Shown: piece by piece, positions 1-64,000 of the stretch
Layout of the letters: the number at the start of each line of letters is the position of its first letter
Position numbering within the stretch: position 1 is the first letter of the stretch
Origin: Tyzzerella sp.
GTDB lineage: Bacteria; Bacillota; Clostridia; Lachnospirales; Lachnospiraceae
Length of the DNA: 64,000 bases
Assembly (NCBI GenBank): GCA_017410145.1
Contig: JAFQRJ010000015.1
Coordinates: forward strand, 1 to 64,000
Reading direction: 5' to 3'
The notes under the pieces: generated by a model
Told to the model about the DNA's origin: nothing
The model's input: the letters and a program-made list of their open reading frames with translations, nothing else
Databases searched by the model: none
Translations under genes and position numbers: made by a program

Positions 1-1
1 A

Positions 2-196
2 GGAACAATTGCAGTTGCTAAGGCTATGGCTGATGCAGATGCTACAACAGTTATCGGTGGAGGAGACTCAGCTGCTGCTGTTAACATCTTAGGATTCGGA
101 GATAAGATGACTCACATCTCTACAGGTGGTGGAGCTTCACTTGAATTCTTAGAAGGAAAAGAATTACCAGGTGTAGCAGCAGCTAACGATAAATAA
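2..196 (+). CDS. pgk: Phosphoglycerate kinase, C-terminal end (partial)
   Basis: Only the last 64 residues lie in the window; the 5' part is off the left edge. The reading frame ends at TAA 194-196. It carries the C-terminal signature of phosphoglycerate kinase: the nucleotide-binding glycine motif [11 protein letters not shown] followed by [20 protein letters not shown]. The enzyme makes ATP and 3-phosphoglycerate from 1,3-bisphosphoglycerate in the cytoplasm. tpiA starts 14 bases downstream, so the two are almost certainly co-transcribed, a usual order in Firmicutes. Codon use is strongly biased, as expected for a highly expressed glycolytic gene. Confidence 0.95.
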
Positions 197-210
197 GGAG
201 GAACTTAAAC

Positions 211-960
211 ATGGCAAGAAGAAAAATTATCGCTGGTAACTGGAAAATGAACAAAACTCCAAGCCAGGCAGTAGAATTAATCAACGAATTAAAACCATTA
301 GTAGCAACAGAAGATGCTGACGTAGTATTCTGCGTACCTGCAATCTGCATTATCCCAGCTATGGAAGCAGCTAAAGGTAGCAACATCTGCATCGGTGCTG
401 AAAATATGTACTACGAAGAAAGCGGAGCATACACAGGAGAAATCGCTCCTAACATGCTTACAGATGTTGGAGTAAAATATGTTATCATCGGACACTCAGA
501 AAGAAGAGAATACTTCGCTGAAACAGATGAAACAGTTAACAAAAAAGTGAAAAAAGCTTTCGAACATGGTATTACACCAATCGTATGCTGTGGTGAAACA
601 TTAACACAAAGAGAACAAGGTGTTACAATCGATTTCATCCGTCAACAAATCAAAATCGCTTTCTTAGACGTAACAGCTGATCAAGCTAAGACAGCAGTTA
701 TTGCTTACGAACCAATCTGGGCAATCGGAACAGGTAAAGTAGCTACAACAGAACAAGCTCAAGAAGTTTGTGCAGCTATCCGTGCTTGTATCGGAGAAAT
801 CTATGATGAAGCAACAGCAGAAGCAATCCGTATCCAATACGGCGGATCTGTTTCAGCAGCTAGCGCTCCGGAATTATTCGCTCAACCAGACATCGACGGT
901 GGTCTTGTTGGTGGCGCTGCACTTAAGCCAGACTTTGGTAAGATTGTAAATTACAAATAA
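211..960 (+). CDS. tpiA: Triosephosphate isomerase
   Basis: Interconverts dihydroxyacetone phosphate and glyceraldehyde 3-phosphate in glycolysis. The 249-residue length is normal for the family. Visible catalytic features are the substrate-binding NWKMNK motif (Asn10, Lys12), the electrophilic His95 in IIGHSERR, and the general base Glu167 in [11 protein letters not shown], followed by the phosphate-gripping loop. A GGAGG ribosome site at 197-201 sits 9 bases before the ATG. It directly follows pgk, and a strong hairpin terminator follows the stop codon, so it is the last gene of the pgk operon. Confidence 0.97.
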
Positions 961-970
961 GAAATATTCA

Positions 971-1004
971 AAAGACGCTATCATGTGTGGTAGCGTCTTT
1001 TTCT
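971..1004 (+). terminator. Rho-independent terminator after tpiA
   Basis: The arms AAAGACGCTA (971-980) and TAGCGTCTTT (991-1000) pair perfectly around a 10-base loop and run into a T-rich stretch. Located 10 bases after the tpiA stop codon. Confidence 0.9.
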
Positions 1005-1055
1005 TGCTTTATAGGAAACTTCGGCAAACTCTTTGTTGTAAAGGCAAACAATATC

Positions 1056-1084
1056 TTGCAACTACATCTAAAATCATGTAAAAT
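1056..1084 (+). promoter_or_regulatory. Promoter of gpmI
   Basis: TTGCAA (1056-1061), a 17-base spacer, then TAAAAT (1079-1084). It lies after the tpiA terminator and about 50 bases before the gpmI start, so gpmI is probably a separate transcription unit. Confidence 0.6.
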
Positions 1085-1135
1085 ATATTGGGTGAATTAC
1101 GAAAAGAATAATTTGAAGATAAAAGGAGAAGAAAA

Positions 1136-2674
1136 ATGAGTAAAAAACCAACAGTTTTAATGATTCTCGATGGTTATGGATTAAACGACAAGTGTGAAGC
1201 GAACGCAGTGTGCGAAGCAAAGACACCTGTGATGGATAAATTGATGGCTGAATGTCCATTTGTACATGGTAATGCAAGTGGTATGTCAGTAGGGCTTCCG
1301 GATGGACAAATGGGTAACTCGGAAGTAGGACACTTGAATATGGGTGCAGGACGCATTGTATATCAAGATTTGACAAAGATTACGAAATCCATCCAAGATG
1401 GCGATTTCTTTGAAAATGAAGCGTTGTTAGCTGCATGTGAAAATGTAAAGAAAAATGACTCGGCACTTCATATGTTTGGTTTAGTATCAGACGGTGGAGT
1501 TCACAGCCACAACACACATATTTACGGACTTTTAGAGCTTGCAAAAAGACAAGGTATCGAAAAAGTATATGTACACTGTTTCTTAGACGGACGTGATACA
1601 CCACCTGCATCAGGAAAAGATTTCGTTCAGGAATTAGTTGACAAAATGGCTGAAATCGGTGTAGGTGAAGTTGCAACAGTTATGGGACGTTACTACGCTA
1701 TGGACCGTGACAACCGTTGGGACCGTGTCGAATTAGCATACAATGCAATGGTAAAAGGTGAAGGCGAGACAGGTTGCTGCGGACCATGTGCGATTCAAGA
1801 ATCTTATGATAATGATAAGACAGACGAATTTGTTCTTCCAACAGTGATTGTGAAAGATGGCAAACCGGTTGCAACAATCAAAGACAACGATTCTATCATT
1901 TTCTTTAACTTCAGACCTGACAGAGCAAGAGAAATTACAAGAGTATTCTGTGACGACGATTTTACAGGTTTTGACAGAGGAGAAAGAGTAAAGACAACTT
2001 ATGTATGTTTTACAGAATATGACGTTACAATTGATAATAAAGATGTTGCATTCCGCAAAACAGAGATTACCAATACATTTGGTGAATTCTTAGCAGCAAA
2101 TGGATTAAAGCAGGCAAGAATTGCTGAGACAGAAAAATATGCTCACGTAACCTTCTTCTTCAACGGTGGTGTAGAAGAACCAAACGAAGGCGAAGACAGA
2201 ATTCTTGTAAAATCACCAAAGGTTGCAACATACGATTTACAACCGGAGATGAGCGCTTACGAAGTTTGTGATAAATTAGTAGATGCAATCAAATCTGACA
2301 AATATGATGTTATCATCATCAACTTTGCGAACCCTGATATGGTTGGTCATACAGGTGTGGAAGAAGCTGCAATCAAAGCAGTAGAAGCAGTTGATGAGTG
2401 TGTGGGTAGAGCGGTTGATGCAGTGAAAGAAGTAAACGGCCAGATGTTTATCTGTGCGGACCACGGAAATGCAGAACAACTTTTAGACTACGAGACAGGT
2501 GCTCCATTTACAGCGCATACAACAAATCCGGTACCATTTATTTTGGTAAATGCAGACCCTGCATATTCACTTAGAGAAGGTGGATGTTTGGCAGACATCG
2601 CTCCAACATTAATCGAATTAATGGGTATGGAACAGCCAAAAGAAATGTCAGGCACATCTCTGTTGGTGAAATAA
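1136..2674 (+). CDS. gpmI: Phosphoglycerate mutase, 2,3-bisphosphoglycerate-independent
   Basis: Interconverts 3- and 2-phosphoglycerate; a Mn-dependent enzyme of the alkaline phosphatase superfamily. At 512 residues it has the standard length. Seen: MILDGYG near the N-terminus (metal-binding Asp12), the phosphorylated serine Ser62 in GNSEVGHLNMG, DGGVHSH, a substrate-binding DGRDTPP motif, and the C-terminal metal site ADHGNAEQ. AAAAGGAGAAG precedes the ATG. It has its own promoter and a very good terminator, although the neighbours pgk, tpiA and pyk serve the same pathway. Confidence 0.97.
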   Translation: MSKKPTVLMILDGYGLNDKCEANAVCEAKTPVMDKLMAECPFVHGNASGMSVGLPDGQMGNSEVGHLNMGAGRIVYQDLTKITKSIQDGDFFENEALLAACENVKKNDSALHMFGLVSDGGVHSHNTHIYGLLELAKRQGIEKVYVHCFLDGRDTPPASGKDFVQELVDKMAEIGVGEVATVMGRYYAMDRDNRWDRVELAYNAMVKGEGETGCCGPCAIQESYDNDKTDEFVLPTVIVKDGKPVATIKDNDSIIFFNFRPDRAREITRVFCDDDFTGFDRGERVKTTYVCFTEYDVTIDNKDVAFRKTEITNTFGEFLAANGLKQARIAETEKYAHVTFFFNGGVEEPNEGEDRILVKSPKVATYDLQPEMSAYEVCDKLVDAIKSDKYDVIIINFANPDMVGHTGVEEAAIKAVEAVDECVGRAVDAVKEVNGQMFICADHGNAEQLLDYETGAPFTAHTTNPVPFILVNADPAYSLREGGCLADIAPTLIELMGMEQPKEMSGTSLLVK

Positions 2675-2689
2675 GAAACATAGTGAAAT

Positions 2690-2720
2690 CCTTGGAGCGT
2701 AGAGCTCCAAGGTTTTTTTT
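2690..2720 (+). terminator. Rho-independent terminator after gpmI
   Basis: Perfect 9-base stem CCTTGGAGC (2690-2698) with GCTCCAAGG (2704-2712), a 5-base loop and eight T residues (2713-2720). Confidence 0.95.
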
Positions 2721-2753
2721 GAAAACCATGGAAGGTATAGTTAAGGGAAACAT

Positions 2754-3857
2754 ATGAAGGCAGTAAAATTATTTATCAAACAGAATACGGTTACCTGCAT
2801 TGCATTCCTTGCAGCCATTCTTACTTGTATCATTGTACCGCCTGACAAGGAATATCTGGGTTATTTTGATTGCAAGACTTTGTCCTGTCTGTTTTGTGTT
2901 CTTGCGGTTGTATGCGCACTGAAAAATGTGAACTTTTTCTATATGTTGGCACGTAAGGTGGTACAACTTTTCAAAAATGCAAGAATGTGTGTCCTGGCTT
3001 TGGTGTATATTACATTTATCGGTTCTATGCTGATTGCAAATGACATGGCACTGATGACCTTTTTACCACTGGGATATTTGGTAGTAAAAAAGACCGGAAA
3101 AGAAAAATATATGGCATTTCTGTTTGTCATGCAAAACATTGCTGCAAATTTAGGCGGCATGCTGACACCTTTTGGAAATCCGCAAAATTTATATTTATAC
3201 ACCAAATTTCAGATTCCTAATCTGGAGTTTATGAAAATCATGGCACTGCCATTTGTGATAGCGGTTCTGCTTATCACGATTTGCTGCCTTGCGTTCGTAA
3301 AACCGGAACCATTGGAATTGGATGACAAGCAATTTGCGATAGAACCAGTGAAAACAGTCATATATTTATTGTTATTTGCATTGTCTATTGCAATTGTATT
3401 TCGCGGGATTCCCTATTGGATTGGTTTGATTGCTATCCCGGCAGTGCTTCTTGTTATGGATAGGGAAGCACTAAAAATGGTAGATTATGGACTGTTGTTT
3501 ACTTTTGTGTTTTTCTTTATCTTTTCAGGAAACATGGCAAGAATAGAAGTGGTAAGGAATATATTTTCCATCTTGCTTGAAAAAAGCACTTTGTTAATCA
3601 GTGTCTTGTCCTGCCAGTTTATCAGCAACGTGCCTTCCGCAATTTTGCTGTCACAGTTTACAGACAATTATCCTGAATTATTATTGGGTGTAAATATCGG
3701 AGGTGTTGGTACATTGATTGCTTCCTTGGCAAGTTTAATTACCTTCCGTGAATATACGACCCATAATCCGGAAAAGACCAGACATTACATAAAAGTTTTC
3801 ACCATATTTAATATGGCATTTTTGATTATTTTGACAGGAATTATGATGATTTTTTAA
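2754..3857 (+). CDS. SLC13/ArsB-type (ion transporter superfamily) permease
   Basis: A 367-residue integral membrane protein with about ten hydrophobic segments. Two re-entrant-like motifs support the ion transporter superfamily (SLC13, CitMHS, ArsB/NhaD): NDMALMTFLPL in the first half and LTPFGNPQNLYLY shortly after, with QFISNVPSAILLSQF as the matching second-half loop. Members move dicarboxylates, citrate or other anions; the substrate cannot be read from sequence. AAGGGA lies 7 bases before the ATG. The next gene follows after 18 bases and pyk 18 bases after that, so permease, rhomboid-like gene and pyk look like one operon. Confidence 0.75.
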   Translation: MKAVKLFIKQNTVTCIAFLAAILTCIIVPPDKEYLGYFDCKTLSCLFCVLAVVCALKNVNFFYMLARKVVQLFKNARMCVLALVYITFIGSMLIANDMALMTFLPLGYLVVKKTGKEKYMAFLFVMQNIAANLGGMLTPFGNPQNLYLYTKFQIPNLEFMKIMALPFVIAVLLITICCLAFVKPEPLELDDKQFAIEPVKTVIYLLLFALSIAIVFRGIPYWIGLIAIPAVLLVMDREALKMVDYGLLFTFVFFFIFSGNMARIEVVRNIFSILLEKSTLLISVLSCQFISNVPSAILLSQFTDNYPELLLGVNIGGVGTLIASLASLITFREYTTHNPEKTRHYIKVFTIFNMAFLIILTGIMMIF

Positions 3858-3875
3858 AAAGAAAGGAGCATTTCA

Positions 3876-4748
3876 ATGAAGTGGTTAAATAAATTAGAAC
3901 GTAAATTTGGCAAATATGCAATTCCAAATCTAATGTTTTATGTAGTGATATTGTATATTGTAGGGTTCATTTTCAGCTTAATCGCCCCGGGGTTTTATTA
4001 TAGTTTTTTGTCCCTTGATATATCGGCCGTTTTGCAAGGACAAATTTGGAGATTGGTGACATTTATCATACAGCCGCCGGCTACAAGTCCGTGGTTTGTA
4101 GTGTTCACATTGTATTTGTATTATATGATTGGGCGTCAACTGGAGTTGGTATGGGGCAGTTTCCGATTTAATTTTTATTATTTTATGGGCGTATTTTTTC
4201 ATATCGTTGGGGGGATACTGGCCTATGCTTTGTTTAAAGTATCTTTGCCAATGGGAACATACTATTTGAACCTATCCCTGTTCTTCGCCTATGCAGCTAT
4301 TTATCCGAACCAGCAGTTTTATCTGATGGGACTAATCCCTATAAAAGTAAAATGGCTGGCATGGATTGATGCGGCTTATTTTGGTTATACTATCTTACAG
4401 GCATTTTTGCCTTTGAAAGAAGGCATGCCAGCTATATATGGGGTGATTTTCAAGGCCAGCGCCTTGGAAGCCTTTGTCTCTATTTTAAACTTCTTAGTAT
4501 TTTTCTTAATGACAAGAAATATGAGACGCTTTTCGCCGAAGGAGATAAAGAGAAAGCAGACTTACCGTAAGGAAGTGCAGCAAGGTAGACAAGAGGCTCA
4601 ATATGCAAATGGAGCAAAGCATCGTTGCCACGTATGTGGTCGCACAGAATTGGATGATGAAAATTTAGAATTTAGATATTGTTCAAAATGTAACGGCAAC
4701 TATGAATATTGCCAAGACCATTTATTTACCCATGAACATGTAAAATAA
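3876..4748 (+). CDS. Rhomboid-like membrane protein with C-terminal zinc-binding tail
   Basis: 290 residues with about six membrane segments in the first 220 residues, then a charged linker and a cysteine-rich tail. The pattern QIWRLVTFIIQPP and the YYMIGRQLELVWGSFRFNFYY region resemble the first half of rhomboid-fold proteins. The catalytic GxSG serine motif is not visible: the matching helix reads LNLSLFFAYAAIYPNQQF. It is therefore more likely an inactive, derlin/pseudoprotease-type member. The tail has Cys251, Cys254, Cys269, Cys272, Cys279 and several His, consistent with a zinc ribbon. GAAAGGAG precedes the ATG. It sits between a permease and pyk with short gaps. Function unknown. Confidence 0.6.
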   Translation: MKWLNKLERKFGKYAIPNLMFYVVILYIVGFIFSLIAPGFYYSFLSLDISAVLQGQIWRLVTFIIQPPATSPWFVVFTLYLYYMIGRQLELVWGSFRFNFYYFMGVFFHIVGGILAYALFKVSLPMGTYYLNLSLFFAYAAIYPNQQFYLMGLIPIKVKWLAWIDAAYFGYTILQAFLPLKEGMPAIYGVIFKASALEAFVSILNFLVFFLMTRNMRRFSPKEIKRKQTYRKEVQQGRQEAQYANGAKHRCHVCGRTELDDENLEFRYCSKCNGNYEYCQDHLFTHEHVK

Positions 4749-4766
4749 AATCAAGGAGTATTCCGT

Positions 4767-6203
4767 ATGAAAAAGACAAAAATAATCTGTACATTGGGAC
4801 CAAGTACGAATGATAAAGACATGATGAAGAAATTGGTTGAAAACGGTATGGATATTGCACGTTTTAATTTTTCACATGGAGATCACAAAGAACAAAAAGA
4901 ACGAATGGATCTGTTAAAGTCTGTCCGCCAGGAGTTGGGGGTTCCGGTTGCTATTTTATTGGATACAAAGGGACCTGAAATACGAACCGGTCTGTTAAAA
5001 GATGGGCAGAAAGTTGTGTTAAAGGAAGGGCAGACGTTTACCCTCACAACAGAGCAGGTTGTAGGCGATGAAAATAGAGTTTCGATTACCTATGACGGTT
5101 TGGATGAAGATGTGAATAACGGGTCGAAGATTCTGATTGACGACGGTTTGATTGAACTGGAAGTGAAGGAAATTGTTGGAACAGAGATTGTTTGCCATGT
5201 TATCAATGGTGGAGAATTGGGCCAGCGAAAAGGGGTAAATGTGCCAAATGTGCCGGTCAGACTTCCGGCGTTAACAGAAAAAGACAGGGAAGATATTATA
5301 TTTGGAGTGGAACAAGGTGTTGATTTTATTGCAGCATCCTTTGTACGCTCAGCAGAAGGCATTTTGGAAATCAAGGCACTTCTGAAGGAATGCAGTGCAC
5401 CTTATATACCGATTATTGCAAAGATTGAAAATGCAGAGGGTATTAAGAACCTAGATGAGATTTTGCAGTGTGCGGATGGCATTATGGTTGCACGCGGTGA
5501 TTTGGGTGTGGAGATTCCGGCACAGGAAGTACCGTATTTGCAAAAATGGATCATCCAGAAATGTAATGAGAACTACAAGCCGGTTATTACCGCAACCCAG
5601 ATGTTGGATTCCATGATTCGAAATCCACGTCCGACAAGAGCAGAAGTAACAGATGTTGCAAATGCGGTATATGACGGAACAGATGCAGTGATGTTGTCAG
5701 GAGAGACAGCACAAGGGAAATATCCGGTGGAAGCCTTGCAAATGATGGCAGAGATTGTAAAGAACACAGAAAGCCATCTGGACTATGAGGCACTACTTGA
5801 AAAGGCAAAGGAACACGGGAAGAAGAGTATTTCCAGTGCGATTGGATATTCTTCCGTGTCTACAACTACAAGTTTGAATGCAAAATGCATTATTACACCA
5901 ACTGCTTCAGGTGCTACAGCCCGTGTGGTGTCAAAGTTTCGGCCAAAGGCTATGATTGTGGGGGTATCTCCGAATGAGGAGACCCTTCGCAGAATGCAGA
6001 TATACAGAGGGGTGTATCCTATCAAATCCCTTCCATATAACACGACAGATGAAGTGTGTGATGAAGCAATCAAATTGGCAAGTGCAAAAGGACTTGTAGA
6101 AACGGGGGACATCATTGTGGTGACAGCCGGTATTCCATCACCATACGTGAAAAATACCCGTGAATGCATGAGCAATATGATGCGGATTGCGATTGTTGAT
6201 TAG
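4767..6203 (+). CDS. pyk: Pyruvate kinase
   Basis: Converts phosphoenolpyruvate and ADP to pyruvate and ATP, the last step of glycolysis. 478 residues: the N-terminal start KIICTLGPST, the inserted B domain, the metal/substrate motif MVARGDLGVEIP, the TATQMLDSM active-site stretch with RPTRAEVTDVANAV, then the allosteric C domain. The extra C-terminal PEP-utiliser domain found in Bacillus pyruvate kinase is absent, so this is the short form. Start ATG has CAAGGAG upstream. It probably shares a transcript with the two preceding membrane-protein genes, and no strong terminator is seen after it. Confidence 0.97.
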   Translation: MKKTKIICTLGPSTNDKDMMKKLVENGMDIARFNFSHGDHKEQKERMDLLKSVRQELGVPVAILLDTKGPEIRTGLLKDGQKVVLKEGQTFTLTTEQVVGDENRVSITYDGLDEDVNNGSKILIDDGLIELEVKEIVGTEIVCHVINGGELGQRKGVNVPNVPVRLPALTEKDREDIIFGVEQGVDFIAASFVRSAEGILEIKALLKECSAPYIPIIAKIENAEGIKNLDEILQCADGIMVARGDLGVEIPAQEVPYLQKWIIQKCNENYKPVITATQMLDSMIRNPRPTRAEVTDVANAVYDGTDAVMLSGETAQGKYPVEALQMMAEIVKNTESHLDYEALLEKAKEHGKKSISSAIGYSSVSTTTSLNAKCIITPTASGATARVVSKFRPKAMIVGVSPNEETLRRMQIYRGVYPIKSLPYNTTDEVCDEAIKLASAKGLVETGDIIVVTAGIPSPYVKNTRECMSNMMRIAIVD

Positions 6204-6271
6204 GGGAATTAAAAGAAATAGTAGGGTGTTGGGAGTGAATTTATAGGAATAAAGAGAAAGGATATGATTTT

Positions 6272-6442
6272 ATGAAGTTACCAAAAACTGTTTCTGGAAG
6301 CATACGTTTAGGAAGAAATGACTATCATGACAACAAGGCGGCTCAAACTTTAAAAAATGAATTAGCTAAAGGCATATACAGTATGAAAAAGGGTGAAGTA
6401 TATACCTTAGACGAAGCGTGGAAGGAGATTGATCTTATTTAA
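6272..6442 (+). CDS. Small antitoxin-like protein (possible RelB-type remnant)
   Basis: A 56-residue reading frame after GAGAAAGGA. The C-terminal part, MKKGEVYTLDEAWKEIDLI, resembles the toxin-binding end of RelB/Phd-like antitoxins, which often end in a K-G-x-V-Y-T/S-x-x-E-A-W pattern. A truncated toxin-like frame begins 4 bases after its stop. I infer a decayed type II toxin-antitoxin pair. The family assignment rests on this short motif only, and the protein may or may not be complete at its N-terminus. Confidence 0.5.
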   Translation: MKLPKTVSGSIRLGRNDYHDNKAAQTLKNELAKGIYSMKKGEVYTLDEAWKEIDLI

Positions 6443-6445
6443 GAT

Positions 6446-6544
6446 ATGGATACGAAATATAACATAGTTCTCTCGAAGGAAGCGCTTAAAGATATTAGTT
6501 CCTTTAAGAGATATATTTGGCAACGCGTGATAGAACAAATGTAA
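6446..6544 (+). pseudogene. Truncated RelE/ParE-family toxin remnant
   Basis: A 32-codon frame starting MDTKYNIVLSKEALKDISSF and ending at TAA 6542. The opening is typical of RelE/ParE toxins (strand, then a helix beginning with SxEAxKDI), but those are about 90-110 residues. The catalytic half is missing, so this is probably a toxin gene cut short by deletion. The folT promoter begins 7 bases after the stop, which suggests the deletion junction lies here. Confidence 0.5.
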
Positions 6545-6550
6545 AAACAA

Positions 6551-6579
6551 TTGACCGTACTGGAGTAGTGTGGTAAAAT
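6551..6579 (+). promoter_or_regulatory. Promoter of the folT riboswitch transcript
   Basis: TTGACC (6551-6556), a 17-base spacer, TAAAAT (6574-6579). The predicted start near 6586 lies just ahead of the riboswitch. Confidence 0.7.
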
Positions 6580-6600
6580 CTTGATAAATAACAAAAGAAG

Positions 6601-6700
6601 AGCAGAGTAAGAATGTATGCGTTAAGTGCCGGACGGACGGGGAGTTGCCGCTTGGACGAAGAATGAAGATTCGCGGTATATGTTCTGCATCCCGCTGCTG
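6601..6700 (+). ncRNA. THF (tetrahydrofolate) riboswitch upstream of folT
   Basis: Recognised by motif order and structure. AGCAG (6601-6605) pairs with CTGCT (6695-6699) as the closing stem. The conserved GCGTTAAGTG follows at about 6619-6628, then GGGGAGTTGCC, GACGAAG and CGCGG, and the 3' end reads TGCATCCCGCTGCT. The order of conserved blocks matches the THF riboswitch known upstream of folT in Firmicutes. No terminator follows before the GGAGG of folT, about 50 bases further on, so control is probably at translation initiation. The downstream gene is a folate transporter, which fits. Confidence 0.85.
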
Positions 6701-6763
6701 CACATGACAGATATTAATACCTGCTATGCAGCTTTACGGACAACTGCAAAGGAGGTATTTTTT

Positions 6764-7360
6764 ATGAGAAAATTTAAGGAATTACTTGGTCAAGTGCCAA
6801 AAGATTTGAAAGATTTGCCAGAACGTTTTGTGAGTTCGGCGAAAGAACTTAAGAGTGTGAAAACGCTGGCTGTATGTGCAATGATGTTAGCGGTTGGTAC
6901 TATGCTTGGATACTTTAGTATTAAGTTGGATAATGATAAGACAGTGGGGATTTCTGTTATCGCACCACAATTAGTGTCTGCACTTTACGGTCCGGTTGTC
7001 GGTGGAATTGTAGGGGCGGCTGGTGATATTTTGGATTGTATCCTCAATCCGAAAGGCCCATTCTTCCCTGGTTATACTTTGAATGCTTTTCTCGGGCAGA
7101 TGATATATGGGATGGTATTGTATAAGAAGAATCTATCTTTTCTGAGAATAATAATATCTAAAATTTTAGTGGCTGTATTGGTCAATTTGCCATTGGGATC
7201 CCTTTGGTCATGGATGTTCATTAGTAAGGGTTATTTTGCAATATTAGTTGGAAAAATCGCACAACAGGCTATACAGGTTGTTGTATTAGGTGTTTTGTTT
7301 TATATGTTTGTGTCTGCTTTGAAAAATGCAAAGGTATTTCAAAAAATGCTTAATAACTAA
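6764..7360 (+). CDS. folT: Folate ECF transporter S component
   Basis: Substrate-binding membrane subunit of an energy-coupling-factor transporter that imports folates. 198 residues from the ATG at 6764, chosen because AAAGGAGG lies just upstream; a longer frame upstream would overlap the riboswitch. About five to six membrane segments. The segment LYGPVVGGIVGAAGDILDCI followed by FFPGYTLNAFLGQMIYG is typical of FolT-type S components. The shared ECF module (EcfA/EcfT) is not nearby, which is normal for group II transporters. A THF riboswitch upstream and thyA/folA downstream strongly support a folate substrate. Confidence 0.88.
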   Translation: MRKFKELLGQVPKDLKDLPERFVSSAKELKSVKTLAVCAMMLAVGTMLGYFSIKLDNDKTVGISVIAPQLVSALYGPVVGGIVGAAGDILDCILNPKGPFFPGYTLNAFLGQMIYGMVLYKKNLSFLRIIISKILVAVLVNLPLGSLWSWMFISKGYFAILVGKIAQQAIQVVVLGVLFYMFVSALKNAKVFQKMLNN

Positions 7361-7427
7361 TTTAGGTGTATACAATCAGATTTGTTTTGTGCTAAAATAA
7401 CCATATGTTATTTAGGAGGTTTACATT

Positions 7428-8276
7428 ATGAGTTACGCAGATAAGGTTTTTATTGATATGTGCCGCGATATTATTGACAATGGTGTCAGCACAGAAGGCG
7501 AGAAGGTTCGTCCAAAATGGGAGGATGGTACATACGCTTATACCATGAAAAAGTTCTGCGTGGTAAACCGTTATGATTTGTCAAAGGAATTTCCGGCACT
7601 TACACTTCGCCGTACAGGCATTAAGAGCTGCGTGGATGAATTGCTTTGGATCTGGCAAAGAAAATCAAACAACATTCATGATTTAAAACCACACATTTGG
7701 GATAGCTGGGCAGACGAAGATGGTTCCATCGGTAAAGCCTATGGTTATCAAATGGGTGTGAAACATCAGTACAAAGAAGGTATGATGGATCAGGTGGATC
7801 GTGTACTATTTGATTTGAAAAACAATCCTTACAGCCGCCGTATTATGACCAATATCTATGTACATCAAGATTTGCATGAAATGAATCTGTATCCTTGTGC
7901 ATACAGCATGACTTTTAATGTGACGAAAAAAGAAGGTTCTGATAAATTGGTGTTAAATGCAATTTTGAACCAGCGTTCACAAGATGTATTGGCAGCAAAC
8001 AACTGGAATGTATGTCAATATGCAGTGCTTGTACATATGTTTGCACAAGTCAGTGATATGGAAGTGGGCGAATTTGTTCACGTAATTGCAGATGCACATA
8101 TTTATGATAAACATATTCCATTGGTGGAAGAGTTGATTTCAAGAGAGCCACTTCCGGCACCGAAATTCTGGTTAAACCCTGAAGTGAAGAATTTCTATGA
8201 CTTCACACCGGATGACGTACGTCTGGATGATTATGTGACGGGACCACAGATTAAGAATATCCCGATTGCAGTTTAG
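7428..8276 (+). CDS. thyA: Thymidylate synthase
   Basis: Makes dTMP from dUMP using methylene-THF, releasing dihydrofolate. 282 residues. Catalytic Cys157 is in LYPCAYSMTF, followed by the phosphate-binding RSQDVLAANNWN motif. An AGGAGG sequence precedes the ATG. The spacing to the dihydrofolate reductase gene is 11 bases, so the two are co-transcribed, coupling dihydrofolate production to its reduction. folT ends 67 bases upstream and may be transcribed through. No terminator is seen between folT and thyA. Confidence 0.95.
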   Translation: MSYADKVFIDMCRDIIDNGVSTEGEKVRPKWEDGTYAYTMKKFCVVNRYDLSKEFPALTLRRTGIKSCVDELLWIWQRKSNNIHDLKPHIWDSWADEDGSIGKAYGYQMGVKHQYKEGMMDQVDRVLFDLKNNPYSRRIMTNIYVHQDLHEMNLYPCAYSMTFNVTKKEGSDKLVLNAILNQRSQDVLAANNWNVCQYAVLVHMFAQVSDMEVGEFVHVIADAHIYDKHIPLVEELISREPLPAPKFWLNPEVKNFYDFTPDDVRLDDYVTGPQIKNIPIAV

Positions 8277-8287
8277 GAGGAACAGAC

Positions 8288-8779
8288 ATGAATTTAATCG
8301 TTGCAGTAGATAAAAACTGGGCAATTGGAAAAGAAAACAAGTTGCTGGTAAGCATCCCACAGGATATGAAATTTTTCCGTGAGACCACAATTGGAAAAGT
8401 GGTTGTAATGGGAAGAAAGACTTTGGAGAGTTTTCCGGGGGGACAGCCATTAAAGCAAAGAACCAATATCGTTCTCACAACGGATAAGAACTACAGTGTG
8501 AAGGATGCGATTGTGGTTCATACTATCGATGAGTTATTAGAAGAATTGAAAAAATACAATGACGAAGATATTTATGTAATCGGTGGTGAGAGCATTTACA
8601 GACAGATGCTTCCGCATTGTACACTTGCTCATGTGACCAAAATTAATCACGCGTATGAGGCAGATACCTATTTCCCTAATCTGGACGAAAAGGATGAATG
8701 GGTAGTGACAGGTGTCAGCGATGAGCAGACATACTTTAACTTAGAATATGAATTTGTAAGATACGAAAGAATGCAGTAA
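8288..8779 (+). CDS. folA: Dihydrofolate reductase
   Basis: Reduces dihydrofolate to tetrahydrofolate with NADPH. 163 residues, the normal size. Seen: NLIVAVDKNWAIGKENKL at the N-terminus, the catalytic acid Asp26 in IPQDMKFF, the NADPH motif VVVMGRKTLESFP, and VIGGESIYRQMLP. GGAGG lies 7 bases before the ATG. It forms an operon with thyA, and with folT upstream makes a folate-uptake and recycling set. The stop codon lies in the loop of the terminator hairpin. Confidence 0.95.
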   Translation: MNLIVAVDKNWAIGKENKLLVSIPQDMKFFRETTIGKVVVMGRKTLESFPGGQPLKQRTNIVLTTDKNYSVKDAIVVHTIDELLEELKKYNDEDIYVIGGESIYRQMLPHCTLAHVTKINHAYEADTYFPNLDEKDEWVVTGVSDEQTYFNLEYEFVRYERMQ

Positions 8780-8796
8780 TGCATTCTTTTGTTGTT
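8766..8796 (+). terminator. Terminator overlapping the folA stop codon
   Basis: AAAGAATGCA (8766-8775) pairs perfectly with TGCATTCTTT (8780-8789) around a GTAA loop that contains the first part of the stop codon; a T-rich tail follows. Confidence 0.85.
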
Positions 8797-8808
8797 TTAT
8801 AAGGGGTG

Positions 8809-8838
8809 TTGACAAGTATACTCCTTTGGGAGTATAGT
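8809..8838 (+). promoter_or_regulatory. Promoter of the DUF3990/XRE operon
   Basis: TTGACA (8809-8814), an 18-base spacer, TATAGT (8833-8838). The spacer contains a palindrome described separately. Confidence 0.8.
8817..8836 (+). promoter_or_regulatory. Probable operator, 8-base inverted repeat between -35 and -10
   Basis: TATACTCC (8817-8824) and GGAGTATA (8829-8836) form a perfect inverted repeat with a 4-base centre. The right arm overlaps the -10 box. A bound repressor would block RNA polymerase. The HTH protein of the same operon is the obvious candidate, as in autoregulated toxin-antitoxin operons. Confidence 0.65.
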
Positions 8839-8863
8839 AGTGTTAGAAATGGAGATGATATAT

Positions 8864-9553
8864 ATGAAAAGGAAATTGTATCATGGTTCGCAAAATATAA
8901 TAGAAAAACCGGCCTGGGGTTATGGGAAAAAATATAATGATTATGGTTTAGGCTTTTATTGTACTGAAAATATGGATATGGCAAAGGAGTGGGGCGTTTT
9001 TGCGAACAAAGATGGTTTCGCCAATTGCTATGAATTAGAATGTGACGGACTTAGGATACTAGATTTGAATAGTGAAGATTATTGTATTCTCCATTGGCTC
9101 ACTATTCTTTTGCAGAACAGAGAATTCGACATTCCAAGTGGTCTTGCATTGGAGGCTAAAGAGTATTTGTTAAAGTATTTTTCTGTAGATTATGAGAGTT
9201 TTGATGCCATTATAGGATATCGTGCAGACGATAGTTATTTTTCTTTTGCGCAAGATTTTATTAATGGAGCAATTTCTTACAGGCAATTGAACTGGGCAAT
9301 GCATTTGGGGAAATTGGGGCAACAGTTTGTTTTGAAAAGTAAAAAAGCTTTTGAACAAATAGAGTATCTTGGTTACGAAGTCGCAGACAGTGGCGAATGG
9401 TATGCGAAGAAGATGGTTCGTGATAAAACTGCCAGAAGGGAATATTTTGATATTGATCGAAATCGTTACAAAAAAGGAGATATTTACATCATACAGATTA
9501 TAGATGAGGAGATGAAAGCAAATGATTTGCGCTTACGACAAAGTTTATCTTGA
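8864..9553 (+). CDS. DUF3990-family protein, probable ADP-ribosyltransferase-fold toxin
   Basis: 229 residues from the ATG at 8864; this start has GGAG 9 bases upstream, while a GTG at 8840 would overlap the promoter. The opening KLYHGSQNII, then KKYNDYGLGFYCTENMDMAKEW, matches the DUF3990 pattern: a YHGS motif with a glycine-phenylalanine-Y-x-T block, as in the ADP-ribosyltransferase fold. No signal peptide. The next gene overlaps its end by 32 bases and encodes a helix-turn-helix protein, so a toxin with its regulator/antitoxin is the best reading. Toxicity is inferred, not shown. Confidence 0.65.
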   Translation: MKRKLYHGSQNIIEKPAWGYGKKYNDYGLGFYCTENMDMAKEWGVFANKDGFANCYELECDGLRILDLNSEDYCILHWLTILLQNREFDIPSGLALEAKEYLLKYFSVDYESFDAIIGYRADDSYFSFAQDFINGAISYRQLNWAMHLGKLGQQFVLKSKKAFEQIEYLGYEVADSGEWYAKKMVRDKTARREYFDIDRNRYKKGDIYIIQIIDEEMKANDLRLRQSLS

Positions 9554-10163
9554 TTGTGCTAAAAGGGTGCTTGGAAGAATGTTGGATTTCGCTGTGTATG
9601 ATTTGAAATATAGTATACAAGAATTTTTTTCTTTATTTATTAAATCAGGAGTAGCAGAACGCTTTGGGAAAGGTGATTATACGATTTTGGCAGGGAAGTC
9701 TGGCGTTGAAGTTGCCTATGAAGTTTTGGAAAAAATGCAGATTGATGTGGAGCGTACTGCGCCTAAATATGTCGTCAACCGAAGTGAGGAATATTGGACG
9801 GGTTGGGCGCTGGCGCATTATCAGTGGGAAACAGCATTGAGTTTTGAAGAGATTGAGAAATTTATTCCCATTCATTATGTGAAGGCTCTGTATTCACCTT
9901 ACCACGAGATGGACATCAAACATTTTATAGAAAAAATGAATGATTTATATCGGGAGGCTAAACCGGATACGAATTTAAAGACCAAACGGAAACAGGTTGG
10001 CCTTAGTCAGAGTGAATTAGCTAAAATTTCCGGGATTCCTGTTAGAACCATTCAGCAATATGAGCAAAGACAGAAGAATATCAATAAAGCGCAGGTGGAG
10101 TATTTATTTAAATTGTCGAATGCGTTGGGATGTAGTGTGGAATGTTTAATGGAAAAGGTTTGA
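9522..10163 (+). CDS. XRE-family helix-turn-helix protein with N-terminal antitoxin-like domain
   Basis: 213 residues. The C-terminal about 60 residues form a Cro/CI-type HTH (LKTKRKQVGLSQSELAKISG, then TIQQYEQRQKNI). The N-terminal about 90 residues, with FFSLFIKSGVAERFGKGDY and LAGKSGVEVAYEVLEKM, resemble small DUF3791-type proteins often encoded beside DUF3990 genes. It overlaps the preceding gene by 32 bases, indicating translational coupling. Probable role: bind the toxin and repress the operon through the palindrome at 8817-8836. Its stop codon lies inside the -35 box of the ilvB promoter. Confidence 0.65.
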   Translation: MICAYDKVYLDCAKRVLGRMLDFAVYDLKYSIQEFFSLFIKSGVAERFGKGDYTILAGKSGVEVAYEVLEKMQIDVERTAPKYVVNRSEEYWTGWALAHYQWETALSFEEIEKFIPIHYVKALYSPYHEMDIKHFIEKMNDLYREAKPDTNLKTKRKQVGLSQSELAKISGIPVRTIQQYEQRQKNINKAQVEYLFKLSNALGCSVECLMEKV

Positions 10164-10188
10164 CAAACCACCCAGAAAATCTTATAAT
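10160..10188 (+). promoter_or_regulatory. Consensus promoter of ilvB
   Basis: TTGACA (10160-10165), 17-base spacer, TATAAT (10183-10188): both boxes match the vegetative sigma consensus exactly. The TGA stop of the upstream gene (10161-10163) is part of the -35 box. Confidence 0.88.
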
Positions 10189-10225
10189 TCTTTAGATACG
10201 TTAGATTTATGAAAAGAGGCGACAT

Positions 10226-11953
10226 ATGAAGAAAATTTCAGGAAATAAATTGTTTGTCAAGGCGCTGAAGGAAGAAGGAGTAGATGTTCTTTTCGGGTAT
10301 CCGGGGGCATGTACCATCGACATCAGCGATGAACTATATAAGCAGGATTATACAAGAGTCATATTACCAAGACATGAGCAGGCGCTTATTCACGCAGCAG
10401 ATGCTTATGCACGTTCCACAGGAAAAGTAGGTGTATGCTTGGTTACCAGCGGTCCGGGGGCAACGAATCTGGTTACAGGTATTGCTACGGCAAACTATGA
10501 CAGTGTGCCATTGGTATGCTTTACCGGTCAGGTAGCGAGACATTTGATCGGAAATGATGCATTTCAAGAGGTCGATATTGTAGGTATTACAAGAAGCATT
10601 TGCAAATACGGTATTACGGTACAACGCAGAGAAGATTTGGGTAGAATTATCAAAGAAGCATTCCACATTGCAAGAACAGGAAGACCGGGTCCGGTTGTGG
10701 TGGACCTTCCAAAAGATGTGATGGCAGAGCTTGGAGATGCGGAGTATCCGGAAACAGTAAATATTCGCGGTTACAAACCAAATCCGGGATTACATATCGG
10801 ACAGCTTAAGCGTGCCATCAAGATGCTTAAAAAGGCAGAGAAACCATTGTTTTTAGCAGGTGGTGGTGTGAATATCGCAGATGCCAATGAGAACTTTACA
10901 AAGCTTGTAGATAAGACACAGATTCCGGTTGTTACAACCATTATGGGTAGAGGGGCCATTCCAACCGACCATCCATTATTTATCGGAAATCTTGGTATGC
11001 ATGGGGCCTATGCTGCAAATATGGCAGTAGGAGAATGTGATCTATTATTCTCTATCGGAACCAGATTTAACGACAGAATTACCGGGAAACTTCATGAATT
11101 TGCGCCAAATGCAGAGATAGTACATATTGATATTGATACCGGTTCTATTTCAAGAAATGTAAGTGTGGATATTCCAATTGTTGCAGATGCAAAGGAAGCC
11201 ACAGAAAAGATGCTGGAATATGTGGAAGAAAATAAGAGGCCGGAATGGCTTGCGCAGATTAATGCTTGGAAAGAGGAGCATCCTCTGATGATGAAGAATC
11301 AAAACAAACTGACTCCTCAAAAGATTATCGAAACCATTAATGAAACATTTGATGAGGCAATTGTTGTTACAGACGTTGGACAACACCAAATGTTTACAAC
11401 ACAATATTTGGCATTGAATGAAAAGAAACAACTGTTAACATCCGGTGGTCTTGGAACCATGGGTTACGGTTTTCCGGGAGCAATCGGTGCACAGATTGGC
11501 AATCCGGATGTGCCGGTTATCATGATTTCCGGGGACGGTGGAATGCAGATGAACATTCAAGAGTTTGCAACAGCAGTTCTTCAAGAATTGCCGGTTATCT
11601 TGTGTGTATTTAATAACACTTACCTTGGTATGGTTCGTCAATGGCAGAAATTATTCTATGGCAAACGTTATTCCATGACCTGTCTACGCGCAGGAAAGGT
11701 CTGTGATGGGAAATGCGGCACAGAAGGTTGTGAATGTCCGCCATACACACCGGACTTTGTAAAATTGGCTGAAAGCTACGGAGCAAAAGGTATGCGTGTA
11801 TTTAACCCGGAAGATGTAAAGGCAGCATTTGAAGAGGCTCGTAAGAATACGAAAACACCTACTCTTATTGAGTTTATTATTGATCCGGAAGATTTGGTAT
11901 ACCCAATGGTAAAACCGGGGGGAACCTTAGAAGATTTGATTATGGACTGTTAG
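10226..11953 (+). CDS. ilvB: Acetolactate synthase, large (catalytic) subunit
   Basis: ThDP-dependent enzyme joining two pyruvates (or pyruvate and 2-oxobutyrate), first common step of valine, leucine and isoleucine synthesis. 575 residues. Seen: FGYPGACT, catalytic Glu51 in PRHEQ, VTSGPGATNLVTGIA, and the ThDP/Mg motif from SGDGGMQMN to CVFNNTY. A Cys-rich insert with Cys486, 493, 497, 502 and 504 lies between KRYSMT and YTPDFVKLAESYG, where most homologues have a short loop; I believe related Clostridia share it but cannot check. It is followed 15 bases later by the regulatory subunit. No leucine leader or T-box is seen. Confidence 0.93.
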   Translation: MKKISGNKLFVKALKEEGVDVLFGYPGACTIDISDELYKQDYTRVILPRHEQALIHAADAYARSTGKVGVCLVTSGPGATNLVTGIATANYDSVPLVCFTGQVARHLIGNDAFQEVDIVGITRSICKYGITVQRREDLGRIIKEAFHIARTGRPGPVVVDLPKDVMAELGDAEYPETVNIRGYKPNPGLHIGQLKRAIKMLKKAEKPLFLAGGGVNIADANENFTKLVDKTQIPVVTTIMGRGAIPTDHPLFIGNLGMHGAYAANMAVGECDLLFSIGTRFNDRITGKLHEFAPNAEIVHIDIDTGSISRNVSVDIPIVADAKEATEKMLEYVEENKRPEWLAQINAWKEEHPLMMKNQNKLTPQKIIETINETFDEAIVVTDVGQHQMFTTQYLALNEKKQLLTSGGLGTMGYGFPGAIGAQIGNPDVPVIMISGDGGMQMNIQEFATAVLQELPVILCVFNNTYLGMVRQWQKLFYGKRYSMTCLRAGKVCDGKCGTEGCECPPYTPDFVKLAESYGAKGMRVFNPEDVKAAFEEARKNTKTPTLIEFIIDPEDLVYPMVKPGGTLEDLIMDC

Positions 11954-11968
11954 GAAGGAGGAAGATGC

Positions 11969-12478
11969 ATGGATTCAACAATGAAAAAAAGATGGATTTC
12001 GTTATTTGTAGAAAATCAGGTCGGTGTACTTCCTAAGATTTCCGGCCTGTTTTCAGGGAAATTATATAACTTAGACAGCTTGACAGTAGGTCCGACAGAA
12101 GACCCGACTGTTTCCAGAATGACAATCGCCACATCCAGTGATGATGAAACATTTGAACAGATTAAAAAACAATTAAACAAGATGATCGAAGTCATTAAAG
12201 TGGTAGACTTTACAGATTGTTCTGTTTGTATGAAGGAACTCCTTTATGTTAAGGTAAAGAAGATTAACCGACATGAAAAAGAAGAATTATTCCAGATTGC
12301 ACAGTCCTTCCAGGCAAGAATTGTGGATTATGGAAAGGACAGCCTGTTGTTAGAATTTGTTCATTCTGCAACAAAGAATGATGCGATTATCAAACTAATG
12401 AAAGAAGAATTCCAGTCTATCGAGGTAGTACGTGGCGGTAGCGTTGGAATCGAAGCGATAAACATGACACAAAGATAG
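11969..12478 (+). CDS. ilvN: Acetolactate synthase, small (regulatory) subunit
   Basis: 169 residues with an N-terminal ACT domain (RWISLFVENQVGVLPKISG) and a second C-terminal domain. It binds valine and modulates IlvB. The fold and length match IlvN/IlvH of Gram-positives. GGAAGGAGG lies just before the ATG at 11969. It sits 15 bases after ilvB and 11 bases before ilvE, so the three genes form one operon. Confidence 0.92.
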   Translation: MDSTMKKRWISLFVENQVGVLPKISGLFSGKLYNLDSLTVGPTEDPTVSRMTIATSSDDETFEQIKKQLNKMIEVIKVVDFTDCSVCMKELLYVKVKKINRHEKEELFQIAQSFQARIVDYGKDSLLLEFVHSATKNDAIIKLMKEEFQSIEVVRGGSVGIEAINMTQR

Positions 12479-12489
12479 GAGAAAACAAC

Positions 12490-13515
12490 ATGAGTAACAA
12501 ACAAATTGATTGGGCAAACCTAGGTTTTGGATATATTCAGACAGATAAAAGATATGTTTCAAACTTCAAAGATGGCGCATGGGATGAAGGCGGTCTTACA
12601 GAAGATGCAAACATTGTGTTAAATGAATGTGCAGGTGTTCTTCAATATGCACAGACCATTTTTGAAGGATTAAAAGCATATCGCACAGAAGACGGACGTA
12701 TTGTAACATTCCGTCCGGACCTGAACGCAAAGCGTATGGTTGACAGTGCAAAGAGATTGGAAATGCCGGTATTTCCGGAAGAAAAATTTATCGAAGCAGT
12801 AGAACAGGTTGTGGCGGCAAATGCAGATTTTGTGCCACCATACGGCTCAGGTGCAACCATGTACCTTCGTCCATATATGTTTGGAAGCAACCCGGTAATA
12901 GGTGTAAAACCGGCAAGTGAATATCAATTCCGTATCTTTGCAACACCGGTTGGACCTTACTTTAAAGGCGGCGCAAAACCGATTACGATTAGAGTGTGTG
13001 ATTTTGACCGTGCGGCTCCGCATGGAACAGGTCATATTAAGGCAGGTCTTAACTACGCCATGAGTTTGCATGCAATTGTTGATGCACACAATCAGGGATA
13101 TGATGAAAATATGTATCTTGACTCAGCTACAAGAACAAAAGTAGAAGAAACGGGTGGGGCAAACTTTATCTTCATTACAAAGGACGGTAAACTTGTGACT
13201 CCAAAATCAGATACGATCTTGCCATCTATTACAAGACGTTCTTTGTGTTATGTTGCAAAAGAGTATCTTGGCATGGAAGTGGAAGAAAGAGAAGTATTCT
13301 TTGAGGAAGTGAAGGACTTTGCAGAATGTGGTCTCTGTGGTACAGCAGCTGTTATCTCTCCGGTAGGAAAGATTGTGGACCACGGAACAGAAATCTGTCT
13401 CCCAAGCGGAATGGAAGAAATGGGACCAATTACAAAGAAATTATATGATACATTAACCGGCATCCAGATGGGCAGAATCGAAGCTCCGGAAGGATGGATT
13501 CATGAGATTAAATAG
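12490..13515 (+). CDS. ilvE: Branched-chain amino acid aminotransferase
   Basis: PLP-dependent class IV aminotransferase, last step of leucine, isoleucine and valine synthesis. 341 residues, matching the longer eukaryote-like BCAT2 group. The PLP-binding lysine is Lys184 in GTGHIKAGLNYAMS. Other marks are QTIFEGLKAYRTEDG, YLRPYMFG and EETGGANFIFI. It is the third gene of the ilvB-ilvN-ilvE operon and is followed by a terminator hairpin. Confidence 0.93.
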   Translation: MSNKQIDWANLGFGYIQTDKRYVSNFKDGAWDEGGLTEDANIVLNECAGVLQYAQTIFEGLKAYRTEDGRIVTFRPDLNAKRMVDSAKRLEMPVFPEEKFIEAVEQVVAANADFVPPYGSGATMYLRPYMFGSNPVIGVKPASEYQFRIFATPVGPYFKGGAKPITIRVCDFDRAAPHGTGHIKAGLNYAMSLHAIVDAHNQGYDENMYLDSATRTKVEETGGANFIFITKDGKLVTPKSDTILPSITRRSLCYVAKEYLGMEVEEREVFFEEVKDFAECGLCGTAAVISPVGKIVDHGTEICLPSGMEEMGPITKKLYDTLTGIQMGRIEAPEGWIHEIK

Positions 13516-13531
13516 GAGAATGTTCTTTTTT

Positions 13532-13566
13532 AAGGGGGCTTAAGCGATTGCTTATGCTCCTTTTTT
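13532..13566 (+). terminator. Terminator after ilvE
   Basis: A GC-rich imperfect stem (GGGGGCTTAAGC with GCTTATGCTCC, allowing G-U pairs) followed by six T residues. Confidence 0.75.
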
Positions 13567-13585
13567 GTATCGATAAAATAAACAA

Positions 13586-13625
13586 TCTGCCATGTGAGGT
13601 GACCAAATAGCTTTAGCTTCAGGTT
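13586..13625 (+). repeat. Dispersed repeat, copy 1 (degenerate)
   Basis: The block ending TAGCTTTAGCTTCAGG is closely related to TTAGTTTTAGCTTCAGG at 28954-28999, including the preceding CTGC-AT-AGGTG part. In this copy the CACCTGC hairpin has decayed. It resembles the end of an IS200/IS605-type or miniature element, but no transposase is present. Confidence 0.45.
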
Positions 13626-13638
13626 TTGATATGGAGAT

Positions 13639-13725
13639 TGTTCGTATACAAAATAATCTTGGAAAATCTAACTCATATTATGCTGTTTTGAGTTAGAAAA
13701 ATACACATTATTTCATATACGAACA
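13639..13725 (+). repeat. Nested inverted repeat, 87 bases
   Basis: The outer arms 13639-13657 and 13707-13725 are inverted copies matching at 17 of 19 positions (TGTTCGTATA outermost). Inside them, TCTAACTCA (13667-13675) and TGAGTTAGA (13689-13697) pair perfectly. The whole could fold as one long hairpin. No gene is encoded. Confidence 0.7.
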
Positions 13726-13773
13726 AAATTTCATGAAAAACAAGAAAAATGGCTTGAATTGGGTTAGTTTTTA

Positions 13774-13993
13774 ATGAATTATTTCAAATACATACCAATA
13801 ACCGTCAGGTTTGCTTATGCAAGTAGTGCAATTTCTGATGCTGTTCAGAACACATATACAACTTACAGCTACTATATCTATTCGTAATTATGTTATCGGA
13901 GATATGGATGGAGACAATGAAATTACTAATCTGGACAAAGTTCGTTCGAGCAATTTTATTGTCCTATGTGTATCGATACACATCTGATTTTCA
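13774..13993 (+). pseudogene. Decayed remnant of a secreted or calcium-binding (dockerin-like) protein
   Basis: Two short frames in different phases. One, from ATG 13774, ends in TYTTYSYYIYS and stops at 13888. The overlapping other frame contains GDMDGDNEITNLDKV (about 13898-13942), which fits a dockerin/EF-hand calcium loop (D-x-D-G-D-x-x-I-T-x-x-D). No full gene can be read, so this looks like the tail of a lost gene. The rest of 13567-14100 holds only repeats; I see no other gene in it. Confidence 0.35.
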
Positions 13994-14100
13994 TGACGTT
14001 TCAGTCAAGAAGAAATTCAATTTGATGAAAACTGAAAATGGAGAGTGATGTCTATGATTGTAGTATAAAAACTATATTTACTCATGTCTATTTTCATTTA

Positions 14101-14130
14101 TTGGACTTATTTTCAATTCTGTGTTACAAT
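14101..14130 (+). promoter_or_regulatory. Promoter of the methyltransferase-hslO-nadE unit
   Basis: TTGGAC (14101-14106), 18-base spacer, TACAAT (14125-14130), about 38 bases before the ATG. Confidence 0.6.
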
Positions 14131-14167
14131 TCATAAGATAAGTATTTCTAACAAGAAAGGGCAGTAT

Positions 14168-14929
14168 ATGGACGCATACACAAGCTTTGCTTCTGTCTAT
14201 GATACCTTTATGGATAACATTCCATACGAGGAGTGGGCAGAGTATTTAATCGGACTTTTAAAAGAATATGGTATTCATGATGGTCTTGTGCTAGACTTGG
14301 GGTGCGGAACCGGCAACATGACGGAACTTCTGGCGCAAGTTGGCTATGATATGATTGGGATTGATAATGCAGAGGACATGCTGGAAATTGCGATGGAAAA
14401 ACGCGAAGAATCCGGACATGATATTTTATATCTCTTACAGGATATGCGAGAGTTTGAACTGTACGGAACGGTAAAAGCTATTGTCAGCATCTGCGATTCC
14501 ATCAATTACATTACAGAGGAAGAAGACTTGTTAGAAGTATTTCGATTGGCGAATAATTATCTGGATCCGAAAGGAATCTTTATCTTTGATTTCAACACGG
14601 TCTACAAATATAGCGAAGTGTTAGGCAATCAGACAATTGCAGAAGACAGGGATGAATGTAGCTTTATTTGGGATAATTATTACTATGAGGATGAGCAGAT
14701 AAACGAATATGAATTAAGCTTATTTATCAAAGAAGCTGATTCGGATTTGTATCGGAAATATCAAGAAACACATTTCCAAAAGGCTTATGATTTGGAAACA
14801 ATAAAAGGACTGATTGAAAGGTCTGGTCTGGAATATATAACAGCATATGATGCGTTTACGAAGAATGCACCTACGAAAACTAGCGAACGTATTTATATGG
14901 TGGCACGAGAATGTGGTAAATGTGTATAA
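14168..14929 (+). CDS. Class I SAM-dependent methyltransferase
   Basis: 253 residues from ATG 14168. This start has AAGAAAGGG upstream and lies after the promoter; a longer frame begins before the promoter and is rejected. The SAM-binding motif I is VLDLGCGTGN at residues 41-50, then MIGIDNAEDML (motif II) and a CDSINYI stretch. The N-terminus, YTSFASVYDTFMDNIPYEEW, is typical of a family common in Firmicutes whose substrate is unknown. Followed 23 bases later by hslO. The substrate cannot be inferred. Confidence 0.82.
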   Translation: MDAYTSFASVYDTFMDNIPYEEWAEYLIGLLKEYGIHDGLVLDLGCGTGNMTELLAQVGYDMIGIDNAEDMLEIAMEKREESGHDILYLLQDMREFELYGTVKAIVSICDSINYITEEEDLLEVFRLANNYLDPKGIFIFDFNTVYKYSEVLGNQTIAEDRDECSFIWDNYYYEDEQINEYELSLFIKEADSDLYRKYQETHFQKAYDLETIKGLIERSGLEYITAYDAFTKNAPTKTSERIYMVARECGKCV

Positions 14930-14952
14930 TTTAGATAGACGGGAGAAATAGT

Positions 14953-15831
14953 ATGAGTGATTATATTGTAAGAGCAACGGCAGCAAATAGCCAAGTACGT
15001 GCGTTTGCGGCGACAACAAGAGATGTAGTAGAGACAGCGCGTGCAGCACATGGGACAAGTCCTGTGGCAACGGCAGCACTTGGAAGACTTTTGACAGCAG
15101 GAAGTCTTATGGGAAGCATGATGAAAAACGAAAAGGATATGCTGACCATTAAGATTCAATGTGACGGTCCGATTAAAGGACTTACGGTGACAGCAGATGT
15201 GCACGGGAATGTAAAGGGATTTGTAGAAGAACCTATGGTGATTCTGCCGGCAAGCGAGAAAGGCAAACTGGATGTAGCCAAAGCTTTGGGATTAGGTGTA
15301 TTAAGTGTGATCAAAGATATGGGACTGAAAGAGCCATATGTTGGAGATACTATTTTAACAACCAGTGAGATTGCAGAAGACTTGACTTATTATTTTGCAA
15401 CATCGGAGCAAGTACCATCTTCCGTTGGACTTGGGGTGTTGATGGAGAAAGACAACACCGTAAAACAGGCGGGTGGATTTATTATCCAGGTCATGCCGTT
15501 TGTAGAAGATGCAGTGTTGGATAAATTGGAGGCAAATATTGCAAATTTGGAACCGGTTACAAGCATGCTGGATAAAGGCATGACACCGGAGCAGATTTTG
15601 GAAACGGTACTAGACGGCATGGATGTGGAATTTAACGATACAATGCCGACCAAGTTCCAATGCAATTGTTCGAAAGAACGTGTGGAAAAAGCATTAATCA
15701 GTATTGGCAGAAAAGATATTCAGGAAATGATTGACGATGGCAAAGAGATTGAAATGCATTGTCATTTCTGCAATACCAGTTATCAGTTTTCCGTGGAGGA
15801 ATTAAAGGAAATTTTAAAGAAAAGCAGATAG
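14953..15831 (+). CDS. hslO: Redox-regulated chaperone Hsp33
   Basis: Cytoplasmic holdase activated by oxidation. 292 residues, usual length. The C-terminal zinc/redox switch is complete: Cys237-x-Cys239 and Cys270-x-x-Cys273. The N-terminal domain has the typical AAHGTSPVATAALGR and IKIQCDGPI-x-GLTV segments. It sits between a methyltransferase and nadE; nadE starts 12 bases after its stop, so these appear co-transcribed. Confidence 0.95.
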   Translation: MSDYIVRATAANSQVRAFAATTRDVVETARAAHGTSPVATAALGRLLTAGSLMGSMMKNEKDMLTIKIQCDGPIKGLTVTADVHGNVKGFVEEPMVILPASEKGKLDVAKALGLGVLSVIKDMGLKEPYVGDTILTTSEIAEDLTYYFATSEQVPSSVGLGVLMEKDNTVKQAGGFIIQVMPFVEDAVLDKLEANIANLEPVTSMLDKGMTPEQILETVLDGMDVEFNDTMPTKFQCNCSKERVEKALISIGRKDIQEMIDDGKEIEMHCHFCNTSYQFSVEELKEILKKSR

Positions 15832-15843
15832 GGGGCTTTGAAG

Positions 15844-17784
15844 ATGCGACAAGGATTTGTAAAGGTTGCGGCAGCGACACCAAATGTGAGAGTGGCGGAT
15901 GTAGAATATAATAAGCAGGAAATTTGCAAGGCAATTGATGAAGCAGTCTCTAACGGTGCAAAGATTGTAGTGTTACCGGAATTATGTGTGACAGGCTATA
16001 CCTGTGGGGATTTGTTTACACAGGATGTGCTCCTGAAAAAATCAGAGGAAGCATTGCAGGAAATCGTTGCTCATACAAAAGATAAGGATGCGCTTGTTTT
16101 CGTTGGACTACCTTATACGGTAAATGGAAAGTTATATAATGTGGCAGCAGCAATCAATCGTGGAGAACTCCTTGGTATGGTAAGCAAAACATTTCTACCA
16201 AACAGCGGGGAAGCGTATGAGATGAGACAGTTTTGTCCGGGACCTAAAAAGGCAGAGTGGGTGGGAGCACCTGCATGTGCAAAATGGGTTGATTTTGAGG
16301 AAGAAGTACTGTTTGGCTCACGTATATTATTTACGTGTAAGGAAATGCCAAATCTTGTTGTAGGAGCAGAAATCTGCGAAGACGTATGGGCTCCAAATCC
16401 GCCAAGTGTGGAGGCTGCTTTGGAAGGGGCAACTGTCATTGTCAACTGTTCTGCAAGTGCAGAGGCAGTTGGAAAAGACACCTATCGCGGAGACTTGATT
16501 CGAGGACAGTCTGCAAGAATTATTGCCGGATATGTGTACGCAAATGCAGGTGAAGGTGAGTCAACCACTGATGTGGTTTACGGCGGTCACAATATCATTG
16601 CAGAAAATGGTGTTATTTTAAGTGAATCACCACAGTTTACAAATAAGATTATATACAGTGAAATTGATGTGGATAGAATTGTCAGTGAAAGACGGAAAAA
16701 CACTTCGTTCCAACCATTGGAAAATGGAGATGAAATGTTAAGAATTCCATTTTCAATTGATGTGGAAGAAACAACACTTACAAGAACAATAGAGGCAATG
16801 CCATTCGTACCATCGAATTTACAAGACCGTGAGAACCGTTGCGAAGAAATTTTGACCATTCAGGCAATGGGATTGAAAAAACGTATGCAGCACGCACACT
16901 GTAAGAGTGCGGTTGTAGGTATCTCCGGTGGTTTGGATTCCACATTGGCACTTTTGGTTACTGCAAAAGCATTTGACATGCTTGGCCTTGAAAGAGACAT
17001 GATTGAGTGTGTGACTATGCCATGCTTTGGAACCACAGACAGAACCTATCAAAACGCTTGCACGCTGACAAAGAAATTAGGTGCAACCTTGAAAGAAGTT
17101 GTCATTAAAGATGCGGTTCGTACCCATTTCCGTGATATCGGACATGATGAAAATGTGCATGATGTAACCTTTGAAAATGCACAGGCAAGAGAGCGGACAC
17201 AGGTGCTGATGGATATTGCAAATATGACAGGCGGCATGGTAATCGGTACCGGTGACATGTCAGAACTTGCACTTGGCTGGGCGACCTACAACGGTGACCA
17301 CATGTCCATGTATGGAGTAAACGGCTCTGTGCCGAAAACATTGGTACGCCACTTGGTGAAATATTACGCAGACACCTGTCAGGATAAGGAACTTTCAGCA
17401 GTTCTTCTTGACATTCTTGATACTCCGGTCAGCCCGGAACTTTTACCACCAAAGGACGGGGAAATCGCACAGAAGACCGAAGATTTGGTAGGACCATATG
17501 AACTGCATGATTTCTATCTGTACTACATTCTTCGCTTTGGTTATACACCAAGTAAAATTTATCGTCTGGCGAAATATGCATTTGCCGGAGCATACGATGA
17601 TGCAACCATTTTGAAGTGGTTGAAGACCTTTTACCGCAGATTTTTCATGCAACAATTCAAACGTTCCTGTCTGCCGGATGGACCAAAAGTCGGCAGCGTA
17701 GACGTGTCACCACGCGGAGGACTTCGCATGCCAAGTGATGCATGTGCTAGCATTTGGCTGCAGGAGTTGGAAGAATTGAAATAA
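15844..17784 (+). CDS. nadE: Glutamine-dependent NAD+ synthetase
   Basis: Amidates nicotinic acid adenine dinucleotide to NAD+, taking ammonia from glutamine. 646 residues from ATG 15844, chosen because AGGGGG lies 8 bases upstream; a TTG at 15838 is the alternative. The N-terminal nitrilase-type glutaminase has the triad Glu46 (VVLPELCVTGYTCGD), Lys115 (SKTFLPN) and Cys178 (GAEICEDVW). The C-terminal synthetase has the PP-loop GISGGLDST and GTGDMSELALGW. The extreme C-terminus (LEELK) lies in the first of three 27-base tandem repeats. Confidence 0.95.
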   Translation: MRQGFVKVAAATPNVRVADVEYNKQEICKAIDEAVSNGAKIVVLPELCVTGYTCGDLFTQDVLLKKSEEALQEIVAHTKDKDALVFVGLPYTVNGKLYNVAAAINRGELLGMVSKTFLPNSGEAYEMRQFCPGPKKAEWVGAPACAKWVDFEEEVLFGSRILFTCKEMPNLVVGAEICEDVWAPNPPSVEAALEGATVIVNCSASAEAVGKDTYRGDLIRGQSARIIAGYVYANAGEGESTTDVVYGGHNIIAENGVILSESPQFTNKIIYSEIDVDRIVSERRKNTSFQPLENGDEMLRIPFSIDVEETTLTRTIEAMPFVPSNLQDRENRCEEILTIQAMGLKKRMQHAHCKSAVVGISGGLDSTLALLVTAKAFDMLGLERDMIECVTMPCFGTTDRTYQNACTLTKKLGATLKEVVIKDAVRTHFRDIGHDENVHDVTFENAQARERTQVLMDIANMTGGMVIGTGDMSELALGWATYNGDHMSMYGVNGSVPKTLVRHLVKYYADTCQDKELSAVLLDILDTPVSPELLPPKDGEIAQKTEDLVGPYELHDFYLYYILRFGYTPSKIYRLAKYAFAGAYDDATILKWLKTFYRRFFMQQFKRSCLPDGPKVGSVDVSPRGGLRMPSDACASIWLQELEELK

Positions 17785-17847
17785 ATGAAATAGTTGGAGC
17801 AATTGGAACAAATAAAATAGTTGGAGTGATTGGAACTTAAAAGGTGT
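17767..17847 (+). repeat. Three 27-base tandem repeats at the nadE 3' end
   Basis: Units 17767-17793, 17794-17820 and 17821-17847 each begin TTGGA(A/G) and share an ATTGGAA-type core. The first contains the last codons and stop of nadE. Because 27 is a multiple of 3, the second unit would encode a copy of the LE-QLEQIK tail if the stop codons were lost. Confidence 0.75.
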
Positions 17848-17951
17848 TTGGGTATATGCGGAAAAAGATTGCTTCCATACCCACGATTTAGAGAAATTGT
17901 GGATGTAGAAAAGTGATTTTTCCCTATATACCCCAAACACCTACTTTTTTT
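17842..17951 (+). repeat. Large inverted repeat holding two 33-base palindromes; possible terminator
   Basis: AGGTGTTTGGGTATAT (17842-17857) is the inverted copy of 17926-17942 with one bulged base, followed by a T run (17945-17951). Inside are two 33-base units, 17850-17882 and 17901-17933, ending ATACCC; the second has a degenerate left end. It may terminate nadE transcription, but the 67-base interior is unusual for a simple terminator. Confidence 0.6.
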
Positions 17952-18012
17952 GGATAAAATGCACCTGTTTTTAAAAAAAACACCAATTATTTTAGAAAAT
18001 CAGCAAAATTGT

Positions 18013-18045
18013 GGGTATTACAAGGTGAAAATCTTGCATATACCC
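18013..18045 (+). repeat. 33-base imperfect palindrome (GGGTAT...ATACCC)
   Basis: Same length and ends as 17850-17882, 31743-31775, 31815-31847 and 31896-31928. Besides the ends, ACAAG and CTTG pair inside. Apart from these elements, 17950-18120 contains nothing gene-like. Confidence 0.65.
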
Positions 18046-18127
18046 AATTCCAAATCCCCAACTTTAAATCACTGCGAGTCTATTCACAAAGATAAATAGT
18101 CTAGGAAGAAAATTTTCAAAAACCATA

Positions 18128-18156
18128 TTGACAAATTTCTAAAATAGGACTATAGT
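18128..18156 (+). promoter_or_regulatory. Promoter of the sortase/surface-protein operon
   Basis: TTGACA (18128-18133), 17-base spacer, TATAGT (18151-18156). A leader of about 155 bases follows before the first gene. Confidence 0.8.
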
Positions 18157-18164
18157 ATGGTTAC

Positions 18165-18316
18165 TCGTCGGAGAGCAAATCTATTATCAAATGGGAAATT
18201 CATCCCAAGTATCCAAAACGAGCAAAAAATTTCACATCGAAGGGAGGCATGATAGGATGATTGTATGTTCTTTTGTTATGCAAAAATAAGTGCAATAACG
18301 TAAAGGAGGAGAAAAA
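18165..18316 (+). promoter_or_regulatory. Leader of the surface-protein operon, possibly structured
   Basis: CTCGT (about 18167-18171) can pair with ACGAG (about 18218-18222), enclosing TGGGA...TCCCA (about 18190-18205). Further down, AAGGGAGG (18240-18247) precedes a possible 10-codon frame from ATG 18257 to TAA 18289. I do not recognise a known riboswitch. The elements could equally be chance. Confidence 0.3.
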
Positions 18317-19969
18317 TTGAATATAGGAAAAACGAAAACTATGTTGTTCACGCTGTGTAGCGTTTGTTTGCTTTCCGTTTTTTGCGTATGTTCTACAAGC
18401 GCATCGGCTGGCTCTGTAACCGGATATCAGAAAATCACATGGGGAATTAGTACCGGGCGCTATTACGTCAATGGAATTCATGCATTTTGTGCACAGTACA
18501 ACAAGTCGTGGCCGCTGGTAGGAACGAATGTAGAGCGGATTGAACTTTGTAACAATGAGGTATTAAGGAAGGTGCTTTATTACGGCTATAATGGTCCGAA
18601 AAATACACTTGGCACAGACGAAAAGGCACATGTTTTAACTGCAATTGCCGTTTCTGATGCAAACATCGGTGAGAGACAAACCGGAGCCAGTGCAAAATAC
18701 GACGAATTTTATTGGGACATTGTAAATAATCCAAGTAAGTATCCCACACCACCCACAAATTTCAAAGCCTATATGGCCATAACAGCAGGGGACGATTTGC
18801 AGAATCTGGCCTTTTATGAGTTTGAGAAAAACGGGTATGTTACAGGAATAAAGATTTCTGAAAATCCGGAACTGACAGATGGAAATGGATGTTATTCCTT
18901 GGCCGGAGCTCAATATGGAATTTACAAAAGTCAAACCATTTCTGAGAGTGCAAAAGTAGGAACTTTGACAATGGATGCAAATGGCAAATCCAATACAGTG
19001 GAACTTTCGCCCGGTATTTATTACGCATATGAACTTGTAGCCCCAAAAGGTTACGAGAAAAGCGATAAAATCACTCAGTTTACCGTGACGAAGGAAAAGA
19101 CCACAACCCTTTCCTTTTCAGATAAGCCAAAGCTGATACCCATTGACATCCTATTGCAAAAGGTTGATGCGGATACAAACACAAGTAAGCCCCAAGGAGC
19201 AGCCACGCTGAAAGGCGCCCAATTTACCGTAACGTATTTTCCGGGCTTGTGGGAACCGGACATTCATCCGGAAAGTTTGGGAGTCTCGCCAAGCAGAACA
19301 TGGGTTTTTGAAACGGACGAACAAGGAGTTATCAAATACACAGAGAAGTATCGGGTACCCGGACATGCCTCGGACGATGCCAAAGACAACACCCTGTACA
19401 ATTCCCTACCCCTAGGAACACTGGTCATACAAGAAACCAAAGCATCCGAAGGATATATGCTGAATGAGGAAATTTTCGTCAGACAGCTTACTGCAGGGGA
19501 GTCTCAGATATCTACTTACCAACCGCCCGTAATTCCGGAACAGGTGATTACCTACGACCTAGTTCTTCACAAGAGTGATTCCAATGACAAGGTGCTGGAA
19601 GGCGCAGAGTTTACCTTATACTCAGACAAGGAGTGCGAGCAGGAGCTTCAAAAAGGATTGACCGATGAAAATGGGGAATTGCGGTTTGAAAACTTGTTTC
19701 CGAAAGTAAACTATTATCTGAAGGAAACAAAGGCACCTACCGGATATCTAGGTCCTACAAATGCGGACGGCGAACAACTAGTATATGAAATCTATGAAGA
19801 GGGTATGCCATCAGAAGAAGTACATATGAATGTGAAAAATGAAAAAGATTTTGTACTGCCTAACACAGGTACAAGCATCCCTCTTATCATGAACTTAACA
19901 GGCGGCACATTGTGCGCCATCAGTATTTACTTAATGAGAAAAAAGAAAGAACAAAAAGGAGAATTTTAA
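18317..19969 (+). CDS. Surface adhesin: signal peptide, thioester-like domain, three SpaA/Cna-B modules, LPXTG anchor
   Basis: 550 residues starting at TTG after AAAGGAGGAG. Residues 1-31 are a signal peptide. About 32-170 resembles a thioester domain: HAFCAQ supplies the candidate Cys, VLYYGYNGP is typical, and LQNLAFYEF may supply the Gln. About 171-510 holds three SpaA/Cna-B-type beta modules; the last ends with the E-box-like YYLKETKAPTGYLG. The C-terminus has LPNTG, a membrane segment and a KKKEQK tail, so sortase should attach it to peptidoglycan or a pilus. Such proteins are pilus tips or host-binding adhesins. First gene of the operon. Confidence 0.82.
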   Translation: MNIGKTKTMLFTLCSVCLLSVFCVCSTSASAGSVTGYQKITWGISTGRYYVNGIHAFCAQYNKSWPLVGTNVERIELCNNEVLRKVLYYGYNGPKNTLGTDEKAHVLTAIAVSDANIGERQTGASAKYDEFYWDIVNNPSKYPTPPTNFKAYMAITAGDDLQNLAFYEFEKNGYVTGIKISENPELTDGNGCYSLAGAQYGIYKSQTISESAKVGTLTMDANGKSNTVELSPGIYYAYELVAPKGYEKSDKITQFTVTKEKTTTLSFSDKPKLIPIDILLQKVDADTNTSKPQGAATLKGAQFTVTYFPGLWEPDIHPESLGVSPSRTWVFETDEQGVIKYTEKYRVPGHASDDAKDNTLYNSLPLGTLVIQETKASEGYMLNEEIFVRQLTAGESQISTYQPPVIPEQVITYDLVLHKSDSNDKVLEGAEFTLYSDKECEQELQKGLTDENGELRFENLFPKVNYYLKETKAPTGYLGPTNADGEQLVYEIYEEGMPSEEVHMNVKNEKDFVLPNTGTSIPLIMNLTGGTLCAISIYLMRKKKEQKGEF

Positions 19970-19970
19970 C

Positions 19971-20519
19971 ATGAAAAAAATGAAAGTATTATTAGCAGCA
20001 TTATTATCGGTAACCGTAGTATTAGGAACTGCAATTCCTACAAACGCAGCATCTGCAGATGTTAACATTGAGGTACAGGAAACAACCATGGACAATGTAT
20101 CTGTCACAGTACCAACTTCCATTCCGATTGTGTTTAACGCAGACGGAACGAATACCTTACCGACCAACTGGACCATCGAAAATCTAAGCGCAATTGCAGG
20201 GATACATTTGTCGCAAATCGATATGAATGCGGGGAACTCCGGATGGAAGCTGTTGGCCGCTTCCCAGGATGTGAAAACCATTTCCAAAGATACAAAGTCC
20301 ATTAAATTCTCAGTAGGAAAAGCAGGCGACTTAAAATTGATTGCACCAACAAGTGGGACGGAAAACGCAAGCGGAACAGTTGTCTTTGGCAATGCGGAGA
20401 TTTCCATTCCTTCCGGCGAAACACAGGTGCTTTCCTTCGATGTGCAGCGAGGTGCATTTACCAAGTCCGAAGCTTCTGCAAAAGCCTTTGATATGGTGTT
20501 GACATTTAAGTTTAACTAA
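19971..20519 (+). CDS. Secreted protein with an unrecognised beta-rich module
   Basis: 182 residues: a clear signal peptide (MKKMKVLLAALLSVTVVLG, cleavage probably after NAASA), then one globular domain and no anchor. The domain (VSVTVPTSIPIVFNADG ... WKLL ... DTKSIKFSVG ... FDVQRGAFTK) is similar in order and motifs to residues about 105-220 of the protein two genes downstream. It starts 1 base after the adhesin stop, so translation is coupled. I do not recognise the family; a minor pilin or accessory surface subunit is a guess. Confidence 0.6.
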   Translation: MKKMKVLLAALLSVTVVLGTAIPTNAASADVNIEVQETTMDNVSVTVPTSIPIVFNADGTNTLPTNWTIENLSAIAGIHLSQIDMNAGNSGWKLLAASQDVKTISKDTKSIKFSVGKAGDLKLIAPTSGTENASGTVVFGNAEISIPSGETQVLSFDVQRGAFTKSEASAKAFDMVLTFKFN

Positions 20520-20533
20520 ATGGGGAAATGGCA

Positions 20534-21013
20534 ATGAATCAAGCGAAGAAACATAATAGTTTGTATCTTGGTATCTGCATTCTGATGGTTGTGTTTTTGG
20601 CGGTTATGGGACATTCCTGCGGGCAGGAACTTGCTGTTTCCGAGTATGAGAGCAACGTCAATCAAATTACGGAGATTGATGCTTCCAAACGGCAGGAAGA
20701 ATTAAATGCAATTGTGGAAGAAGGAAAAATGAATGTAAACTATTCATCCAATGCGGTCTTTTCAGGGGCAGTAAGTGAGACCTTTAACATCAAAAACATT
20801 AAGAACAATCATCATCCGATTGTATTTACCCTGTACGATGAAGGCGGAGATTGCATCTATACATCAAAGAAAATTGAGCCGGGATATGAAATGAATCAGA
20901 TTGAACTAAGTAAAGAGTTATCAAAAGGAACACATGAATGCAAGTTAAAAGTTGGGTATGCACAAGAGGGAAATGTAACTTCTGCATTTCCAATCACAAT
21001 TGAGGTAAAATAA
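20534..21013 (+). CDS. Membrane-anchored extracellular protein of unknown function
   Basis: 159 residues from ATG 20534, chosen because GGGG at 20522-20525 is 8 bases upstream; ATG 20528 would be too close. One N-terminal membrane segment (YLGICILMVVFLAVMG) is followed by an outside domain. Its end, with FTLYDEGGDCIYTSKKIEPG and LSKGTHECKLKVGY, looks like a small beta sandwich found in many Firmicute membrane proteins. The stop overlaps the next start by one base (TAATG). It belongs to the surface operon; no enzymatic motif is visible. Confidence 0.6.
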   Translation: MNQAKKHNSLYLGICILMVVFLAVMGHSCGQELAVSEYESNVNQITEIDASKRQEELNAIVEEGKMNVNYSSNAVFSGAVSETFNIKNIKNNHHPIVFTLYDEGGDCIYTSKKIEPGYEMNQIELSKELSKGTHECKLKVGYAQEGNVTSAFPITIEVK

Positions 21014-22524
21014 TGAAAAAACTATTGATATTAATCTGTATTTGCCTGTCAATCGGAGCAGTGGCAAATGCAGCAGACAAGACATCTACCGATGTTGAAA
21101 TAACCATAGAAGCAGAAAATGCTGTACAGGCCGGAACGGACATACAGACCGGTGACAAAACCGCCTGGGTGAAATATGCAGTCGCCCTTGGTGTGGCTGT
21201 GGTAGCAATGGTGAGTGTCCGGAAAAAGAAGAAAGGAACACTTGCAGTATTTGCCCTGGCTTTCGCTCTGTTATTTTCGGCCCAATCTGTCAAAGCCTCT
21301 GATATGGAGGAAAATGTCAGTGTAACCATTCCAACCACCATATCCATCACATTCGACCAATCAGGAGAAAATCAAATCAGCATGTTTGAGGTGAATAATC
21401 AATCCCTCGTTCCCATCACAATTCATAACATCCAAGTAACAGAATATAACCAGTGGAAGCTGGTGGAAAAGGGCTCTGAAATCCCGGCAGATACCAAGGA
21501 ACTGGTATTTCAGATAGAAGACACTTGCTTGCGTGCGGGTGCAAACAGTGTAAGCATTGCCGTTTCCGAACAGACCCAAAAGACCTTGGATATTTCCGTG
21601 GAAAGGGGCGCGTGGTCAAAAGCAAATCAGACCCAAAAAGCGTTAGGCCTGGAATTGGAATACACCCTTGGAAAAAAGGAGTTTGAACTGAAGTTTGACA
21701 CAGCAGGAAGCGGAGAGAACATTGCTACAAAAAGAGTGTGTAATGGGGAAACCATCGAATTGCCGTCTGCAAAAAGAGAGGGCTACCAACTTGCAGGTTG
21801 GGAGGATGAGAAAGGGAATCTCTACACAGAAATGTTTGTAATGCCAATAGGAGATACAACCCTAAAAGCCCGATGGAAGGAAGAGATAGCATATGCCATC
21901 TATAGTGCAAGTGATACCTCCCTTCGCTTTGTCCGGTCCGCGGATGAAATCCGAGCGGGGGACATCTATAATGGAAGAAGTGTAACGGCGGTTTTCACCG
22001 GATTTGAGGAGAATACCTATGCATCCTTTGGAAAGGTGCCATGGTACGATGGAAATAAATATAATACTCGTGTCATTACGAAGGTGGTGTTTGAGGATGT
22101 GATCAGACCAAAAAGCACGGCAAATTGGTTCCATTACATGGGAAAATGTTCCAACCTGGATGTGAGTAAATTAGATATGTCTCAAGTGACGGATATGTCT
22201 TATATGTTTGCCCACACAGGTGACGATAGCAGTGTAAAAACCATAACCATTACAGGTATCAGTGAATGGAATGTTTCTAATGTTACAAATATGTATGATA
22301 TGTTCTTTACAACGGCATATTTTGCAACCTCATTTAGCCTGGGAGATTTGAGTAAATGGAATGTGTCCAATGTTACTGACATGGGTGGAATGTTCCAGCA
22401 AACGGCAGGTTCAGCCACATGGTCTTTGAATCTCAGCAATTGGAATGTGAAGAAGGTGACCTATTATAAATGTTTTTGTTTGTTCGTCGAATCAAAAATC
22501 ACTCAGCCAAAATGGGTAAATTAA
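21013..22524 (+). CDS. Large surface protein: double signal segment, shared secreted module, InlB-type repeat and BspA/DUF285 repeats
   Basis: 503 residues. Residues 1-21 are a signal peptide. Residues 41-75 look like a complete sorting tail: DIQTGDKT, a membrane helix, then RKKKKG. A second signal-like segment (TLAVFALAFALLFSAQSVKA) follows at once; an in-frame ATG at 21208 (residue 66) would make it a normal signal peptide. About 105-220 repeats the module of the 19971 gene. Then comes an InlB B-repeat-like domain (FDTAGSGENIATKRVCNGE, about 225-290), and DUF285-type repeats (MSQVTDMSYMFA, WNVSNVTNMYDMF, WNVSNVTDMGGMF). No C-terminal anchor. Confidence 0.65.
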   Translation: MKKLLILICICLSIGAVANAADKTSTDVEITIEAENAVQAGTDIQTGDKTAWVKYAVALGVAVVAMVSVRKKKKGTLAVFALAFALLFSAQSVKASDMEENVSVTIPTTISITFDQSGENQISMFEVNNQSLVPITIHNIQVTEYNQWKLVEKGSEIPADTKELVFQIEDTCLRAGANSVSIAVSEQTQKTLDISVERGAWSKANQTQKALGLELEYTLGKKEFELKFDTAGSGENIATKRVCNGETIELPSAKREGYQLAGWEDEKGNLYTEMFVMPIGDTTLKARWKEEIAYAIYSASDTSLRFVRSADEIRAGDIYNGRSVTAVFTGFEENTYASFGKVPWYDGNKYNTRVITKVVFEDVIRPKSTANWFHYMGKCSNLDVSKLDMSQVTDMSYMFAHTGDDSSVKTITITGISEWNVSNVTNMYDMFFTTAYFATSFSLGDLSKWNVSNVTDMGGMFQQTAGSATWSLNLSNWNVKKVTYYKCFCLFVESKITQPKWVN

Positions 22525-23018
22525 TACTCTTTTTGACAGGGTGTACCTTGTGCCTGTATTCGCCCATCTGTAAAACAATTGACAGATACCAAAGCCAGAA
22601 TGTGGGGCAGATACAGGAAGGCAGCATAGGACGAGTAGAAATAACCGCAATCCATGTCAACCTACCCATTTTCAGCGGAGTGGATGAAGAGGTGTTGGGA
22701 AAAGGTATCGGTTATATCAAAGAAAGCAGTCCCTTAGGTGGCGGCGAGCATACCCACAGTATTCTCGCAGGCCACTGCGGGGGAGTAAAGGCAGATATGT
22801 TTTTACGATTAAAAGAATTGAAACAAGGCGATGAGTTTGTACTATACCTAGGGAAGCGCAAACTCGTATACGAGGTGTGCGAGATACAAGTGATATTACC
22901 GACGGAAACGGAAACGTTAAAGGTGCAAAAAGGGCGGGATTTGGTCTCTCTAGTCACATGTACTCCTTACGGTATCAACACCCATCGCCTGGTTGTTACA
23001 GGAGAGAGAAAATCATGA
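22470..23018 (+). CDS. Sortase (class C-like catalytic motif, short form)
   Basis: 182 residues from ATG 22470, with AAGGTG about 11 bases upstream; ATG 22512 is the alternative and starts closer to the membrane segment. The start overlaps the preceding gene. Catalytic triad seen: His in HSILAGHCGG, Cys in LVTCTPYGINTH, and Arg in HRLVVTGER. TCTPYGINTHRL is the class C (pilus) type, but the protein is short and lacks the C-terminal membrane segment usual for that class. It should join LPXTG-type substrates of this operon to each other or to the wall. It overlaps the next gene by 4 bases. Confidence 0.8.
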   Translation: MFLFVRRIKNHSAKMGKLILFLTGCTLCLYSPICKTIDRYQSQNVGQIQEGSIGRVEITAIHVNLPIFSGVDEEVLGKGIGYIKESSPLGGGEHTHSILAGHCGGVKADMFLRLKELKQGDEFVLYLGKRKLVYEVCEIQVILPTETETLKVQKGRDLVSLVTCTPYGINTHRLVVTGERKS

Positions 23019-23515
23019 ATAGAAGGATAGAAGTTATTCTGCCCGAAGGGGCAAAGGACCTTGCATTATATTATAAAAAAGTTGCAGAGCGAGAAGCATT
23101 TGACATTGCAGAAGCAGAGCATATGTTGCAGCAAGATATCCTCTACGATCATTGTGTAGAAGTGGGGGAAGAGGATGTGTTTTCCCTTGCCGATATAGAG
23201 GATGGCATTTATCAAATTTATCTTTCGGGGGACGAGGAGTATGCGTTTGTACCCATGTTGGTTAGCATGCCGGCGTGGGCAACAGAAGATGCGAAAGAGC
23301 TTTCCTATGAAGTGCGTGTCACACCGAAGTATACCAAGATAGAACAAGCGGAGCCGGAGCAGATTACGCTGATTGAAACTCCAATTTCTCAGACGCCGAA
23401 AACCGGTGATGGAGCATCTGGGGGCATGTTTGGTGCATTTGGAGCAATTTCTTTTATAATAGTGGTGATAATGACTTGTCATAACCGTTTTAAATGTGCT
23501 AGAATGACTGAATAA
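23015..23515 (+). CDS. Small sortase-substrate surface protein
   Basis: 166 residues from ATG 23015, overlapping the sortase stop (ATGA). There is no obvious N-terminal signal peptide: MNRRIEVILPEGAKDLALYYKK is charged, which is odd. The C-terminus has a sorting-like TPKTGD, a membrane segment (FGAFGAISFIIVVIMT) and a short basic end. The middle, with DIEDGIYQIYLSGDEEYAFVPMLVSMP, resembles the first part of SpaA-type pilins. Either export uses another route, or the start or upstream part has been lost. Its last codons contain the leuC promoter. Confidence 0.6.
   Translation: MNRRIEVILPEGAKDLALYYKKVAEREAFDIAEAEHMLQQDILYDHCVEVGEEDVFSLADIEDGIYQIYLSGDEEYAFVPMLVSMPAWATEDAKELSYEVRVTPKYTKIEQAEPEQITLIETPISQTPKTGDGASGGMFGAFGAISFIIVVIMTCHNRFKCARMTE
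23476..23505 (+). promoter_or_regulatory. Promoter of leuC inside the preceding gene
   Basis: TTGTCA (23476-23481), 18-base spacer, TAGAAT (23500-23505). The predicted start is about 30 bases before the leuC ATG, with GGGAGGA between. Confidence 0.55.
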
Positions 23516-23542
23516 GTATTCGACAAAAGGGAGGACCTAAAC

Positions 23543-24817
23543 ATGGGAATGACAATGACGCAGAAAATTCTTGCCGCACATGCAGGATTAGATTCAGTAG
23601 TCCCGGGGCAGCTGATTGAAGCGAAGTTAGATGTGGTCATGGCAAATGATATTACAGGACCAATGGCAGTGCCTGTATTTAACCAGATGGCAGATAAAGT
23701 ATTTGATAAAGAGAAAGTAGTATTGGTACCAGACCATTTTACACCGAATAAAGATATTAAATCCGCGGAGAATTCGAAATCAATTCGTGAGTTTTCAAAA
23801 TGCCAATGTTTGAAACATTATTTTGAAATCGGACAGATGGGAATTGAGCACGCAATTTTACCGGAAAAAGGAATTGTAGTTGCAGGGGAATGCATTATCG
23901 GCGCAGACTCCCATACTTGTACATACGGAGCGCTGGGAGCATTTTCAACCGGTGTTGGTACTACTGACATTGCAACCGGAATGGCAACCGGAGAGTTGTG
24001 GTTTAAAGTGCCAAGCGCAATTAAATTTGTGCTTAGCGGAAAGCCAAGCAAATACGTAAGCGGGAAAGATATTATTTTACATATTATCGGACGTATCGGC
24101 GTGGACGGTGCGTTATATAAATCCATGGAATTTGTGGGTGACGGTATCCAATATCTTTCGATGGATGATCGTTTTACCATGGCAAATATGGCAATTGAAG
24201 CCGGTGCAAAGAACGGTATTTTCCCTGTAGATGAAAAAGCAGAAAACTACATGAAAGAGCATTCTGATAAGGAATATACTATTTACACTGCTGATGATGA
24301 CGCGCAGTACGATGAAGTAGTAGAAGTAGACTTGTCGAAAGTACGCCCTACCGTAGCATTTCCTCATTTACCGGGTAATGCACATACCATTGATGAAATA
24401 GAAACCATGGAACCGATTAAGATAGACCAGGTTGTGATTGGTTCTTGTACCAACGGTAGAATGGAAGACATGAGACGTGCGGCGGCTGTACTCAAAGGAC
24501 ACAAGGTGCATCCGGATGTGCGTGCATTGGTGATTCCGGCGACACAAAAGATATACTTACAATGTATTGAAGAAGGCATTGTAACTACATTTATTGAAGC
24601 AGGCTGTGCATTTAATACACCAAGCTGTGGACCATGTATGGGTGGACATATGGGAGTTATGGCAGCAGGAGAGAAATGTGTATCTACCACAAACCGTAAC
24701 TTCGTAGGAAGAATGGGACATGTAGATTCCCTGATTTATCTTGCATCACCTGAAGTGGCAGCGGCAAGTGCGATTGCAGGTTGTATTGCAAATCCGGAGA
24801 AAGTAGGTGACAAATAA
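23543..24817 (+). CDS. leuC: 3-isopropylmalate dehydratase, large subunit
   Basis: Isomerises 2-isopropylmalate to 3-isopropylmalate in leucine synthesis; aconitase family with a 4Fe-4S cluster. 424 residues, the shorter homoaconitase-like (archaeal/clostridial) type. The cluster ligands are in GSCTNGR and [14 protein letters not shown], and [20 protein letters not shown] is present. The stop overlaps the leuD start (TAATG). It follows the surface operon by 27 bases, with its own promoter. leuA and leuB are not in the window. Confidence 0.94.
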
Positions 24818-25308
24818 TGAGAGCATTAGGACACGTATTTAAATATGGAGATAACGTAGATACAGATGTTATCATTCCTGCAAGATACTTAAACTCCTTT
24901 GATGGAAAAGAGTTGGCAAGTCACGCCATGGTTGATATTGACCCTGAATTTGCAAAAAAAGTACAGCCGGGTGATTTGATTGTTGCAAACAAGAACTTTG
25001 GCTGCGGTTCTTCCAGAGAACATGCTCCATTGTGTTTAAAAGAAGCTGGTGTTAGTTGTGTCATCGCAGAGACATTTGCCAGAATCTTCTATAGAAATGC
25101 TATTAACATCGGTCTTCCGATTATCGAGTGTCCGGAGGCGGCAAGAGGCATTGAAGCCGGAGATGAAGTGGAAGTAGATTTTGACAGCGGTAAGATTTAC
25201 AATCGCACAAAAGGAACAGAGTTTCAAGGTCAGGCCTTTCCGGAATTCATGCAGAAGTTAATTGCTGCAGGCGGATTGGTAAACTATACAAATAATAAAA
25301 GAAAATAA
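24817..25308 (+). CDS. leuD: 3-isopropylmalate dehydratase, small subunit
   Basis: 163 residues, the short swivel-domain subunit that pairs with LeuC. Conserved [16 protein letters not shown] near the start and the substrate-recognition motif [10 protein letters not shown]. It overlaps leuC by one base, so expression is coupled, as expected for a 1:1 complex. Confidence 0.94.
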
Positions 25309-25325
25309 TTAGAAGGTGTATGGAC

Positions 25326-26813
25326 ATGAACTTATTATATAAAAGTACAAGAAATGCAGAGAAAACAGTGACAGCTTCCGAGGCGATTTTGAAAGGTCTT
25401 GCAGATGACGGCGGTTTGTACGTACCGGTCAGTATTCCAAAATTGGATGTGACATTGGATGAACTGAAAGAGATGTCTTATCAGGAGACTGCTTATACAG
25501 TTATGAAACAATTCCTTACGGACTTTACCGAAGAAGAACTGAAGAACTGTATTGCAAAAGCATATGATTCGAAATTTGACACAGAGGAGATAGCCCCTCT
25601 TGCGAAAGTGGAAGATACCTATTATTTAGAATTGTTCCATGGTGCAACTATTGCATTTAAAGATATGGCACTTTCCATTTTGCCACATTTACTTACAACC
25701 TCTGCAAAGAAGAACAATGTAAAGAATGAGATTGTAATTTTAACAGCGACTTCCGGAGATACCGGAAAAGCTGCCCTTGCAGGATTTGCAGATGTAGAAG
25801 GAACAAAGATTATTGTGTTTTATCCAAAGAACGGTGTCAGCAAGGTGCAGGAGCTTCAGATGGTGACACAAAAGGGTGCCAACACATCCGTTGTCGCAAT
25901 TCATGGAAATTTTGACTGTGCCCAAAGTGGTGTAAAAGCCATTTTCGAGAACAAAGAACTTGCGAAGGAGATGGATGAAGCGGGATATCAATTCTCCTCT
26001 GCAAACTCCATCAATATCGGACGTTTGGTGCCACAGATTGTTTATTATGTATATGCCTATGCGAAATTGTTGCAGAACGAAGAAATTACAGCAGGAGAAG
26101 AGATCAACGTAGTGGTTCCAACCGGTAATTTCGGAAATATTCTGGCAGCTTATTTTGCAAAACACATGGGTGTTCCAATTGGCAAACTTATCTGTGCGTC
26201 CAACGACAACAAAGTATTGTTTGATTTCTTTGAGACAGGTGTGTATGACAGAAATCGAGAATTTATTCTTACCATTTCACCGTCTATGGATATTTTGATT
26301 TCAAGCAATTTGGAACGTTTGGTTTACATGATTGCAGGCTGTGACGCAAAGAAGAATAGCGAACTTATGAAGGCTTTAAAAGAAAAAGGCGTTTATGAAT
26401 TGTCGGATGATATGAAGGCAAATCTTTCTGATTTTGCAGCAGGTTACGCAACAGAAGCAGAAGTGAAGAATCAGATTGCCAATACCTATAAGAAGACAGG
26501 TTATGTGATGGATACACACACAGCTGTTGCGGCTTCTGTATATGAGAAGTACAGACAAGAAAGCGGCGATGAGAGAAAGACGGTGATTGCATCCACGGCA
26601 AGTCCTTATAAGTTCTCGAGAAGTGTTATGACAGCAATCGATGCCAACTATGACATGATGGATGAATTCGACTTGATTGATACATTAGAAGTGATTTCAA
26701 ATGTGGATATTCCAAATGCAGTAGAAGAGATTCGAGATGCAAAAATCCGTCACACATTGGAATGTGATCCGGATAAAATGGAAGAAACCGTAAAAAGTAT
26801 ATTAAAAAGATAA
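25326..26813 (+). CDS. thrC: Threonine synthase
   Basis: PLP enzyme converting O-phosphohomoserine to threonine. 495 residues from ATG 25326, chosen because AAGGTG is 7 bases upstream; ATG 25320 is too close. N-terminus NLLYKSTRNAEKTVTASEAI-type, GLADDGGLYVP, and the PLP lysine in FHGATIAFKDMALS are characteristic of the longer class II form. It follows leuD by 17 bases, so leuC-leuD-thrC form one operon. Threonine feeds isoleucine, linking it to the ilv genes at 10-13 kb. Confidence 0.93.
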   Translation: MNLLYKSTRNAEKTVTASEAILKGLADDGGLYVPVSIPKLDVTLDELKEMSYQETAYTVMKQFLTDFTEEELKNCIAKAYDSKFDTEEIAPLAKVEDTYYLELFHGATIAFKDMALSILPHLLTTSAKKNNVKNEIVILTATSGDTGKAALAGFADVEGTKIIVFYPKNGVSKVQELQMVTQKGANTSVVAIHGNFDCAQSGVKAIFENKELAKEMDEAGYQFSSANSINIGRLVPQIVYYVYAYAKLLQNEEITAGEEINVVVPTGNFGNILAAYFAKHMGVPIGKLICASNDNKVLFDFFETGVYDRNREFILTISPSMDILISSNLERLVYMIAGCDAKKNSELMKALKEKGVYELSDDMKANLSDFAAGYATEAEVKNQIANTYKKTGYVMDTHTAVAASVYEKYRQESGDERKTVIASTASPYKFSRSVMTAIDANYDMMDEFDLIDTLEVISNVDIPNAVEEIRDAKIRHTLECDPDKMEETVKSILKR

Positions 26814-26853
26814 AGAAAAGGTTAAAAACTTAACAAAGTTAGCAAACAAGATA

Positions 26854-26882
26854 TTGACTAGACAACCTGTATCTTGTATAAT
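26854..26882 (+). promoter_or_regulatory. Promoter of pckA
   Basis: TTGACT (26854-26859), 17-base spacer, TATAAT (26877-26882). Strong match, as expected for a highly expressed gene. Confidence 0.85.
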
Positions 26883-26884
26883 AT

Positions 26885-26938
26885 GTAACTGTTCAGAGCA
26901 AACACAATGTGTTTTCGAGGTTGGATCTGAATAGTTAC
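26885..26938 (+). promoter_or_regulatory. Long hairpin at the 5' end of the pckA leader
   Basis: GTAACTGTTCAGA (26885-26897) pairs with TCTGAATAGTTAC (26926-26938), 13 pairs with one G-U, around an AACACA/TGTT inner stem. It begins at about the transcription start. No T run follows, so it is not a terminator. It may protect the mRNA 5' end or be a regulatory fold. Confidence 0.6.
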
Positions 26939-26976
26939 ATAAAATAAAAAAATAAAGAGAAAGAGGTAAACAACAG

Positions 26977-28581
26977 ATGTCAACAATCAATTTAGAAAAG
27001 TATGGAATTACTGGTACTACTGAAATCGTATACAACCCTTCTTATGAAGAATTATTCGTTGAAGAAACGAAAGCAGATTTAACTGGTTTCGAAGTAGGAC
27101 AAGAAAGTGAACTTGGTGCTGTTAACGTTATGACAGGTATCTATACAGGACGTTCTCCTAAAGATAAATACATCGTTATGGATGACAACTCTAAAGATAC
27201 AGTATGGTGGACAACAGAAGAATATAAAAACGATAACCACCCAATCTCAGAAGATGTATGGGCAGAACTTAAGAAGCTTGCTCTTGCAGAACTTTCAAAC
27301 AAGAGATTATTTGTAGTAGATGCATTCTGTGGTGCTAACGCAGACACAAGAATGGCAATCCGTTTCATCGTTGAAGTTGCTTGGCAAGCACACTTCGTTA
27401 AAAACATGTTCATTATTCCAACAGAAGAAGAACTTGCTAACTTTGAACCAGATTTCGTTATCTACAATGCTTCAAAAGCAAAAGTTGATAACTACAAAGA
27501 ATTAGGACTTAACTCTGAAACAGCTGTAGCATTCAACATCACAAGCAAAGAACAAGTAATCCTTAACACATGGTATGGTGGAGAAATGAAGAAAGGTATG
27601 TTCTCAATGATGAACTACTTCCTTCCATTAAAAGGTATTGCTTCAATGCACTGTTCAGCAAATACAGATATGAACGGTGAAAATACAGCTATTTTCTTTG
27701 GCCTTTCAGGAACAGGTAAGACAACATTATCTACAGATCCAAAACGTCTTCTTATCGGTGATGACGAACACGGCTGGGATGATGAAGGTGTATTTAACTT
27801 TGAAGGCGGTTGCTACGCAAAAGTTATCAACCTTGACAAAGAATCTGAACCAGATATCTACAATGCAATCAAACGTAACGCATTATTAGAAAACGTTACA
27901 TTAGATAAAGATGGAAAAATCGACTTCGCTGATGGTAGTGTTACAGAAAATACTCGTGTATCTTACCCAATCAGCCACATCGATAACATCGTTCGTCCAG
28001 TGTCAGCAGCACCGGCAGCTAAGAATGTAATCTTCCTTTCAGCTGATGCATTCGGAGTACTTCCTCCAGTATCAATCTTGACACCGGAACAAACAAAATA
28101 CTACTTCTTATCTGGATTTACAGCAAAACTTGCTGGTACAGAACGTGGTATTACAGAACCTACACCAACATTCTCAGCATGCTTCGGCCAAGCATTCTTG
28201 GAATTACATCCAACAAAATATGCTGAAGAATTAGTTAAGAAGATGGAAGCAAATGGTTCAAAAGCATACTTAGTAAACACAGGATGGAATGGAACAGGAA
28301 AACGTATCTCTATTAAAGATACTCGTGGTATTATCGATGCAATCCTTGACGGATCAATCGAAAAAGTTGCTACAAAAACAATTCCACACTTCAACTTCGA
28401 AGTACCAACAGAACTTCCGGGAGTTGATACAAACATCCTTGACCCACGTAATACATATGCAGATGCAGCTGAATGGGAAGTAAAAGCAAAAGACCTTGCT
28501 GGACGTTTCATCAAGAACTTTGCTAAATATACAACAAACGAAGCTGGTAAAGCATTAGTGGAAGCAGGTCCACAATTATAA
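26977..28581 (+). CDS. pckA: Phosphoenolpyruvate carboxykinase (ATP)
   Basis: Interconverts oxaloacetate plus ATP and PEP plus CO2. In many gut anaerobes it runs in the carboxylating direction, which is known biology rather than shown here. 534 residues. P-loop [13 protein letters not shown], then the metal-binding [31 protein letters not shown] near the N-terminus and [11 protein letters not shown]-like end motifs confirm the ATP type. GAAAGAGGTAA is the ribosome site. Codon bias matches tpiA, suggesting very high expression. Single-gene unit with its own promoter and terminator. Confidence 0.96.
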
Positions 28582-28601
28582 TTTGAAATATGTCAAATTT
28601 T

Positions 28602-28634
28602 GGAGTGAGTTTTAAAAGAACTCACTCCTTTTTT
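28602..28634 (+). terminator. Terminator after pckA
   Basis: GGAGTGAGTT (28602-28611) pairs perfectly with AACTCACTCC (28619-28628), followed by six T residues. Confidence 0.93.
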
Positions 28635-28844
28635 CTTGTAGAGCTTTTTGTAAAACCTGTTAAAACATTCCACTCTGTTTTTGTTGATAAAACGCGTGGA
28701 TTCGCATATAATAAATAGTGAACCTGGGATGTTCGATAATCCTGTTATTTTGAACCTACAAATTTTGAAATGGGAATCCTATATCTCTGTAATATGTCAA
28801 GCCATCATAGCAGTGGAAGACAAAAAAGCAGATGCGGACACCCA

Positions 28845-28935
28845 CCTAGCTAAGGCTAGGCGTCAAAATATAGGAAACGGCATTTCGGGGGACACAAGAA
28901 ATGAAAGCGGCCACATATGTGGCTGCTTATTTTTG
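28845..28935 (+). repeat. Hairpin pair in the pckA-spoIID-like intergenic region
   Basis: CCTAGC (28845-28850) pairs with GCTAGG (28855-28860). The 24-base near-perfect palindrome AAGCGGCCACAT/ATGTGGCTGCTT (28905-28928) is followed by ATTTTT and could terminate transcription. A 90-codon frame across this stretch (28681-28953) has no ribosome site or recognisable product, and I do not call it a gene. Confidence 0.5.
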
Positions 28936-28953
28936 TGTTGGCCTGTAAATTAA

Positions 28954-28999
28954 CCACCTGCTATGCAGGTGTGCCCTTGATTAGTTTTAGCTTCAGGCT
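28954..28999 (+). repeat. Dispersed repeat, copy 2
   Basis: A perfect CACCTGC/GCAGGTG hairpin (28955-28971) followed by TTAGTTTTAGCTTCAGG. Related to 13586-13625. The hairpin plus conserved flank resembles the end of an IS200/IS605-type element, but no transposase is near. Confidence 0.5.
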
Positions 29000-29031
29000 A
29001 AAAATACTATTTATTAATTGCATACCCACCC

Positions 29032-30429
29032 ATGAACTTCGCATATAATACAAAAAACGCGGACAAGAGGTTCGATTTGAAAAGAAAGATACAAGTATTA
29101 TATATAGGAGTGGCAGTGCTACTAGCGGTACTTTTTAATGTCATGCTATTGCAACTATTGCCTTCAAAACAAGAAAAGCAAGATCAGCAAAATATAGAAT
29201 CCAGGCTGCCTACCGGTGACTACTTGCCGGATTCAAAAAATCCTCTGATAAGAGTGGTAATTAAGACCAATGGGTTTCAGGGGATAGCGCATGCGGAAGT
29301 AAAACTATCTGCGGAATGCGGACTAGATATAAAGTGCAGTCAATCAGAAGAAACCACACAGGAAATTGCACAGGGTGAGGTCTTAACCCTAACCCCAGAC
29401 CATCCATTATTTAAAGAAGGTTCTATCCTTGTCATGCCGAAAATCAGCAATGAAACTGGAACAGTACAGGCTACATCGGACAACGCCAGTCGAATTGTTA
29501 TCAACTCGTTATCCCGAGGCTACGGAACTCCTTCCTACAGAGGAATCATGGAATTATTCTCCACACCGGAAGGAATCATCATTGTAAACGAACTTCCGGT
29601 AGAAGAATATTTATACGCAGTTGTTCCAAGTGAAATGCCGGCTTCCTACTGCATAGAGGCGCTGAAATGTCAGGCTATTTGTGCGAGAAGCTATGCCTAT
29701 TGTCAGATGCTGAACTTTGGATATCCTGAATACTATGCCCATGTGGATGACAGCGTGTCCTTCCAGGTGTATGGAAACTCCAAAGAGCAGGAAACAACCA
29801 CGAGGGCGGTAAAAGAAACCGGTGGAAAGAAGTTGTGGTATCGGGAACAGGTGATGAAAACCTATTATTACTCAACCTCCGGAGGCCACTCAACCAGTAT
29901 AGAAGCATGGGGAACCAAACTGACGGATCACAATACATATTTAAAAGGGGTACCTATCTGCGATGAGCAAGGAAATGATTATGAGAGGCAATTACCTTGG
30001 TATCGATGGGAAGCAAAAGTGCCACAGGAGTTGCTAGGCAATTTGATAGAGTTAAACGCAGGAAAAGAAATCGGAAATCTCGTAAACATAGAAGTGATAA
30101 AACAAGGAGTAGGAGGCATTGCGCTTGAATTAAAAGTAACCGGAAGCTTAAAAACCATTACAATTGCAACTGAAAATAAGATACGCAAAGCTCTTGGTGG
30201 CAGTGGCTATGAGATTACAAAACAGGATGGGGTGGTAGTAAAAAGTTCAAACTTGCTTCCAAGTGCGTTTTTTACCATTGAAAAAAATGGTGAAAGTTAT
30301 ATAATAAAGGGTAGAGGCTATGGACATGGAATCGGAATGAGTCAGAACGGTGCGAATGAAATGGCAAAATCGGGAAAGACTTATGAAGAGATTTTAGATT
30401 ATTTTTATCCGGGTACACAGGTGCAATAA
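29032..30429 (+). CDS. SpoIID/LytB-domain protein
   Basis: 465 residues: an N-terminal membrane anchor (VLYIGVAVLLAVLFNVMLLQL), then an outside SpoIID domain with YRGIMELF, VNELPVEEYLYAVVPSEMPAS, EALKCQAICARSYAY, YYSTSGGHS and the end motif GRGYGHGIGMSQNGANEMAKSG. SpoIID enzymes are lytic transglycosylases acting on denuded peptidoglycan during engulfment; vegetative relatives also exist. The ribosome site before ATG 29032 is weak, so the start is uncertain. The neighbours do not identify it as the sporulation spoIID itself, so no symbol is given. It runs into the next gene with 1 base between. Confidence 0.82.
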   Translation: MNFAYNTKNADKRFDLKRKIQVLYIGVAVLLAVLFNVMLLQLLPSKQEKQDQQNIESRLPTGDYLPDSKNPLIRVVIKTNGFQGIAHAEVKLSAECGLDIKCSQSEETTQEIAQGEVLTLTPDHPLFKEGSILVMPKISNETGTVQATSDNASRIVINSLSRGYGTPSYRGIMELFSTPEGIIIVNELPVEEYLYAVVPSEMPASYCIEALKCQAICARSYAYCQMLNFGYPEYYAHVDDSVSFQVYGNSKEQETTTRAVKETGGKKLWYREQVMKTYYYSTSGGHSTSIEAWGTKLTDHNTYLKGVPICDEQGNDYERQLPWYRWEAKVPQELLGNLIELNAGKEIGNLVNIEVIKQGVGGIALELKVTGSLKTITIATENKIRKALGGSGYEITKQDGVVVKSSNLLPSAFFTIEKNGESYIIKGRGYGHGIGMSQNGANEMAKSGKTYEEILDYFYPGTQVQ

Positions 30430-30430
30430 C

Positions 30431-31264
30431 ATGAAAAAATGGTTTAAAAAAGTTGAAGATATATTGGTAACAATTGCAGGACACCATGTAGGTGCATATG
30501 CGGCACAGTCAGCATTTTTCCTAATGCTTTCCTTGGTGCCGATTCTCATGCTTTTAATGACGTTGGTGCGAGTTACACCGATCACGCAGGCAGATATTAT
30601 AGAAGTGGCATACGAGGTCTTTCCTAAGACAGTCAGCGGCACAATCATATCTGTGATTGACGAAGTATACAGTCAGACAGGGACCACAATTACCATTTCT
30701 CTGTTAGTCGCATTTTGGTCAGCAGGCAGAGGTGTACTTGCGATTTCTAACGGTCTTACAACGATTCGCGGGACAGTTGAAACGAGAAATTACTTTTATT
30801 TGAGACTGCGTGCCGCGCTGTATACGATTTTGTTTTTGCTTGCAATTGTGCTATGTCTCGTACTTTTGGGATTTGGTAACAGTATCAGTTTGCTCGTCAA
30901 TGAATACATTCCGGTGATTCAATATATCATTGACTTTATTATCGAGATACGAACAATCGTAACCATAAGCATCTTGATTGTCATTACCACATTGATGTAT
31001 GAATTTTTGCCAAACAAGAAAGGAAAGCCCCTCAGACAATTACCGGGAGCTGTGTTCACCGCATTTGGCTGGACCTTTGCCTCTTTCTTGTTCTCCATGT
31101 ATTTGGATATCTTTAAAGGGTTTTCGAATATGTACGGAAGCCTGACCACAATCATTATTATCATGTTGTGGATGTACTTTTGCATGTATGTGATGTTGCT
31201 GGGTGGGGAACTGAATCGCATCATTGAGGAAGAATATCTGGAAAACCTAGATACTAAAGTTTGA
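30431..31264 (+). CDS. YihY/virulence factor BrkB family membrane protein
   Basis: 277 residues with about six membrane segments. Family marks: AYAAQSAFFLMLSLVPILMLL near the start, WSAGRGVLAISNGL, and PGAVFTAFGWTFASFLFSMY with YGSLTTIIIIMLWMYFCMYV near the end. Function of the family is unsettled. Starts 1 base after the SpoIID-like gene, so it is translated from the same mRNA. The bases after its stop hold imperfect direct repeats. Confidence 0.85.
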   Translation: MKKWFKKVEDILVTIAGHHVGAYAAQSAFFLMLSLVPILMLLMTLVRVTPITQADIIEVAYEVFPKTVSGTIISVIDEVYSQTGTTITISLLVAFWSAGRGVLAISNGLTTIRGTVETRNYFYLRLRAALYTILFLLAIVLCLVLLGFGNSISLLVNEYIPVIQYIIDFIIEIRTIVTISILIVITTLMYEFLPNKKGKPLRQLPGAVFTAFGWTFASFLFSMYLDIFKGFSNMYGSLTTIIIIMLWMYFCMYVMLLGGELNRIIEEEYLENLDTKV

Positions 31265-31284
31265 AGAAATTTATGAGGAAGTGT

Positions 31285-31336
31285 AATTTGTTGAGGAATT
31301 TGTGTAAAGAAGTGTAAAGAAATTTGTTGAGGAATT
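31285..31336 (+). repeat. Direct repeats downstream of the YihY-family gene
   Basis: AATTTGTTGAGGAATT occurs at 31285-31300 and 31321-31336, a 36-base period, with GTGTAAAGAA units between. Lies just before the T-box promoter. Confidence 0.5.
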
Positions 31337-31338
31337 GA

Positions 31339-31367
31339 TTGACAATTCCATGAAACTTAAGTACAAT
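31339..31367 (+). promoter_or_regulatory. Promoter of the T-box/pheST transcript
   Basis: TTGACA (31339-31344), 17-base spacer, TACAAT (31362-31367). Confidence 0.8.
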
Positions 31368-31384
31368 AGAAAAGAATTTTGAAT

Positions 31385-31646
31385 AACAAAAGCAATGATC
31401 GTGTTTAGTAGAGCACTATTTTCTAACAGAGAGAGGGAATCGCTGGCTGGAAGTTCCCTTTAGTTCAGATAGGAATCGAATTTCCCACGGGAGCTGTATT
31501 TCTGAAAACGGAGTTTGTGCTTGTCGCAGAGTAGGAGATAACGGATGCTGCACGTTACGCAGTCTTAAGTGCCTGACAATATGGTTGTCGGGAATTAGGG
31601 TGGTACCGCGATTAACCTCGTCCCTTTTTAGGGACGGGTTTTTTTT
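31385..31646 (+). ncRNA. T-box leader (phenylalanine tRNA-sensing) with terminator
   Basis: The T-box sequence AGGGTGGTACCGCG is at 31597-31610. Upstream is the stem I region with an AGTAGAG-type loop, and a CCTGACAA/TTGTCGGG hairpin just before the T-box. Downstream is the terminator CGTCCC/GGGACG (31619-31636) with eight T residues. A TTC within GAATTTCCC (about 31478-31486) could be the Phe specifier; this is a guess guided by pheS downstream. Uncharged tRNA-Phe would favour read-through. Confidence 0.88.
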
Positions 31647-31675
31647 GTTTTTTGGGAGCATGTGTTGCGGGTGTT

Positions 31676-31928
31676 GGGTATATGTAAGAAAATCAATGGC
31701 TGATGAAAAATGTAAAATCTATACGTTTGCAAGGGCTAGTTAGGGCATATGCAAAATTTTCAACTGCCTATACCCTGAAAACACAGTAAAACGCAACAAA
31801 ATGTGCTAAATGCGGGGTATAAGAAATAAGTATTTCTCCATATACCCAAAACAAGACAAAATTCATAAAAAATGCTTTGAAAAGCATGTTTTTCGGGGTA
31901 TACAAGATAAAAAAAATTCCATATACCC
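31676..31928 (+). repeat. Cluster of 33-base palindromes between T-box and pheS
   Basis: Units 31743-31775, 31815-31847 and 31896-31928 are each exactly 33 bases, with GGG(T/C)ATA at the left and TATACCC at the right. A fourth at 31676 has only the left end. The unit at 31815 has an extra AGAAATA/TATTTCT stem. Another hairpin (ATGCTT/AAGCAT, about 31872-31887) lies between two units. The same elements occur at 17850-18045. Confidence 0.7.
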
Positions 31929-31993
31929 AATGCGACATAAGATGTGAAAAAAAGCAGCCAAAAACGACAAAACAACAAAAAAAGCAAAACAAA

Positions 31994-32099
31994 TGGCAAT
32001 AGTCACTACAAATACAAAAAGGAGTGGCAATAGTCACTACAAATACAAAAGGAGAAGTAAAACAAGTGGGAATACCCACTACATAATATGAAAAAGGAG
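31994..32099 (+). repeat. Three-fold repeat carrying Shine-Dalgarno sequences before pheS
   Basis: Copies at 31994-32024, 32025-32054 and (divergent) 32067-32099 each run TGG-AATA-CACTACA...AAGGAG. Each has a small hairpin with an AATA loop (GTGGC/GTCAC type; GTGGG/CCCAC in copy 3) followed by a ribosome-binding sequence. Only the last AAGGAG is positioned for pheS. Confidence 0.75.
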
Positions 32100-32107
32100 A
32101 AAAAGAC

Positions 32108-33124
32108 ATGAGTATGGAAACAATCAAAACAGAATGTCAGGCAGAACTTGCATTAGTACAAGATGCAAAACAACTGGCAGATTTTTGGACAAAGTATCTC
32201 AGCAAGAGCGGAGAAGTTCAGAAATTAATGGGCGGAATTAAAAACGTTCCAAACGAAGAAAAGAAAGCATACGGACAAGCTGTAAACGAGATTAAAAATT
32301 GGGTACAAGGCTTGTATGATGAAAAGAAAATTGAAATTGAAAAGAAAGCCATGATGGCACGCTATGACGAAGAAGTAGTAGATGTTACGCTTCCGGTGAA
32401 AGAAGTGCAGGCAGGAAACTTACACCCACTTACTTGCATCAAGAATGAAATTATTGATGTATTCGTAGGTATGGGCTTTGACGTGTTTGAAGGTCCGGAA
32501 ATCGAAGATGATGACCACAACTTTACAAGACTGAACGTATTAAAAGACCATCCATCCAGAGACATGCAAGACACCTTCTGGTTAACAGAAGATTTGCTGC
32601 TTCGTACTCACACGTCACCGGGACAAATCCGAGTGATGGATGCACAGAAGCCGCCAATCAAAGTGCTTGTTCCGGGAAAAGTATTTCGTTCAGACAGTGA
32701 TGCCACACACTCACCAATGTTCAGCCAGATGGAAGGCTTGGTAGTAGACAAACACATCACACTCTGTGATTTACAAGGAATGTTAGACCAGTTCGTAAAA
32801 GCATTGTTCTCGGATGCGGCGAAGACAAGACTACGTCCATCCTACTTCCCGTTCACAGAACCATCGGTGGAAGTAGACGTAAGCTGTTTCAAATGTGGAG
32901 GCAAAGGATGTTCACTCTGTAAAGGAACCGGCTGGATTGAAGTATTAGGCGGCGGTGTGGTAAATAACAAAGTATTGGAAAACTGCGGTATCGATTCAAG
33001 CAAATACTCAGGACTTGCATTTGGTATCGGTATTGAACGTATCGCTATGCTCAAATACGGAATCAACCACATGGGCAAATTATTTGAAAATGACGTAGAA
33101 TTCTTGAAACAATTTAAGGCATAA
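32108..33124 (+). CDS. pheS: Phenylalanyl-tRNA synthetase, alpha subunit
   Basis: Catalytic subunit of the (alpha-beta)2 enzyme charging tRNA-Phe. 338 residues. An N-terminal coiled-coil region binds tRNA. Class II motif 2 region is [20 protein letters not shown] and motif 3 is [18 protein letters not shown] CxxC pair set ([17 protein letters not shown]) is usual in Firmicute PheS. AAAAGGAG lies upstream of the ATG. Regulated by the T-box leader; pheT follows by 13 bases. Confidence 0.96.
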
Positions 33125-33137
33125 AGAGGAGGGCAAT

Positions 33138-35549
33138 ATGAAAGTTTTATATAGTTGGTTAAAAGATTATGTAGATATCGATATCGAACCAAAAGAGCTG
33201 GAAACCAAACTCTTCTCAGCAGGTTTTGAAGTAGAAGGTATCGAATACCTAGGTGAAAATTTAGAAAACGTAGTGGTTGGTCAGATTACAGCTATGGAGC
33301 ACTACGAAGGAACACATTTGCAAATCTGTCATGTGGATTGTGGAGATAAAGGACACGACCACCTGATTTTGACCGGTGCAGATAACGTATTCGTAGGAGC
33401 GAAGGTACCGGCAGCATTAGTAGGGGCAAAATTACCATGCGGGCTTGAGATACAACCAAGAAAAATGGTGGATATGATGTCTTACGGTATGCTTTGCTCG
33501 GGCGAAGAAATGGAACTTAATAAAGACTGGTATCCGGGAGCAGATGTAAACGGTATCATGATTTTGGCAGAAGATGCACCACTTGGTATGGAAATGAGAG
33601 ATTACTTGGAATTAGATGACTATCTCTTTGACATTTCTATCACAGCAAACCGTCCGGACTGTCAGTCTGTGATTGGTATTGCAAAAGAAGTGGCAGCATT
33701 TTTAAATAAGCCATTCAAGGCACCGGATTACAGCTACGAAGAAGATGGAACAGTAAATGAAAACATCAGCATCGAAGTATTAGATAAAGAAACATGCCCG
33801 AGATACTTAGGGCACTATATCTATGATGTAAAATATATGGAATCTCCGCTTTGGATGAAAAGAAGACTGATTGCAGTAGGTCATAACGCAATCAATGCCA
33901 TGGTAGACATCACAAACTACGTGCTTGTAGAAATCGGTCAGCCAATGCATGCTTTTGATTTGGATACCTTAGAAGGCTCATCTATCGTAGTTCGCAGAGC
34001 AAATGACGGGGAAACACTAGTAACCTTAGATGAAAAAGAACGTGTGTTAAATCACAACAATCTTTTGATCTGCGATAAGGTAAAAGCAGTAGGCCTTGCA
34101 GGTGTTATGGGCGGACTGAACAGCGAAATCAAAGAAACAACAACAGAAGTATTGTTTGAATCTGCAAAGTTCCTCAAAGACAGTGTGCGTAAGACGTCAA
34201 GAGGTCTTGGCCTTCGCTCAGATGCTGCAGCAAGATTTGAAAAAGGAATTGACGAGTACACCGTAGAATGTGGTATGGCAAGAGCCCTTAACTTAGCACA
34301 GACACTTGGTGTTGCAAAAATAAGCTCCAGCCACTTTGATGTAACAGGCGGAGCCTCTACAGAAAAGAGAGTGATTAAGGTAACAGTAGACCAAGTAAAT
34401 AACGTGCTTGGTATTGAAGTACCGGAAGAAGATATGGTTCGCATCTTGAAAGCCCTTCAATTTGAAGTGGAAGCAAAAGATGGGGAACTTACCCTTGCAA
34501 TCCCAAGATATCGTGACGATATCGAAGGATATCAGGACATTGCAGAGGAAGTCATCCGCGAATACGGTTACGATAAAGTAATCCCGACCTTCTTAGATGA
34601 TGCGAAAGTAACAAATGGTGGTCTCAACAGATACCAGTCCAAAGAACTTGCAGTGAAAGAATATTTATGCTCACAAGGATATTTTGAAATCCAGACCATT
34701 GCCATGACAGCAAAGACGGATTTTGATATGTTCTTAATTCCGGAAGATGCTGAGGAAAGAAAGGTTGTAGAATTACTTAACCCAATCACAGAGAACCTTA
34801 GCATCATGAGAACCATCATGGCTCCATCTATGGTTAAAGTGATAGAGAACAATATTAAGAATGGCAACGAAGCAATGCGTTTCTTCGAACTTGCAAACAT
34901 CTATCTTCCAAAGGCATTGCCACTGACAGAACCACCGGTGGAAAAGAAAATCTTGTGCCTTGGAACCTGCGGCGCAGAAGAAGATTTCTTTGCACTCAAA
35001 GAAACATTGGAAAACTTCGCAGCATATAATGATTTGACATTCTCATACAAGAGAGGAAATGTACCGTACTTACATCCGGGCAGAACTGCAGATGTATACT
35101 GCAAGGGTGAAAAGATTGGTCACTTCGGACAACTTCGCTATGAAATCGTTGACAATATGAATATTGCCGGCGGTAAGAAAGCAGATACAAAGATCTTCAT
35201 TGCAGAAATCGATTACAGCTTGTTGGCAGATTTATTTAAGACTGCAATCAAGTACACACCGGAAACAGGATTCAAAGGCAACAACCGTGATATCTCTGTC
35301 CTGATTGATAAAACAGTAGAATGTGGTACAACCATTGATGCAATCACAGCATGTGATGCGTTAATCAAGAAAGTAACGCTGTTTGACATCTTCGAAAGTG
35401 AAAAATTAGGTGCAGACAAGAAGAGTATGGCATTTAAGATTCAACTGGCATCGCCGGATGGAGATGTGACAGATGAAATGACAGATGCAGTGATAGAAAA
35501 AGTTATCGCAGCATTGGAAGAACAATTTGGCGCACAGATGAGAGCGTAG
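33138..35549 (+). CDS. pheT: Phenylalanyl-tRNA synthetase, beta subunit
   Basis: 803 residues, normal for bacteria. An N-terminal EMAP/tRNA-binding domain (about 40-150), then B3/B4 editing region, B5 domain, a class II-like core, and a C-terminal ferredoxin-fold anticodon-binding domain (FKGNNRDISVLIDKTVECG and after). MKVLYSWLKDYVDI is a typical start with AGAGGAGG upstream. Forms the holoenzyme with PheS. Confidence 0.96.
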   Translation: MKVLYSWLKDYVDIDIEPKELETKLFSAGFEVEGIEYLGENLENVVVGQITAMEHYEGTHLQICHVDCGDKGHDHLILTGADNVFVGAKVPAALVGAKLPCGLEIQPRKMVDMMSYGMLCSGEEMELNKDWYPGADVNGIMILAEDAPLGMEMRDYLELDDYLFDISITANRPDCQSVIGIAKEVAAFLNKPFKAPDYSYEEDGTVNENISIEVLDKETCPRYLGHYIYDVKYMESPLWMKRRLIAVGHNAINAMVDITNYVLVEIGQPMHAFDLDTLEGSSIVVRRANDGETLVTLDEKERVLNHNNLLICDKVKAVGLAGVMGGLNSEIKETTTEVLFESAKFLKDSVRKTSRGLGLRSDAAARFEKGIDEYTVECGMARALNLAQTLGVAKISSSHFDVTGGASTEKRVIKVTVDQVNNVLGIEVPEEDMVRILKALQFEVEAKDGELTLAIPRYRDDIEGYQDIAEEVIREYGYDKVIPTFLDDAKVTNGGLNRYQSKELAVKEYLCSQGYFEIQTIAMTAKTDFDMFLIPEDAEERKVVELLNPITENLSIMRTIMAPSMVKVIENNIKNGNEAMRFFELANIYLPKALPLTEPPVEKKILCLGTCGAEEDFFALKETLENFAAYNDLTFSYKRGNVPYLHPGRTADVYCKGEKIGHFGQLRYEIVDNMNIAGGKKADTKIFIAEIDYSLLADLFKTAIKYTPETGFKGNNRDISVLIDKTVECGTTIDAITACDALIKKVTLFDIFESEKLGADKKSMAFKIQLASPDGDVTDEMTDAVIEKVIAALEEQFGAQMRA

Positions 35550-35564
35550 GAATGTTAATGATAG

Positions 35565-35594
35565 TCGGCATCGGATGAATCCGGTGCCGATTTT
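35565..35594 (+). terminator. Terminator after pheT
   Basis: TCGGCATCGGAT (35565-35576) pairs with ATCCGGTGCCGA (35579-35590) with a G-U pair, then TTTT. Confidence 0.8.
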
Positions 35595-35614
35595 AGTGTG
35601 TACCAAAATACTCA

Positions 35615-35643
35615 TTGAATTTCTCCTCCAAAAAGGCTATACT
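35615..35643 (+). promoter_or_regulatory. Promoter of the nucleotide-sugar dehydratase gene
   Basis: TTGAAT (35615-35620), 17-base spacer, TATACT (35638-35643), about 37 bases before the ATG. Confidence 0.65.
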
Positions 35644-35679
35644 ATAGTTTAGAAGAAATCAAAAAGGAATGAAGTATTT

Positions 35680-37722
35680 ATGAATCAAAATAAAACACCA
35701 AAATATAAAAAACCAAAGATGGCACATTGGCAACTGATTAATCTAGGCTTGATGCTATACGATGTATTCGCTGTGAATGTGGCATTTTTTTTGGCGCTTT
35801 GGTTAAGGTTTGATTGCTCCATCATGACCATGATGGATGAAAACTTTCATTATGTAGATGCGTATGTGAAATTTGCACCTATTTATACTTTGATATGTAT
35901 AATTGTCTTTTGGGGATTACGATTGTATAAGAGTATATGGCGATTTGCAAGTTATACAGAACTAATACGTGTGGGCTTTGCGACAGCAATTACAGGAATG
36001 GTACAGATAGTAGGCATTACTAAAATATTTAGGGTTATGCCAATATCATATTATGTATTTGGTATCGTATTGCAGTTTTTTGCTATTCTAGGAATTCGTT
36101 TTTCTTACCGGCTTATCTTAAAACTTAATAGCTTGCAAGTGAGAAAAATGCATGAGGGCTCAGCAACCAATGTGATGATTATCGGTGCTGGAAAAGCAGG
36201 ACAGACCATCTTGCGCGAGTTACATACAAGTCAAGAACTACATGCAAATGTTTGCTGTATTATTGATGATAACCCGAATAAATGGGGACGTTATATTGAT
36301 GGGGTTCCGGTAGTTGGGAACCGTGACGATATCTTAGCGACTGTGAAGAAGTATCATATTGACCGTATCCTCTATGCCATTCCAAGCGCAAGTGCAGAAA
36401 ACAAGCGGGAAATCTTAAATATCTGTAAGGAAACAGGCTGTGAGTTAAAAACCCTTCCTGGTATCTACCAGATGGTAAATGGAGAAGTATCTCTTAATAA
36501 GATGCAGAACGTTACGGTGGAAGATTTATTGGGACGTCCGCCGATTGAAGCGGATATGAAGCAGGTGTTTGAATTCTTACATGGAAAGAGAGTTCTTATC
36601 ACCGGTGCAGGCGGCAGTATCGGAAGTGTCATCGCACAGCAAGTGGCAGAGCATGAACCAAAGCAGTTGGTACTCTTTGATGTATACGAGAACAACATCT
36701 ATGATTTGCAGCAGGAAATGAATCGAAACTATCCGGACTTGGATTTGGTAGTATTGATTGGTTCGGTACGTGACAGCAGAAGAATCTTTCAAGTATTTGA
36801 AACTTATAAACCGGACGTGGTATATCATGCAGCGGCGCATAAGCATGTGCCACTGATGGAAACGAGTCCGAACGAAGCAATAAAAAACAATGCAATTGGT
36901 ACATATAAGACTGCCTATGCAGCAATGATGAATGGATGTCAGAGATTTGTACTTATCTCAACAGACAAGGCGGTAAACCCGACCAACATTATGGGCGCAA
37001 GCAAACGTCTCTGTGAAATGATTATTCAGACCTTTGACTATATGGTGAAGGAAGGAAAGGCACATGAACTTCCGGAAATCTTTGCGCATGAAGGAAAGAA
37101 TGACAAAAACAAGGGAAAAGCGAGAGAGATTCAGCCAGAGACAGAATTCGTGGCAGTGCGCTTCGGTAATGTATTGGGAAGCAACGGTTCAGTCATTCCA
37201 TTGTTTAAGAAACAGATTGAAAAAGGCGGACCGGTTACGGTTACCCATCCGGATATTATTCGTTACTTTATGACGATTCCGGAAGCAGTAAGTCTGGTGC
37301 TTCTTGCCGGTACTTATGCAAAAGGCGGGGAAATCTTTGTGCTTGATATGGGCTCGCCGGTGAAGATAGATACACTTGCCCGTAACTTAATTAAACTGTC
37401 AGGCTTCAAGCCGGATGTGGATATTAAGATCGAGTATTCCGGACTTCGCCCGGGTGAGAAGCTCTACGAAGAAAAACTGATGGCAGAAGAAGGACTTAAG
37501 AATACGCCAAATCGTTTGATACATATTGGATGTCCGATACCGTTTGATATGGATGAGTTCCTTGTTCAATTAAATGGATTAATGGTGGCATGTTATAAAA
37601 ACAAAGAAAATATTCGTGAATTGGTTGAGGCAATTGTGCCAACTTATCATCCTGCCGGAGAGCATGGAAGTGAGGCGAAAGGCAAAGCCTACGAAGAACA
37701 AAGAAAACAGATGGAAGCGTAA
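35680..37722 (+). CDS. Membrane nucleotide-sugar 4,6-dehydratase (CapD/PglF/EpsC family)
   Basis: 680 residues. Four membrane segments in the first about 140 residues, a first Rossmann domain (MIIGAGKAGQTILREL), then an extended SDR domain with GAGGSIGSVIAQQV and TDKAVNPTNIMGASKR, where Met replaces the usual Tyr, as is normal in this family. Members convert UDP-GlcNAc to the 4-keto-6-deoxy sugar used for bacillosamine- or FucNAc-type residues. It has its own promoter. An aminotransferase at 42602 could act next, so it probably serves the polysaccharide locus although separated by 5 kb. Confidence 0.88.
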   Translation: MNQNKTPKYKKPKMAHWQLINLGLMLYDVFAVNVAFFLALWLRFDCSIMTMMDENFHYVDAYVKFAPIYTLICIIVFWGLRLYKSIWRFASYTELIRVGFATAITGMVQIVGITKIFRVMPISYYVFGIVLQFFAILGIRFSYRLILKLNSLQVRKMHEGSATNVMIIGAGKAGQTILRELHTSQELHANVCCIIDDNPNKWGRYIDGVPVVGNRDDILATVKKYHIDRILYAIPSASAENKREILNICKETGCELKTLPGIYQMVNGEVSLNKMQNVTVEDLLGRPPIEADMKQVFEFLHGKRVLITGAGGSIGSVIAQQVAEHEPKQLVLFDVYENNIYDLQQEMNRNYPDLDLVVLIGSVRDSRRIFQVFETYKPDVVYHAAAHKHVPLMETSPNEAIKNNAIGTYKTAYAAMMNGCQRFVLISTDKAVNPTNIMGASKRLCEMIIQTFDYMVKEGKAHELPEIFAHEGKNDKNKGKAREIQPETEFVAVRFGNVLGSNGSVIPLFKKQIEKGGPVTVTHPDIIRYFMTIPEAVSLVLLAGTYAKGGEIFVLDMGSPVKIDTLARNLIKLSGFKPDVDIKIEYSGLRPGEKLYEEKLMAEEGLKNTPNRLIHIGCPIPFDMDEFLVQLNGLMVACYKNKENIRELVEAIVPTYHPAGEHGSEAKGKAYEEQRKQMEA

Positions 37723-37729
37723 AAGAAAT

Positions 37730-37755
37730 GCTATCGTACTGAAAAGTGCGGTAGC
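37730..37755 (+). terminator. Hairpin after the dehydratase gene (weak terminator)
   Basis: GCTATCGTACT (37730-37740) pairs with AGTGCGGTAGC (37745-37755). The T run is missing. The stem closely resembles the terminator at 39049-39091. Confidence 0.5.
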
Positions 37756-37771
37756 TAAAAATATTCTTCCC

Positions 37772-37800
37772 TTGCATATGCTTTGCTAAGGTGCTATAAT
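37772..37800 (+). promoter_or_regulatory. Promoter upstream of the broken Rpn gene
   Basis: TTGCAT (37772-37777), 17-base spacer, TATAAT (37795-37800). A leader of about 190 bases follows, with an AGCAGGAG/CTCCTGC hairpin near 37949-37976. Confidence 0.7.
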
Positions 37801-37813
37801 CCTAACAAAGCAT
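37778..37813 (+). promoter_or_regulatory. Dyad centred on the -10 box, possible operator
   Basis: ATGCTTTG (37778-37785) and CAAAGCAT (37806-37813) are perfect inverted copies, extended inward by CTAAGG and CCTAA. The -10 box lies at the centre, so a bound protein would block transcription. Confidence 0.5.
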
Positions 37814-37994
37814 ATTTTCTTTTGCAGAGCATCTGGCTTTGCATTCTGCGGGGAAATGTTCCCATCATTTAAACACATCAGTATAATTACTTGAAATTGT
37901 GATTATATATTTAGAAAATCCATGCTTTTAATTTCACATTAACAAAAGCAGGAGTTTCTAGTTGTGCTCCTGCGAAGAACAGGAGGAAGAGAAT

Positions 37995-38776
37995 ATGGGA
38001 AAAGACATAGGCTGGAAGGGATTTCTTTCAGACGATGAACGCTACGCGGATGTCATTAATGGCATTGGGTGTAAGGGAGAGCAGGTTGTGAAGAAAGAAG
38101 ACCTGCAGGAGTTGGATACGCAGACAGGATTTTTGCGCGGCCCGAAATTTATTCAGAAATTATACGAAAAGAAGTCAGAAAATTTCACAAAGAATTGAGT
38201 GCGGGAGAGTATCTTTATGGATTCCGAAAGAGTGACAGATTGTATCCGGCTGCGACTTTTATTTTGTATTCGGGTTCAAAACCTTGGGATGGTCCGAAAT
38301 CATTACATGAAATACTAGATTTCACGGATATACCAGAAACATTGCGGGAAATGGTAGCAGATTATAAAATTAATCTAGTTGAAATTCGTAAATTAGAAGA
38401 TACGAGTGTTTTTAAAACAGATGTACGACAGGTATTTGATTTTATCCGTTGCTCCAATGATAAGAATGCATTGAAGAATCTAGTGGAAACAGACGATTAT
38501 TATAAAAACATGGAAGAGGATGCATTTGATGTTGCTGTGCAATATACAAATGCAACAGAGTTAATTGAAGCAAAAGAATATTATGAGAAGGAAGGTATGG
38601 TTGATATGTGTAAAGCGCTGACGGAGCTCATTGAAGATGGAAAGCAGTTGGGAAAAGATGAAAAATTAACAGAATTGGTAGAAAAGAAGATGAAGAAGGG
38701 GCTTTCTGTTTCTGAAATCGCGGAAATACTTGAGGAGAGCATTGATAAGATTGAAGAGATTGTGAAAGGTTTATAG
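37995..38776 (+). pseudogene. Rpn-family (PDDEXK) nuclease gene, broken by internal deletion and frameshift
   Basis: The first frame (37995-38198, ATG after AGGAGG) gives the family N-terminus, including FLSDDERYADVINGIG and VVKKEDLQELDTQTG, and then stops. The second frame (open to 38776) carries the rest: IRKEVRKFHKELSAGEYLYG, LDFTDIPETLREMV, VFDFIRCSNDKNALKNLVE and a C-terminal helix ending SVSEIAEILEESIDKIEEIV. The frames overlap near 38140-38198. Between the two halves, relatives carry about 75 more residues including the catalytic core, which is missing here. Rpn proteins are recombination-promoting nucleases. Inactive as a nuclease; whether the C-terminal frame (TTG 38195) is made is unknown. 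Confidence 0.7.
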
Positions 38777-38792
38777 AGTGAATTCTCCCTTT

Positions 38793-38819
38793 TTGTTATT
38801 GTAAAGTAAACAGTAACAA
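38793..38819 (+). promoter_or_regulatory. 27-base imperfect palindrome before the XRE gene, probable operator
   Basis: TTGTTATTGT (38793-38802) and ACAGTAACAA (38810-38819) are inverted copies at 9 of 10 positions. It ends just before the ribosome site of the regulator gene, a position suited to autorepression. Confidence 0.55.
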
Positions 38820-38834
38820 AAGGAGGAACATGAT

Positions 38835-39044
38835 GTGAATAAACTTTATATTGACTTGGAAAATGTCTTGGAGGAGAAGGGCGTCAGCAAGAATCGCCTT
38901 TGCGTGAATTGCAGTTTGCAGCGAACGCAACTCAATAATTACTGCAAGAATAAGGTTAGGGGCGTAGATTTGACCATTCTGGGAAGAATGTGTGCTTATC
39001 TGGAATGTACACCAAACGACATTTTGAAATTTAAAGAAGAGTAG
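38835..39044 (+). CDS. Small XRE-family (Cro/CI-type) HTH regulator
   Basis: 69 residues starting at GTG, 8 bases after AGGAGG. It is one helix-turn-helix domain: VLEEKGVSKNRLCVNCSLQR, then LNNYCKNKVRGVDLTILGRM and YLECTPNDILKFKEE. This resembles the HTH_26-type single-domain regulators common in Firmicutes, here with extra cysteines. It stands alone between the broken Rpn gene and a terminator. Its likely site is the palindrome immediately upstream. Confidence 0.75.
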   Translation: MNKLYIDLENVLEEKGVSKNRLCVNCSLQRTQLNNYCKNKVRGVDLTILGRMCAYLECTPNDILKFKEE

Positions 39045-39048
39045 TAGG

Positions 39049-39091
39049 AAAATGCTATCGCGCTTGAATTGAAAGTGCGGTAGCATTTTTT
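39049..39091 (+). terminator. Terminator after the XRE regulator
   Basis: AAAATGCTATCGCGCTT (39049-39065) pairs, with two mismatches or wobbles, with AAGTGCGGTAGCATTTT, and a run of six T follows. Confidence 0.88.
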
Positions 39092-39111
39092 CGACTTTTC
39101 TCGCGTAGCAC

Positions 39112-39140
39112 TTGTAAAAAAATACGTTTGGGAGTATAAT
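39112..39140 (+). promoter_or_regulatory. Promoter of the nucleotidyltransferase-fold gene
   Basis: TTGTAA (39112-39117), 17-base spacer, TATAAT (39135-39140). The start near 39147 would leave only about 8 bases before ATG 39155, which argues for the downstream ATG at 39203. Confidence 0.7.
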
Positions 39141-39202
39141 AAATTGGTTGAAGTATGTCTATTCAACATGATAGTTATGAAAGTGACTTGGAGTTAAGAA
39201 GT

Positions 39203-40372
39203 ATGAAGCAGGAAGTCCAGTATTTGTTGGAAATCGTAAAGTACATATTGAATAAGCAGCAGGGTGAGGCACCAATTCCGGCAAAAGATTTGGATTGGGA
39301 GGCACTGATTAAACTAGCCAAGAACCACAGCATTCTGAACTTGGTACATTATGCGGTGGATAAGCTGCCTGATGAACACAAACCGGATGCTGATAGGTGT
39401 AAACACCTATATCAAGCTTCTGTCAATGCGATTGTGAGAAATTACAATCAGATAGAGGGAATCAAGGAAATCTTCCAAAAGTTTGAGGAAGAAGGCATTT
39501 ACGTGTTTGCGGTAAAAGGCATCTGTACAAAGAACTACTATCCGCAGACAGATATGCGAACCATGGGGGATATTGATTTGTTATATCGTCCGGAGCAGAA
39601 TGCTAAAGTAAAGAAAGCCATGCGAGAGTTGGGGTATGACTTAAGTATGGAAGGGCGAAAACATGATATCTATTCCAGAAAACCATATATGGCAGTGGAA
39701 ATGCATCGTGAATTGATTGCAGCAGAATCCATATATAACTCCTATTACGAAGATGTTTGGGAACATGTTAAAGCAAAAGCGAATTACCAATATGTGAAAG
39801 AAATGAGCATAGAGGATGAATATATATATAGTATGATTCATTTGGCAAGACATTTTCAGGACGGTGGAATCGGAATTCGTTTTATCATGGACGTTTATGT
39901 ATACAACCACATAGAACAGATGGATTGGAGTTATGTAGGGAACGAATTAAAGAAAGTTCAATTATGGGAGTTCTATGGAAAAGTTTCCCGTTTGGCTGAA
40001 ATGTGGTTTGGTCACAAAACAGAAGTTAAGGTAGAAGACAATCAACTCCTTAATGAATTGGCTACATATATTATTTCAAATGGTACTTTTGGAACAGCAA
40101 GGAACGCGGCGGCAGTTTCGTCAGCTAGGAAGGGTAGATTTCAAACACTGTGGAATGAAATTTTCCCGAGTTTAAAAAGTATGCAATCCATGTTCGTATG
40201 GCTTGAAAAATGGCCGATATTGTTACCATACGCATGGGTGTTGCGTGGAGTTCGTAGTCTCGCATCGCAAAAACGACGAATGAATATCAAATATCATGTT
40301 GATAAATATAAAAATGCAGACAAAGAATACGGAGAGCAGTTACAGAGATTTTTTGAAGCATGTGGGCTATAA
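39203..40372 (+). CDS. Nucleotidyltransferase-family protein (NTP_transf_5 type)
   Basis: 389 residues from ATG 39203, which has GGAG 9 bases upstream and gives the start MKQEVQYLLEIV, parallel to MKQALNIFMDLL of its paralogue at 62458. ATG 39155 has no ribosome site and lies too close to the promoter. The core is VFAVKGICTKNYYP then MGDIDLLYRPEQ, the pol-beta-type GDxD pattern, followed by VEMHREL. The family is common in capsule and peptide-biosynthesis loci, and its reaction is not established. Its paralogue closes the far end of the polysaccharide locus. Confidence 0.78.
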   Translation: MKQEVQYLLEIVKYILNKQQGEAPIPAKDLDWEALIKLAKNHSILNLVHYAVDKLPDEHKPDADRCKHLYQASVNAIVRNYNQIEGIKEIFQKFEEEGIYVFAVKGICTKNYYPQTDMRTMGDIDLLYRPEQNAKVKKAMRELGYDLSMEGRKHDIYSRKPYMAVEMHRELIAAESIYNSYYEDVWEHVKAKANYQYVKEMSIEDEYIYSMIHLARHFQDGGIGIRFIMDVYVYNHIEQMDWSYVGNELKKVQLWEFYGKVSRLAEMWFGHKTEVKVEDNQLLNELATYIISNGTFGTARNAAAVSSARKGRFQTLWNEIFPSLKSMQSMFVWLEKWPILLPYAWVLRGVRSLASQKRRMNIKYHVDKYKNADKEYGEQLQRFFEACGL

Positions 40373-40375
40373 AAT

Positions 40376-40420
40376 AAAATCCATATACATTCTAATGATA
40401 GAGAGTATATGGATTTTTTA
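40376..40420. terminator. Bidirectional terminator between convergent genes
   Basis: AAAATCCATATAC (40376-40388) and GTATATGGATTTT (40405-40417) pair perfectly, with T runs on both strands. It serves the plus-strand gene ending at 40372 and the minus-strand gene ending at 40427. Confidence 0.9.
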
Positions 40421-40426
40421 ATAGAT

Positions 40427-41182
40427 CTATTGTTTGATACCTTTATATGATCTTTGAACTTGATGGTAACTTTCTAGATTACCGATATCGTATCTTTTGC
40501 CAGGCATCTCCATAGCATGAACAGGCACTTGGTTACATAACCAAGCAATATAACTGCCTGGCGCATCCGTACCACAACCAGATTCAATCCCAAGATGGAT
40601 TAATTTTGCATCTGCTTTTGTATAGTAATAAAACGGAGGACAACACCAGTTAGATTTTGGATTGGTTGGTTTTTCTTCCATATCTAATATTTTATCGTTC
40701 TCATCAATAGTAACAACCCCACATTTGGTTAGTTTTGTATCATCAGCTTCATAGTATCGCATGATGCAAGAAGTATTCTTTTCTTTTGCATAGTGAACAA
40801 ATCTTGCTAAACTAAAGTCTAAAACATTATCCCCTGCGATAACGAGCATGTCATCGTCTAAATTTAATTGACTAATGGCAAATTGAATATCCTTCACTGC
40901 GCCAAGCCGGGTTTCATTTGTAGATGTCCCATCATCAACAATTGTTATATTTTGTTTCTTTTCTTTTGCCCAATTTTCGAAATGAGAGGCATATTTGTGA
41001 TTAGATATAACCACATATTCATCAATATACGATTTGGTATTTTCGCCTGTTGCTGAGTCAATATCATCTATCAGCCAATCGAGAATTGTTTTTTCACCAA
41101 CCGTAAGTAGTGGTTTTGGAAAGTTTTCTGTTAGTGGATAAAGCCGTGTAGCATAACCGGCTGCTAAAATTAAACATTTCAT
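40427..41182 (-). CDS. Sugar-1-phosphate nucleotidyltransferase
   Basis: 251 residues. The N-terminal signature LAAGYATRLYPLTENFPKPL is the nucleotide-binding motif of glucose-1-phosphate thymidylyl/cytidylyl-type enzymes. VIAGDNVLDFSLARF gives the metal-binding Asp, and VVTIDENDKILDMEEKPTNP follows. Single catalytic domain, no acyltransferase tail. It lies 21 bases downstream of a sugar kinase on the same strand, so kinase then nucleotidyltransferase would turn a free sugar into an NDP-sugar. The sugar and base are unknown. Confidence 0.83.
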   Translation of the reverse strand: MKCLILAAGYATRLYPLTENFPKPLLTVGEKTILDWLIDDIDSATGENTKSYIDEYVVISNHKYASHFENWAKEKKQNITIVDDGTSTNETRLGAVKDIQFAISQLNLDDDMLVIAGDNVLDFSLARFVHYAKEKNTSCIMRYYEADDTKLTKCGVVTIDENDKILDMEEKPTNPKSNWCCPPFYYYTKADAKLIHLGIESGCGTDAPGSYIAWLCNQVPVHAMEMPGKRYDIGNLESYHQVQRSYKGIKQ

Positions 41183-41203
41183 TTTCAGTCACTCCTTATG
41201 TAT

Positions 41204-42379
41204 TTATTCAAATTTTGCACCATCTGCACTTTCGCAGATATATACTGAATATTTTCCTTCGAGTTCAGGAAATTCTTTCAAGTATTCAGTTGAAACTTTC
41301 TTGATAATACTTTCTTCAAATTTCGGATCAATTAGGGCCATGCAACAACCTTTAAAACCAGCACCAGAGAAACGTCCGCCGTAGATGCCTTCGGTTTTTG
41401 TCATGATATCATATAAGGTTTTTAATTCTGGAGAACCCGTTTCCCAATTGTAAATTGAACTCCAGCCACTTTCAAAGGAAAGACGACCAAATTCTTCAAT
41501 ATCACCATTTCTCCAAGCTTCAGCCCCACGTTGCACACGGTCATATTCCGTATACCAATGTTCGGCACGTTTTGCCCAATTTTCTGGAAGCTTATCTTTA
41601 TATTTTAAATATATTTCATATGGTACATCACGAAGATTAGTTTCTTTAAATTTTCCGTATTCCATACCTGAATAAGCTTTTAATGCATAGGCTGCACTTC
41701 GACATTCATCTACACGCATATTAAACTTGCTTCCAGCAAGTGTTCTTTCGACGCCAGAGAAGAAAATGGCAATTTCATATGGTTTCATGTTTGGGTTAGT
41801 AGGAATTAATTCAAAGCTGTCATCAAGCATGTCCATATATAATAAATGGTCTTTTTGGCAATATACCTCGCAAGATTGGTCCAGTTTACCACATGACACC
41901 CCTACGTAATTGTTTTCTGCGGCCTTTGCAATTTGAATTATTTCATTTTTTTCGAGATGAATATTATTTAATTTGCAAAGGGCTGAGAGAAAAGTGATTA
42001 TTACAGCTGCTGATGATGACAAACCTCCAATTGGTAATTCACCATCAATGACACCACACATTCCTGTATTTATATTATATTTCTGTGCCAATGCGATTGT
42101 TGCTCCACGCAAATAATCGGCCCAATCGTTTTGTTTTGTTTTTGGTGTGGAGTTCACATGAAATTGTGCACGTTTATTGAATTGCAAGGAGGTTAGTTCT
42201 ATGATGCCATTTTGTTTTGGACCATATGCCATATGAATTCCTTTGTTTATTGCTAAACCAGTTATTTTGCCGAGCTGGTGATCTGAATGTGCCCCGAGTG
42301 GACAAATCCGGTATGGTGTAAACGCTACACTTAAAGGTTCGCGTTGGTATTGTTGCGCAAATATTTCCACGCATTTCAT
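41204..42379 (-). CDS. GHMP-family sugar kinase (galactokinase-like)
   Basis: 391 residues from ATG at 42379, preceded on this strand by AGGAGGAA; an upstream ATG at 42403 has no ribosome site. N-terminal CPLGAHSDHQLG corresponds to the galactokinase-type PGxHxD substrate motif. GELPIGGLSSSAAV is the ATP-binding GHMP motif and GRFSGAGFKGCCMALID is motif 3. It is probably a kinase for galactose, galacturonate, glucuronate or a related sugar. Forms a two-gene operon with the nucleotidyltransferase, opposite in direction to the polysaccharide genes. Confidence 0.82.
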   Translation of the reverse strand: MKCVEIFAQQYQREPLSVAFTPYRICPLGAHSDHQLGKITGLAINKGIHMAYGPKQNGIIELTSLQFNKRAQFHVNSTPKTKQNDWADYLRGATIALAQKYNINTGMCGVIDGELPIGGLSSSAAVIITFLSALCKLNNIHLEKNEIIQIAKAAENNYVGVSCGKLDQSCEVYCQKDHLLYMDMLDDSFELIPTNPNMKPYEIAIFFSGVERTLAGSKFNMRVDECRSAAYALKAYSGMEYGKFKETNLRDVPYEIYLKYKDKLPENWAKRAEHWYTEYDRVQRGAEAWRNGDIEEFGRLSFESGWSSIYNWETGSPELKTLYDIMTKTEGIYGGRFSGAGFKGCCMALIDPKFEESIIKKVSTEYLKEFPELEGKYSVYICESADGAKFE

Positions 42380-42440
42380 AAGTAACTTCCTCCTGACGTA
42401 CATTATTGGAATGTTAATTCCTCAAAAAGTAATTTAATAT

Positions 42441-42470
42441 ATTTTACCACAAATTATTATAATGGGGCAA
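42441..42470 (-). promoter_or_regulatory. Candidate promoter of the minus-strand sugar kinase operon
   Basis: On the minus strand: TTGCCC (42470-42465), 18-base spacer, TAAAAT (42446-42441), about 60 bases before the kinase start. Confidence 0.45.
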
Positions 42471-42512
42471 TATATTAAAAATTTTATAAGCATATATGCG
42501 AAAAAGTTTGAC

Positions 42513-42541
42513 TTGTTTTACAAGAAAGATAAGCGTATAAT
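42513..42541 (+). promoter_or_regulatory. Promoter of the polysaccharide operon
   Basis: TTGTTT (42513-42518), 17-base spacer, TATAAT (42536-42541). The same two boxes and spacing recur at 63697-63725. Confidence 0.7.
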
Positions 42542-42601
42542 ATAAAAAGAGTGGGTGTTTTATGTTGAAAACACAATTATGTATTAAGGAGAACTGTTTA
42601 C

Positions 42602-43831
42602 ATGGATAATACGATGGAATTGAGAAATGTGCCATTTAGTCCGCCAGATATTACGGAACTGGAAATACAAGAGGTCTGTGAGGCATTGCGATCAGGTTGG
42701 ATAACCACAGGGCCGAGAACAAAAGAATTAGAGTCACGTCTTGCGGAGTATTGCCACACGAATAAAGTTGTTTGTCTTAATTCCGCAACTGCAGCAGAAG
42801 AATTGAATTTTCGAGTTCTTGGGATAGAAGAAGGGGATGAGGTAATTGTCCCTGCATATACATATACTGCATCTGCATCAGCTGCGATTCATGCAGGTGC
42901 AACTGTAAAATTTATTGATTCGCAACCAGATAGTTATGAAATGGATTATGAGCAAATGGAGGCTGCCATTACAAAAAAAACAAAAGCAATTGTAGCAGTT
43001 GATTTGGGTGGTATTATCTGTGATTATGATCGTATCTATCAAGCAGTGGAAAATAAAAAATATTTATTTAGAGCCAGCGGGAAAATTCAAGAAGCTTTAG
43101 GTAGAGTTGCAGTGTTTTCAGATTGTGCACATGCTCTCGGTGCATCACGACATGGAAAGAATGCAGGAGAAATAGCAGATTTCACTTCTTTTTCATTTCA
43201 TGCAGTCAAAAATTTTACTACTGGTGAGGGTGGTGCATCTACTTGGAAAACAATTCCTGGTATTGAAGATGAAGAACTGTATCATATGTATCAGTTATAT
43301 AGCTTACATGGGCAGTCAAAAGATGCGTTGGCAAAGACACAGTTAGGCGCTTGGGAATATGATATTGTTGGACCATGGTATAAATGTAATATGACAGATA
43401 TTATGGCAGCTATGGGAATGAGACAACTCGACAGATATCAAGGCATGTTAGAAAGAAGAAAAGAGATTATCGAAAAATATGATGCAATGTGCGACTCAAT
43501 GGGAATTAAGCATCTGATACACTATGGAGAAGATTTTTCGAGTTCAGGACATTTGTATTTAACAAGAATTCCGAATATAACATTGGAACAACGGAATGAT
43601 ATCATAGTTAAGATGGCAGAATGGGGAATAGCTTGTAATGTTCATTATAAACCATTGCCAATGATGAGTGCATACAAAAAACTGGGATGGAATGTCAAGG
43701 ATTTTCCGAATGCATATCATTATTATTGTAATTTGATATCTTTACCATTACATACAAAATTAAGTGATGAAGATGTGGAGTATGTTATTTGGTGTTTTAA
43801 AAATATTGTTAAGGAGTATATATCAAAGTGA
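42602..43831 (+). CDS. DegT/DnrJ/EryC1-family aminotransferase
   Basis: PLP-dependent sugar aminotransferase, 409 residues. N-terminal PFSPPDITELEIQEVCEALR and GWITTGPRTKELE, VPAYTYTASASAAIHAGA, and the PLP lysine in FSFHAVKNFTTGEGG. These enzymes aminate 4-keto-6-deoxy nucleotide sugars, so the product of the 35680 dehydratase is a likely substrate. First gene of the operon, with AAGGAG upstream. It overlaps the next gene by 4 bases (GTGA). Confidence 0.9.
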   Translation: MDNTMELRNVPFSPPDITELEIQEVCEALRSGWITTGPRTKELESRLAEYCHTNKVVCLNSATAAEELNFRVLGIEEGDEVIVPAYTYTASASAAIHAGATVKFIDSQPDSYEMDYEQMEAAITKKTKAIVAVDLGGIICDYDRIYQAVENKKYLFRASGKIQEALGRVAVFSDCAHALGASRHGKNAGEIADFTSFSFHAVKNFTTGEGGASTWKTIPGIEDEELYHMYQLYSLHGQSKDALAKTQLGAWEYDIVGPWYKCNMTDIMAAMGMRQLDRYQGMLERRKEIIEKYDAMCDSMGIKHLIHYGEDFSSSGHLYLTRIPNITLEQRNDIIVKMAEWGIACNVHYKPLPMMSAYKKLGWNVKDFPNAYHYYCNLISLPLHTKLSDEDVEYVIWCFKNIVKEYISK

Positions 43832-44496
43832 ACAAGAGAGTTATTGTGATTGCAACACATCCAGATGACGAAATTTTAGGATGTGGGGGAACGATTGCTA
43901 GACATATTGCAGATGGAGATATAGTTAAAACGGTTGTGGTGTGTGAAGGTATGACTTTGCGTTACAACGATAGTGAAATGGATTTAGATGAATGTCGTAG
44001 AAATGCAGCAAAAGTCCTAGGAGTGCATGAAAACGTGTGCCTTCAAAAAAGAGATCAAAGGCTAGATAGTTTGCCTATGTTAGAGTTAGTGCAGGCAATT
44101 GAAAAAGAAGTTTACGATTTCAAGCCTAATGTTGTGTACTGCCAAAATGGGAACGATATTAATCACGATCACAAGTTGGTTTTTGAGGCAGCGCAAATTG
44201 CATTTCGTCCTTTGAAAGAATATATAGAAGAAGTATATACCTTTTATACTGTTAGCAGTACAGAATGGGGAAGCCCAATAGGTTTTATGCCAGATACATG
44301 GGTTGATATTACAAATTATCTGGAATTAAAAATTAAAGCATTTAATTGTTATGAAACAGAAGTGAATGCGTTCCCACATCCTCGTTCTATTGAGTCAATA
44401 GAACATATGGCGCATTTTTTTGGTGCACAAGCATACATGAATTCGGCAGAGTGTTTCCAAACTGTTAAAAGATATATTAGGGAGACAAATACATAA
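43828..44496 (+). CDS. PIG-L/LmbE-family deacetylase
   Basis: 222 residues starting at GTG in a 4-base overlap with the aminotransferase. Zinc-binding motif THPDDEILGCGG near the N-terminus and the second site GNDINHDHK confirm the family, which removes acetyl groups from N-acetyl sugars. In this operon it would deacetylate a nucleotide sugar or lipid-linked sugar, after or before the aminotransferase step. The exact substrate is not readable. Confidence 0.88.
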   Translation: MNKRVIVIATHPDDEILGCGGTIARHIADGDIVKTVVVCEGMTLRYNDSEMDLDECRRNAAKVLGVHENVCLQKRDQRLDSLPMLELVQAIEKEVYDFKPNVVYCQNGNDINHDHKLVFEAAQIAFRPLKEYIEEVYTFYTVSSTEWGSPIGFMPDTWVDITNYLELKIKAFNCYETEVNAFPHPRSIESIEHMAHFFGAQAYMNSAECFQTVKRYIRETNT

Positions 44497-45083
44497 TGTA
44501 TAGAAAGTATGTTAAACGAATTATTGATGTTGTTATAGCCTTTGTGGGCTTAATAATTTGTTTTATTCCAATGGTTGTAGTTGCCATATGTGTTGCTATG
44601 GACAGTGATGGCGGGGCATTTTTTAAACAAACACGTTTGGGAATAAACAAAAAAAAGTTTACCATGTATAAATTCAGGTCAATGGTGGTTAATGAATACT
44701 CTGACTGTGTTGTTGATTCTTGTGAGGATGATCCTAGAATTACAAAAATAGGAGCGTTTATTCGTAAAACAAGCATTGATGAGTTGCCACAATTGTGGAA
44801 TATTTTAAAAGGAGAAATGAGTATTATAGGTCCCAGACCGATGTTGCCGGCAGAATATGAGGAATATAAGAGCATTGAAAACATCGAAAAAAGGTTTTCA
44901 ATGAGACCAGGATTGTTTTGTACAGTAGATGTTGAATATCGAGCAGAGGCCACACCTGAATTGCAAATGCAGTACGATGCAAAATATATTGAGAAATGTT
45001 CTTGTGCTTTAGATGTTAAATGTATGTTTGGTGTATTGCTAACTGTTTTGGCACAAAAAAATGTTTATAAGAATTCGAAATAA
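44496..45083 (+). CDS. Initiating undecaprenyl-phosphate sugar-1-phosphate transferase
   Basis: 195 residues, the small PglC-like monotopic form. N-terminal RIIDVVIAFVGLIICFIPMV membrane hairpin, FFKQTRLGINKKKFTMYKFR, and the signature TSIDELPQLWNILKGEMSII followed by GPRPML. It moves the first sugar phosphate to undecaprenyl phosphate to start the repeat unit. Overlaps the deacetylase by one base. A second enzyme of this type starts at 63785. Confidence 0.92.
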   Translation: MYRKYVKRIIDVVIAFVGLIICFIPMVVVAICVAMDSDGGAFFKQTRLGINKKKFTMYKFRSMVVNEYSDCVVDSCEDDPRITKIGAFIRKTSIDELPQLWNILKGEMSIIGPRPMLPAEYEEYKSIENIEKRFSMRPGLFCTVDVEYRAEATPELQMQYDAKYIEKCSCALDVKCMFGVLLTVLAQKNVYKNSK

Positions 45084-45113
45084 AAAATTGTCGAATATAT
45101 AGAGGAGTAAGTT

Positions 45114-45791
45114 ATGATAATTAGTATACATCAGCCTGATTATATACCATACCTTGGATATTTTTATAAGATTGCATGTTCCGATAAATTTATTTTTTTG
45201 GATAATGTGCAGTTTTCATCAAGTAATATGCATCATTGGAACAAGATTTTGTTGAATGATAAAGAAACACGATTGAAGATTCCTTTGGATTATCATTTTG
45301 GAGATAACTTAACAGAAGTTCGATGTAAATACGAGTTGGGATGGGTTAAAAAACACCTTCTATTAATCCAAGATGCATATTCTGAAGCACCATATTTTGA
45401 ACAAGTATACCCTGAAATAGAAAAAAAATTAAATACTCAATATAGTTCTTTGGCAGAATTAAATATAGCGTTGAATACTCATATTGCAAGGAGAATGGGA
45501 CTAGAAACAGAGTTTATTCTCGCATCTTCAATGAAAATGAATGAAAAAAAAGAAAATTTGGTTATTGATCTTTGCAAGCAGCTAAACGGAACGTGTTATA
45601 TTTCAGGTAATGGAGCAAGAAATTATCAAAGTGAAGAGCATTTTCTGGCAAGGGGTATTGAATTAAAGTACACGGATTTTGAACCTGAAAAGTATTGTCA
45701 AAACAGTGAGAAGTTTGTTCCAAATTTGTCTGTAATTGACTATCTTATGAATTGTGGTTGGAACAATCCATTTAGAATGAATGATATATAA
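45114..45791 (+). CDS. WbqC-like family protein
   Basis: 225 residues. The start MIISIHQPDYIPYLGYFYKI and FIFLDNVQFSSSNMHHWNKI are the hallmark of the WbqC family, found in many O-antigen and capsule loci and linked to modified amino sugars. The biochemical reaction is not settled. GAGGAG precedes the ATG. Confidence 0.85.
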   Translation: MIISIHQPDYIPYLGYFYKIACSDKFIFLDNVQFSSSNMHHWNKILLNDKETRLKIPLDYHFGDNLTEVRCKYELGWVKKHLLLIQDAYSEAPYFEQVYPEIEKKLNTQYSSLAELNIALNTHIARRMGLETEFILASSMKMNEKKENLVIDLCKQLNGTCYISGNGARNYQSEEHFLARGIELKYTDFEPEKYCQNSEKFVPNLSVIDYLMNCGWNNPFRMNDI

Positions 45792-45812
45792 GTGATAATC
45801 GGAGGTGTAGAT

Positions 45813-46910
45813 TTGAAGAAGGTTTTAATGCTGACAGATCATCATGTTGACATGTATAATTGGAGACGAGAACTGATTTGCGATTTGCTAGATAGGGGGC
45901 ATGAAGTACATATAGCATTGCCTTACGGAGAAAAAGTAGAACTTCTAAAACAAATGGGTTGTATATATACTCCAATTTCAATAGAAAGAAGAGGAAAAAA
46001 TGTTGTTAAAGATGCATGTTTAATTCGAGATTATTATGCGTTGATTAAGAACTATAAACCTGATGTTGTTTTAACATATGGAACGAAACCAAATATATAC
46101 GGTGGAATTGTATGTTCAATATTAAAAACAGCATATATTGAAAATATTAACGGATTAGGAACAGGAATTACTACAGATACTAGTTTTTTTGAAATGTTTA
46201 TGCAGTGGCTATACAAATTTTCTTCGAAAAATGCTAAATGTGTATTCTTTCAAAATTCCTCGGATCAAAGATATTGTCTAGGGAAGAAGATTGTAACGAG
46301 TTATAATGAACTTCTTCCCGGAAGTGGAGTTAATTTAGAATACTTTAGTGCTTTGCCTTTTCCAAAGGGAGAACCAATTGTGTTTACTTACATTGCACGT
46401 ATTATGAAGGAAAAAGGGATAGAAGAATTCTTAGGAGCAGCTAAACAACTTACCGTAGATTATCCTGGGAAAGCGCAATTTCATATATTGGGTTTTTGCG
46501 AGGAGTCCTATGAAAAACAATTGGAAGAACTGCAGAATAGTGGAATTGTACAGTATCATGGTATGCAGAATGATGTTCGACCATATATTATGAAATCGCA
46601 TTGCATTGTTTTGCCTTCTTTTTATGGGGAAGGCATGTCCAATACTCTTTTAGAAAGTGCTTCTAGTGGTAGACCAATTATTACGACAAATCTCCCAGGG
46701 TGTGGAGAGACACTTGAGGATGGAGTTACTGGTTTTGTTGTTGAACCACGTAGCACAAAATCACTAATAGAGACATTAAAGAAGTTTATAGAAATGTCAA
46801 ATGATGAGCAAAGTGCGATGGGAATTGCAGGAAGAAGAAAAATGGAACTCGAATTTGATCGTAAGATTGTAGTGGAAAAATATTTGAATCGAATAGAGGA
46901 AGAAGAATGA
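45813..46910 (+). CDS. GT4-family glycosyltransferase
   Basis: 365 residues from TTG 45813, chosen because GGAGG at 45801-45805 lies 7 bases before it; a GTG at 45792 precedes that ribosome site. N-terminal MLTDHHVDMYNWRRELI, VLTYGTKPNIYGGIV in the acceptor domain, and the donor domain with FTYIARIMKEKGIEEFLGA and LPSFYGEGMSNTLLESASSG. Resembles capsule glycosyltransferases such as CapM/WbpX types. Overlaps the next gene by 4 bases. Confidence 0.87.
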   Translation: MKKVLMLTDHHVDMYNWRRELICDLLDRGHEVHIALPYGEKVELLKQMGCIYTPISIERRGKNVVKDACLIRDYYALIKNYKPDVVLTYGTKPNIYGGIVCSILKTAYIENINGLGTGITTDTSFFEMFMQWLYKFSSKNAKCVFFQNSSDQRYCLGKKIVTSYNELLPGSGVNLEYFSALPFPKGEPIVFTYIARIMKEKGIEEFLGAAKQLTVDYPGKAQFHILGFCEESYEKQLEELQNSGIVQYHGMQNDVRPYIMKSHCIVLPSFYGEGMSNTLLESASSGRPIITTNLPGCGETLEDGVTGFVVEPRSTKSLIETLKKFIEMSNDEQSAMGIAGRRKMELEFDRKIVVEKYLNRIEEEE

Positions 46911-48157
46911 TAAATTTATGGGCAGCTATGTATATAATAGCGTGGATGACTATGCCTTTTATGTCAATAGGGACTAGTTATAGAGTATTAGCAATAATTG
47001 CTACAATGATTTGGATACTGACTATTCGGAAAATAAATCCCCAAGTTTTTGTTAAGGCAAAAAACGTTATTGTGATAGGGATATTGTATTGTTGTCTGAC
47101 TTTCGGGGGTACTTTTCTACTTTTTGATTCTCTTTCAAAGGCGATTTCAGATACGGTTAATCCTTTTATAGTACTTATTGTCTTTCTTTTTTATTATGGC
47201 TATTATGGAACAATATTTTTTAAAAAAATTGTATATTTTAGTTTAGTGTGTTTCCTTGTGGTGGGTATCATGTCGGTTCGCCAGTTGTATATTGATCCAC
47301 GTGCAGCTAGGGATGCATATTTAACTTGGATGGAAGGAGAAGGGGCGGCATACACCACAATTGGAACATATGGCTTTATCATGTCGTCAGCATTAATGTG
47401 TCCAGTTTTACTTGCAGTGTTTCTAGTGAAGAAAATACAAGATGATTCGAAACTTTTTTTGGGAGTGGTATTAGCGATTTTGTTCATTATGGTGTTGATG
47501 TCAGGGTATACAATTGCGGTTATCACTATGACTGTCTCGTTTCTTGTTTTTGTTTGTGTGCATGACACTTCCACAAAGAAGAAACTTTTTGTGATTCTGT
47601 GTTGCTGTGTGTTGATTTTTATCTGGAAGCCGCTGGTAGAAAATGTTTTACTGTTTCTTATTGACGTTACCCGCGATAATGTTGTGTATAATGAACGAAT
47701 GAGGGAGTTATACCGCAGTTTAGTGTTGGGTTTGGAAGCCGTTGGAGATTTGGCAGCAAGGCAAAAAAGATACACAGCAACCATAAACGAGATAATTAAA
47801 AACCCCATATTTGGAGCGGCCATCTTGAAAGGACGTTATAATGGTGGTGGACACTCAGAGTATTTGGATACAATGGGTAGATTTGGATTGTTTTATTTTG
47901 CATGTAATATTTGGATTACTCTATTAAAACCATTAAAAAATGCGTATGCAAAAGAAACCAAAGCATTATGTTGGTGTTTTGGGATAGGTATGGTTGTCTT
48001 ATGTACGTTGGATACTTATTCATATGTGCAAATGATTGTTGCAGTAATTATATTACCTTATATAGCAGATATAGTAAAAAAAGGGAAAGCTGTTCGACTT
48101 GTTAATCGTGTAAGTAATCATAATAGATTTCAATGGCGGAGGAATTGGTTTGAATGA
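46907..48157 (+). CDS. O-antigen/capsule repeat polymerase (Wzy-like)
   Basis: 416 residues with ten or more membrane segments and a large central loop (DVTRDNVVYNERMRELYRSL and around), the usual layout of O-antigen polymerases, whose sequences are poorly conserved. NPIFGAAILKGRYNGGGHSE with LDTMGRFGLFYF resembles the conserved end of Wzy/EpsG-type proteins. Together with the flippase at 53777 this supports Wzx/Wzy-type assembly. Overlaps both neighbours by 4 bases. Confidence 0.75.
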   Translation: MINLWAAMYIIAWMTMPFMSIGTSYRVLAIIATMIWILTIRKINPQVFVKAKNVIVIGILYCCLTFGGTFLLFDSLSKAISDTVNPFIVLIVFLFYYGYYGTIFFKKIVYFSLVCFLVVGIMSVRQLYIDPRAARDAYLTWMEGEGAAYTTIGTYGFIMSSALMCPVLLAVFLVKKIQDDSKLFLGVVLAILFIMVLMSGYTIAVITMTVSFLVFVCVHDTSTKKKLFVILCCCVLIFIWKPLVENVLLFLIDVTRDNVVYNERMRELYRSLVLGLEAVGDLAARQKRYTATINEIIKNPIFGAAILKGRYNGGGHSEYLDTMGRFGLFYFACNIWITLLKPLKNAYAKETKALCWCFGIGMVVLCTLDTYSYVQMIVAVIILPYIADIVKKGKAVRLVNRVSNHNRFQWRRNWFE

Positions 48158-49395
48158 AGATTTTATGGATTGTAAATGGGATAATGCCCAGATTAGCAAA
48201 TAGTATTGGTACAGCAATTACAGCTGGTGGTAGTTGGTTGAATGAGCCGTTGGATATTCTTTCGAAGAACGAAGAACTTGAGTTTCATGTTGTCACAATG
48301 TGGCACAGAAAAGAATATGTGAATAAGATAGTAGATGGTGTGAATTACTATATATTGCCTGGGAATTATATTGATGAGTGCTGGGGGCCTGTTGGACGTT
48401 ATAAGAAGATATGCAGAGAACTGGCAAGAGAAATCAATCCGGACGTGTTCCACATCTTCGGAGGAGAATTTGCGTTCGCACATGGATTTATGCCATATTT
48501 AGATTGTCCAAGCATACTAACTGTACAGGGATTTATGTCTGTCATTAACAAACGATATTATTATGGGGGAATAAAGGTTTCTTCATTGATGTGGTGCCTT
48601 CTTCCTTGGAATATAAATACGTATTTGCCGATGAAGTTGCGACATTATGAGAATAATCTGCGCGCAAGGTCAGAGGTGAAACAAGTTCAATATGTAGGCG
48701 GTATCATTGGAAATACTAGTTGGGATTATACCCAATCAAGATTAATGAATTCTGATTCAAAATATTATTATCTTGATTATGCGATACGACGCGAATTCTT
48801 TAATCGCAGATGGAATATTGAAAAAATTACCAGACATACACTTTTATTTGTAAATATGAGTGTGCCTTTAAAAGGATTCCATTCATTGCTGGAGGCTGCC
48901 ACAATTTTGGTTAAGAAGTATCCGGATATGGTTATTCGAGTTGCTGGTCCAAATACTGTCGCTGGGAAAAATATAAATGGTTATGCTAGGTATTTAAAGA
49001 AAAAAATTAAAGATACACGCATGGAAGATAGGATAGAGTTTTTAGGTGTTCTTAATGGAGAACAAATGGCGAAAGAAATGGAGCAAGCACATACATTTAC
49101 ACTTACTTCCTGTATAGAAAATGGACCAAATGTATTATTAGAGGCAATGTTAGTTGGTATGCCTTGTGTTTCTTCATTTGTAGGTGGTGCTATGGATTAT
49201 GCAAAAAGCGAAGAAGAAGCGTTGTTTTACAGGTTTGATGAACCTGAAATGTTAGCTCATCAGATTGATAGAATTTGGAGTCACGATGGACTTGCGGTTC
49301 ATCTATCTCAACAGGCTAAAAAGCGGGCAAAATGTCGACAGAATTTTGAAGAAGTTAGTAATGGCCTGCTCGAAATATATAAAACACTTATATAG
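48154..49395 (+). CDS. GT4-family glycosyltransferase
   Basis: 413 residues. N-terminal WIVNGIMPRLA, a DVFHIFGGEFAFAHG segment, and the donor-binding half with LLFVNMSVPLKGFHSLLEA, FLGVLNGEQMAKEM and TSCIENGPNVLLEAMLVGMP, the E-x7-E motif of family 4. Adds one sugar to the growing repeat unit; linkage unknown. Confidence 0.85.
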   Translation: MKILWIVNGIMPRLANSIGTAITAGGSWLNEPLDILSKNEELEFHVVTMWHRKEYVNKIVDGVNYYILPGNYIDECWGPVGRYKKICRELAREINPDVFHIFGGEFAFAHGFMPYLDCPSILTVQGFMSVINKRYYYGGIKVSSLMWCLLPWNINTYLPMKLRHYENNLRARSEVKQVQYVGGIIGNTSWDYTQSRLMNSDSKYYYLDYAIRREFFNRRWNIEKITRHTLLFVNMSVPLKGFHSLLEAATILVKKYPDMVIRVAGPNTVAGKNINGYARYLKKKIKDTRMEDRIEFLGVLNGEQMAKEMEQAHTFTLTSCIENGPNVLLEAMLVGMPCVSSFVGGAMDYAKSEEEALFYRFDEPEMLAHQIDRIWSHDGLAVHLSQQAKKRAKCRQNFEEVSNGLLEIYKTLI

Positions 49396-49415
49396 TATGG
49401 TAGTGGAGGAATAGA

Positions 49416-50621
49416 ATGAAACTATTGTATTTAGGTTGTTTGTGTAGTGATAAAATATTTAATCAGATTATTGAGCAAGGTTTTTTATTGTCACAAGCAG
49501 CCTATAAATTAGAACGACAATTAATATCGCATTTTATTGATGATAACCTAATTGCGAAAGGGGATGTGACAGTTCTTTCATCATTACCGTGTGGAGATAA
49601 TGAAATAAAAGTTAATGAAGAATATGTAGGCAATGTTAAAATTGAATATATATGGAACAATCGTAACGAGACAAGTGACCTTTTAAGAAGCTGGAAAATG
49701 GTGAGGAGAAAAATATGCGATTGGGAAAAAAGGACGCGTAATGAAGATAGAATCGTGTTAACTTATGCCACTGATATGGTATTACTTTTTCCTATGTTGT
49801 TATGTAAATATTTCCATAAAGATATTAAGGTTGTTACAATATGTTCAGAAATCCCACAATTTCGTAATTACTCATATACGAGTAATTTAAAAGGGTTTGT
49901 TTTCAAAACAATATATACATTTCTTAATGAGAGCATGGATGGTTACATATTTTTGTCGAAATACATGAATGAAGTATGTAACCGTAAAAATAGGCCATGG
50001 ATTGTTGTGGAGGGACTTCCAGAGATACATGAAATACAAGATGTGGAAGAGGTTTCTTGTGAGGAAGAGCCTAGAATTGTCTATGCGGGCGGCTTCGACT
50101 GTGGCTACGGAATTGAGGAATTACTGGAAGCGATGTCGCATGTCAAACATAAAAGCGCGCAATTGTTGATATGTGGGAATGGCGACTTGCTGGAGCGAAT
50201 ACAACAGTATGAAAGACAGAATAACAACATTCATTACTTAGGTGTCTTACCAAATAATGAAGTGATGCAAATAGAAGCAAAGGCTGCTGTGTTGATTAAT
50301 CCAAGAAAACCGGATTTAATGTTGACAAGATACTCATTCCCTTCAAAGACTTTAGAATATTTTGCAAATGGACATGCAGTTTCTCTTATTACCAAACTTG
50401 ATGGTATCCCGAAAGAATACTATGATTATTGTTTTGTATTACAAAAGGTTACTCCGGAGGAAATTGCAGAAAAAATAGATTCGATACTAGATATGCCAAA
50501 GGAATACAGAATTGCTGTTGCAAGAAAAGCATATGAGTTTGTTAAAAATGAAAAATCTGCTAAAGCTCAGTCAAAGAAAGTTTTTGAATTTGTTAAATTA
50601 AGGAGTAAAAATGGAAATTAA
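49416..50621 (+). CDS. Glycosyltransferase, GT4-like
   Basis: 401 residues. KLLYLGCLCSDKIFNQI at the start and, in the C-terminal half, YAGGFDCGYGIEELLEAM, LLICGNGDLLERI, and RYSFPSKTLEYFANGHAV, which place it in the GT-B fold. GTGGAGGAA precedes the ATG. It overlaps the next gene by 11 bases. Confidence 0.82.
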   Translation: MKLLYLGCLCSDKIFNQIIEQGFLLSQAAYKLERQLISHFIDDNLIAKGDVTVLSSLPCGDNEIKVNEEYVGNVKIEYIWNNRNETSDLLRSWKMVRRKICDWEKRTRNEDRIVLTYATDMVLLFPMLLCKYFHKDIKVVTICSEIPQFRNYSYTSNLKGFVFKTIYTFLNESMDGYIFLSKYMNEVCNRKNRPWIVVEGLPEIHEIQDVEEVSCEEEPRIVYAGGFDCGYGIEELLEAMSHVKHKSAQLLICGNGDLLERIQQYERQNNNIHYLGVLPNNEVMQIEAKAAVLINPRKPDLMLTRYSFPSKTLEYFANGHAVSLITKLDGIPKEYYDYCFVLQKVTPEEIAEKIDSILDMPKEYRIAVARKAYEFVKNEKSAKAQSKKVFEFVKLRSKNGN

Positions 50622-51555
50622 ATCTAATATTCAAGAACAAAAAGCACCATTGATTATCTTTGCATATGCCCGTCCAGATCATTTAGAGAAATGTCTTGAC
50701 TCAGTGGCGACTAACAAAGAGGCAATTGAAACAGATTTGTTCTTGTTTTGTGATGGTGCTAAGAATGAAAAGGTTGCTAAGAGAGTGCAAGAAGTTCAAA
50801 AAATTGCATTGCAAGAAAAAGAAAGAGGTAGATTCAAATCAGTAGTCGTAGAATGTTCGACAAAGAATAAAGGACTTGCAACATCTGTTATTAACGGAGT
50901 TTCTGAAGTGATTCAAAAATATGGGAGATGCATTGTGGTTGAAGATGATTTGATTTTATCAAAGTATTTCTTAAAGTTTATGAATGGTGCGCTCGACTTT
51001 TATAAAAAGGATGACGGTATTTGGGGTGTTACTGGATATACATATCCATTTAGGAGTTTACGAGATTATCCGCATGACTGTTATCTTAGTTACCGAATAT
51101 CCAGTTGGGGATGGGGAACTTGGTCTGATAGATGGGAAACTGTTGATTGGGAAGTGAAGGATTATAAGGAGTTATTTTATAAACCGTGGAGATGGATTCG
51201 CTTTAACCGCGGCGGAAATGATCTTTTTAGGATGCTTCGACGTCAAATGCAAGGAAAGAGAGATTCATGGGCTGTTCGTTTCTGTTATGCACAGTCCCGG
51301 CAAAATAAGATGGCTATTTATCCAAGTAAAACATTACTCATCAATCAGGGATTCGATGGTCAAGGAACGCATTGTGAGCCGGATTATAGATTTGAGAATG
51401 CGACAATAGATAATCAAAGTGAAGTATTTATTTTTGAGAAGTTAAATCCGGATAGAAAAGTATTAAGAGAGTTTAAGAGTTTGTTTAAGGTGACTCCACA
51501 AGAGGCATTGGATAGTATAAAAGGCAAGTTACAAAAATTATTGAGGAAAGCATAA
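50611..51555 (+). CDS. GT-A-fold glycosyltransferase
   Basis: 314 residues. APLIIFAYARPDHLEKCLDS opens a GT2-like domain, IVVEDDLILSKYFLKF supplies the metal-binding acidic motif, and YRISSWGWGTWSDRWE is typical of a family seen in capsule loci (distantly like GlcNAc-transferase I). The AAGGAG site lies inside the preceding gene. Confidence 0.83.
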   Translation: MEIKSNIQEQKAPLIIFAYARPDHLEKCLDSVATNKEAIETDLFLFCDGAKNEKVAKRVQEVQKIALQEKERGRFKSVVVECSTKNKGLATSVINGVSEVIQKYGRCIVVEDDLILSKYFLKFMNGALDFYKKDDGIWGVTGYTYPFRSLRDYPHDCYLSYRISSWGWGTWSDRWETVDWEVKDYKELFYKPWRWIRFNRGGNDLFRMLRRQMQGKRDSWAVRFCYAQSRQNKMAIYPSKTLLINQGFDGQGTHCEPDYRFENATIDNQSEVFIFEKLNPDRKVLREFKSLFKVTPQEALDSIKGKLQKLLRKA

Positions 51556-52691
51556 TGAAGATAATCTATTATTATAGTCAACTTAATGTAGGTGGAGCGG
51601 AGCGTTCCACGGTTCGTTTAGTCAATCGTATGAAAGACATGGGTTGGGACGTCACGCTACTTTTAAGGTGGAATAATGGGAAATTAGAACATGAGTTGGA
51701 TGATGAAATCAAACGCATTTATCTGAAGTATGAAAGAAAAAGTGCGTTTGCAGGTCGAGTTGGTGACTTTATCTGGGCAATATTTCAGTATATATTTTGT
51801 AAAATCAGGGAGAGAAGGCTAAACAAAGAAGAATATGATATTGCTATATGCGGATTGTTCGGGTATAATCCGCATATTTTGCTTAGAAAAGTTCGAGCAA
51901 GACAGTATTATCAAATGCTTCGTAACGACGTGGAGAAAACAGGAAAGTATGGAAAAACAGAGCAATATATAAAAGAATTCGGAGATTGCTTTGATAGATA
52001 TATAGGGGTCTCTTCTTATACTACAGAATCGTTTAAGCGTTGTTATCCACAGTATGCAAATAAAGCAAAAGTAATTTACAATATTATACCAGAAGTGAAT
52101 CAAGACGAGCAAATGAACATACCGCAAGAGTATACTTCTGCAGGAGAACGACTGAAAATATTAACACTAGGACGATTGGAAAACCGTTCCAAAGGGCTTT
52201 TTAGAATACTGGATGTTGTTAAAATGTTGGTAGAAGATGGATTTGATAACTTTATTTGGTATATAGTTGGGGAAGGTCCTGACAGAGAGGAGTTATCAAA
52301 ACGAATTTCAAACATGGGGTTAGATAACGTTGTTATGTTATGTAAAGGTACAACTAATCCATTTCCATACTACAAGTATGCAGACTTGGTTGCGGTGCTT
52401 TCTTATTATGAGGGACTGTGTGGAGTAGTAAATGAAGCTAAGATTATGGAGCGACCTGTTATCGCCACTAACTTTTCTGGCATTCAAGAACAGTTAACTG
52501 ATGGTGAAAATGGATATATTGTTGAAAACGATGTAAATGCTATTATAGAAAAAATGAGAAAACTTTTAACGGAACCTAGTCTGATTAAAAAGACGGCAAT
52601 CAATGGTTTGCCCGAAAAATTAAAAAATAATGATCTAAAAATTGAAGAATTCAAAATCACATTTGAAGAAGTAGTAAATGAAAAAGCATAA
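51555..52691 (+). CDS. GT4-family glycosyltransferase
   Basis: 378 residues. QLNVGGAERSTVRLVNRM is the typical GT4 glycine motif, with ILTLGRLENRSKGLFRILDV and YYEGLCGVVNEAKIMERPVI in the donor domain. The start overlaps the previous stop by one base. Confidence 0.88.
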   Translation: MKIIYYYSQLNVGGAERSTVRLVNRMKDMGWDVTLLLRWNNGKLEHELDDEIKRIYLKYERKSAFAGRVGDFIWAIFQYIFCKIRERRLNKEEYDIAICGLFGYNPHILLRKVRARQYYQMLRNDVEKTGKYGKTEQYIKEFGDCFDRYIGVSSYTTESFKRCYPQYANKAKVIYNIIPEVNQDEQMNIPQEYTSAGERLKILTLGRLENRSKGLFRILDVVKMLVEDGFDNFIWYIVGEGPDREELSKRISNMGLDNVVMLCKGTTNPFPYYKYADLVAVLSYYEGLCGVVNEAKIMERPVIATNFSGIQEQLTDGENGYIVENDVNAIIEKMRKLLTEPSLIKKTAINGLPEKLKNNDLKIEEFKITFEEVVNEKA

Positions 52692-52708
52692 AGGAAGGGA
52701 AGAAAGGA

Positions 52709-53776
52709 ATGGAACAATTAAAAGTAAGTGTTATAGTTCCGGTATATAACGTTGAAGACTATCTTAGACAATGTCTTGATAGTATCGTGGCACAAACCTA
52801 CCATAACTGTGAAGTTATAATTGTGAATGATGGCTCAACAGATTCTTCTGGCAAGATAAGCAAAGAATATGCAACAAAATACTCTAACATAATATACATC
52901 GAGCAAGAAAACGCCGGACTTGCGGCTGCAAGACAAGCAGGATTAGATATTGCAACAGGAGATTATATTGGATTCGTGGATTCCGATGATTGGTTAGAAC
53001 ATAATATGTATGAAAAGATGATGGATGTTGCGATTGAAACAGATGCAGAAATCGTCTTTTGTAACGTGTATCGGAATGAAAGCAAAAAGGAAACACCATA
53101 TTTGGAAGATGGTTATTATAATCGAGAAGCTATGGAAAAATTTATTTTCCCACGCTTATTGGCAAGTTTTGACGAGGATAAACAAGAAAACAATATTCGC
53201 TGGTGCAATTGGCTACGAATTTATAAGAAGTCTTTGATTGATAAGAATCATATTAGATTTGATCCAAGATTCCGCAGATGCCAAGATTTACCATTTACGT
53301 TTGAATGCACGATTCACGCAAATAGTTATTACTATTTGGGAAGCGAATATTTATACCATAATCGTATGAATTATGAGTCATTATCAAAGGGATATACAAA
53401 AAACATGTGGGGTCTCATCAAACCATTAGTAAATTATTTGTGGGATGTGGTAAAAGACTATAAGGATTATGATTTTTCAGAACAAATGAAATTACGTGCT
53501 GCTCTTTTTGCATTTGAATGTGCAGATAATGAATTGAAGCCTAATAATGTAAAACCGTATTCCAAGAAAGTTAATACAATTCGCATGATTATGAAAGATA
53601 AGGATGCGAATGACTGGCTAAAGGATATCAAAGAAAAACGTTTTAACAAAACAGTGCGTTTATATGTTTTGTGTTTTAGAATGAAAATGGCACATCTCTT
53701 TTATGCTGTGTCGAGACATAGATATGCTACTCGTTTTAGAGAGTATAAAATAATGAATGAAAAAAAGGATAATTAG
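52709..53776 (+). CDS. GT2-family glycosyltransferase
   Basis: 355 residues. Textbook GT2 opening VSVIVPVYNVEDYLRQCLDS, VIIVNDGSTDSSG, and DYIGFVDSDDWLE (the DxD metal site). The C-terminal about 150 residues are less conserved. GGAAGGG precedes the ATG. It ends directly at the flippase start. Confidence 0.92.
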   Translation: MEQLKVSVIVPVYNVEDYLRQCLDSIVAQTYHNCEVIIVNDGSTDSSGKISKEYATKYSNIIYIEQENAGLAAARQAGLDIATGDYIGFVDSDDWLEHNMYEKMMDVAIETDAEIVFCNVYRNESKKETPYLEDGYYNREAMEKFIFPRLLASFDEDKQENNIRWCNWLRIYKKSLIDKNHIRFDPRFRRCQDLPFTFECTIHANSYYYLGSEYLYHNRMNYESLSKGYTKNMWGLIKPLVNYLWDVVKDYKDYDFSEQMKLRAALFAFECADNELKPNNVKPYSKKVNTIRMIMKDKDANDWLKDIKEKRFNKTVRLYVLCFRMKMAHLFYAVSRHRYATRFREYKIMNEKKDN

Positions 53777-55309
53777 ATGGGAAAGAAAAAGGAAAACGGA
53801 AGAACTGCTAAGGTAATAATTAACACTCTAGCACAACTACTTCCGGAAATTGTTAACACAATCAGTGGGTTTGTGTTGCCGAGATTTATATTATTAACAT
53901 TTGGATCTGCCTTGACAGGTTTGGTTTCTTCCATAAATCAATTTTTAACATATCTTAGAAAAATGGAAGCGGGTTTATCGACTGCGTCGGCAGTAAATCT
54001 TTATAAGCCTTTGGCAAAAAAAGATGAAAAAAAAGTTCGTGAGGTAGTTGCTGCATCCAAACATTTTTATAGGTGGGTTGGTATTCTGTTTAGTATAGGT
54101 GCATGTATTCTTGCAGCACTCTATCCATTTATAGTGGATGTTAATATTCAAGGGTATAGTTGGTATAAAGTATCTACGTTAGTGCTTATTTTAGCAGGGA
54201 GTGCGGCTTTTAATTATTTTTTTTCATCAGCATATCAAGCATTATTGATTGCAGATCAGAGATACTATATTGTATCTATAAACATGACAGTATATGGCGC
54301 TTTGACAATACCGTTGATTTTACTTACTTTAAAAACGGGAAATATGTTGATTGTTCAGCTTGTGAATTTACTACTTGCGGTTGCACAAGCCGTGACATTG
54401 GTTTTTTATACAAAATGGAAATATAAAAATATGGTCAAACCGACAAAAGAGTTTGATAAAAAGAGCATGAATATGAGGTGGGATGTGTTCCTTAATGAAC
54501 TTGGATTTCTCGTAGAAACGAATGCGCCATCTCTTATCATAACTTTTTTGATAGGGTTATCTGCTGTTAGTGTTTATACAGTATATAACATGGTGTTTGT
54601 TGCTTTGCAGTCGGTGATACGAATTAGTCGTGAAGCATTAAGACCTGCATTTGGACAGGCATGGGCAGCGGGAGAGAAAGATGTTGTCAAGAAGTGTTAT
54701 GCAGAATTCGAGTGTCTAATTTTTGAAGCAACAGTCGTCCTCTACACAATTGCAGGTATTATGTTGTTGCCATTTGTTCGAATTTATACGGAGGGCGTGA
54801 CGGATGCTAATTATATATTGCCACTATTCGGGGTGTTTTTCTGCATGTCAGGGGCAATCCGACAATTGCAGATTCCTGCATCGATAATGGTAGGAGCAGC
54901 AGGAAAATTCAAGGAAGTACGTAGTTGCGTATTGGTTTCGGCACTTAGTTGTGTTGTGATAGGGGCTCTTGGAGGAATCTTTTTTGGTATGTCAGGTGTG
55001 ATGTTTGGTATGGTTTGCGGAACATGTATAAAGACTGCATATACCACCTATTTTATTAACAAAAAAGTTCTGGAAAGGAATTTGGGAACAACTATTTCTA
55101 GAGTGTTACGAGGTGGAGCAGTTGTTTTGATTAGTGTTGCTCCGTTTGTGTTAGGTATAAAACTTGTGCCAACTAATTTTATTGAGTGGATTTTACAAGC
55201 TGTTGGAGTGTCTGTATGGGTTTTAGGTGTTTCTATTATTAATCTTTTATTATTCGACCGGAGAGATATTTTGGGATTATGCAAACGCTTAATCAACGTC
55301 GTACGATAG
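53777..55309 (+). CDS. Polysaccharide flippase (Wzx-like)
   Basis: 510 residues with about twelve to fourteen membrane segments. TISGFVLPRFILLTFGSALTG near the start is typical of the polysaccharide transporter (PST/MOP) family. It would turn the lipid-linked repeat unit over to the outside for the polymerase. Starts immediately after the preceding stop codon. Confidence 0.85.
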   Translation: MGKKKENGRTAKVIINTLAQLLPEIVNTISGFVLPRFILLTFGSALTGLVSSINQFLTYLRKMEAGLSTASAVNLYKPLAKKDEKKVREVVAASKHFYRWVGILFSIGACILAALYPFIVDVNIQGYSWYKVSTLVLILAGSAAFNYFFSSAYQALLIADQRYYIVSINMTVYGALTIPLILLTLKTGNMLIVQLVNLLLAVAQAVTLVFYTKWKYKNMVKPTKEFDKKSMNMRWDVFLNELGFLVETNAPSLIITFLIGLSAVSVYTVYNMVFVALQSVIRISREALRPAFGQAWAAGEKDVVKKCYAEFECLIFEATVVLYTIAGIMLLPFVRIYTEGVTDANYILPLFGVFFCMSGAIRQLQIPASIMVGAAGKFKEVRSCVLVSALSCVVIGALGGIFFGMSGVMFGMVCGTCIKTAYTTYFINKKVLERNLGTTISRVLRGGAVVLISVAPFVLGIKLVPTNFIEWILQAVGVSVWVLGVSIINLLLFDRRDILGLCKRLINVVR

Positions 55310-55326
55310 TACATAAGGGAGATTTT

Positions 55327-56379
55327 ATGAAGAAGCGAATTTATTATTTCGACATATTACGTGTGATAGCAATGTTTATGGTCTTACTAAATCATACGAT
55401 TGCTTCAAATATTACAAATAGTAATTGCTCCGGTGGGGAAGCGATCTTGTGTTCCATTACGATGGTTATGTCTAGGCTGGGTGTGCCTATTTTCTTGATG
55501 TTGTCGGGTGCACTTAACTTAAAGAAAGGAAACAAGGTATGTCTAAAAACTTTATACACAAAACGAATTATTAGATTATTAGTGCCATTTGTAATATGGT
55601 CTTTCATATATTTTGTTTTGTATGATATAATAAGAGACGGTAATATGACAGCGACGGGGTTATTTTCTTTATTGTTTAGACCTGGAAATGCAGGACATTT
55701 ATGGTATATGTATGTAATTATAGCGTTGTTTTTAGTGTTGCCTGTTTTTCAAGCCATCATCGATAAATTAGAGAAAAGTCAGATCGAGTATATTCTTTTT
55801 GTATGGATTATTTCGTCAGGGATTCTCCATTGGATGAAAGAGTTGGAAATTATTCATATAGACTTTTATATCGATTTACATATTCTCAATGGGCTTTGGG
55901 GATATTTCTTGATAGGATGGTATTTGACAGAATTTGACTTTAACTTACCGAAAAAAAGAATAATAATTTTGGCGAGTTTACTATTTATGGTGTTAAGTGG
56001 CATGTTATGTTATCAGAAAATATCTATGCAAACTTTTTCTGATAGTATAGTAAGCTACTCTGGTGTGCCAATTATTTTACTGTCTGTATGTGTGTTCATG
56101 CTCGTAAAAATTAGAGGGGACATAACAATTGGTTGGGTACAAAAAAGTATAGAGTATTTATCAAAAATATCATTTTGTATTTATTTAAATCAATTTCTCG
56201 CCAGAGCAGTGGCGAGCGTACTGATTGGAAAAATTTTGAGTCAAGGGATCTGGGCAATGTTACTTGAATTTTTAATAACCACAGGAATATCAGTAGTATT
56301 TGCAACTATAATATATCATTTACCTGATAACCTTTTCGGGCGTGTAATAAAAAGCAGTTTAGGAATAGGAGATAAATAA
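55327..56379 (+). CDS. Membrane acyltransferase (acyltransferase 3 family)
   Basis: 350 residues from ATG 55327, with AAGGGAG upstream; the longer frame from 55279 is rejected. About ten membrane segments. N-terminal YYFDILRVIAMFMVLLNHTI carries the conserved R and H of the family, and GNAGHLWYMYVIIALFLVLP follows. Such enzymes O-acetylate (or similarly modify) surface polysaccharides from acyl-CoA. Confidence 0.87.
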   Translation: MKKRIYYFDILRVIAMFMVLLNHTIASNITNSNCSGGEAILCSITMVMSRLGVPIFLMLSGALNLKKGNKVCLKTLYTKRIIRLLVPFVIWSFIYFVLYDIIRDGNMTATGLFSLLFRPGNAGHLWYMYVIIALFLVLPVFQAIIDKLEKSQIEYILFVWIISSGILHWMKELEIIHIDFYIDLHILNGLWGYFLIGWYLTEFDFNLPKKRIIILASLLFMVLSGMLCYQKISMQTFSDSIVSYSGVPIILLSVCVFMLVKIRGDITIGWVQKSIEYLSKISFCIYLNQFLARAVASVLIGKILSQGIWAMLLEFLITTGISVVFATIIYHLPDNLFGRVIKSSLGIGDK

Positions 56380-58101
56380 ATGTATTCAGATATCAAAAGT
56401 GTGCAACTATTAGTAGCACTGTTGAAAGAACATGGAATCCGTCGAGTTGTTTGCTCGCCGGGGAACAGAAATGTACCAATTGTTCATTCTTTGGAGGAGG
56501 ATTCTTTTTTTGAAACATATTCTATTGTAGATGAGCGAAGTGCAGGTTTTTTTGGCATTGGACTTATCCAAAGATATCGAGAGCCTGTTGCTATATGTTG
56601 TACATCTGGAACAGCGGTTTGCAATTATTACTCTGCAGTGGTAGAAGCGTATTATCAGAAATTACCATTGCTGATTATTTCGGCAGACCGAAATCCGTAT
56701 TATCTGAATCAGGATGAGGAGCAGATGTTGCCTCAAACTGAAGGGTTTGAAAAAGTTACTAAAAAAATTGTTCAACTTCCTATGGTGAAAGATGAGGCAG
56801 ATGAATATATTTGTGCGCGAAAAATCAACGAGGCCATTTTGGAATTGAATCATCATGGGATGGGACCGGTTCAGATAAATATACCATTGGAGGCAAAGTT
56901 AGCACAGTTTCACACCGAAACACTTCCAGCGGTTAGAAAAATTCAAAGACATGAAAAAGATGAGTCTTGGAAGGAACTGGCAGAACTATTATATACAAAA
57001 AAGATTTTGGTATTATATGGACAAGCATCTCCTTTACAGGATGAAGACATTCATATTATTGAGAAATTCTCCAAGAGGTTTGATGCGGTTATTGCTACTG
57101 ACCCATTGGCAAATCTTTGTTGCGCAGGCACAATATCTACATTTCTATTGTCTAGAGTGTTAAACGCAGAGGAATTTGAAGAAATGTTATGTCCAGATAT
57201 CGTGATTACTTTACATAGCGGATATATGTCTTATGTTAGAAGTCATTTGAAAAGTTGTAAAAATCGAATTGTGCATTGGGCTGTAAATGAAAGTGGAACG
57301 ATAATTGATCCATTTATGAGTATTGAAAGAGTGTTTGAGATAGAATCAATCCAATTTATGAGTAAAATGCTATCTTATGAACTAGAGAGCAACAGTGATA
57401 ATACAAGCTATATACAGGAATGGCAGACGAAAAAAGAACTTTGCGACTCAAACAATGTAGACATACCGTGGTCGGATTTATATTTGGCTAAAGAGTTGAT
57501 ATCAGGAATACCATGCAACTCTAAATTACACCTTGCGAATAGTTCCAGTGTTAGATTAGCTGCACATTTTGATATTGATAAATCGATAGAGGTCTATTGC
57601 AACAGAGGTGCTAACGGAATAGATGGCTCTGCATCAGCTTATATGGGAATGGCACATGCAGCAGATGAACTATGCTATTTGTTAATAGGAGACCTGAGTT
57701 TCTTCTACGACATGAATTCTTTGTGGAACAATTATATTTCGTCTAATATGCGTATTGTACTCAGTAATAATGAAGGTGCAACGTTGTTTCACTATACGGT
57801 GGGAATTGATAATGTACCTTGTCTTGATAAGAACATTGCTGCCGAGCATAATGCCACAGCGAAAGGATGGGTTGAGTCAAGAGGGTTCAAGTATATCAAA
57901 GTTACAAATGAGGACGAATTAGAAGAAGCGATTCAAGTTATGGCAGATAGAACCTTGACATCACCAGTCTTTGTAGAAGTGTTTACAGATAAAGAGGAAG
58001 ATGCAAAGATTCTTCGTCAATTTTATGCAAGCATTCGCAAAGCGAATGGGTTATCCAATAGAGGTAATATATTAAAGAAAATATTAAAAACGGTGAAATA
58101 G
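56380..58101 (+). CDS. MenD-like thiamine-diphosphate enzyme in a polysaccharide locus
   Basis: 573 residues, MenD length and architecture. Seen: VVCSPGNRNVPI, VDERSAGFFGIGL, CCTSGTAVCNYY and ISADRNPYY, with NSSSVRL and NRGANGIDGSASA near 385-420. The ThDP/metal motif runs from GDLSFFYDMNSL (about residue 437) to VLSNNEG. From memory of E. coli MenD, residues contacting the 2-oxoglutarate-derived part (Ser/Arg in NSSSVRL) are kept. SRS of MenD is NRN here, and a Lys-Arg pair at the acceptor side is not intact. No other menaquinone gene is nearby. Probably joins a two-oxo-acid-derived unit to a non-isochorismate acceptor. Confidence 0.75.
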   Translation: MYSDIKSVQLLVALLKEHGIRRVVCSPGNRNVPIVHSLEEDSFFETYSIVDERSAGFFGIGLIQRYREPVAICCTSGTAVCNYYSAVVEAYYQKLPLLIISADRNPYYLNQDEEQMLPQTEGFEKVTKKIVQLPMVKDEADEYICARKINEAILELNHHGMGPVQINIPLEAKLAQFHTETLPAVRKIQRHEKDESWKELAELLYTKKILVLYGQASPLQDEDIHIIEKFSKRFDAVIATDPLANLCCAGTISTFLLSRVLNAEEFEEMLCPDIVITLHSGYMSYVRSHLKSCKNRIVHWAVNESGTIIDPFMSIERVFEIESIQFMSKMLSYELESNSDNTSYIQEWQTKKELCDSNNVDIPWSDLYLAKELISGIPCNSKLHLANSSSVRLAAHFDIDKSIEVYCNRGANGIDGSASAYMGMAHAADELCYLLIGDLSFFYDMNSLWNNYISSNMRIVLSNNEGATLFHYTVGIDNVPCLDKNIAAEHNATAKGWVESRGFKYIKVTNEDELEEAIQVMADRTLTSPVFVEVFTDKEEDAKILRQFYASIRKANGLSNRGNILKKILKTVK

Positions 58102-58104
58102 ATT

Positions 58105-58923
58105 ATGAGATTATTCAAGGAACGAATTGTTTTAAAACAGAAGACAGTATATGTTGAGGTAGAACAACGAAAACGTTTCGCAGATTATGTTATTCTAATA
58201 ACAGGGGCTTCAGGTTCTATAGGGAGTGCTATTGCACAACGATTTGCTGTTGAAGGTGCTACTGTAGTTTTAACAGGAAGAAATCTATCTAAATTACAGG
58301 ATGTAAAAAATCAAATTAGTTGCAGCACCCAAATAGATGTCTGTCAAATGGATGTGACAGATGAAGCAAGCGTTTCAAATGCAATGAAAACAATTTCGGA
58401 CAAGTATGGTCGCATAGATATGCTAATTAACAATGCAGGATTTAGTGCACGTACTGTCAAACAACCATTACATTTGCAAACCATAGATAACATTGATAAT
58501 TTATTGCAAACGAATCTTAGAGGTTCCATACTTACTTCGCGTGAGGTTGTGCAATACATGCAGAATTCAAAACAAGGGCGCATTGTAAACATTGCATCCA
58601 TTGTCGGATTGCAGGGTAAAGATAAGCACGCTGAATATGCTGCAGCAAAAGCAGGAGTTTTTGGTTTGATGAAATCGCAAGCAATTGGGGTGGGCAAATA
58701 TGGAATTACCGTTAATTGTGTATCGCCTGGCCTTGTGCCAAGAGAAGACGCATCGGAAGAAAAACTGGCGCGGTTTGAGCATATGAATCGATTAAACTCA
58801 ATTTGTACACCGGAAGATATTGCTAATGCGGTTGCTTTTTTGTGTTCGGCAGAAGCACGTTATGTTACGGGACAGAATTTATGTGTCGATGGTGGACGAA
58901 GTTTGGGATTGTATGGAGATTAG
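58105..58923 (+). CDS. Short-chain dehydrogenase/reductase
   Basis: 272 residues. The Rossmann motif VILITGASGSIGSAIA comes after an unusual about 28-residue N-terminal extension rich in charged residues. NNAG (about residue 112), catalytic Ser in VNIASIVG and Tyr-x-x-x-Lys in EYAAAKAG are all present, so it should be an active NAD(P)-dependent enzyme. It starts 3 bases after the MenD-like gene and has no good ribosome site, suggesting translational coupling. It probably reduces the ketone made by the MenD-like enzyme; this is inference. Confidence 0.83.
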   Translation: MRLFKERIVLKQKTVYVEVEQRKRFADYVILITGASGSIGSAIAQRFAVEGATVVLTGRNLSKLQDVKNQISCSTQIDVCQMDVTDEASVSNAMKTISDKYGRIDMLINNAGFSARTVKQPLHLQTIDNIDNLLQTNLRGSILTSREVVQYMQNSKQGRIVNIASIVGLQGKDKHAEYAAAKAGVFGLMKSQAIGVGKYGITVNCVSPGLVPREDASEEKLARFEHMNRLNSICTPEDIANAVAFLCSAEARYVTGQNLCVDGGRSLGLYGD

Positions 58924-58952
58924 TTGTTTAACCAGAAAAGGAGAACTGAAAT

Positions 58953-60038
58953 ATGAAAATCGGTATATTAACCTTTTTTGAATCAGATAATTATGGAACA
59001 GTCTTGCAGGCTTACGCATTGCAAGATTATCTTCAATCCATAGGGCATCACGTGACTTTACTTCACTTTAAACGTAATATAAATGCAACATCATCTTATT
59101 TTAAAGAAGAAGTAAAAGAATATACTTTAAAGCAACGCATAAAAAATCGCATCGTCATGGAAATGACAGCTAAGGCGAGAGAGAAGAAGAAAGAAGAGTT
59201 TAAAAAGTTCCGTAATGAACACTTGAATATTTCTTCAGTTTGTTATGAGACGGGAGAAGACTTTTTAAAGGATGCTGAAAAATATGATTTGTTGATTAGT
59301 GGGGGAGACCAAATTTGGAATCCTTACCATAAATCATTTTCATTAACTTATATGTTTGATTTCTTGCCGGAAAAATATCCACGCATATCTTATGGGTCTA
59401 GTTTTGGAATCGAAAGATTGGAAGATAAAACAATATTAAATGATATGAGTGTTGCTTTGAAGAAGTATGATAGTATATTGGTCAGAGAATCGAGCGGAGT
59501 CAATATTGTAGAGCAGATGGGATTGCATGCCCAAAAAGTTCTTGATCCTGTCTTTTTAAATGCAGAGAGGTGGAAAAGGTTCATTAAAAAGGAAGCACCT
59601 ATAAAAGGGAAATATGGCATTGTATATGCGCTTGTTGATTATAATGAAAAATCGAATAAAGTGATTCAAGATTATATAAAAAAAGATAACTTAAAAATGG
59701 TTGTTTTTCCTGATAATCGATGGAATTGTATCAGTTCTTATAAAAAGAAGTTTGGGTTGTCTCCAATTGATTTTTTGAATTATATTGCACATAGTGAAAT
59801 AGTCTTCACGAACTCTTTTCACGGGTTGGCGTTTGCAACTTTGTTTCATAAGCAAGTTGTTTTATTAGAGCCGCTCTCATTAGAAGCAAATAGCAAAAGA
59901 AATCGATTAGAGGATTTATTAAAACTATTCAAAATAGAAGGGACAATTGATTACAAAAAAACAGATGTTATTTTAAATAATCAAATTAATGAGTCTCAGA
60001 ATAAATTGATACAAGCTATTGAAAAAGTACAGAAGTAA
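58953..60038 (+). CDS. Polysaccharide pyruvyl transferase family protein
   Basis: 361 residues. KIGILTFFESDNYGTVLQAY at the start, LLISGGDQIWNP, ISYGSSFG and a C-terminal FTNSFHGLAFATLF motif fit this family, which transfers pyruvyl from PEP to sugar hydroxyls as ketals. AAAGGAG precedes the ATG. Pyruvyl groups would add negative charge to the polymer. Confidence 0.87.
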   Translation: MKIGILTFFESDNYGTVLQAYALQDYLQSIGHHVTLLHFKRNINATSSYFKEEVKEYTLKQRIKNRIVMEMTAKAREKKKEEFKKFRNEHLNISSVCYETGEDFLKDAEKYDLLISGGDQIWNPYHKSFSLTYMFDFLPEKYPRISYGSSFGIERLEDKTILNDMSVALKKYDSILVRESSGVNIVEQMGLHAQKVLDPVFLNAERWKRFIKKEAPIKGKYGIVYALVDYNEKSNKVIQDYIKKDNLKMVVFPDNRWNCISSYKKKFGLSPIDFLNYIAHSEIVFTNSFHGLAFATLFHKQVVLLEPLSLEANSKRNRLEDLLKLFKIEGTIDYKKTDVILNNQINESQNKLIQAIEKVQK

Positions 60039-60082
60039 GATTTGGAAGATAGATTTTAAATTAAAGGAAGGATTGAAGAGAA

Positions 60083-61168
60083 ATGAAAGAAATGATGAAT
60101 GTTAATGGAAAGACCATTTTAATCACAGGGGCAGCGGGCTTTATCGGCTCAAATCTTGTTTTAGAATTATTAAGGACTAATGCAGGTGTTCATATCATTG
60201 GATTGGACAGCGTGAATGATTATTATGATGTTTCAATAAAGGAATATCGCTTGAATCAGATTGAACAATTGGCATCCAAAACACAAACTTCAACATGGTG
60301 TTTCATTCGAGGTAATATAGCAGATAAAGTGCTTATTGAAGATGTGTTTGATACATACAAACCAGATATTGTTGTCAATCTGGCAGCGCAAGCTGGAGTT
60401 CGTTATAGCATTACAAATCCTGATGCTTACATAGAGGCAAACTTGATTGGATTCTATAATATTTTGGAGGCATGTCGCCATTCTTATGATAATGGTGAAA
60501 AGGGCGTGGAACATTTGGTTTATGCTTCCAGTTCTTCAGTATATGGTTCAAATAAAAAGGTACCATATTCTACAGATGATAAGGTAGATAATCCGGTATC
60601 TTTATATGCAGCAACGAAGAAGAGTAATGAACTCATGGCTCATGCGTATTCAAAGTTGTACAATATTCCATCTACGGGATTGAGGTTCTTTACAGTGTAT
60701 GGTCCTGCCGGACGTCCGGATATGGCATATTTTGGTTTCACAAACAAATTAATCAAAGGTGAAACAATTCAAATATTTAACTATGGAAATTGTAAGCGCG
60801 ATTTCACTTATGTAGATGATATTGTTGAAGGTGTTAAGCGAGTCATGCAGGCTCCACCGCAGAAGGGAAATGGTGAGGACGGTTTACCATTACCACCATA
60901 TGCAGTGTATAATATAGGAAATAGTCATCCAGAAAACTTGTTAGATTTTGTGGATATACTTCAACAAGAATTAATTCGAGCGGATGTGTTACCAGAAGAT
61001 TATGACTTTGACGCACACAAGGAATTGGTCCCAATGCAACCGGGAGACGTTCCAATAACTTATGCTGATACCAGTGCGTTAGAGAAAGATTTTGGGTTTA
61101 AACCAGCCACAAGTTTGCGAGACGGTTTGCGAAAGTTTGCTGAGTGGTATAAAGAGTTCTATATGTAG
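60083..61168 (+). CDS. UDP-glucuronate 4-epimerase-like enzyme
   Basis: 361 residues. Extended SDR with [11 protein letters not shown] near the start, [17 protein letters not shown], active-site Tyr-Lys in [11 protein letters not shown], and [18 protein letters not shown], the pattern of UDP-GlcA to UDP-GalA epimerases. The UDP-glucose dehydrogenase downstream supplies UDP-GlcA, so the repeat unit probably contains galacturonic acid. AAGGAAGG lies before the ATG. Confidence 0.87.
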
Positions 61169-61191
61169 AATGTTTTTTGGAGGATATAAAT

Positions 61192-62433
61192 ATGAGTGGT
61201 TACAAGATTGCTGTTGCAGGGACAGGATATGTAGGATTGTCTATGGCAACATTATTGGCACAACATAATAAAGTGACAGCTGTAGATGTGGTTTCTGAAA
61301 AGGTTGATTTAATTAACAACAAAAAATCACCGATTCAAGATGATTATATAGAGGAATATTTAGCAACGAAAGAACTTAATTTAGTTGCAACGCTAGATGC
61401 AAAGTCTGCATACTCTGATGCTGATTTTGTCGTCATTGCTGCTCCGACAAATTATGATAGTAAAAAGAATTATTTTGACACATCAGCAGTGGAAGCAGTT
61501 ATCAAGCTTGTTATGGAATACAACCCAAATGCGATTATGGTAATTAAATCAACGATTCCTGTAGGTTTTACAGCTGGTATAAGAGAGAAGACTGGTAGCG
61601 AAAACATCATTTTTAGTCCTGAATTTTTAAGGGAGTCAAAGGCTCTTTATGATAACCTTTACCCATCGCGTATTATCGTAGGAACGGATATGAACAATCC
61701 GCGTCTAGTAGATGCGGCACATACTTTTGCTTCGCTCTTGCAGGAGGGAGCCATAAAAGAAGATGTAGATACATTGTTTATGGGATTTACGGAAGCAGAA
61801 GCGGTCAAATTGTTTGCTAATACATATTTAGCTCTTAGAGTATCTTATTTTAATGAATTAGATACTTATGCAGAGATGAAAGGATTGGATACAAGACAGA
61901 TTATCGATGGTGTTTGCCTAGATCCACGTATCGGCAGCCATTATAATAATCCTTCATTTGGATATGGAGGATATTGTCTTCCAAAAGATACTAAACAGTT
62001 GCTTGCAAATTATGAAGATGTTCCGGAAAATTTAATAGAAGCGATTGTTGAGTCTAACCGCACTAGAAAAGACTTTATTGCAGATAGAGTTTTAGAAATG
62101 GCAGGTGGTTATGAGGCAAATAGCTCCTATGATGCAAATAAGGAAATAGAAGTAGTTGTTGGTGTGTATCGTTTAACAATGAAAAGTAATTCTGATAATT
62201 TTAGACAGAGTTCTATTCAAGGAGTTATGAAACGAATTAAAGCTAAAGGCGCCAAAGTAATTATTTACGAACCGACACTTGAAGATGGAAGTACTTTTTT
62301 TGGAAGTTTGGTTGTGAACGATCTTGAGAAATTCAAGGAAAAGAGTGCGGCAATTATTGCGAATAGATATGATAGTTGTCTTGATGATGTTTGCGATAAA
62401 GTTTATACTAGGGACCTTTTTAGAAGAGATTAG
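61192..62433 (+). CDS. ugd: UDP-glucose 6-dehydrogenase
   Basis: 413 residues from ATG 61192, with GGAGG 8 bases upstream; an upstream in-frame ATG at 61177 precedes that site. [15 protein letters not shown] is the NAD-binding start, [13 protein letters not shown] the substrate motif, and [15 protein letters not shown] holds the catalytic cysteine. Oxidises UDP-glucose to UDP-glucuronate. It pairs with the epimerase just upstream. Confidence 0.92.
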
Positions 62434-62457
62434 ATAATAAGATTGGAGAAGTACTAA

Positions 62458-63651
62458 GTGAAACAGGCATTAAATATTTTTATGGATTTACTTAAATCTG
62501 AAATTGCAAATATTCCGATAAATCCGCATCGACTGGATTTGGTGTCTGCTGATATTATGCCTGAATTGTATAATATTTCAGACAAACATGATTTGATACA
62601 TGTGATTGCCGTTGCACTTAAAAAGACAGGGGTAATAAAACGAGATGATACTTTTGGTAAAAAAGATAATGGTTTTGTGAATGACACAACTAACAATTTT
62701 GTGTTGGGACTTTATTATGCCCTTGACCGTTATGAAAACATGAAATATGAAGAAGAGCAAATCAAAAGTTTGTTTGAAAAAGAAAATATAACATTTGTGT
62801 TGCTCAAAGGTTCCTCTATAGGAAAATACTACCATGAACCATGGTTAAGACTAAGTTCTGACATAGACATATTAGTTCATGCGGAAGACGTAGAAAGAGC
62901 TAAAGAAGTTCTAATATCTAAGTTAAATTATAAGGTTAGAAAATACAATTATCATGATATTTGCATGTATTCTCAACAAGGATTTCATTTGGAATTGCAT
63001 TTTCAAATTCTTGAAAATGAAAAAAAGATTGATGGGTTGTTAGAAAAAGTTTGGGATTATGTACATCCACTTAAAGAGGGAATGTGTCAGAGCGTAATGT
63101 CGAATGAATACATGATGTTTTATATTTATGCACACATGTACTATCATTTTTTGCATGGTGGTTGTGGAATAAGATATTTTGCGGATGTTTGGGTTCTGGA
63201 GAATAATATGGATTATAACAGAACCGAAGTAGAACGGATGTGCACAACATGTGGTATTTCAACATTTGTTTTTTATGTAAATAAATTAACTAAAATATGG
63301 TTTGAGAATGAAGAACACGAAAATGTCACAAGGAAGATGGAAGCATATGTCCTGGCTGGTGGTGTTTTTGGAGATTTGAATAGTAAAGTGTTGGTGGGCA
63401 AGACAAAAGCAAGAGGTAGAATGGGATATCTTTGGCAAAGAATTTTTATACCATACAACGAGTTGAAAATATCGAAATCTCGCCTGGATAAATATCCGGT
63501 TTTGTATCCGATTTATTTGGTTATGAGATGGTGTAAGGTTTTTGATAAAAACATTTCAAGAAAAGCATATGATGAGATTATACTGAACCAAAATATTAAT
63601 CAAACAGAAGTAAATGAGTTGAAACATTTATTTGATGAATTGAAGTTATAA
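62458..63651 (+). CDS. Nucleotidyltransferase-family protein (NTP_transf_5 type), second copy
   Basis: 397 residues starting at GTG, with TTGGAGAAG upstream. VLLKGSSIGKYYHEPW then LSSDIDILVHAEDVERAK is the pol-beta-like core, followed by HLELHFQI; same layout as the protein at 39203. Both lie at the outer limits of the polysaccharide genes. Last gene of the operon and followed by a strong terminator. Reaction unknown. Confidence 0.78.
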   Translation: MKQALNIFMDLLKSEIANIPINPHRLDLVSADIMPELYNISDKHDLIHVIAVALKKTGVIKRDDTFGKKDNGFVNDTTNNFVLGLYYALDRYENMKYEEEQIKSLFEKENITFVLLKGSSIGKYYHEPWLRLSSDIDILVHAEDVERAKEVLISKLNYKVRKYNYHDICMYSQQGFHLELHFQILENEKKIDGLLEKVWDYVHPLKEGMCQSVMSNEYMMFYIYAHMYYHFLHGGCGIRYFADVWVLENNMDYNRTEVERMCTTCGISTFVFYVNKLTKIWFENEEHENVTRKMEAYVLAGGVFGDLNSKVLVGKTKARGRMGYLWQRIFIPYNELKISKSRLDKYPVLYPIYLVMRWCKVFDKNISRKAYDEIILNQNINQTEVNELKHLFDELKL

Positions 63652-63683
63652 AAAGCAAAATGAGTTTTCATTTTGCTTTTTTG
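63651..63683 (+). terminator. Terminator at the end of the polysaccharide operon
   Basis: AAAAGCAAAATGA (63651-63663) pairs perfectly with TCATTTTGCTTTT, then a T run. Confidence 0.9.
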
Positions 63684-63696
63684 TTTCGGTTTCTAC

Positions 63697-63725
63697 TTGT
63701 TTAAATTAATATTGTAGAGTATAAT
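63697..63725 (+). promoter_or_regulatory. Promoter of the next polysaccharide unit
   Basis: TTGTTT (63697-63702), 17-base spacer, TATAAT (63720-63725), same form as 42513-42541. Confidence 0.7.
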
Positions 63726-63784
63726 AATCTAGTTAGAATAAAAAATGGGATTACTTTGTGCTACAGTAATCTTTGGAGGCTAAA

Positions 63785-64000
63785 GTGGATAGTAAAAAGG
63801 GTTACATAAAAATAAAGAGAGTTATAGATTTCACTCTATCATTTGTAGGGTTAATCATATTATTTCCAGTGTTGATTATATTGGTGATAGCTATCAAATT
63901 GGATTCACCGGGACCGATTTTTTTCAAACAAAAGAGAGTTGGTATACATAAGACACATTTTAATATTTTGAAATTCCGGACCATGAGGTCTGACACACCG
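63785..64000 (+). CDS. Initiating sugar-1-phosphate transferase, N-terminal part (runs off the edge)
   Basis: 72 codons in the window, starting at GTG after GGAGG. RVIDFTLSFVGLIILFPVLI membrane hairpin, LDSPGPIFFKQKRVGIHK and FNILKFRTMRSD identify the polyprenyl-phosphate sugar phosphotransferase family (compare 44496). The catalytic DE-L-P motif is beyond the edge. A second initiating enzyme behind its own promoter suggests a second polymer or a neighbouring locus. Confidence 0.88.
   Translation, partial: MDSKKGYIKIKRVIDFTLSFVGLIILFPVLIILVIAIKLDSPGPIFFKQKRVGIHKTHFNILKFRTMRSDTP

Follow-up and report, generated by a model that had tools for sequence, protein, structure and literature searches.

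Results

The polysaccharide locus and its MenD-like enzyme

The window, i.e. the whole stretch of 64,000 nucleotides of Tyzzerella sp. DNA that was analysed, carries a polysaccharide locus whose genes described here all lie on the forward strand. A gene for a MenD-like ThDP enzyme of 573 aa (56380..58101), a member of the polysaccharide-locus clade presented below, is directly preceded by that of an Acyl_transf_3 acyltransferase (55279..56379). It is followed, after a gap of 3 bp, by the gene of a short-chain dehydrogenase/reductase (SDR) of 272 aa with an N-terminal extension (58105..58923), and then by that of a polysaccharide pyruvyl transferase (PSPT, PF04230/PS_pyruv_trans, 117.8 bits; 58953..60038). 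Further upstream lie a Wzx-type flippase (53777..55309; PF01943 at 53807-54661, 41.4 bits) and a Wzy_C/O-antigen-ligase-like membrane protein (46907..48157), a candidate polymerase whose 23.5 bits fall under the Pfam cut-off of 31.7. The product of 60083..61168 belongs to the NAD-dependent nucleotide-sugar epimerase/dehydratase family and is perhaps a UDP-glucuronate 4-epimerase, since a dehydrogenase gene comes next (61177..62433), the product of which we take to be a UDP-sugar dehydrogenase-like protein.

An earlier note on this DNA had placed a 573-residue MenD-like enzyme between an acyltransferase and a pyruvyl transferase, and both the open reading frames and the family score bear this out: the enzyme reaches 282.4 bits with the NCBIfam menD model TIGR00173 (curated cut-off 244.2), against 44 bits at best with acetolactate synthase models. 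It is the sole menD match above the cut-off in the source genome, which is 67.8% complete.

Active-site residues

The window enzyme retains the equivalents of E. coli MenD E55, Q118, R33, R107, S391, R395, R413 and F475; K292 is lost, I474 is replaced by Leu, L478 by Thr, and S32 by Asn. The 2-oxoglutarate side (S391, R395 and R413) is complete, as the earlier note had read it; in MenD, the consulted sections of PMC2914249 and PMC12312563 assign this function to B. subtilis Arg409, Arg428 and the equivalent of Ser405. Both isochorismate arginines (B. subtilis Arg32 and Arg106) are present as well; at either site, 21 of the 34 clade members retain the arginine. The acceptor lysine Lys299 (Lys, or Arg instead, in >90% of MenDs) is absent, and Leu and Thr stand at the acceptor-side positions Ile489 and Leu493. 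The loss of this lysine, which the earlier note had described as a Lys-Arg pair not intact, is a real difference: the lysine occurs in all 53 men-operon MenDs and in none of the 34 members of the polysaccharide clade. The reported change of SRS to NRN holds in part, as the first Ser is indeed replaced by Asn, but the functional Arg is kept and Asn in place of the second Ser is normal in men-operon MenDs (50/53).

A similar separation was found in the closing loop, where LP is present in 39/53 men-operon MenDs and in 0/34 clade members. Within the clade the acceptor residues vary widely, and 25 of 34 members have lost one 2-oxoglutarate-binding residue, whereas the window enzyme has lost none; it is among the nine that keep S391, R395 and R413 together with the acceptor residues R33 and R107. 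After a common point, the C-terminal tail averages 44.7 residues in the clade versus 19.1 in men-operon MenDs, and the clade tail is basic. We do not claim that it serves as a membrane tether because, though length and charge differ, its helical amphipathicity is only slightly raised over that of shuffles and of men-operon MenDs (mean z of 1.4 in the clade, 0.95 in men-operon MenDs).

Phylogeny and spread

The polysaccharide-locus relatives form one clade (support 100/100) nested inside Bacteroidota-type MenD, the nesting branch being supported at 99/99. The tree was built with 29 of the 36 polysaccharide-locus (P) rows, hand-picked, and a second tree with 35 of the 36 agrees. Judged from these trees, a menaquinone MenD of the Bacteroidota type gave rise to the clade once, and polysaccharide loci with its members now occur in several phyla. 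Hosts of the clade include Clostridia, Bacteroides, Bifidobacterium and others, many records coming from gut or rumen. Bacteroides faecis has one menD in a men operon (L068) and two paralogues in polysaccharide loci (L061 and L146).

A tblastn search of plasmids gave 12 records, three of which were opened. Plasmid pRUMAL01 of Ruminococcus albus 7 bears a MenD-like gene of the polysaccharide type with a PSPT and a flippase, one of the three opened records bears a men operon, and an Azospirillum plasmid record has a menD without adjoining men genes. A phage origin was considered and dropped: a scan of viral contigs gave 24 matching stretches, none of them a relative by tblastn.

Gene partners of the MenD-like enzyme

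The most constant partner is the PSPT: in 30 of 35 loci it is fused to the MenD-like gene or lies at most two genes away. For random other genes from the same runs, this held in 10.1 loci on average and 21 at most (20,000 draws). A check for PF04230 across the genomes of 20 control Wzx flippase loci found any PSPT within ~19 kb in only two of these loci. No PSPT was found within five genes in three of the 35 loci: in L031 it lies six genes away, L034 is at a contig edge, and L042, which is basal in the clade and has full flanks, shows no PSPT at all. The clade member L044, at a contig edge, also has none. Fusions are of the type PSPT-MenD (L029 and L083, the latter of 925 aa) or FrhB-PSPT-MenD (L092); as the fused genes make one clade, they represent one event rather than three.

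The window PSPT retains the PEP-binding R178 and H290, and this Arg and His are kept in 31/31 PSPT rows. They align with R217 and H339 of Pvg1p (5ax7), which correspond, according to the text seen of PMC10435577, to R148 and H308, the PEP-binding residues of CsaB. The correlation between MenD and PSPT distances (rank Mantel 0.11, p 0.10) is no higher than the background given by MenD and Wzx (0.11, p 0.046), and a test for co-evolution of MenD and PSPT thus found none.

The product of 58105-58923 is, by its motifs, a classical SDR: the Rossmann motif (TGxxxGxG) is found at residue 33 as TGASGSIG, and YxxxK as YAAAK. Its first 20 residues carry a net charge of +2. The extra N-terminal segment and the 3-base spacing pointed out previously were both confirmed, and of 19 distinct SDRs from loci of this kind, 18 share the extension (16 by motif, two by eye where the motif pattern missed). 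The pairing recurs, 18 of the 35 loci having a classical SDR as the immediate same-strand neighbour of the MenD-like gene, and the distances of MenD and SDR co-vary (rank Mantel 0.38, p 0.001, 19 loci). The reductase family varies between subclades; in nine of the 35 loci, several of them at contig ends, no counted reductase was found within three genes. An acyltransferase as a constant partner found no support, as an Acyl_transf_3-type gene lies at most two genes away in only 2/35 loci by a small home-made model of three sequences, which may undercount, and the nearest relative, L039, has none beside its MenD-like gene.

Menaquinone pathway

Neither menB nor isochorismate synthase had a match (E <= 0.001) in the source genome or in a 99%-complete genus mate, and each was above the cut-off in none of 15 genomes. 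A role in menaquinone synthesis is unlikely for the window enzyme in its polysaccharide setting. That it is a true MenD in a misplaced setting, acting as SEPHCHC synthase, would agree with a TIGR00173 score above the curated cut-off, with its position within the MenD phylogeny and with the retention of R33 and R107. However, the acceptor lysine is gone, the whole clade stands in polysaccharide context, B. faecis keeps a separate men-operon menD, and the genomes lack detectable isochorismate synthase and MenB, the source genome being only 68% complete. We consider this true-MenD reading highly improbable and rejected it on residues, context and paralogy. The phylogenetic placement inside MenD, one part of what the note had set as a refutation of its own proposal, was observed; but not all acceptor residues are conserved, neither menF nor menB was found, and B. 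faecis has its separate men-operon menD, so that the refutation as a whole does not hold.

Discussion

Since a menaquinone role is unlikely, the residues for 2-oxoglutarate are all in place, those on the acceptor side have changed and the MenD-SDR pair is recurrent, carboligation followed by reduction, as proposed in the earlier note, is the best general reading, except that the most constant partner is the pyruvyl transferase (30/35) rather than the acyltransferase (2/35, perhaps undercounted). Very probably, polysaccharide decoration is the task of the MenD paralogue, together with a PSPT and a reductase, and the recruited MenD descendant probably helps to make an unusual acid side chain of the sugar coat. 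The ancestry, residue pattern, gene partnership, fusions and PEP-site conservation were established directly here, and the best overall explanation, tentative as it is, may be a MenD neofunctionalised in surface-polysaccharide assembly by a PSPT-MenD-reductase route.

As regards the detailed chemistry, the substrates, the order of steps and the product are all our inference, and the scheme is doubtful as a whole. The PSPT would take an enolpyruvyl group from PEP and place it on a hydroxyl of a sugar linked to lipid diphosphate, the kind of substrate described for CsaB and WcfO in the portion consulted of PMC6801904. The MenD-like enzyme would then decarboxylate a 2-oxo acid on ThDP, and the acyl carbanion would attack the C=C of the enolpyruvyl unit, an alpha,beta-unsaturated acid, by 1,4 (Stetter-type) addition, as MenD does with isochorismate; the new ketone would be reduced by the SDR. 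For the window enzyme the donor would be 2-oxoglutarate, adding its C4 unit, and the product 2,4-dihydroxyheptanedioic acid in ether linkage, or the lactone of this acid. In relatives without the donor arginine, the donor would be pyruvate or another such 2-oxo acid, and the products would be ethers of 2,4-dihydroxypentanoic acid; 2-ethers of the latter acid occur in the Providencia alcalifaciens O31 O-antigen, according to the section consulted of PMC10609480. It is possible, if rather unlikely, that a MenD-descended 'Stetterase' extends an enolpyruvyl ether in a new glycan decoration by C-C bonding, reduction then giving ether-linked 2,4-dihydroxy acids, and that the clade is split into donor types, the window type (2-oxoglutarate) making a seven-carbon dicarboxylic side chain. 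Glycan side chains made by such a C-C bond-forming step were not found described in the literature searched.

An open enolpyruvyl ether from a PSPT would depart from characterised enzymes and counts against the proposed route: in the parts seen of PMC6801904 and PMC10435577, the three pyruvyl transferases termed functionally characterised yield ketals, not enol ethers. The acceptor may instead be another one (pyruvate, a pyruvyl ketal or an aldehyde of a lipid-linked intermediate), with reduction afterwards, and the PSPT may modify the same repeat unit but in another series of steps; the missing PSPT/MenD-like co-variation and the highly variable acceptor residues would fit, but the PSPT-MenD fusion and the very frequent closeness of the genes speak for linked steps, and we regard this option as somewhat improbable. 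Less credit still is given to a small-molecule route, in which 2-oxoglutarate would be decarboxylated to succinic semialdehyde (or joined to some small acceptor), which the SDR would reduce to a hydroxy acid, e.g. 4-hydroxybutyrate, for attachment as an acyl group. The full set of donor residues, the acyltransferase gene directly upstream and an SDR that co-varies with MenD where the PSPT does not speak for it; the apparent rarity of nearby acyltransferases in the related loci (2/35, perhaps undercounted), the finding of no acyl-activating ligase among eight window proteins scanned with Pfam, and a PSPT association left without explanation speak against it.

The earlier suggestion of YerE-type chemistry lost ground. 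Here an NDP-4-keto sugar would receive the acyl group at its ketone, giving a C-branched sugar whose side-chain ketone is reduced by the SDR, and a ThDP enzyme with a reductase is indeed the layout for C-branched sugars; the chemistry itself is established for YerE/ErwE, as reported in the part consulted of PMC12247030. Nevertheless, the sequence resembles MenD much more than it does acetolactate synthases (whose model scores served to judge the distance from the YerE type), no keto-sugar dehydratase was conspicuous as a constant neighbour among the labelled genes, and the PSPT association and fusion are not accounted for. This branching reaction therefore appears quite unlikely.

The favoured PSPT-MenD-reductase route may be compared with several known systems. 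With its phylogenetic parent group, Bacteroidota-type MenD (SEPHCHC synthase), the window enzyme shares the sequence-based fold family, the ThDP motif, the catalytic Glu, Gln118 and both pairs of substrate arginines; it differs in the replaced acceptor Lys, Ile474 and closing-loop Leu, and its clade in the longer basic tail, the polysaccharide partners and the lack of nearby men genes. The YerE/ErwE systems likewise combine a ThDP carboligase and a reductase within a polysaccharide locus, but the window enzyme falls by score on another branch of the ThDP family and has a PSPT partner and a MenD-type donor site. The PSPTs of these loci resemble CsaB, WcfO and Pvg1p in PF04230 and in the PEP-binding Arg and His, and are unlike them in having a MenD-like enzyme as partner or fusion domain. 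In MurA/MurB, MurB carries out a reduction after the enolpyruvyl transfer by MurA, and the proposed logic is alike in that a sugar-borne enolpyruvyl ether would be processed to a hydroxy acid in ether linkage. The protein families are others, and the scheme proposed for the window locus has one more step, in which a C-C bond is formed.

A gene module present in several phyla appears to build glycan side chains via C-C bond formation. If true, the same logic would account for the 2,4-dihydroxypentanoic acid ethers of the Providencia O-antigen, a rare known component. Family models call these genes menD, and therefore bacteria lacking a menaquinone pathway may appear to have part of it. The clade also offers ThDP enzymes with natural diversity of donor and acceptor, which may serve as biocatalysts.

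A MenD-like gene probably outside a menaquinone pathway

The MenD-like ThDP enzyme is encoded by an ORF of 573 amino acids (56380-58101, + strand), followed after 3 bases by an ORF of 272 amino acids (58105-58923, + strand) for a short-chain dehydrogenase/reductase (SDR); the position of the pair and the 3-base gap are those given in the earlier note. As had also been described, the pair lies between an Acyl_transf_3 gene and a polysaccharide pyruvyl transferase (PSPT, PF04230) gene. The locus further contains a Wzx-type flippase (PF01943) gene, a nucleotide-sugar epimerase family gene and what we take, from the sequence, to be glycosyltransferase and UDP-sugar dehydrogenase genes. The 573-residue protein scored 282.4 bits against the menD equivalog model (cut-off 244.2) and no more than 44 bits against acetolactate synthase models, and was the single menD match above the cut-off in its own genome (67.8% complete).

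The genes of the menaquinone pathway were searched for in 15 genomes: the window's own, a genus mate (99% complete, without a MenD-like gene) and 13 other homologue carriers of the same family. Neither menB nor isochorismate synthase was found above the cut-off in any of the 15. Matches below the cut-off (menB in 5 genomes, isochorismate synthase in 11) are likely to be crotonases and anthranilate-synthase relatives, respectively, and at E ≤ 0.001 neither gene had a match in the window's own genome or in its genus mate. The MenD-like gene of the window is unlikely to be a menaquinone gene in its setting.

Downstream of the window, a second polysaccharide cluster (neighbourhood L022:774-14420; about 64-77 kb of the same contig, G000:C14) contains PSPT-like and Wzx-like genes of its own, as judged by similarity to the window genes, and no MenD-like gene. 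A gene pair at 40427-42403 (- strand), presumably coding for a GHMP/galactokinase-like protein and a sugar nucleotidyltransferase, recurs in the nearest relative (L039:13706-15609), where it adjoins the MenD-SDR-PSPT triad; it possibly represents an unusual sugar-activation pathway.

A single clade of MenD relatives in polysaccharide loci

Homologues of the window protein (E ≤ 1e-20) were patchily distributed, occurring in 14 of 299 same-family genomes, its own included, and a scan of genome contigs matched at least 589 stretches, among which at least 580 were relatives. Together, the 80 best of these relatives, 14 neighbourhoods from the family genomes and the window made up 95 loci, whose neighbouring genes were labelled using HMMs built for the study and E. 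coli men proteins. Loci with at least one of menB/C/E/F within six genes were classed as M, those with no men gene but with PSPT or Wzx as P, and the rest as U; after L048, which had no MenD-like ORF, was dropped, there were 53 M, 36 P and 5 U loci. Nearly all M loci were from Bacteroidota and had a whole or partial menF-D-B-C-E layout, one being from Desulfovibrio (L098). Judged by record titles, the P loci were found in Lachnospiraceae and other Clostridia, Clostridium, Bacteroides and other Bacteroidales, Draconibacterium and Bifidobacterium, and in MAGs of Streptococcaceae, Kiritimatiellae and Coriobacteriaceae. In one record, titled Pseudomonas fluorescens plasmid pZL222 (L144, NZ_CP100662.1), a men operon occurs together with glgP and a yteA family sporulation protein; the record appears to be a misassigned Bacillus contig.

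The P sequences grouped together against M (SH-aLRT 100) in a quick 94-row tree, which included 35 of the 36 P and 52 of the 53 M sequences. A careful tree, built from 56 hand-picked rows (29 P, 26 M and E. coli MenD as an outgroup), supported the P clade at 100/100. Here, a 99/99 branch set P together with 23 M sequences apart from three further Bacteroidota MenDs; therefore, the P clade is derived from a Bacteroidota-type menaquinone MenD. Its nearest M relatives were Tannerellaceae/Proteiniphilum-type MenDs, with weaker support (93/87), and the exact attachment of P is less sure than its monophyly because the outgroup, E. coli MenD, has a long branch. In Bacteroides faecis MAJ27, a single M gene (L068) coexists with P genes at two distinct polysaccharide loci, L061 and L146; the latter, absent from both trees, was assigned to P by its residues and neighbours.

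Partner genes

Partners were counted in 35 P loci, an identical pair being counted once. Under a P definition that rests partly on the presence of PSPT or Wzx, PSPT was fused or adjacent to the MenD-like gene in 18 of the 35 loci, a count that rose to 30 for a distance of up to two genes and to 32 for up to five; for this reason we also report L044, a tree-defined member labelled U, which has no PSPT in a locus that begins at a contig end. When a random other gene of the same run was drawn instead (20,000 draws), PSPT lay within two genes in 10.1 loci on average and in 21 at most. The exceptions beyond five genes were L031 (six genes off), L034 (contig edge) and the basal member L042, with no PSPT in 10 kb on either side. 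As a control, 20 loci of about 16-19 kb each were hand-chosen among the 119 matches to Wzx (PF01943) found across 40 genomes of the same family, using frames of 457-512 aa in genomes without a MenD-like gene. PSPT was present in two of these, and a PF04230 search of the control genomes (E ≤ 1e-8) revealed no extra PSPT inside the control stretches and one 1.8 kb outside.

PSPT-MenD fusions were observed in L083 (925 aa) and L029 (1093 aa), and L092:7712-11611 encodes a 1299-aa Fe-S/FrhB-PSPT-MenD fusion, the end of which is overlapped by an SDR gene. The fused genes group in a single clade, which requires no more than one fusion event. The FrhB part of the L092 fusion may supply electrons for a reduction step. 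In L030, an FrhB-type fragment separates the PSPT gene from the MenD-like gene. A named example of a P-type locus is plasmid pRUMAL01 of Ruminococcus albus 7, which carries PSPT, a flippase, a 'thiamine pyrophosphate-binding protein' and an NAD-dependent epimerase family protein. PF04230 matches in four genomes (G024, G011, G005 and G007) included several PSPT domains inside open frames of 607-911 aa, which suggests that PSPT fused to other domains is not rare in the family of the window organism.

A classical SDR was found within three genes in 19 of the 35 P loci. The repeated MenD-SDR pairing that the earlier note had suggested looking for was indeed observed, the SDR being directly adjacent on the same strand in 18 of the 35 (gap of -4 to 42 bases). 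In L028 and L037, the SDR adjoins a second MenD-like copy, which lies beside the intact one and is split into N-terminal and C-terminal ORFs (L028:6826-8666, L037:10804-12433); such copies could be decaying duplicates or split proteins. Other reductases within three genes were aldo/keto reductases (3 loci), GFO/IDH/MocA (1) and GGTG-type extended SDRs (3, one a fragment). No counted reductase was found within three genes in nine loci: in eight of these, several of which lie at contig ends, no candidate was labelled, and the ninth, L114, has a CapD-like protein only. Rank Mantel correlation was 0.38 for MenD-SDR (p 0.001, 19 loci), 0.11 for MenD-PSPT (p 0.10, 31 loci), 0.11 for MenD-Wzx (p 0.046, 24 loci) and -0.07 for PSPT-SDR (p 0.77, 18 loci); thus, MenD and SDR appear to travel as a unit, whereas the PSPTs seem to be of varied lineages, as if matched to different sugars. 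As a family-level finding, the case for a real single-origin MenD offshoot, present across several phyla and with a defined gene partnership, is strong; its chemistry is tentative.

Active site

Residues are given in what we take to be E. coli MenD numbering, with B. subtilis equivalence assigned via alignment. In B. subtilis MenD, according to PMC2914249 and PMC12312563, Arg32 and Arg106 face isochorismate, as does Lys299 with a small effect, Arg409 and Arg428 hold 2-oxoglutarate, and Ile489/Phe490/Leu493 line the pocket. Among 34 P rows (a fragment and a duplicate excluded), Glu55 and Gln118 were retained throughout. Lys292 was present in 53/53 M and 0/34 P rows, and this loss is not merely an alignment shift, since an 'SK' motif in the same stretch was found in 53/53 M and 1/34 P rows. 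Ile474 was invariant in M (53/53), with Glu at this position in 20/34 P rows, and the closing-loop 'LP' occurred in 39/53 M and 0/34 P rows.

The P rows fall into two subgroups. Nine, the window protein among them, keep Arg413; Ser391, Arg395, Arg33 and Arg107 are present in all nine, and Glu474 in none. Arg413 has been lost from the remaining 25, of which 20 have Glu474, 3 have Ser391, 23 have Arg395, and 12 each have Arg33 and Arg107. Judging from these residues, the subgroups may use 2-oxoglutarate and a donor lacking a distal carboxylate, respectively. An intact 2-oxoglutarate side, as the earlier note had it, agrees with Ser391, Arg395 and Arg413 all being kept in the window protein; its claim of a changed acceptor side holds for Lys292, and Arg33 and Arg107 are kept.

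Proposed chemistry

The MenD reaction joins an acyl carbanion carried on ThDP to the C=C bond of an alpha,beta-unsaturated acid, and an enolpyruvyl ether is likewise such an acid. In our model, PSPT would leave an enolpyruvyl ether on a sugar, the MenD-like enzyme would extend it by a ThDP-bound acyl unit, and the SDR would reduce the resulting ketone. A 2-oxoglutarate donor, suggested by the window residues, would lead to 2,4-dihydroxyheptanedioic acid, and pyruvate would give exactly the 2-ether of 2,4-dihydroxypentanoic acid. To our knowledge, there is no polymer structure for any P locus. That 2-ether is reported in the O-antigen of Providencia alcalifaciens O31 in a review (PMC10609480).

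A weak point of the model is that characterised PSPTs make ketals. One Arg and one His were conserved in all 31 P-locus PSPT rows, and an Asn and a Gly of the N-terminal region in 30/30, one row being gapped. A profile of 17 sequences (16 from P loci and one from R. albus) matched Pvg1p (5ax7) with E 2.3e-6, the conserved Arg and His aligning to R217 and H339 (numbering counted in the profile alignment and taken from PMC10435577), whose counterparts in CsaB, R148 and H308, bind PEP according to that same paper. With these PEP-binding counterparts kept, the partner PSPT probably still uses PEP. CsaB and WcfO are described in PMC6801904 as pyruvylating lipid-diphosphate-linked sugars.

Judged by titles and abstract openings, the P clade was undescribed among the papers listed on MenD/SEPHCHC synthase with polysaccharide or pyruvyl transferase, on ThDP branched sugars and on dihydroxypentanoic acid, a limited coverage that leaves absence unproven. 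The word MenD does not occur in the accessible part of a 2025 review on the synthesis of tertiary alcohols by ThDP enzymes (PMC12247030).

Terminal extensions

Because the evidence for amphipathicity is weak, membrane tethering through the terminal extensions of these proteins is only a suggestion. In 31 of the 36 P and in the 53 M sequences, the C-terminal tail past a common point averaged 44.7 and 19.1 residues, respectively, and the net charge of the last 25 residues was +5.3 (range -1 to +9) versus +0.5 (-5 to +5). The SDR adjoining the L092 fusion lacks an N-terminal extension; the other 18 of the 19 P-locus SDRs have about 32-51 residues ahead of the Rossmann motif, and the net charge of the first 20 residues of P-locus SDRs ranged from 0 to +7, with +2 in the window.
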